This document shows positions 1 to 15,102 of a stretch of DNA of 15,102 bases, one piece after another. The DNA comes from Fimbriimonadaceae bacterium (lineage in GTDB: Bacteria > Armatimonadota > Fimbriimonadia > Fimbriimonadales > Fimbriimonadaceae), in contig JAIBBE010000124.1 in the NCBI GenBank assembly GCA_019694835.1, positions 1 to 15,102 on the forward strand, written 5' to 3'. The translations under genes and the position numbers were made by a program. Position 1 is the stretch's first letter; each line of letters opens with the position of its first letter. Below the pieces are notes generated by a model. That model did not search any database. It was not told where the DNA came from and saw only the letters and a program-made list of their open reading frames with translations.

Positions 1-231
1 CATGGCCGGACCCGATCGACGCCGGGTATCCTTGAGGCAGGTAACGACTGCGACGCCAGCAGGGCTGGACTTCAAGGCGACCGGGGTCGCCGATGAAGGC
101 TGTGCAGACACGATGTCCACAGAAAGCTCCTGCAGTATTACGGTAGGATCGATGAGGTTCAAGCCCGCGACGCGGGTTGCCACCCGCAAGCGCCGGGAAT
201 TCCGGGGCGATCCCCATAACATAAATGGCAT
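1..231 (-). CDS. Possible partial minus-strand reading frame at the left edge, unidentified
   Basis: Reading the minus strand from an ATG at 231-229, the frame stays open for 77 codons to the window edge. The predicted peptide starts MPFMLWGSPRNSRRL and continues with a hydrophobic, protein-like stretch (VAGLNLIDPTVILQELSVDI). A weak GAGGG lies 6 bases upstream of the ATG. The plus strand is also open here (from an ATG at 2) with the same wobble positions, so base composition cannot choose between strands; I prefer the minus strand because its peptide has a more natural hydrophobic pattern. A stop codon in the same frame directly precedes the ATG, and a neighbouring minus-strand frame is also protein-like just upstream, so this may be the decayed end of an older gene rather than a true start. 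I do not recognise a family and assign no function. Confidence 0.22.
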   Translation of the reverse strand, partial: MPFMLWGSPRNSRRLRVATRVAGLNLIDPTVILQELSVDIVSAQPSSATPVALKSSPAGVAVVTCLKDTRRRSGPAM

Positions 232-494
232 TCAACGCCCTCGCACGGATTCCGAGGTCGCTCGTAACCACTGAAACCGATCCAGAATGCTCAGCGTCAG
301 CGGTTCCTCGTGACGGACGTTTCGACTAAATGAACAAGCGGCCGACCTCTATCGGTCAGGAGCCGTCACAGGCTGACCCGTTCAAATTCCCATGAGAAAC
401 GTCTGCACGGCCCTGCACCGTGGTCGTTCGACGATCGGCGTAAAGCGTCACGCTGGCGAAGGCTAGCCCTACTGTGTTCGCGTTCTGAATGCAC
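232..494. other. Non-coding stretch upstream of the operon promoter
   Basis: No convincing gene is seen here. A 73-codon minus-strand frame (577 to 356) has no recognisable content and no good ribosome binding site, so I leave it out. There is one modest hairpin at 354-378: GGTC pairs with GACC and AGCC with GGCT around the loop GTCACA, with a 3-base bulge on the left arm. It has no following T-tract on either strand, so it is not a convincing terminator. An 8-base palindrome GGCTAGCC lies at 461-468 with no partner copy in the region. No tRNA, repeat array or insertion-sequence end was found. Confidence 0.5.
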
Positions 495-525
495 TTGTCA
501 AAAAAGGCCGTTTGAAGATTATACT
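495..525 (+). promoter_or_regulatory. Putative sigma70-type promoter of the giant-protein operon
   Basis: TTGTCA at 495-500 (5 of 6 bases of TTGACA) and TATACT at 520-525 (5 of 6 of TATAAT) are separated by 19 bases, slightly longer than the ideal 17. Transcription would start near 531-533 and give a leader of about 110 bases before the ATG at 644. This is the best promoter match in the intergenic region and is correctly oriented for the operon. The same AT-rich core read on the minus strand (523-518) is a perfect TATAAT, so a divergent transcript is possible, although no good minus-strand -35 box sits at the right distance. Confidence 0.5.
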
Positions 526-632
526 TAGCTGACTGGATGATATTCAGATATATGACTAGCGCCTCGCATTTCGTCATCTACCCCAGGCAAGCGCAACAAC
601 AAGCGTGGAAACAACGTGAGACAACAAGAAGC
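526..632 (+). promoter_or_regulatory. A/C-rich 5' leader of the operon mRNA
   Basis: The predicted transcript leader is poor in secondary structure toward its 3' end. From about 590 to 643 it is dominated by A and C, with the octamer ACAACAAG at 596-603 and again at 621-628. Such unstructured CA-rich leaders generally favour ribosome access. A reading frame starting at ATG 537 runs out of frame into the first gene, but it lacks a ribosome binding site and starts only a few bases after the expected transcription start, so I do not call it. I see no riboswitch-like fold. Confidence 0.3.
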
Positions 633-638
633 AGAGGA
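633..638 (+). promoter_or_regulatory. Ribosome binding site AGAGGA that fixes the start of the 3027-residue protein
   Basis: AGAGGA sits 5 bases before the ATG at 644. An in-frame TGA at 617-619 rules out any earlier start, and the next plausible in-frame start (GTG at 680) lacks a comparable site. The ATG at 644 is therefore the start, and it places the twin-arginine motif at residues 24-25. Confidence 0.7.
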
Positions 639-643
639 AAACC

Positions 644-3600
644 ATGCATGATACAGACTGGGCCAAAGCCTTTATACCCGTGGGAGATCAACTGCTCGCG
701 AGCACGCTCACGCGTAGGTCGTTCATTGGCGCATGCATTGGGATCCCCGTGGCGCCACTTCTGCTTGGCACGTCTACTGCTGGCGCTGCGGCGACTCTCG
801 AGCGCGGAGACAGTGAGTCCAGCCTACGCTTCACCGAAGATCAAGACGGACTGAGCGTCACCTGGTATCCCGCCCTTCAGGCTAGTGCGTGGACCTGGCG
901 CATCGTACGCAAGGCCTTTGGGCCAGACGCCAAGTTTACGCTGAGGCGCCTTGCAGTTCAGCCTAAGCTCATCTTTCAGTTGAAGGTCGAAGACGCCCGC
1001 TTCGGTGAACTGAAGTCCGCATCACACTGGATCACGTTTACGCACGTCCCCGAGGAGCGACGCTGGCGTGTGCGCCTGAGGACCGATATCTGGTGTGCGC
1101 CGAAGCATCTGAGAAGCAACGAAGAAGTAGGCATTCCATTCGAGCATTTGTCGATCTGTGTCGGCGAGGAGAGCGCTTCGAGTGCAATCAAATGCAAGGT
1201 GCCTCCGCAGGAGTCCGAGGGCTTCTGCATCGACACGGATGCCAGCGTTCTCGGCCCCGCTTTGCAGAGTGTCCTCGAACAGCACGTGCGAGTTGAGGGT
1301 CCGCTGCGGTTGACTCTAGCGAGAAACGGCGTGTGGTCCCTGATCCCACGAAGAGCGGGCCGCCAAGCTCTCGGCAAGATTCAGTTGGCAGATGGGGCAT
1401 TGGTGGCTCCCCACGGTATCAGCATGGCGTGGTGCGAACCTGAGTCTGACGATGGACCCGGTGCGGTGATCGCCAAAGATCGTAGGCGCACCCATGACGA
1501 CCCGGTCTTCGTAGCCTGGGGTGAGATAGAAGCGTCAGCGAAGCCGATCGTCCTGGGCAATGCGGCTGGGCCTCGTGTCACGCTGAAGGCACTGCGCCTA
1601 ATCGCTTCAACAGACCCTTCTAAAAATCCGGCGTCGCCGGAGGAGTCGACTCCTGTAACCTCGGCTCAAGCGAGCGCTCCCGAGAATCCGACGAAGTCCA
1701 AGAGGGTAGGTACGGGCCAACCGACGCAGCCCACACAAGAGTGCAGAGCGGACGCAAAGTCGAGCGGGTTGGACAGGGCAGAAGCCGTGAAGGCGTTCAT
1801 TGAGCGACATGGGCGCCTGGGATCTGATCCGCCTCAGTGGAGGTACGTCCGCCGCGACTGGTCGTGGAAGGATCGTCACCCGGCGGGCATTTCCACCGTG
1901 CGAGCGGCATGGATGATCCACTTCGCCCGGTCTCCGAAGTTGCCTGAACTCGGCCCCTTGTGCATTCACGAAGGGGCCTTGGCACATTCCAAGTCTTTCG
2001 AACCCAGGTTGAAATTCGCTGGACGACTCGATGGGAATCCGTGGTGGCTCAAGTCCCGCATAGGATGGTTGCGCGTACAAGGCTGGACCTCCGACGCGTC
2101 AGAAATCGACCCGGCGAATGCTAGCGCCAACACTCATCACCCTCTGATGACTGCCGAAAGTGCCGGCTTCGGGTCCGTGCTGTCGTCATTGGATGTACCG
2201 CTTCTTCTGACGGAGAGTGAGCTTGCGCCCTCAGGGTGCGAGTTCAGCAAGCTGACGTTTGCGCCAACTGGCTTGCGTGCGGCTTACGCCTCGGACGCGC
2301 GCAACGCCAGCACCGACTTGCGCGCCAGCGACAGCTACCTGTGGCTCGGCGCACCGTCGGAAATTGGTGACCTGCCTCTAGCGCACATCGACCTGACTCG
2401 GGCGCGTATCGAAGTCGCGCGCACTCATGACCTGGCTCGGCTGGCGTTCGTCTTCGCCGGATTGCACCTAGACATTCTCGACCGCTGTGCGTGGATTACC
2501 GACACACGCGCGAGTTGCGGAGTTCGCAAGCGAATCGAGCCGGGCAGAGATAGCGATGCGTCAGTGCTGGACACACGCCCGGTGCTGGTAGCCGAGTTTC
2601 CCCCACAACACGTGTTTGAGGAAGCAATATTCAGGCCGGGCGCCGCGCCATTGCCCGATGTGGCGCTTAGAGCGCCGCGATTTGCCGTCATGGTTGGAGG
2701 GGAGGAGAAGACGTTCAGCGCTTCGCTGCCCGAGTTGTTGCTCCAACTTAAGTTACTGAAGACCGAGGCAGAACGTGTGGTTGTTCGAGAGGCCTATGCT
2801 GAGTTGAAGAAGATGGAGCAGAAAGACGAACAGAGTCCTGCCCATGACAAGACAGAACCCTTCGATAGGTTTTCGAAGGAGTTCAAGAAACTCTTCGAGC
2901 AGCCAACATGGAAGAACAAATGGCCCTCGGATCACCAAGTCTACATCGGTGCAGCGTGCCTACCGCCGGATCTCGCCGTGGAGGCAAGGCGAATCTATGT
3001 CGAGATGAGGAAGGAGGTTCTCGCTCCGTTACTGACACGAACGCTCACGGATGCCAACAACCTAGTGAAGTTGCTGAATGGTGAGAAGCCGACGTCCAGC
3101 TACCTGACCGAGACTTGGTACCAAAGGGTATACCAATTTGCCTCGGACCTGTACGAGAAATTCCTGCAGCTGAATCCCGCGGACAAAGTCACTCACCCCC
3201 TCCCCCCTCGCGATAGAGCCTACTTGATCGAGCGAGCGGTCAGCGGTGTCATGCAAGGCTATGCTGACTTTCGCGATTACTTTGCCCAGTGGATGGTGGA
3301 GAACCAGGGGAACCAACTCTACGACCTGGACGATCTTGAGTATTTCAGCGAGGACAACCGCCCCAAGGATCTGAAACTCAGCTTGGGCAAATACCAAGGA
3401 TGGGTTGCAGAGAGCAGCAAAGCCTATCTTAAGTTGCTCGGGGGTACGCAGGAACCTGCTCCGCTGATGCGAGCCCGCCTGTCTGGCCCGTCGCGCCTGG
3501 CCTTTCATGTCGATTGCGGCAGCCGTCCGGGCATCGACCTAGAGGACGGCGATGCGCACTTCCCATCGAAGAAGTGGCCCGGCCAGCGAAACTTGCCCGC

Positions 3601-6600
3601 GGTCGGCACTTGGTTGCCGTTCAGCTTCGATGCGCTGACCGACTGGGGCCACTATGATCTCGCGGTGACGCCACGGGCAAGGCAGGCCGCTGCCTTCGAC
3701 GATGTCGGCGTATTGATCAGGCGCGATATCAGCGAAGGTGGTCTTGACGACGATTCGGCAGGTGCCGACATCGCGATGATCAAGTCTCTCGGAATCCGCA
3801 GCGGGCAGGTCACCACGCGCCCGCAGGGACCGGGCCGTTCACGGGACTGGGGAAAGGAACTGCGCACCGTCCAGGAACGTCTCGCTGATGTCGAGGCGTC
3901 GCTGCGCGTGGTCCCAGACGAGCTTCAGACCGCAATCGAATTGCCGGCGCGCCTAATCCTTTCGCCCTCGCAGAAAGCTCAGTGGCGAACTCCCCGCCAG
4001 TGGTGTCCGGATAGCGGTCGTCCCGTGCCGCTGTGGTCGGCAACCTTGACTACTGATTCAGTGAATCCATTGGTCCGCGCCGTGGCTTCGCCGGACATGC
4101 GTCCGGAGTTCGTGCGGTATGGATTGGAGCGCAGGCTATTGGCGGTGAAGACGGGATCAGGTGATCCGGCCAAGTCCCCGCACTCGCCAGTGGGATCGGC
4201 TCCACCGCGCGGTCCTCGGGCACCATGGACGCTCGGCTTCGAAGAGAGCGATCCCAACGTCACTATCGAGGAACTCTTCCTGGCGACGTCCCCGGACGGC
4301 ACACCCAAACCGATGACTGCGGCAGATATCTGCGCCAAGCAGGATCAACATCAGGTCATCGAGTACCTCTGTCGCCGGATGCGCGACCGGGCAGCGTATG
4401 GCAAACACGCCTTGTTCCGTTCAACGCTGGACGCCTACGACCGGCACGAAATCGTACTGCTCAGTTCGGCCTGGGGCCTGCCCGTGCGCGGACGCCGTGA
4501 AAAAAGTGGAGAACTGCAAGCAGTGCGTGTTTCCAGCCAGGTCGAACTGCCTCCCGAGTGGCGGTTGCTTGACGCACAGGCCGGCACGGCGATGTATAGA
4601 CCGCGCGCGCTCAAGGTGCGCGAGCTGACGTTGACGGCTCTGGGCGGCACCCTACGCCACGACAGCGACTTCGTGCCGCCCGCCGCAGCGCGCCACATCA
4701 TCCACGGACCGTTGTTCGACTCAATGGCGGTCGAGCGGTGGCAGCATTGGACCGTGCTCGGTCGCGACGCGTTCTCCGAGGTCGTCTACAAAGGCTATCT
4801 CTTCCCGATCGGCCATCGCGCATCGCTAGTCAAGCAGACCGAGCGCATGTTCCTCCGTCCTGCCGGCGGAGGCTTGGTCCGCGCCTACTTGCGCCAACGC
4901 ATGTTCATTCGCCTAGCGCGACCCGACAAGACCTTTCCCGCTTATGGCCAGCCGCACGGCGGACGCAAGTTTCCGGGCGGTGTGGTCAGCATGTTGACGC
5001 TCACCACGCCCGATATCGTGGATCCTACCGAAGATACCCAGAAGCTGGACAAGCCGACTCCGTCCGGCCGCCTGTTCGCGAACCAGGCCGGGCTGGTGTT
5101 CTGGCCGAGGACCGCCAGAGTCGATGGCGCCGAGGTCGAATTCGACATGCAGATCCAGGGTGCAGTCACCCGCGGCAAGCTGATCTTCGTCGACAACATG
5201 GCCGCCAACCGGGCGGAGTTGATGGACGATCTGGTGGCCTACTACAACCGGCAGCCGTCCCCGGACATTGACCAGAATCAGCTCAAGGTCGTTCCGCTCC
5301 AACCGCACTTGCATCTGCGGACGCTCGACTTGAGAGGCCAGGCTCTTCGTTACTGCGACGAGGTCAAGCCTGGCAGCGCTTCGCACAAAACGCTTGCGTG
5401 GACGCTGAAGGCCACCGGCTGCGCCGGTGTTACCTCATACCTGAACACGAGAAATAAGCCGATCGATCCGTTGGAATGGGAAGGCCGAGTCGAACGGTAT
5501 GACGACCCAATGCTTGAAGGCGCCGATCAGCCACCATTCTTCCCGGCCATCGAGACCGCCCGCATCCGGATCGACCAGGTCGAGCGGCTGACCAACGGCG
5601 CACCTCAAGCTGCGATCGCTCAATTCGACGGCTGGTACCTGAAGAACGGCTTCGAAGCGGACAGGATCTCGAATGACCGTGACTTCCTCGAGATCTATTT
5701 GGACATCGTCAACCGCGTGACGATGGACATGGGCAGCAGCGGGGACCGTAGCGGGGGTGTCATGCGCCCGGCCGGAGAGGTGATCGCACTGTCGCGCCAG
5801 CGTGGGCCGCTGACCGGCACCACCGATGCCGCAGTCCGATCGCCCGGCACTACCGGTTCAGTTACGGGCGCCAACGGCTATCCGGTCACGCCACCCAAGA
5901 CACCCTCTCCATTGAGATTCGTCGGCGGCGCGGTGAACGCAACTAGCGGTTCCGAAGGGAGAACGAAAGACGCCTTCAGGCAATTCTTCGAGAATAAAAA
6001 CCCCGAGTTGAAATCCAAGATTCTCGGTCTGGTCTCGATCGCGGACCTGGTGAGTCACTTGAATGTGAGCGACGCGGCCTCGGATCTGCCTAGATTGCGC
6101 GACGCCGTCGAGTACGGGCTGAGCGGAATTGAAAGCGGCGCTGCAGTTGTCCGCACGCAGGTGGTCGTACCGCTAAACGACGTTGTCAAGGGCCTCGACG
6201 AGCAATGGCGAAAGGCCGGCGCGCAAGCCAAGGGCAGTCTGCCAAGCATCGTGGGCGGGATGGAAGACGTGTTCCCCGACGTCGACCGAGCTTTAAATGA
6301 CTTGCTGACCGTGCTGGGCAAGTCATTGGAGAGCTCAGATGACCCCGCCTTCTTCTCGTCATTGGGAGATATTTACGAATGCGGCCGCCGACTCATGGAC
6401 GCCTGCGGTCGCGTCGCCGCCAATCCCCTCGACCAACTTCAGATAGCGGCGCAGAAGAAGCTTCAAGGGTTGGGGGCCGGCGTCGAGGACTTGATCAAGG
6501 GACTCGACCGTCTCGACGTCGAGGCACTTGTCAAGCCACTCAACTCCAGCCTCACTTCCGCGGAAACTGCACTACGAGTGTCCGGCGGTGCCTTCGATTT

Positions 6601-9600
6601 ATCCGCTTCGATGGTCGCCGTCATGGAAAAGCTGCGGGCCGCGGTCGAGGAACAACAGCCCATTCTTGCGAAGTTCGACGAATCATTGTCCCTGCTGAAG
6701 GTTCCGCCGCCTGTCGACTTGCAGACCGCGATTATGTCGCACCGTACCTCGAAAGGCACTTCAGCGCCGCTAAACACGGCGCGCGACTTCGTCGACAAAT
6801 ACCTTGAGGCCATCGAGAGTTGGTTGATGCGAGCGCAGGGCCCGCTGAACTCCCTGCCCACCACGAAGAACGAGGTTGTCGCCGGCGCATGTGCCACGGC
6901 CCTTCAGTACTTCAAGGCCTCGATGGCACGCATCGCCGAGGCACGCAACGCGCTTAATAAAGCGCTTGAAGTTTCCGAATACCGTCAAGCGGCCCGTGCC
7001 TTGTCGACGATCCTGGAGATTGCCGACACGCTCGAGAAAATCAAGCGCGAACCCACGGCATTGCTGCCATTGTTCTCGCAAGCGCTATCGGAGTACCTAG
7101 CGCTGCTGGTCGGTCCGCGGCTGGAAAAGCTGCCGCCTTTGAGTGATGTGAAGGGCCTGGCGCGCAAGGTTCTCGACCCGGTCAAGGACATCGCGGAGTC
7201 GGGAATGCTTAAGATTGCCGATCCTCAAAAGCCGGGCAATCCGAATCCGACGCCTCCGGTCGGCGACAAATTTTCGATTTCGAGCACTCCTATCTGGCAG
7301 GTGCCCGGAAGCAATTCGAGCTTGGTCGCTCATATTCACAAAGTGGCTGAGGCCGTGGAGGCTGTCCTTCAGAAAGCACGGCAGTCCGACAAAAAGGAAG
7401 ATGTCGTCGACGACGCATCGCGCGTCAAACTCGCGATGCTCGGTCACCATGCCCTCAAAGCTGAGAATCAACTGCATCGCGCGACCATTGCGCTTCGGCT
7501 GACCGGCATCGGTAACGCCATCGCTGACTTTGATGAAAGCGGATTTCAAGCCTCGGTGCGCCAAGCTGATGCCGCCTACCAAGCGCTCGAGCGACTTGGC
7601 GAAAGCATGGACGCTGCCATGCAACAGCTGGTTCAGGACCTTGGCGCCATTCCAAGCACGAAGGGCCTCGACCCGATCGTGACTCGCGTCCGGACTGTGG
7701 TCCGGGAGACCTTGGGCTGGCTGATGGACCGCAACCAATCCTTGGAAAGCCGACTAGAAGAGGTTGCTAATACTCACGAGCGGTGGGCGGAATTGCTGGT
7801 GCCATGGATGAATCTATCCAAAACGTACCAAGAAAAAACGAAGGTGGCTTTCGACCTCGCAGACCGTAAAAATTCGGATTGGTTGGAGCAGAAGCAACTC
7901 TGGCTGCCAAGTTTGCCGGATCCGGTCAGTGCATCCAAGGTGACGGGGGCGGCAGCGGTCACGGTGTTGCAGCGCTTGGTATCAGAACAGGTGATGGCCT
8001 GGGTTTCCAGTCTGGCTGCGCCTTCTCAGGTGGCCACCAAACGTCTATTGGACGCGTTCCGTCCGATCGTTCAGCAGGTGGCGGATGCCTACAAGACGTT
8101 TCTTGACACTCGAAAAACTGCTTATAGGGCCACGCTTGGCACGCCAGCTGAGTGGGTGAACGACGCGTTGCTCGTTGCGGCCGACCCGAGCCTCGCATTC
8201 CTGCCGGGCCAAGCGCCCGACAAGAGCGAAACCAAGGCGAAAGACGAAAGCGACCAGCTCTACTTGGATTCGGAGTCCCTGCGGAACCTGCGTGATGTCA
8301 AGGGGGAGATGTCAGCCGCAGAGCGATCGCAGGCCGTACGCTTTCTAGACCACATCGTTACCGGTTGGTGCACCGGGCAGTCTACGCCGCTACGCATTGC
8401 GAAGCAGGTGCAGCGTATCTCGCTGGAGGAAATCCGCTCCAAACTGATGGCATTGATCAACTTCTCGGCGATCCGGGAGGAAATTGAGGAGAGGATCAAG
8501 CTTCTCATACCGACATCGACGACATTGTCATACGAATTCTCAACCACCATCCAGTCGGAGGCCGGCAGCGGGAAAGTTTTCCAGCCTAAAGAAGGTTGTT
8601 TGCTGAGCGTCAATTCGCACGCGAGGATCAACCTGCTGGACGCGAAAAAAGGACCCACCTTCCAGTCGATCGGCGAATTGGGTGCTTTTGATATCCGGTT
8701 GCTGGGAAGCGTTGACGCCCTGACGCTGCACTTCAAGGGCGTACGTTTCATGTCGAGAGGCGGCACCCCAGATTGCGACCTGCAGTACGACGGCTTCACG
8801 ATCGGAAATGAGTTGAGATTCCTGGAACAACTGACGCCGTTCTTCGGCTCGAAGGCAGGCAGCGGTTTCTATCTCCAACCGCTGAGCAGCGGGGTTGGGC
8901 TGGAGGCAGGTTACGGACTGAATCTCGGTACGTTCAGCGTCGGAAACCTGGCGATTTTCAACGTATCCCTCAACGCTGCGGCGAGGTTGCCCTTCGACAA
9001 CCGTGAGGCGACCTTCGTTGCAGCGCTGTCGCGGCGCGACTCGCCCTTTACGATTGCGGTAGCACCTTACGGTGGAAGCGGATTCTTTGCCCTCGAGGCC
9101 AACACGACGGGAATTGTCGGCTTCGAAGCCTCGTTCGAATATGGGGGAGCCGCTGCATTCAAGTATGGTCCCCTGGAGGGTCAAGGCCGGCTGATGGTCG
9201 GCGCGTACATTCGAAGCGGGAAGGGCGAGCCGAAAATCTTCGCCACCTTCTACGTCGGTGGCTCCGCCTCGATCTGGATCTTTAGCTTTGGCGCGTCCTT
9301 GTATGTCAATGCCACGCAAGACAAGCATAGCCGGAACATGGTTGGCTCTGCGACGTACGCCTTCTCCTTTTCAATGGGCTTTGTCGACTTCGACTATAGA
9401 GTCAATGTCGATGTGGACCTTCCCCTCGATGGCAGCAAGAAAGAGGAAAAAAAAGATGAGCGGAGTGCGCATTCTCGGGGACTAGATTTTGATGAGCCGG
9501 TACGCCTAGCCGCGATCAATCCTGAAGCATGGGGATCTACGGTCAGAGACGTACCGCTTCACCTCGCGTCGTTCCAGCAGTCACAGCAGACGTCGACTCG

Positions 9601-9727
9601 ACCGAAGGGCACTTCGTCAAACGGGAAGCCAAAGCGCAGGGTAAAGACCGTCTGTCCCAGCGCGGACTGGCGGGAGTATTCGAGGTATTTCGATATGAGC
9701 CTGAAAGTTCGGTTGGAGGAGTATTGA
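644..9727 (+). CDS. Giant exported protein (3027 aa) with Tat-type signal, long helical region and C-terminal beta-rich domain; function unknown
   Basis: Predicted mass is about 330 kDa. Residues 1-50 form a Tat-like signal: T23-R24-R25-S-F-I, a moderately hydrophobic core with prolines, and AGAAA as the likely cleavage zone. The order then is: beta-rich region (about 50-320); Ser/Pro/Thr linker (about 325-380); mixed region; charged helical block (about 687-940); beta-rich core with GHRASLVKQTER (1390-1401) and AYLRQRMF (1414-1421); Gly/Ser/Thr/Pro linker (about 1690-1765); almost continuous amphipathic helices (about 1775-2620); alternating polar/hydrophobic, Gly- and aromatic-rich strands (about 2628-2930) including PYGGSGFFAL (2808-2817); and a basic, probably disordered tail. 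I see no P-loop, HExxH or other catalytic motif and no further membrane helix. From memory, the central motif and the C-terminal domain recall uncharacterised giant proteins in other bacteria. It is first in a tight operon; its stop lies one base before the next start. A role as an exported scaffold is inference; the function is unknown. Confidence 0.93.
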   Translation: MHDTDWAKAFIPVGDQLLASTLTRRSFIGACIGIPVAPLLLGTSTAGAAATLERGDSESSLRFTEDQDGLSVTWYPALQASAWTWRIVRKAFGPDAKFTLRRLAVQPKLIFQLKVEDARFGELKSASHWITFTHVPEERRWRVRLRTDIWCAPKHLRSNEEVGIPFEHLSICVGEESASSAIKCKVPPQESEGFCIDTDASVLGPALQSVLEQHVRVEGPLRLTLARNGVWSLIPRRAGRQALGKIQLADGALVAPHGISMAWCEPESDDGPGAVIAKDRRRTHDDPVFVAWGEIEASAKPIVLGNAAGPRVTLKALRLIASTDPSKNPASPEESTPVTSAQASAPENPTKSKRVGTGQPTQPTQECRADAKSSGLDRAEAVKAFIERHGRLGSDPPQWRYVRRDWSWKDRHPAGISTVRAAWMIHFARSPKLPELGPLCIHEGALAHSKSFEPRLKFAGRLDGNPWWLKSRIGWLRVQGWTSDASEIDPANASANTHHPLMTAESAGFGSVLSSLDVPLLLTESELAPSGCEFSKLTFAPTGLRAAYASDARNASTDLRASDSYLWLGAPSEIGDLPLAHIDLTRARIEVARTHDLARLAFVFAGLHLDILDRCAWITDTRASCGVRKRIEPGRDSDASVLDTRPVLVAEFPPQHVFEEAIFRPGAAPLPDVALRAPRFAVMVGGEEKTFSASLPELLLQLKLLKTEAERVVVREAYAELKKMEQKDEQSPAHDKTEPFDRFSKEFKKLFEQPTWKNKWPSDHQVYIGAACLPPDLAVEARRIYVEMRKEVLAPLLTRTLTDANNLVKLLNGEKPTSSYLTETWYQRVYQFASDLYEKFLQLNPADKVTHPLPPRDRAYLIERAVSGVMQGYADFRDYFAQWMVENQGNQLYDLDDLEYFSEDNRPKDLKLSLGKYQGWVAESSKAYLKLLGGTQEPAPLMRARLSGPSRLAFHVDCGSRPGIDLEDGDAHFPSKKWPGQRNLPAVGTWLPFSFDALTDWGHYDLAVTPRARQAAAFDDVGVLIRRDISEGGLDDDSAGADIAMIKSLGIRSGQVTTRPQGPGRSRDWGKELRTVQERLADVEASLRVVPDELQTAIELPARLILSPSQKAQWRTPRQWCPDSGRPVPLWSATLTTDSVNPLVRAVASPDMRPEFVRYGLERRLLAVKTGSGDPAKSPHSPVGSAPPRGPRAPWTLGFEESDPNVTIEELFLATSPDGTPKPMTAADICAKQDQHQVIEYLCRRMRDRAAYGKHALFRSTLDAYDRHEIVLLSSAWGLPVRGRREKSGELQAVRVSSQVELPPEWRLLDAQAGTAMYRPRALKVRELTLTALGGTLRHDSDFVPPAAARHIIHGPLFDSMAVERWQHWTVLGRDAFSEVVYKGYLFPIGHRASLVKQTERMFLRPAGGGLVRAYLRQRMFIRLARPDKTFPAYGQPHGGRKFPGGVVSMLTLTTPDIVDPTEDTQKLDKPTPSGRLFANQAGLVFWPRTARVDGAEVEFDMQIQGAVTRGKLIFVDNMAANRAELMDDLVAYYNRQPSPDIDQNQLKVVPLQPHLHLRTLDLRGQALRYCDEVKPGSASHKTLAWTLKATGCAGVTSYLNTRNKPIDPLEWEGRVERYDDPMLEGADQPPFFPAIETARIRIDQVERLTNGAPQAAIAQFDGWYLKNGFEADRISNDRDFLEIYLDIVNRVTMDMGSSGDRSGGVMRPAGEVIALSRQRGPLTGTTDAAVRSPGTTGSVTGANGYPVTPPKTPSPLRFVGGAVNATSGSEGRTKDAFRQFFENKNPELKSKILGLVSIADLVSHLNVSDAASDLPRLRDAVEYGLSGIESGAAVVRTQVVVPLNDVVKGLDEQWRKAGAQAKGSLPSIVGGMEDVFPDVDRALNDLLTVLGKSLESSDDPAFFSSLGDIYECGRRLMDACGRVAANPLDQLQIAAQKKLQGLGAGVEDLIKGLDRLDVEALVKPLNSSLTSAETALRVSGGAFDLSASMVAVMEKLRAAVEEQQPILAKFDESLSLLKVPPPVDLQTAIMSHRTSKGTSAPLNTARDFVDKYLEAIESWLMRAQGPLNSLPTTKNEVVAGACATALQYFKASMARIAEARNALNKALEVSEYRQAARALSTILEIADTLEKIKREPTALLPLFSQALSEYLALLVGPRLEKLPPLSDVKGLARKVLDPVKDIAESGMLKIADPQKPGNPNPTPPVGDKFSISSTPIWQVPGSNSSLVAHIHKVAEAVEAVLQKARQSDKKEDVVDDASRVKLAMLGHHALKAENQLHRATIALRLTGIGNAIADFDESGFQASVRQADAAYQALERLGESMDAAMQQLVQDLGAIPSTKGLDPIVTRVRTVVRETLGWLMDRNQSLESRLEEVANTHERWAELLVPWMNLSKTYQEKTKVAFDLADRKNSDWLEQKQLWLPSLPDPVSASKVTGAAAVTVLQRLVSEQVMAWVSSLAAPSQVATKRLLDAFRPIVQQVADAYKTFLDTRKTAYRATLGTPAEWVNDALLVAADPSLAFLPGQAPDKSETKAKDESDQLYLDSESLRNLRDVKGEMSAAERSQAVRFLDHIVTGWCTGQSTPLRIAKQVQRISLEEIRSKLMALINFSAIREEIEERIKLLIPTSTTLSYEFSTTIQSEAGSGKVFQPKEGCLLSVNSHARINLLDAKKGPTFQSIGELGAFDIRLLGSVDALTLHFKGVRFMSRGGTPDCDLQYDGFTIGNELRFLEQLTPFFGSKAGSGFYLQPLSSGVGLEAGYGLNLGTFSVGNLAIFNVSLNAAARLPFDNREATFVAALSRRDSPFTIAVAPYGGSGFFALEANTTGIVGFEASFEYGGAAAFKYGPLEGQGRLMVGAYIRSGKGEPKIFATFYVGGSASIWIFSFGASLYVNATQDKHSRNMVGSATYAFSFSMGFVDFDYRVNVDVDLPLDGSKKEEKKDERSAHSRGLDFDEPVRLAAINPEAWGSTVRDVPLHLASFQQSQQTSTRPKGTSSNGKPKRRVKTVCPSADWREYSRYFDMSLKVRLEEY
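9715..9721 (+). promoter_or_regulatory. Ribosome binding site GGAGGAG for the 1733-residue protein
   Basis: GGAGGAG lies inside the last codons of the preceding gene, 7 bases before the ATG at 9729. Only one base separates the upstream TGA (9725-9727) from this ATG, so terminating ribosomes can re-initiate directly. This arrangement supports translational coupling and a controlled ratio of the two giant proteins. Confidence 0.75.
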
Positions 9728-9728
9728 C

Positions 9729-12700
9729 ATGACCGTCAACGGCGTCTTTAAAGTGATTCCGTCTGGCGTCATCGACGGCAAGCGGTTGCGTGTCACCGTT
9801 ATGTTTTCGCCGTCAGTGGCCTTCAAGACACTCCCATCCACGCTGGTGAAGGAATGGCGCGAGAAGAACTGGACATTAAGGGTAGCCAAGTTGCGCGTCA
9901 CGGGCGAGAAGTGCCCTGCCAGTTTCGCAGACGCAATCCAAACGAGCGCAACAAGCCATGGCTGCACGGCAACCTGGAATGCTGGAAAAGCAGCTTGGAG
10001 CACCGGGACACAAACCTGGCTGGACGATTTGTGGGAGGAAAGCTTTAAAGACAAAAAAGGCAATTTGCCGGATGACGTCTGGGCGAAGCTCGCAAAATCA
10101 CTCGAGGCGTCGAACGATGGGAATGTCTTTCAGCCTGACAAGGACTTGGACGAGCACTCGAATGGCAAAGCCGAGGTCTTAATCCGGGCTGTTGTGCCAT
10201 CACGCCAAAGCGATCTGGCCCTGCTGCTCGAGAGCGAGCGAGCGCTGGAGATCTGCTGTACCGCCAAGTGGGCACATGGTGACTTCGTCGGGTACGCCGA
10301 AGAGGAGAACCGTTGTATCGGGATAGTCAGCTGTTCGAACGAACCTGCGGAAGTCGGCTCACCGAAGAATGCAGGTATCATCAATTCATCGGAAGTAGCC
10401 AAAGAGAAGGCACAGCAAGACCTCCGAAACGATGCACGGGATCGTTTCAAGAAGGCACTCAAAGCGGTGGACGATCAGTACGCGGAATGCGCACAAGACG
10501 AAAACAAAAACCGAGCCAGCGCTCCATGGCTCGCCGATCCGACCGCCATCGCGGGCGACCGCAGCCAGGTGTCCAAGGAAATCCCCGGGGCCGCACAATC
10601 GCATATAGAGGCGAATAGTCCCAAAGAAAAGCCTCATGATGATCCTGACCCTGATGGGATCAAGCAGCGGTACTTCGCAATCCAGGGGTCGCCTTCGTTG
10701 TCCCGCCTGTTCGGACTGACTGTCGATCTCGAGATTTCGCGCGACGAACTCAATTGCGAGCTTCAGCTTTTGCCTGGCGACCAGAAGAGCGAAGCGACGG
10801 TAGTTCATTTCTTGATCGCTCTGGCCAGTGACGGCTCCTCCGACAATAAGTCCATCTGGTCTCTAGTTCGTTACCGACCCGGTGGCGAAATGCATTTCCT
10901 TCCTGCCAGCAGATTCGAATTATTTGTGCCGGCACAACGCGGAGAACTCCACCCGCATGCGTCGCAGCATGAAGGCGTGCTTGTGCTCGGACAGGAGTTT
11001 GAGGGAAAAAAGCCTGAGGGCGACCCCAACGCGAAGCCACCGGTTCTGAGTCGCTTTGCGCTAAGCAGTCTCGACGTTCAACGTGCCACGAACGGAGCGC
11101 TTGATCGTATGGTGCTTCAACGGCCAGGCGAAGCGAAGCCTGAAGCCCCCACCCAGCCCCTGTTGGCCTGCAAACCTGTCAAGTGGGCACGAAAGACACA
11201 CTCGACTGCTGGACTCGTGCTGTTGGATCGCGGGCGCCTTGAGCAGACCGTCAGCCAGTTCGCTGCGCGAACATGCCACATGAAACAGCAGATCATCGTT
11301 CTGGACTCGGCCGACTTATTGGTCGGCTATCGGCTGGACATCGGCGTTCCCGTCAAGGGACGCGCTCGTGAAGACTGCGATGTCGCTTGGCGGAGCCTTA
11401 TGGCGCGCAACGTGGTTCACGGCGCTGACAGCGCGGAACCGGTCACACGGACGGTGCGACTCCTGATGGGAGGTACGGCAAGCACCCCCTCGATATGGCA
11501 ACGAACGCTCGACGACGCACAGCTCAGTTTGCCGGCACGATTGGTGCCCACATCGGACAAAGAGTTACGTATCCACGACGCATACGTGGAAGAGGTCGTG
11601 GCCGTGTGGACCGGGGAGCCGATGGGGGCGCAATGCGCAGGCGAAGAATCCGGCAAGATGGCCGACATGCCAGTGGGAGTCGGGGAGACCGTCCGCCTAC
11701 CCACTACAGGCGAAGATCCGCAACACCGCCTACTGCCTCCGCTGCGTTTTGGCTGGCCTTACCGCGTGGGCGTTCGCGCGGTGTACGCAGGCTCGATCTC
11801 ACTGCCGCTTCAGCATGCGCGGCAGTTGTACGAAGGCGGAGCCTCATGTCCGAAAGAGAATGTGCTGACGCTTCCAGCACGCGTCGACGAGCGATCGGGC
11901 GTCCGCAGGTTCCTCCGCCATGAGAGGATCTCTGCTCCCTATCTGCTCATGCATCGAGAGATCGCGCTACGTTCCAATCATTCAATGGGCTTCGAGAGGT
12001 CGGCGCACGCGATCATCCGCAGCGTCGGCAACGACGACAGGCACGCGGATCGGGGATTTCCTGTGAGCACCCAGCGAATCTTTGTCCCGCCGTCCGTGGA
12101 GATGCACTTCGCGGCCATGCACGGGGTCTTCGATAAGAACCCTCAGAAGCTTCCCGAGCAGGGCTTGCCCGGCGTCCGATTCGATGCCAAGGCTGGCGGC
12201 TTTCCGTATGTGACCGCACCATCCATCGAAGGCATCAACGGCGAAGTCTTCGAAGGCAATCGCACGATCTCCGTTGAAGCTGATCAGTGTGGGGACGCCG
12301 TCTACGAGGAGCGAACCGGTGCAGAAAAAGAGCGGCAACGGCGCTACTATCCTGATCCTGCAGCCGAGACTTGGGTGGTCGCAGTGCGTCATGCCGGAAC
12401 CAATAATTATCTGGAAGGGCTACCGGTCACGGTACCAATTTTCGCGGACAGCACTTATCCAAATTGTAGACCTCTGGTGCTGCGGATTCAGCGTGACAAG
12501 TCGGCTCACCATCGCGGGGCAAACCCTCGCCTCCAAGACGTTCTGTCTCGTCCGTCCCAGCGAGAGGTGTCTCCATTAGTCACTCACAGCACCGAAATTG
12601 CGGTGACGCTCGCGTCAGGCGATGATTTTGATGTCGATGTGTGGTGCGTGCCACGCGCAAAAACAATGGCCGATTGGTTCGCACCTGTGGAGAACATTGG

Positions 12701-14930
12701 CACCCTGGCGCTTCTGAATGCCCGTAAATCGGGAGATGGCAATCAAACGCTGCCTCAAAAACTTCTGGCTGCGTTGGACAAAATGCTCCCACCACCGATG
12801 GCCCTCATTTGCAAAAACACTCTGAAGGACTATTCCTGTTGGCCAGAAGCGGACACACTTCAGACACTTCAAGGTAATGACGGTGTCGGCGGCCTTTCCG
12901 CACCGGGGCCGGTCACTCGCCTGGCAATCGCCAACGCTTTGCATGATACGTTGATCGCCCGTCCGCTGGACGAGATCGCTGCGGTGCAGACGCTCAGGGT
13001 GACCCATGCGACACTGAGGCCGTTCCGCTTGCCCGCATTTGTGCCGGCCGATTCTCTGATGCGGTTGCAAGTGCGGCGGATTGAGGAGTCCACGCCAGCG
13101 GGAACGTCAGCGGGCGATGACTCTAGGGAAAATGCAGCCGAGTACCTTCTGGAAGGAGCGGTCCGGATCGACCTCATCACGACTGGCGCTATCGAGTTCC
13201 GTGCCAAAACTTCCTTCCCAAGTACGTCGGCATTCGACGACCCGCGGCGAGGACGAAGCGCACGAGATCGGCGTAATGGCTCCTGGCCCGACCAATGCGG
13301 CCAATCGCTCAAGACCGAGCACATCTTTGGCTTCGATGTCGCTACCGACGGACGCGTAACCCTTCCAGAGGTCGAGATTTCGCTGCTCCAGGTCGAAGAA
13401 TTGTTGCCCCCTGTGTCGTGCAGTCGCGAACTTCTCCCGGACGACGACGGATTGTGGCGCTTGAATATCAAAGACCTAAGACCGGGATCTGACCAACCCG
13501 CCTGGGGTCGGATTGTCACGCGTCATGTCTTTCCCGATCGAAAGGCGCGACGACTCTGCGTTCGCATGGTTGCCCGGCCTCGCCACGAGGAGCTGATGCG
13601 AACCGCCAATCGCGTGGCAAAGGCGGGCAACTGGCTACGTCCCGGCCGAGAAGCGGTTGAGCCCATCGACGATAAACTGCCGGAAGTACCGATCTGGTTG
13701 CCAGCCGGAATTCGCCCGTCCGAACCGATCGCACTGACGCCTGTCCCTGCGTTCGTCTGGAGGACCAACCCTGATTCTCATACTGCGTGTCGCACCGCCG
13801 TGATCCGCATCCCGCTGGGCCGAGGTTGGTTCTCGTCGGGCGAGGGAGAGCGCCTGGGCATTGTCGTTTGGCCGCCAGGTTTGCTAAACGCCGCCGCGGG
13901 GCTTCCGCCCTTACCCGCAGGGTCGAGCACATGTCCGCCGCTCCCTGAGGTACTCGCGCTGCCTGACTTCATGGACGAGGATCTGGGACCGGGAGGCCGT
14001 TTCGTGACACGCTGGGGCAGCGATCCGACGAAGGATGTCGATCAGAATGCACCCGCGGATTCCCGACTACCCGGTTTTCTGGACCCCTCGTCATTCAAAG
14101 ACCTCGGCCCGACAAACTCAGCCTCCGGAATGGGTTTCACCGCAGAACTGGCCCCGGTGGTACGGATGCCTGTGCGTGTCGAGGCGTTGCCAGGTCAACT
14201 GCAGGCCGATATCCCTCTGACCACGCTTGACGTCTCCCTGGTGACATACGAACCACGCTTCGACATCGAGACTGAGCAGTGGTATGTGGATGCAGCTATC
14301 GAGCATCCGTTCGAGGCACAACCTTTCGTCCGCCTCGGGCTCGTCCGATTCCAGCCTCACGCACCGGAAGACCTTCAGGTGTCGTTCCCGACAACACAGT
14401 GGGTTCAACTGCTTCCTCGTCGCGACGTTCGTGTCACCTACGAACTTCGCAACAGTGTGGAATTCGCAACGGTCACTGTCGAGGGCCTTGGCCCGTTGGA
14501 CGATCGGTTTGATGCCGCAGACGATGGCGTTGGAACGAGGGTCTGGGCCCATGTGATGAGCGAATACATCAACGACGCGGGCCTCGTCTGCCGCAGCACG
14601 CATTCTCCTAAGCCCATGTGCCTCGCGCCAGTGTCTGCCGGTGGCCAAGCGCAGGAGGAATATCGCGGGCCACGCCGAACCTGGAGCATCGATATCGATC
14701 TCGATTCATTGCCGGATCGGAACGAATACGGCATCCAGGAGAAGGTGAAGCACTATATCTACGTGGAGGAGCGCGAAGCGTACCTCCCCGCGACGTATGT
14801 GCACGAACCCGTCCCGCCGGAAATTGCCAGCGGAGGACTGGAATCAAGCATGCACCAGGAATCCGGCCCTCGTTTCGTTGCGCGTCTGGAACTGAACAAG
14901 CGAATACCCAACGGAGGAAAGCCGCGATGA
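9729..14930 (+). CDS. Giant partner protein (1733 aa), beta-rich, no signal peptide; function unknown
   Basis: Predicted mass is about 190 kDa. The N-terminus has no hydrophobic signal and begins with a strand-like RLRVTVMFSPSV (19-30). A charged helical and linker stretch (about 215-310) precedes PSLSRLFGLTVDLE. The middle carries LRFGWPYRVGVRAV (672-685), a VRRFLRHERISAP stretch (725-737) and RIFVPP...MHGVFD (783-802). The last third is beta-rich with GWFSSGEGERLG (1366-1377), the aromatic YEPRFDIETEQWYVD (1507-1521) and PFVRLGLVRFQPH (1532-1544). Length and motif order recall, from memory only, uncharacterised proteins that neighbour giants like the upstream one. No catalytic signature is visible. 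Coupling to the upstream gene by one base suggests the two act together. As the upstream product has a Tat-type signal and this one has none, it could be exported bound to it or remain cytoplasmic; the sequence cannot decide. Confidence 0.93.
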   Translation: MTVNGVFKVIPSGVIDGKRLRVTVMFSPSVAFKTLPSTLVKEWREKNWTLRVAKLRVTGEKCPASFADAIQTSATSHGCTATWNAGKAAWSTGTQTWLDDLWEESFKDKKGNLPDDVWAKLAKSLEASNDGNVFQPDKDLDEHSNGKAEVLIRAVVPSRQSDLALLLESERALEICCTAKWAHGDFVGYAEEENRCIGIVSCSNEPAEVGSPKNAGIINSSEVAKEKAQQDLRNDARDRFKKALKAVDDQYAECAQDENKNRASAPWLADPTAIAGDRSQVSKEIPGAAQSHIEANSPKEKPHDDPDPDGIKQRYFAIQGSPSLSRLFGLTVDLEISRDELNCELQLLPGDQKSEATVVHFLIALASDGSSDNKSIWSLVRYRPGGEMHFLPASRFELFVPAQRGELHPHASQHEGVLVLGQEFEGKKPEGDPNAKPPVLSRFALSSLDVQRATNGALDRMVLQRPGEAKPEAPTQPLLACKPVKWARKTHSTAGLVLLDRGRLEQTVSQFAARTCHMKQQIIVLDSADLLVGYRLDIGVPVKGRAREDCDVAWRSLMARNVVHGADSAEPVTRTVRLLMGGTASTPSIWQRTLDDAQLSLPARLVPTSDKELRIHDAYVEEVVAVWTGEPMGAQCAGEESGKMADMPVGVGETVRLPTTGEDPQHRLLPPLRFGWPYRVGVRAVYAGSISLPLQHARQLYEGGASCPKENVLTLPARVDERSGVRRFLRHERISAPYLLMHREIALRSNHSMGFERSAHAIIRSVGNDDRHADRGFPVSTQRIFVPPSVEMHFAAMHGVFDKNPQKLPEQGLPGVRFDAKAGGFPYVTAPSIEGINGEVFEGNRTISVEADQCGDAVYEERTGAEKERQRRYYPDPAAETWVVAVRHAGTNNYLEGLPVTVPIFADSTYPNCRPLVLRIQRDKSAHHRGANPRLQDVLSRPSQREVSPLVTHSTEIAVTLASGDDFDVDVWCVPRAKTMADWFAPVENIGTLALLNARKSGDGNQTLPQKLLAALDKMLPPPMALICKNTLKDYSCWPEADTLQTLQGNDGVGGLSAPGPVTRLAIANALHDTLIARPLDEIAAVQTLRVTHATLRPFRLPAFVPADSLMRLQVRRIEESTPAGTSAGDDSRENAAEYLLEGAVRIDLITTGAIEFRAKTSFPSTSAFDDPRRGRSARDRRNGSWPDQCGQSLKTEHIFGFDVATDGRVTLPEVEISLLQVEELLPPVSCSRELLPDDDGLWRLNIKDLRPGSDQPAWGRIVTRHVFPDRKARRLCVRMVARPRHEELMRTANRVAKAGNWLRPGREAVEPIDDKLPEVPIWLPAGIRPSEPIALTPVPAFVWRTNPDSHTACRTAVIRIPLGRGWFSSGEGERLGIVVWPPGLLNAAAGLPPLPAGSSTCPPLPEVLALPDFMDEDLGPGGRFVTRWGSDPTKDVDQNAPADSRLPGFLDPSSFKDLGPTNSASGMGFTAELAPVVRMPVRVEALPGQLQADIPLTTLDVSLVTYEPRFDIETEQWYVDAAIEHPFEAQPFVRLGLVRFQPHAPEDLQVSFPTTQWVQLLPRRDVRVTYELRNSVEFATVTVEGLGPLDDRFDAADDGVGTRVWAHVMSEYINDAGLVCRSTHSPKPMCLAPVSAGGQAQEEYRGPRRTWSIDIDLDSLPDRNEYGIQEKVKHYIYVEEREAYLPATYVHEPVPPEIASGGLESSMHQESGPRFVARLELNKRIPNGGKPR
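14913..14917 (+). promoter_or_regulatory. Ribosome binding site GGAGG for the third gene
   Basis: GGAGG sits 9 bases before the ATG at 14927, within the end of the preceding gene. It supports the ATG that overlaps the upstream stop as ATGA. Confidence 0.7.
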
Positions 14931-15102
14931 TCTACCCGAAATCAATTTCCCTATCGCTCCGCCCAACCATCCAAGTTACTGCGGTGGCCTGTTTCATCTT
15001 TGCAGGCCTGCTGCCAGGAGAGGCCCGATCCTTCACGCCGAAGGATAATGCCGACCTGCTGAATTTCTGCCCGCCCGTTGCCTTGCAAATGGCCGTCGCG
15101 GC
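14927..15102 (+). CDS. Start of an exported protein with Sec-type signal peptide (partial, continues off the right edge)
   Basis: Only 58 complete codons are visible. The start ATG overlaps the previous stop codon (ATGA), with GGAGG 9 bases upstream, so the gene is translationally coupled to the giant pair. The N-terminus has one basic residue near position 5 and another near 12, then a hydrophobic core (about 15-29, including VTAVACFIFAGLL), and a possible signal peptidase I site near PGEA or ARS (about 33-35). Cys22 is at the start of the hydrophobic core rather than after it, so this does not look like a lipobox. The start of the mature part (FTPKDNADLLNFCPPVAL) is not recognised. The context implies a periplasmic or secreted component working with the two giant proteins. 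Confidence 0.8.
   Translation, partial: MIYPKSISLSLRPTIQVTAVACFIFAGLLPGEARSFTPKDNADLLNFCPPVALQMAVA

What the first reader, a model, noticed from the sequence alone, without database searches (positions are those of the whole stretch)
644..15102. Tightly coupled operon of two giant uncharacterised proteins plus a secreted third protein
Genes of 3027 and 1733 codons are separated by one base, and the second overlaps a third, signal-peptide-bearing gene by 4 bases. Neither giant shows a catalytic signature, and both are rich in beta strands and linkers. One carries an export signal. My recollection is that paired giant proteins with these motifs occur in scattered bacteria without an assigned function. 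The arrangement suggests one large exported assembly made in fixed ratio.
Basis: partly seen in the sequence, partly recalled or inferred. Interest (0 to 1): 0.75.

Follow-up and report, generated by a model that had tools for sequence, protein, structure and literature searches.

The report
Giant exported protein pair, changing partner
Two very large bacterial proteins of unknown family are encoded side by side in distantly related bacteria, beside exported partner genes that differ from species to species and include protein- and wall-cutting enzymes, which suggests an undescribed exported machine with exchangeable parts.

Summary
In detail: A (3027 aa) and B (1733 aa) are one base apart and a third gene, C, overlaps B by 4 bases (C is cut by the window end). 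Neither giant matches Pfam, NCBIfam or PDB sequences beyond chance. The pair is old: B follows A in 36 of 37 genome loci (the other contig ends) and in 16 of 17 further regions, 13 of them with shorter A, in Proteobacteria and Acidobacteriota. A carries a twin-arginine (Tat) signal, B none; some rhizobial pairs have a TatA gene beside them. A's modelled end resembles outer-membrane-barrel strands. The third gene is not fixed: at least 17 of 63 loci have a peptidase or lysozyme within 2.5 kb, nine directly behind B; C belongs to another recurring, unknown family. Partner families recur in separate B branches. I read it as a Tat-exported carrier with exchangeable partners (0.4). Against: A is over twice the quoted Tat cargo size, many partners have their own signals, some neighbours are solute-binding proteins, and the enzyme control is weak (p 0.067).

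The parts
633..638 (+). Shine-Dalgarno-like AGAGGA before A
   Evidence: read
644..9727 (+). giant A, 3027 aa, 332.6 kDa
644..793 (+). Tat signal peptide of A (R24-R25 in TRRSFIG, hydrophobic stretch, small residues near residue 47; end approximate)
   Evidence: sequence; motif in 92 of 120 listed A relatives by a crude pattern
3446..4099 (+). conserved core part 1 of A (residues 935-1152), kept in many short relatives
   Evidence: BLASTP to short relatives
4418..6064 (+). conserved core part 2 of A (residues 1259-1807)
   Evidence: the matching part of short relative P0150 is modelled at pLDDT mostly 90-98
6131..8083 (+). long helical / coiled-coil-like region of A (approximate limits), largely absent from the short relatives
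   Evidence: the 60 profile matches shown all lie in this part and are coiled coils or helical bundles; lies between the blocks matched
8603..9418 (+). C-terminal beta domain of A (residues 2654-2925); outer-membrane-barrel-like strands in the short relative's model
9715..9721 (+). Shine-Dalgarno-like GGAGGAG before B, inside the end of A
   Evidence: read
9729..14930 (+). giant B, 1733 aa, 190.7 kDa, no signal peptide seen
13008..14780 (+). B residues 1094-1684: beta-sandwich, fibronectin-III-like domains in the model (weak match)
14913..14918 (+). Shine-Dalgarno-like GGAGGA before C
   Evidence: read
14927..15102 (+). start of C (58 codons, cut by window end); Sec-type signal by reading; relative of the HPVxGxREFG family

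Best explanation
A and B are the fixed part of a two-protein exported assembly; the gene behind B (less often in front of A) encodes an exchangeable partner that the assembly carries or presents outside the cell. Proposed order: A, with its Tat signal, and B, which has no signal, are made from overlapping or abutting genes, fold and bind in the cytoplasm, and leave together through Tat, B (and in some loci a signal-less lysozyme) riding on A. Other partners carry their own signal and would join in the periplasm. Outside, A's barrel-like end contacts a membrane and B's sandwich domains reach for a target, on which the partner (protease, lysozyme, or the unknown C family) acts. Shown by sequence: conserved adjacency, Tat motif on A, none on B, TatA genes beside some pairs, changing and recurrent partner families. 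Inferred: A-B binding, Tat export of so large a cargo, membrane contact, carriage of the partner, and the target, most likely other microbes or a eukaryotic host.
For: Adjacency: B behind A on the same strand in 36 of 37 genome loci (gaps), 16 of 17 further regions by profile, 7 of 9 more (of the other two one contig ends within A and one region held neither). Tat: pattern in 92 of 120 listed A, 83 of 120 listed short A, 0 of 29 B; TatA-like gene beside the pair in L008, L013/L014, L039, L095, L097. Partners by Pfam: Trypsin or Trypsin_2 L007, L084, L101, L104; M35 L008, L038, L095; M10 L013, L026, L027, L097; GH24 lysozyme L019/L028, L084, L098; C70 L023; M23 L042; M12A L035, L099: 17 of 63 non-duplicate loci, 18 with the eCIS_core gene of L010, a lower bound as not every neighbour was scanned. 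Secreted-looking ORFs: 22.4 per 100 kb within 2.5 kb of the pair, 6.6 beyond 4 kb, p 1.5e-5. 22 labelled loci, 8 partner families, at least 11 changes on the B tree against a minimum of 7 (no shuffled control). The C domain also sits inside a 1596-aa protein with a C70 protease.
Against: A is 333 kDa; a review quotes up to 150 kDa for Tat cargo (passage of PMC6708511). Most non-lysozyme partners seem to have their own signals (by reading) and need no carrier to cross the inner membrane. Other neighbours are solute-binding proteins (Pfam SBP_bac_5 for L016; L034 by similarity to it, L102 and L037 similar to each other and named by reading), hardly cargo. In eight Acidobacteriota regions whose neighbours I read (not scanned with Pfam) I recognised no such enzyme. 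The hydrolase control is weak: 8 of 41 near against 0 of 15 far, one-sided p 0.067; only 18 of the 41 were scanned, partly chosen because they looked like enzymes. Apart from a damaged one at L021 the TatA genes lie in one clade of the B tree. No immunity gene was identified. No co-folding was possible.
Confidence: 0.4

Rival explanations
1. The neighbours are not cargo but service enzymes of the pair: peptidases that cut the giants to maturity and lysozymes that open the wall so that the assembly can leave, as in type 10 secretion.
For: The lysozyme partners show no signal peptide by reading and match Phage_lysozyme; M23 enzymes often act on walls (recalled); wall hydrolases in release of large toxins are described (search listing and abstracts only). 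A protease could release domains of a 3000-aa protein.
Against: Proteases of unrelated folds fill the slot, more variety than one maturation step needs; in many loci no hydrolase was recognised; holins and spanins were not searched for. The C family has no known activity.
Confidence: 0.25
2. A and B are a surface or envelope structure (adhesin, sheath, outer-membrane scaffold) and the exported neighbours are independent genes of the same mobile islands.
For: No catalytic family recognised in either giant; fibronectin-III-like and barrel-like folds; plasmids and islands; varied neighbours including solute-binding proteins and transposases.
Against: A 4-base overlap of B and the next gene in the window, L038, L084 and L095 speaks for one transcript; the same partner families recur in separate B branches; secreted-looking ORFs are denser near the pair than farther out in the same loci.
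Confidence: 0.25
3. The pair with its hydrolase is a defence system that acts in the envelope against phages or other mobile DNA.
For: Known or candidate defence genes lie within about 10-16 kb in six loci: TmtA (L007), Zac-like (L009), DrmA (L026), SIR2/ThsA-like (L031), Lamassu-like (L040) and Dpd (L041, annotation).
Against: Nine neighbours were scanned, chosen because they looked like defence genes (6 of 9 matched), so the six loci are no rate; islands collect unrelated systems.
Confidence: 0.08

Closest known systems
Polymorphic toxin systems
   Same: conserved large carrier with exchangeable enzymatic part; peptidases among the known toxin domains (passages of PMC3482391)
   Different: the variable part is a separate gene, not the C-terminal end of the giant; the words TAT and twin-arginine did not occur in the held part of that paper's text (first 300,000 of 357,715 characters); immunity genes not identified here
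Tc toxin complexes
   Same: giant structural proteins encoded together with a variable enzyme component (recalled)
   Different: no Tc domain in A or B by Pfam at E<=1; here a Tat signal and a barrel-like end
Type 10 secretion (holin, endolysin release of large proteins)
   Same: phage-type lysozyme beside a giant protein gene in three non-duplicate loci
   Different: a minority of loci; most recognised partners are proteases; holins not searched
Tat hitchhiker complexes
   Same: one subunit with a Tat signal, partner without
   Different: A alone is over twice the quoted Tat cargo size; the known case is an enzyme complex (only the title of Rodrigue et al. 1999 was seen, in a reference list; rest recalled)
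Extracellular contractile injection systems (eCIS)
   Same: an eCIS_core gene near one pair (L010)
   Different: tube, sheath and baseplate genes were not looked for; A and B match no family in Pfam

Membership tests
Tat substrates | twin-arginine motif followed by a hydrophobic stretch | tested here: met
   window A; 92 of 120 listed A and 83 of 120 listed short A by a crude pattern; among the misses printed, several start late, several show RR motifs the pattern failed, and some short A seem to lack a signal
Tat substrates | export depends on TatC | not testable with these tools
   needs a tatC deletion
Tc toxin complex | TcA, TcB/TcC domains recognised by Pfam | tested here: not met
   no Pfam family at E<=1 in window A or B; in 19 B relatives at E<=0.1 only three chance-level families; the other A relatives were not scanned except five short ones
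Polymorphic toxin | exchangeable toxin domain at the C-terminus of the carrier polypeptide | tested here: not met
   the C-terminal ends of A and B are conserved in the aligned relatives (26 A; 19 B); variation is in the next gene
Polymorphic toxin | adjacent immunity gene | not tested
   small secreted ORFs follow some partners, not analysed
Outer-membrane beta-barrel proteins | closed barrel fold | tested here: inconclusive
Type 10 secretion | wall hydrolase with holin in the locus | tested here: inconclusive
   lysozyme in three non-duplicate loci, L019, L084, L098; holins not searched
eCIS | sheath, tube and baseplate genes in the locus | not tested
   no systematic scan of the flanks
Known anti-phage defence system | member of a described system | not tested
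   A and B themselves were not scanned against PADLOC; nine neighbours were

The most novel reading that the evidence does not exclude
An undescribed protein delivery system: two giants, together about 520 kDa, exported folded through Tat (in one clade with its own TatA), forming a carrier whose enzymatic load is a separately encoded, freely exchanged protease or lysozyme; if so it also breaks the accepted size range of Tat cargo.
Probability: 0.25. Interest if true: 0.93.

Novelty: categorically new. Interest (0 to 1): 0.75.

Why it matters
A gene pair that stays together from Acidobacteriota to Proteobacteria, makes two very large proteins and has no family in Pfam or NCBIfam is a plain gap in knowledge. 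The exchangeable, in part hydrolytic partner makes a delivery or release function testable. A 333-kDa protein with a Tat signal, in some relatives with a neighbouring TatA gene, gives a direct test of how large a folded cargo Tat can move.

Tried and rejected
Sequence searches of A and B against Pfam, NCBIfam and PDB gave nothing beyond chance: a 25-residue glucagon-receptor match for B (E 0.0084), a sub-threshold NCBIfam match for A and coiled-coil matches for A's helical part, the ZorA tail included (E 5.1e-8). I do not read the ZorA or apolipoprotein matches as kinship.

A and B are not related to each other by profile comparison. No relatives in viral contigs and no viral fold match with E<=0.001: a phage origin is not supported. 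The C family gave nothing of use in Pfam, NCBIfam, PDB, plasmids or viral contigs.

Rows dropped before counts: L014, L025 and L028 as near-copies of L013, L011 and L019; L089 as L015, L094 as L021, L096 as L012; L103 held no A or B; L105 and L106 are continuations of L091 and L090. Two of seven plasmid records with a B match were not fetched.

A first B tree timed out; the reported one is a FastTree with four long branches (L104, L036, L031, L035), in which one B (L104) was cut to 1600 residues.

Literature: searches did not surface a description of this pair; they cover only the open-licence library and my choice of words. Of PMC6708511 and PMC3482391 I saw passages, of PMC5777986 outline and abstract (not used), of the rest search listings.

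Full report
WHAT IS THERE. The window holds A (644-9727, 3027 aa, 332.6 kDa), B (9729-14930, 1733 aa, 190.7 kDa) and the first 58 codons of C (from 14927), all on the + strand, spaced +1 and -4 bases, each with a Shine-Dalgarno-like stretch. One weak promoter-like site lies upstream at 495-522 (0.3 expected). No tRNA. A begins with a Tat signal (TRRSFIGACIGIPVAPLLLG); B shows no signal; C has a Sec-type one by reading.

NO KNOWN FAMILY. Neither A nor B matches Pfam or PDB sequences beyond chance, and NCBIfam gives only one sub-threshold match, E 0.083, in A's helical part. A profile of 19 B relatives finds nothing in PDB, and scanning those 19 gives three chance-level Pfam families. A profile of 26 A relatives gives 84 PDB matches, of which the 60 shown all lie in the helical part and are coiled coils or bundles. 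The named relatives in the lists are nearly all hypothetical or uncharacterized; the exceptions I saw are EF-hand, methyl-accepting chemotaxis, CHASE3 and Tat-signal domain-containing (P0064, P0107, P0144, P0149), and one listed short relative, P0267, has a precomputed Pfam domain (PF01060).

A FIXED PAIR. Of 37 genome loci encoding A, 36 have B downstream on the same strand (L020 ends first); the space is -70 to +142 bases by longest ORFs except in L015 (519) and L030 (1926), where the frame may be damaged. Of seven plasmid records with a B match, five were viewed: four carry the pair and one (L042) only a piece of B. Searching the conserved core in sampled genomes found it in 5 of 399 of the order of L001, 4 of 397 of that of L008, 12 of 297 of the phylum of L006, 8 of 146 of the genus of L008 and 10 of 195 of the genus of L019; each count includes the centre genome, and only part of the first-look candidates were scored. 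So the pair is rare and scattered. The eleven new hits of the phylum of L006 are short open frames (758-1470 aa), as are some of the others; short relatives keep A's core and C-terminal domain and lack most of the first 900 residues and most of the helical part. Of 17 regions fetched (13 with short A, L084 of middle length, L089-L091 long), 16 have a B relative by profile (E at most 1.8e-23) directly behind A; in the 17th (L093) the contig ends within a BLAST-linked B piece. In a third set of 9 regions 7 have both, L101 ends within A, and L103 had neither. A search with a short A found 263 proteins, 120 listed, with names from Aminicenantes, Anaerolineaceae and Desulforhopalus among others; for these only A was seen, not the pair.

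EXPORT. A crude pattern finds a Tat signal in 92 of 120 listed A, 83 of 120 listed short A and 0 of 29 B; one of the 29 B has some other hydrophobic N-terminal stretch. Among the A misses printed several start downstream of the signal or show RR motifs that the pattern failed; some short A seem to lack one. A TatA-like gene lies within about 1 kb of the pair in L008, L013/L014, L039 (annotated tatA), L095 and L097, and a damaged one near L021. All but L021 fall in one B clade, so this is one lineage's trait. A review passage gives up to 150 kDa for Tat cargo (PMC6708511, passages only); A would more than double it.

THE CHANGING PARTNER. Pfam places these within 2.5 kb of the pair: Trypsin or Trypsin_2 (L007, L084, L101, L104), M35 (L008, L038, L095), M10 (L013/L014, L026, L027, L097; L014 by similarity), phage lysozyme (L019/L028, L084, L098; L028 by similarity), AvrRpt2-like C70 (L023), M23 (L042, where only a B piece remains) and astacin M12A (L035, L099). 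That is 17 of 63 non-duplicate loci (39, 16, 8), 18 with the eCIS_core gene of L010, whose peptidase nature is recalled; a zinc phospholipase C also lies near L038. It is a lower bound because not every neighbour was scanned. Nine loci have the enzyme as the first gene behind B on its strand: L007, L008, L019, L023, L026, L042, L084, L095, L098. The 4-base overlap seen in the window recurs with the M35 gene of L095, the trypsin of L084 and an unknown gene of L038. The four lysozyme genes (three non-duplicate loci) show no signal peptide; most other partners seem to have one (by reading and a crude test).

C ITSELF. The 58 visible residues match the gene right behind B in L001 (47 percent over 53 residues, E 2e-11), which belongs to a family also beside the pair in L011, L025, L029, L032 and (opposite strand, in front of A) L033, with a shared HPVxGxREFG motif. 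In 244 genomes of the order of L007, 3 have the family; in two of them the domain also or only lies inside a frame of about 1620 codons, which in L107 has DUF3238 and C70 protease domains by Pfam, with a subtilase gene about 2 kb further on. So C is a module that also occurs fused to a protease.

EXCHANGE AND CONTROLS. On a B tree, 22 labelled loci with 8 partner families need at least 11 changes against a minimum of 7; C-family, M10, M35, trypsin and astacin each occur in separate branches (no shuffled control was run, and some of these rows are long branches). Secreted-looking ORFs are 3.4 times denser within 2.5 kb of the pair than beyond 4 kb (41 in 183 kb, 15 in 226 kb; p 1.5e-5); the test is crude and also counts, for example, two regulator-like genes as secreted. 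At least 8 of the 41 near (18 of them scanned, partly chosen because they looked like enzymes) and 0 of 15 far (all scanned) carry the families above, eCIS_core included (p 0.067); one far ORF matched Beta-lactamase, another kind of hydrolase.

AGAINST THE READING. Solute-binding proteins also occupy the place before A (L016 by Pfam; L034 by similarity to it; L037 and L102, similar to each other, by reading), a DUF362-like gene by reading (L006) and many unknown proteins the place behind B, and in eight Acidobacteriota regions the neighbours that I read were ordinary genes. So the hydrolase link is a feature of part of the proteobacterial pairs, not of the whole family.

SETTING. Six loci have known or candidate defence genes nearby (nine proteins scanned, picked by eye, 6 matched). 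Four of five plasmid records viewed are typed conjugative. The pair is therefore at least at times mobile.

CONCLUSION. The finding is confirmed and extended: an old, undescribed gene pair whose neighbours change in a patterned way. Delivery of an exchangeable enzyme is my best reading (0.4); service enzymes and a structural role are close rivals (0.25 each).

Noticed in passing
L007, L009, L026, L031, L040, L041 flanks: Known or candidate anti-phage defence genes (TmtA, Zac-like, DrmA, SIR2/ThsA-like, Lamassu-like, Dpd) near the pair.
   Followed up: partly
L008:6250-8214, L023:6177-8270, L039:6724-7482, L097:2049-3092: Divergent regulator-like genes, related to each other, just upstream of A; they look like SARP/BTAD regulators from memory, not tested.
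   Followed up: partly
L107:7189-11979 and its counterpart in L108: A 1596-aa protein that carries the C-family domain, DUF3238 and a C70 protease domain, with a subtilase gene about 2 kb on; looks like a secreted toxin-like protein.
   Followed up: partly
L016, L034, L037, L102, L099, L105: Solute-binding-protein-like genes directly or closely beside the pair (L016 by Pfam; the others by similarity or reading).
   Followed up: partly
L005, L006, L013, L018, L027, L034, L087: A's reading frame is in two to four pieces; decay or sequencing error not distinguished.
   Followed up: no
L042:14722-16257: A B fragment without A, followed by an M23 peptidase, on a conjugative Bradyrhizobium plasmid.
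   Followed up: no
L077, L078, L080, L086, L092: In these Acidobacteriota-phylum regions the pair keeps shared neighbours, among them one BLAST cluster near B that reads as photolyase-like in L080 and L086, unlike the changing proteobacterial loci.
   Followed up: no
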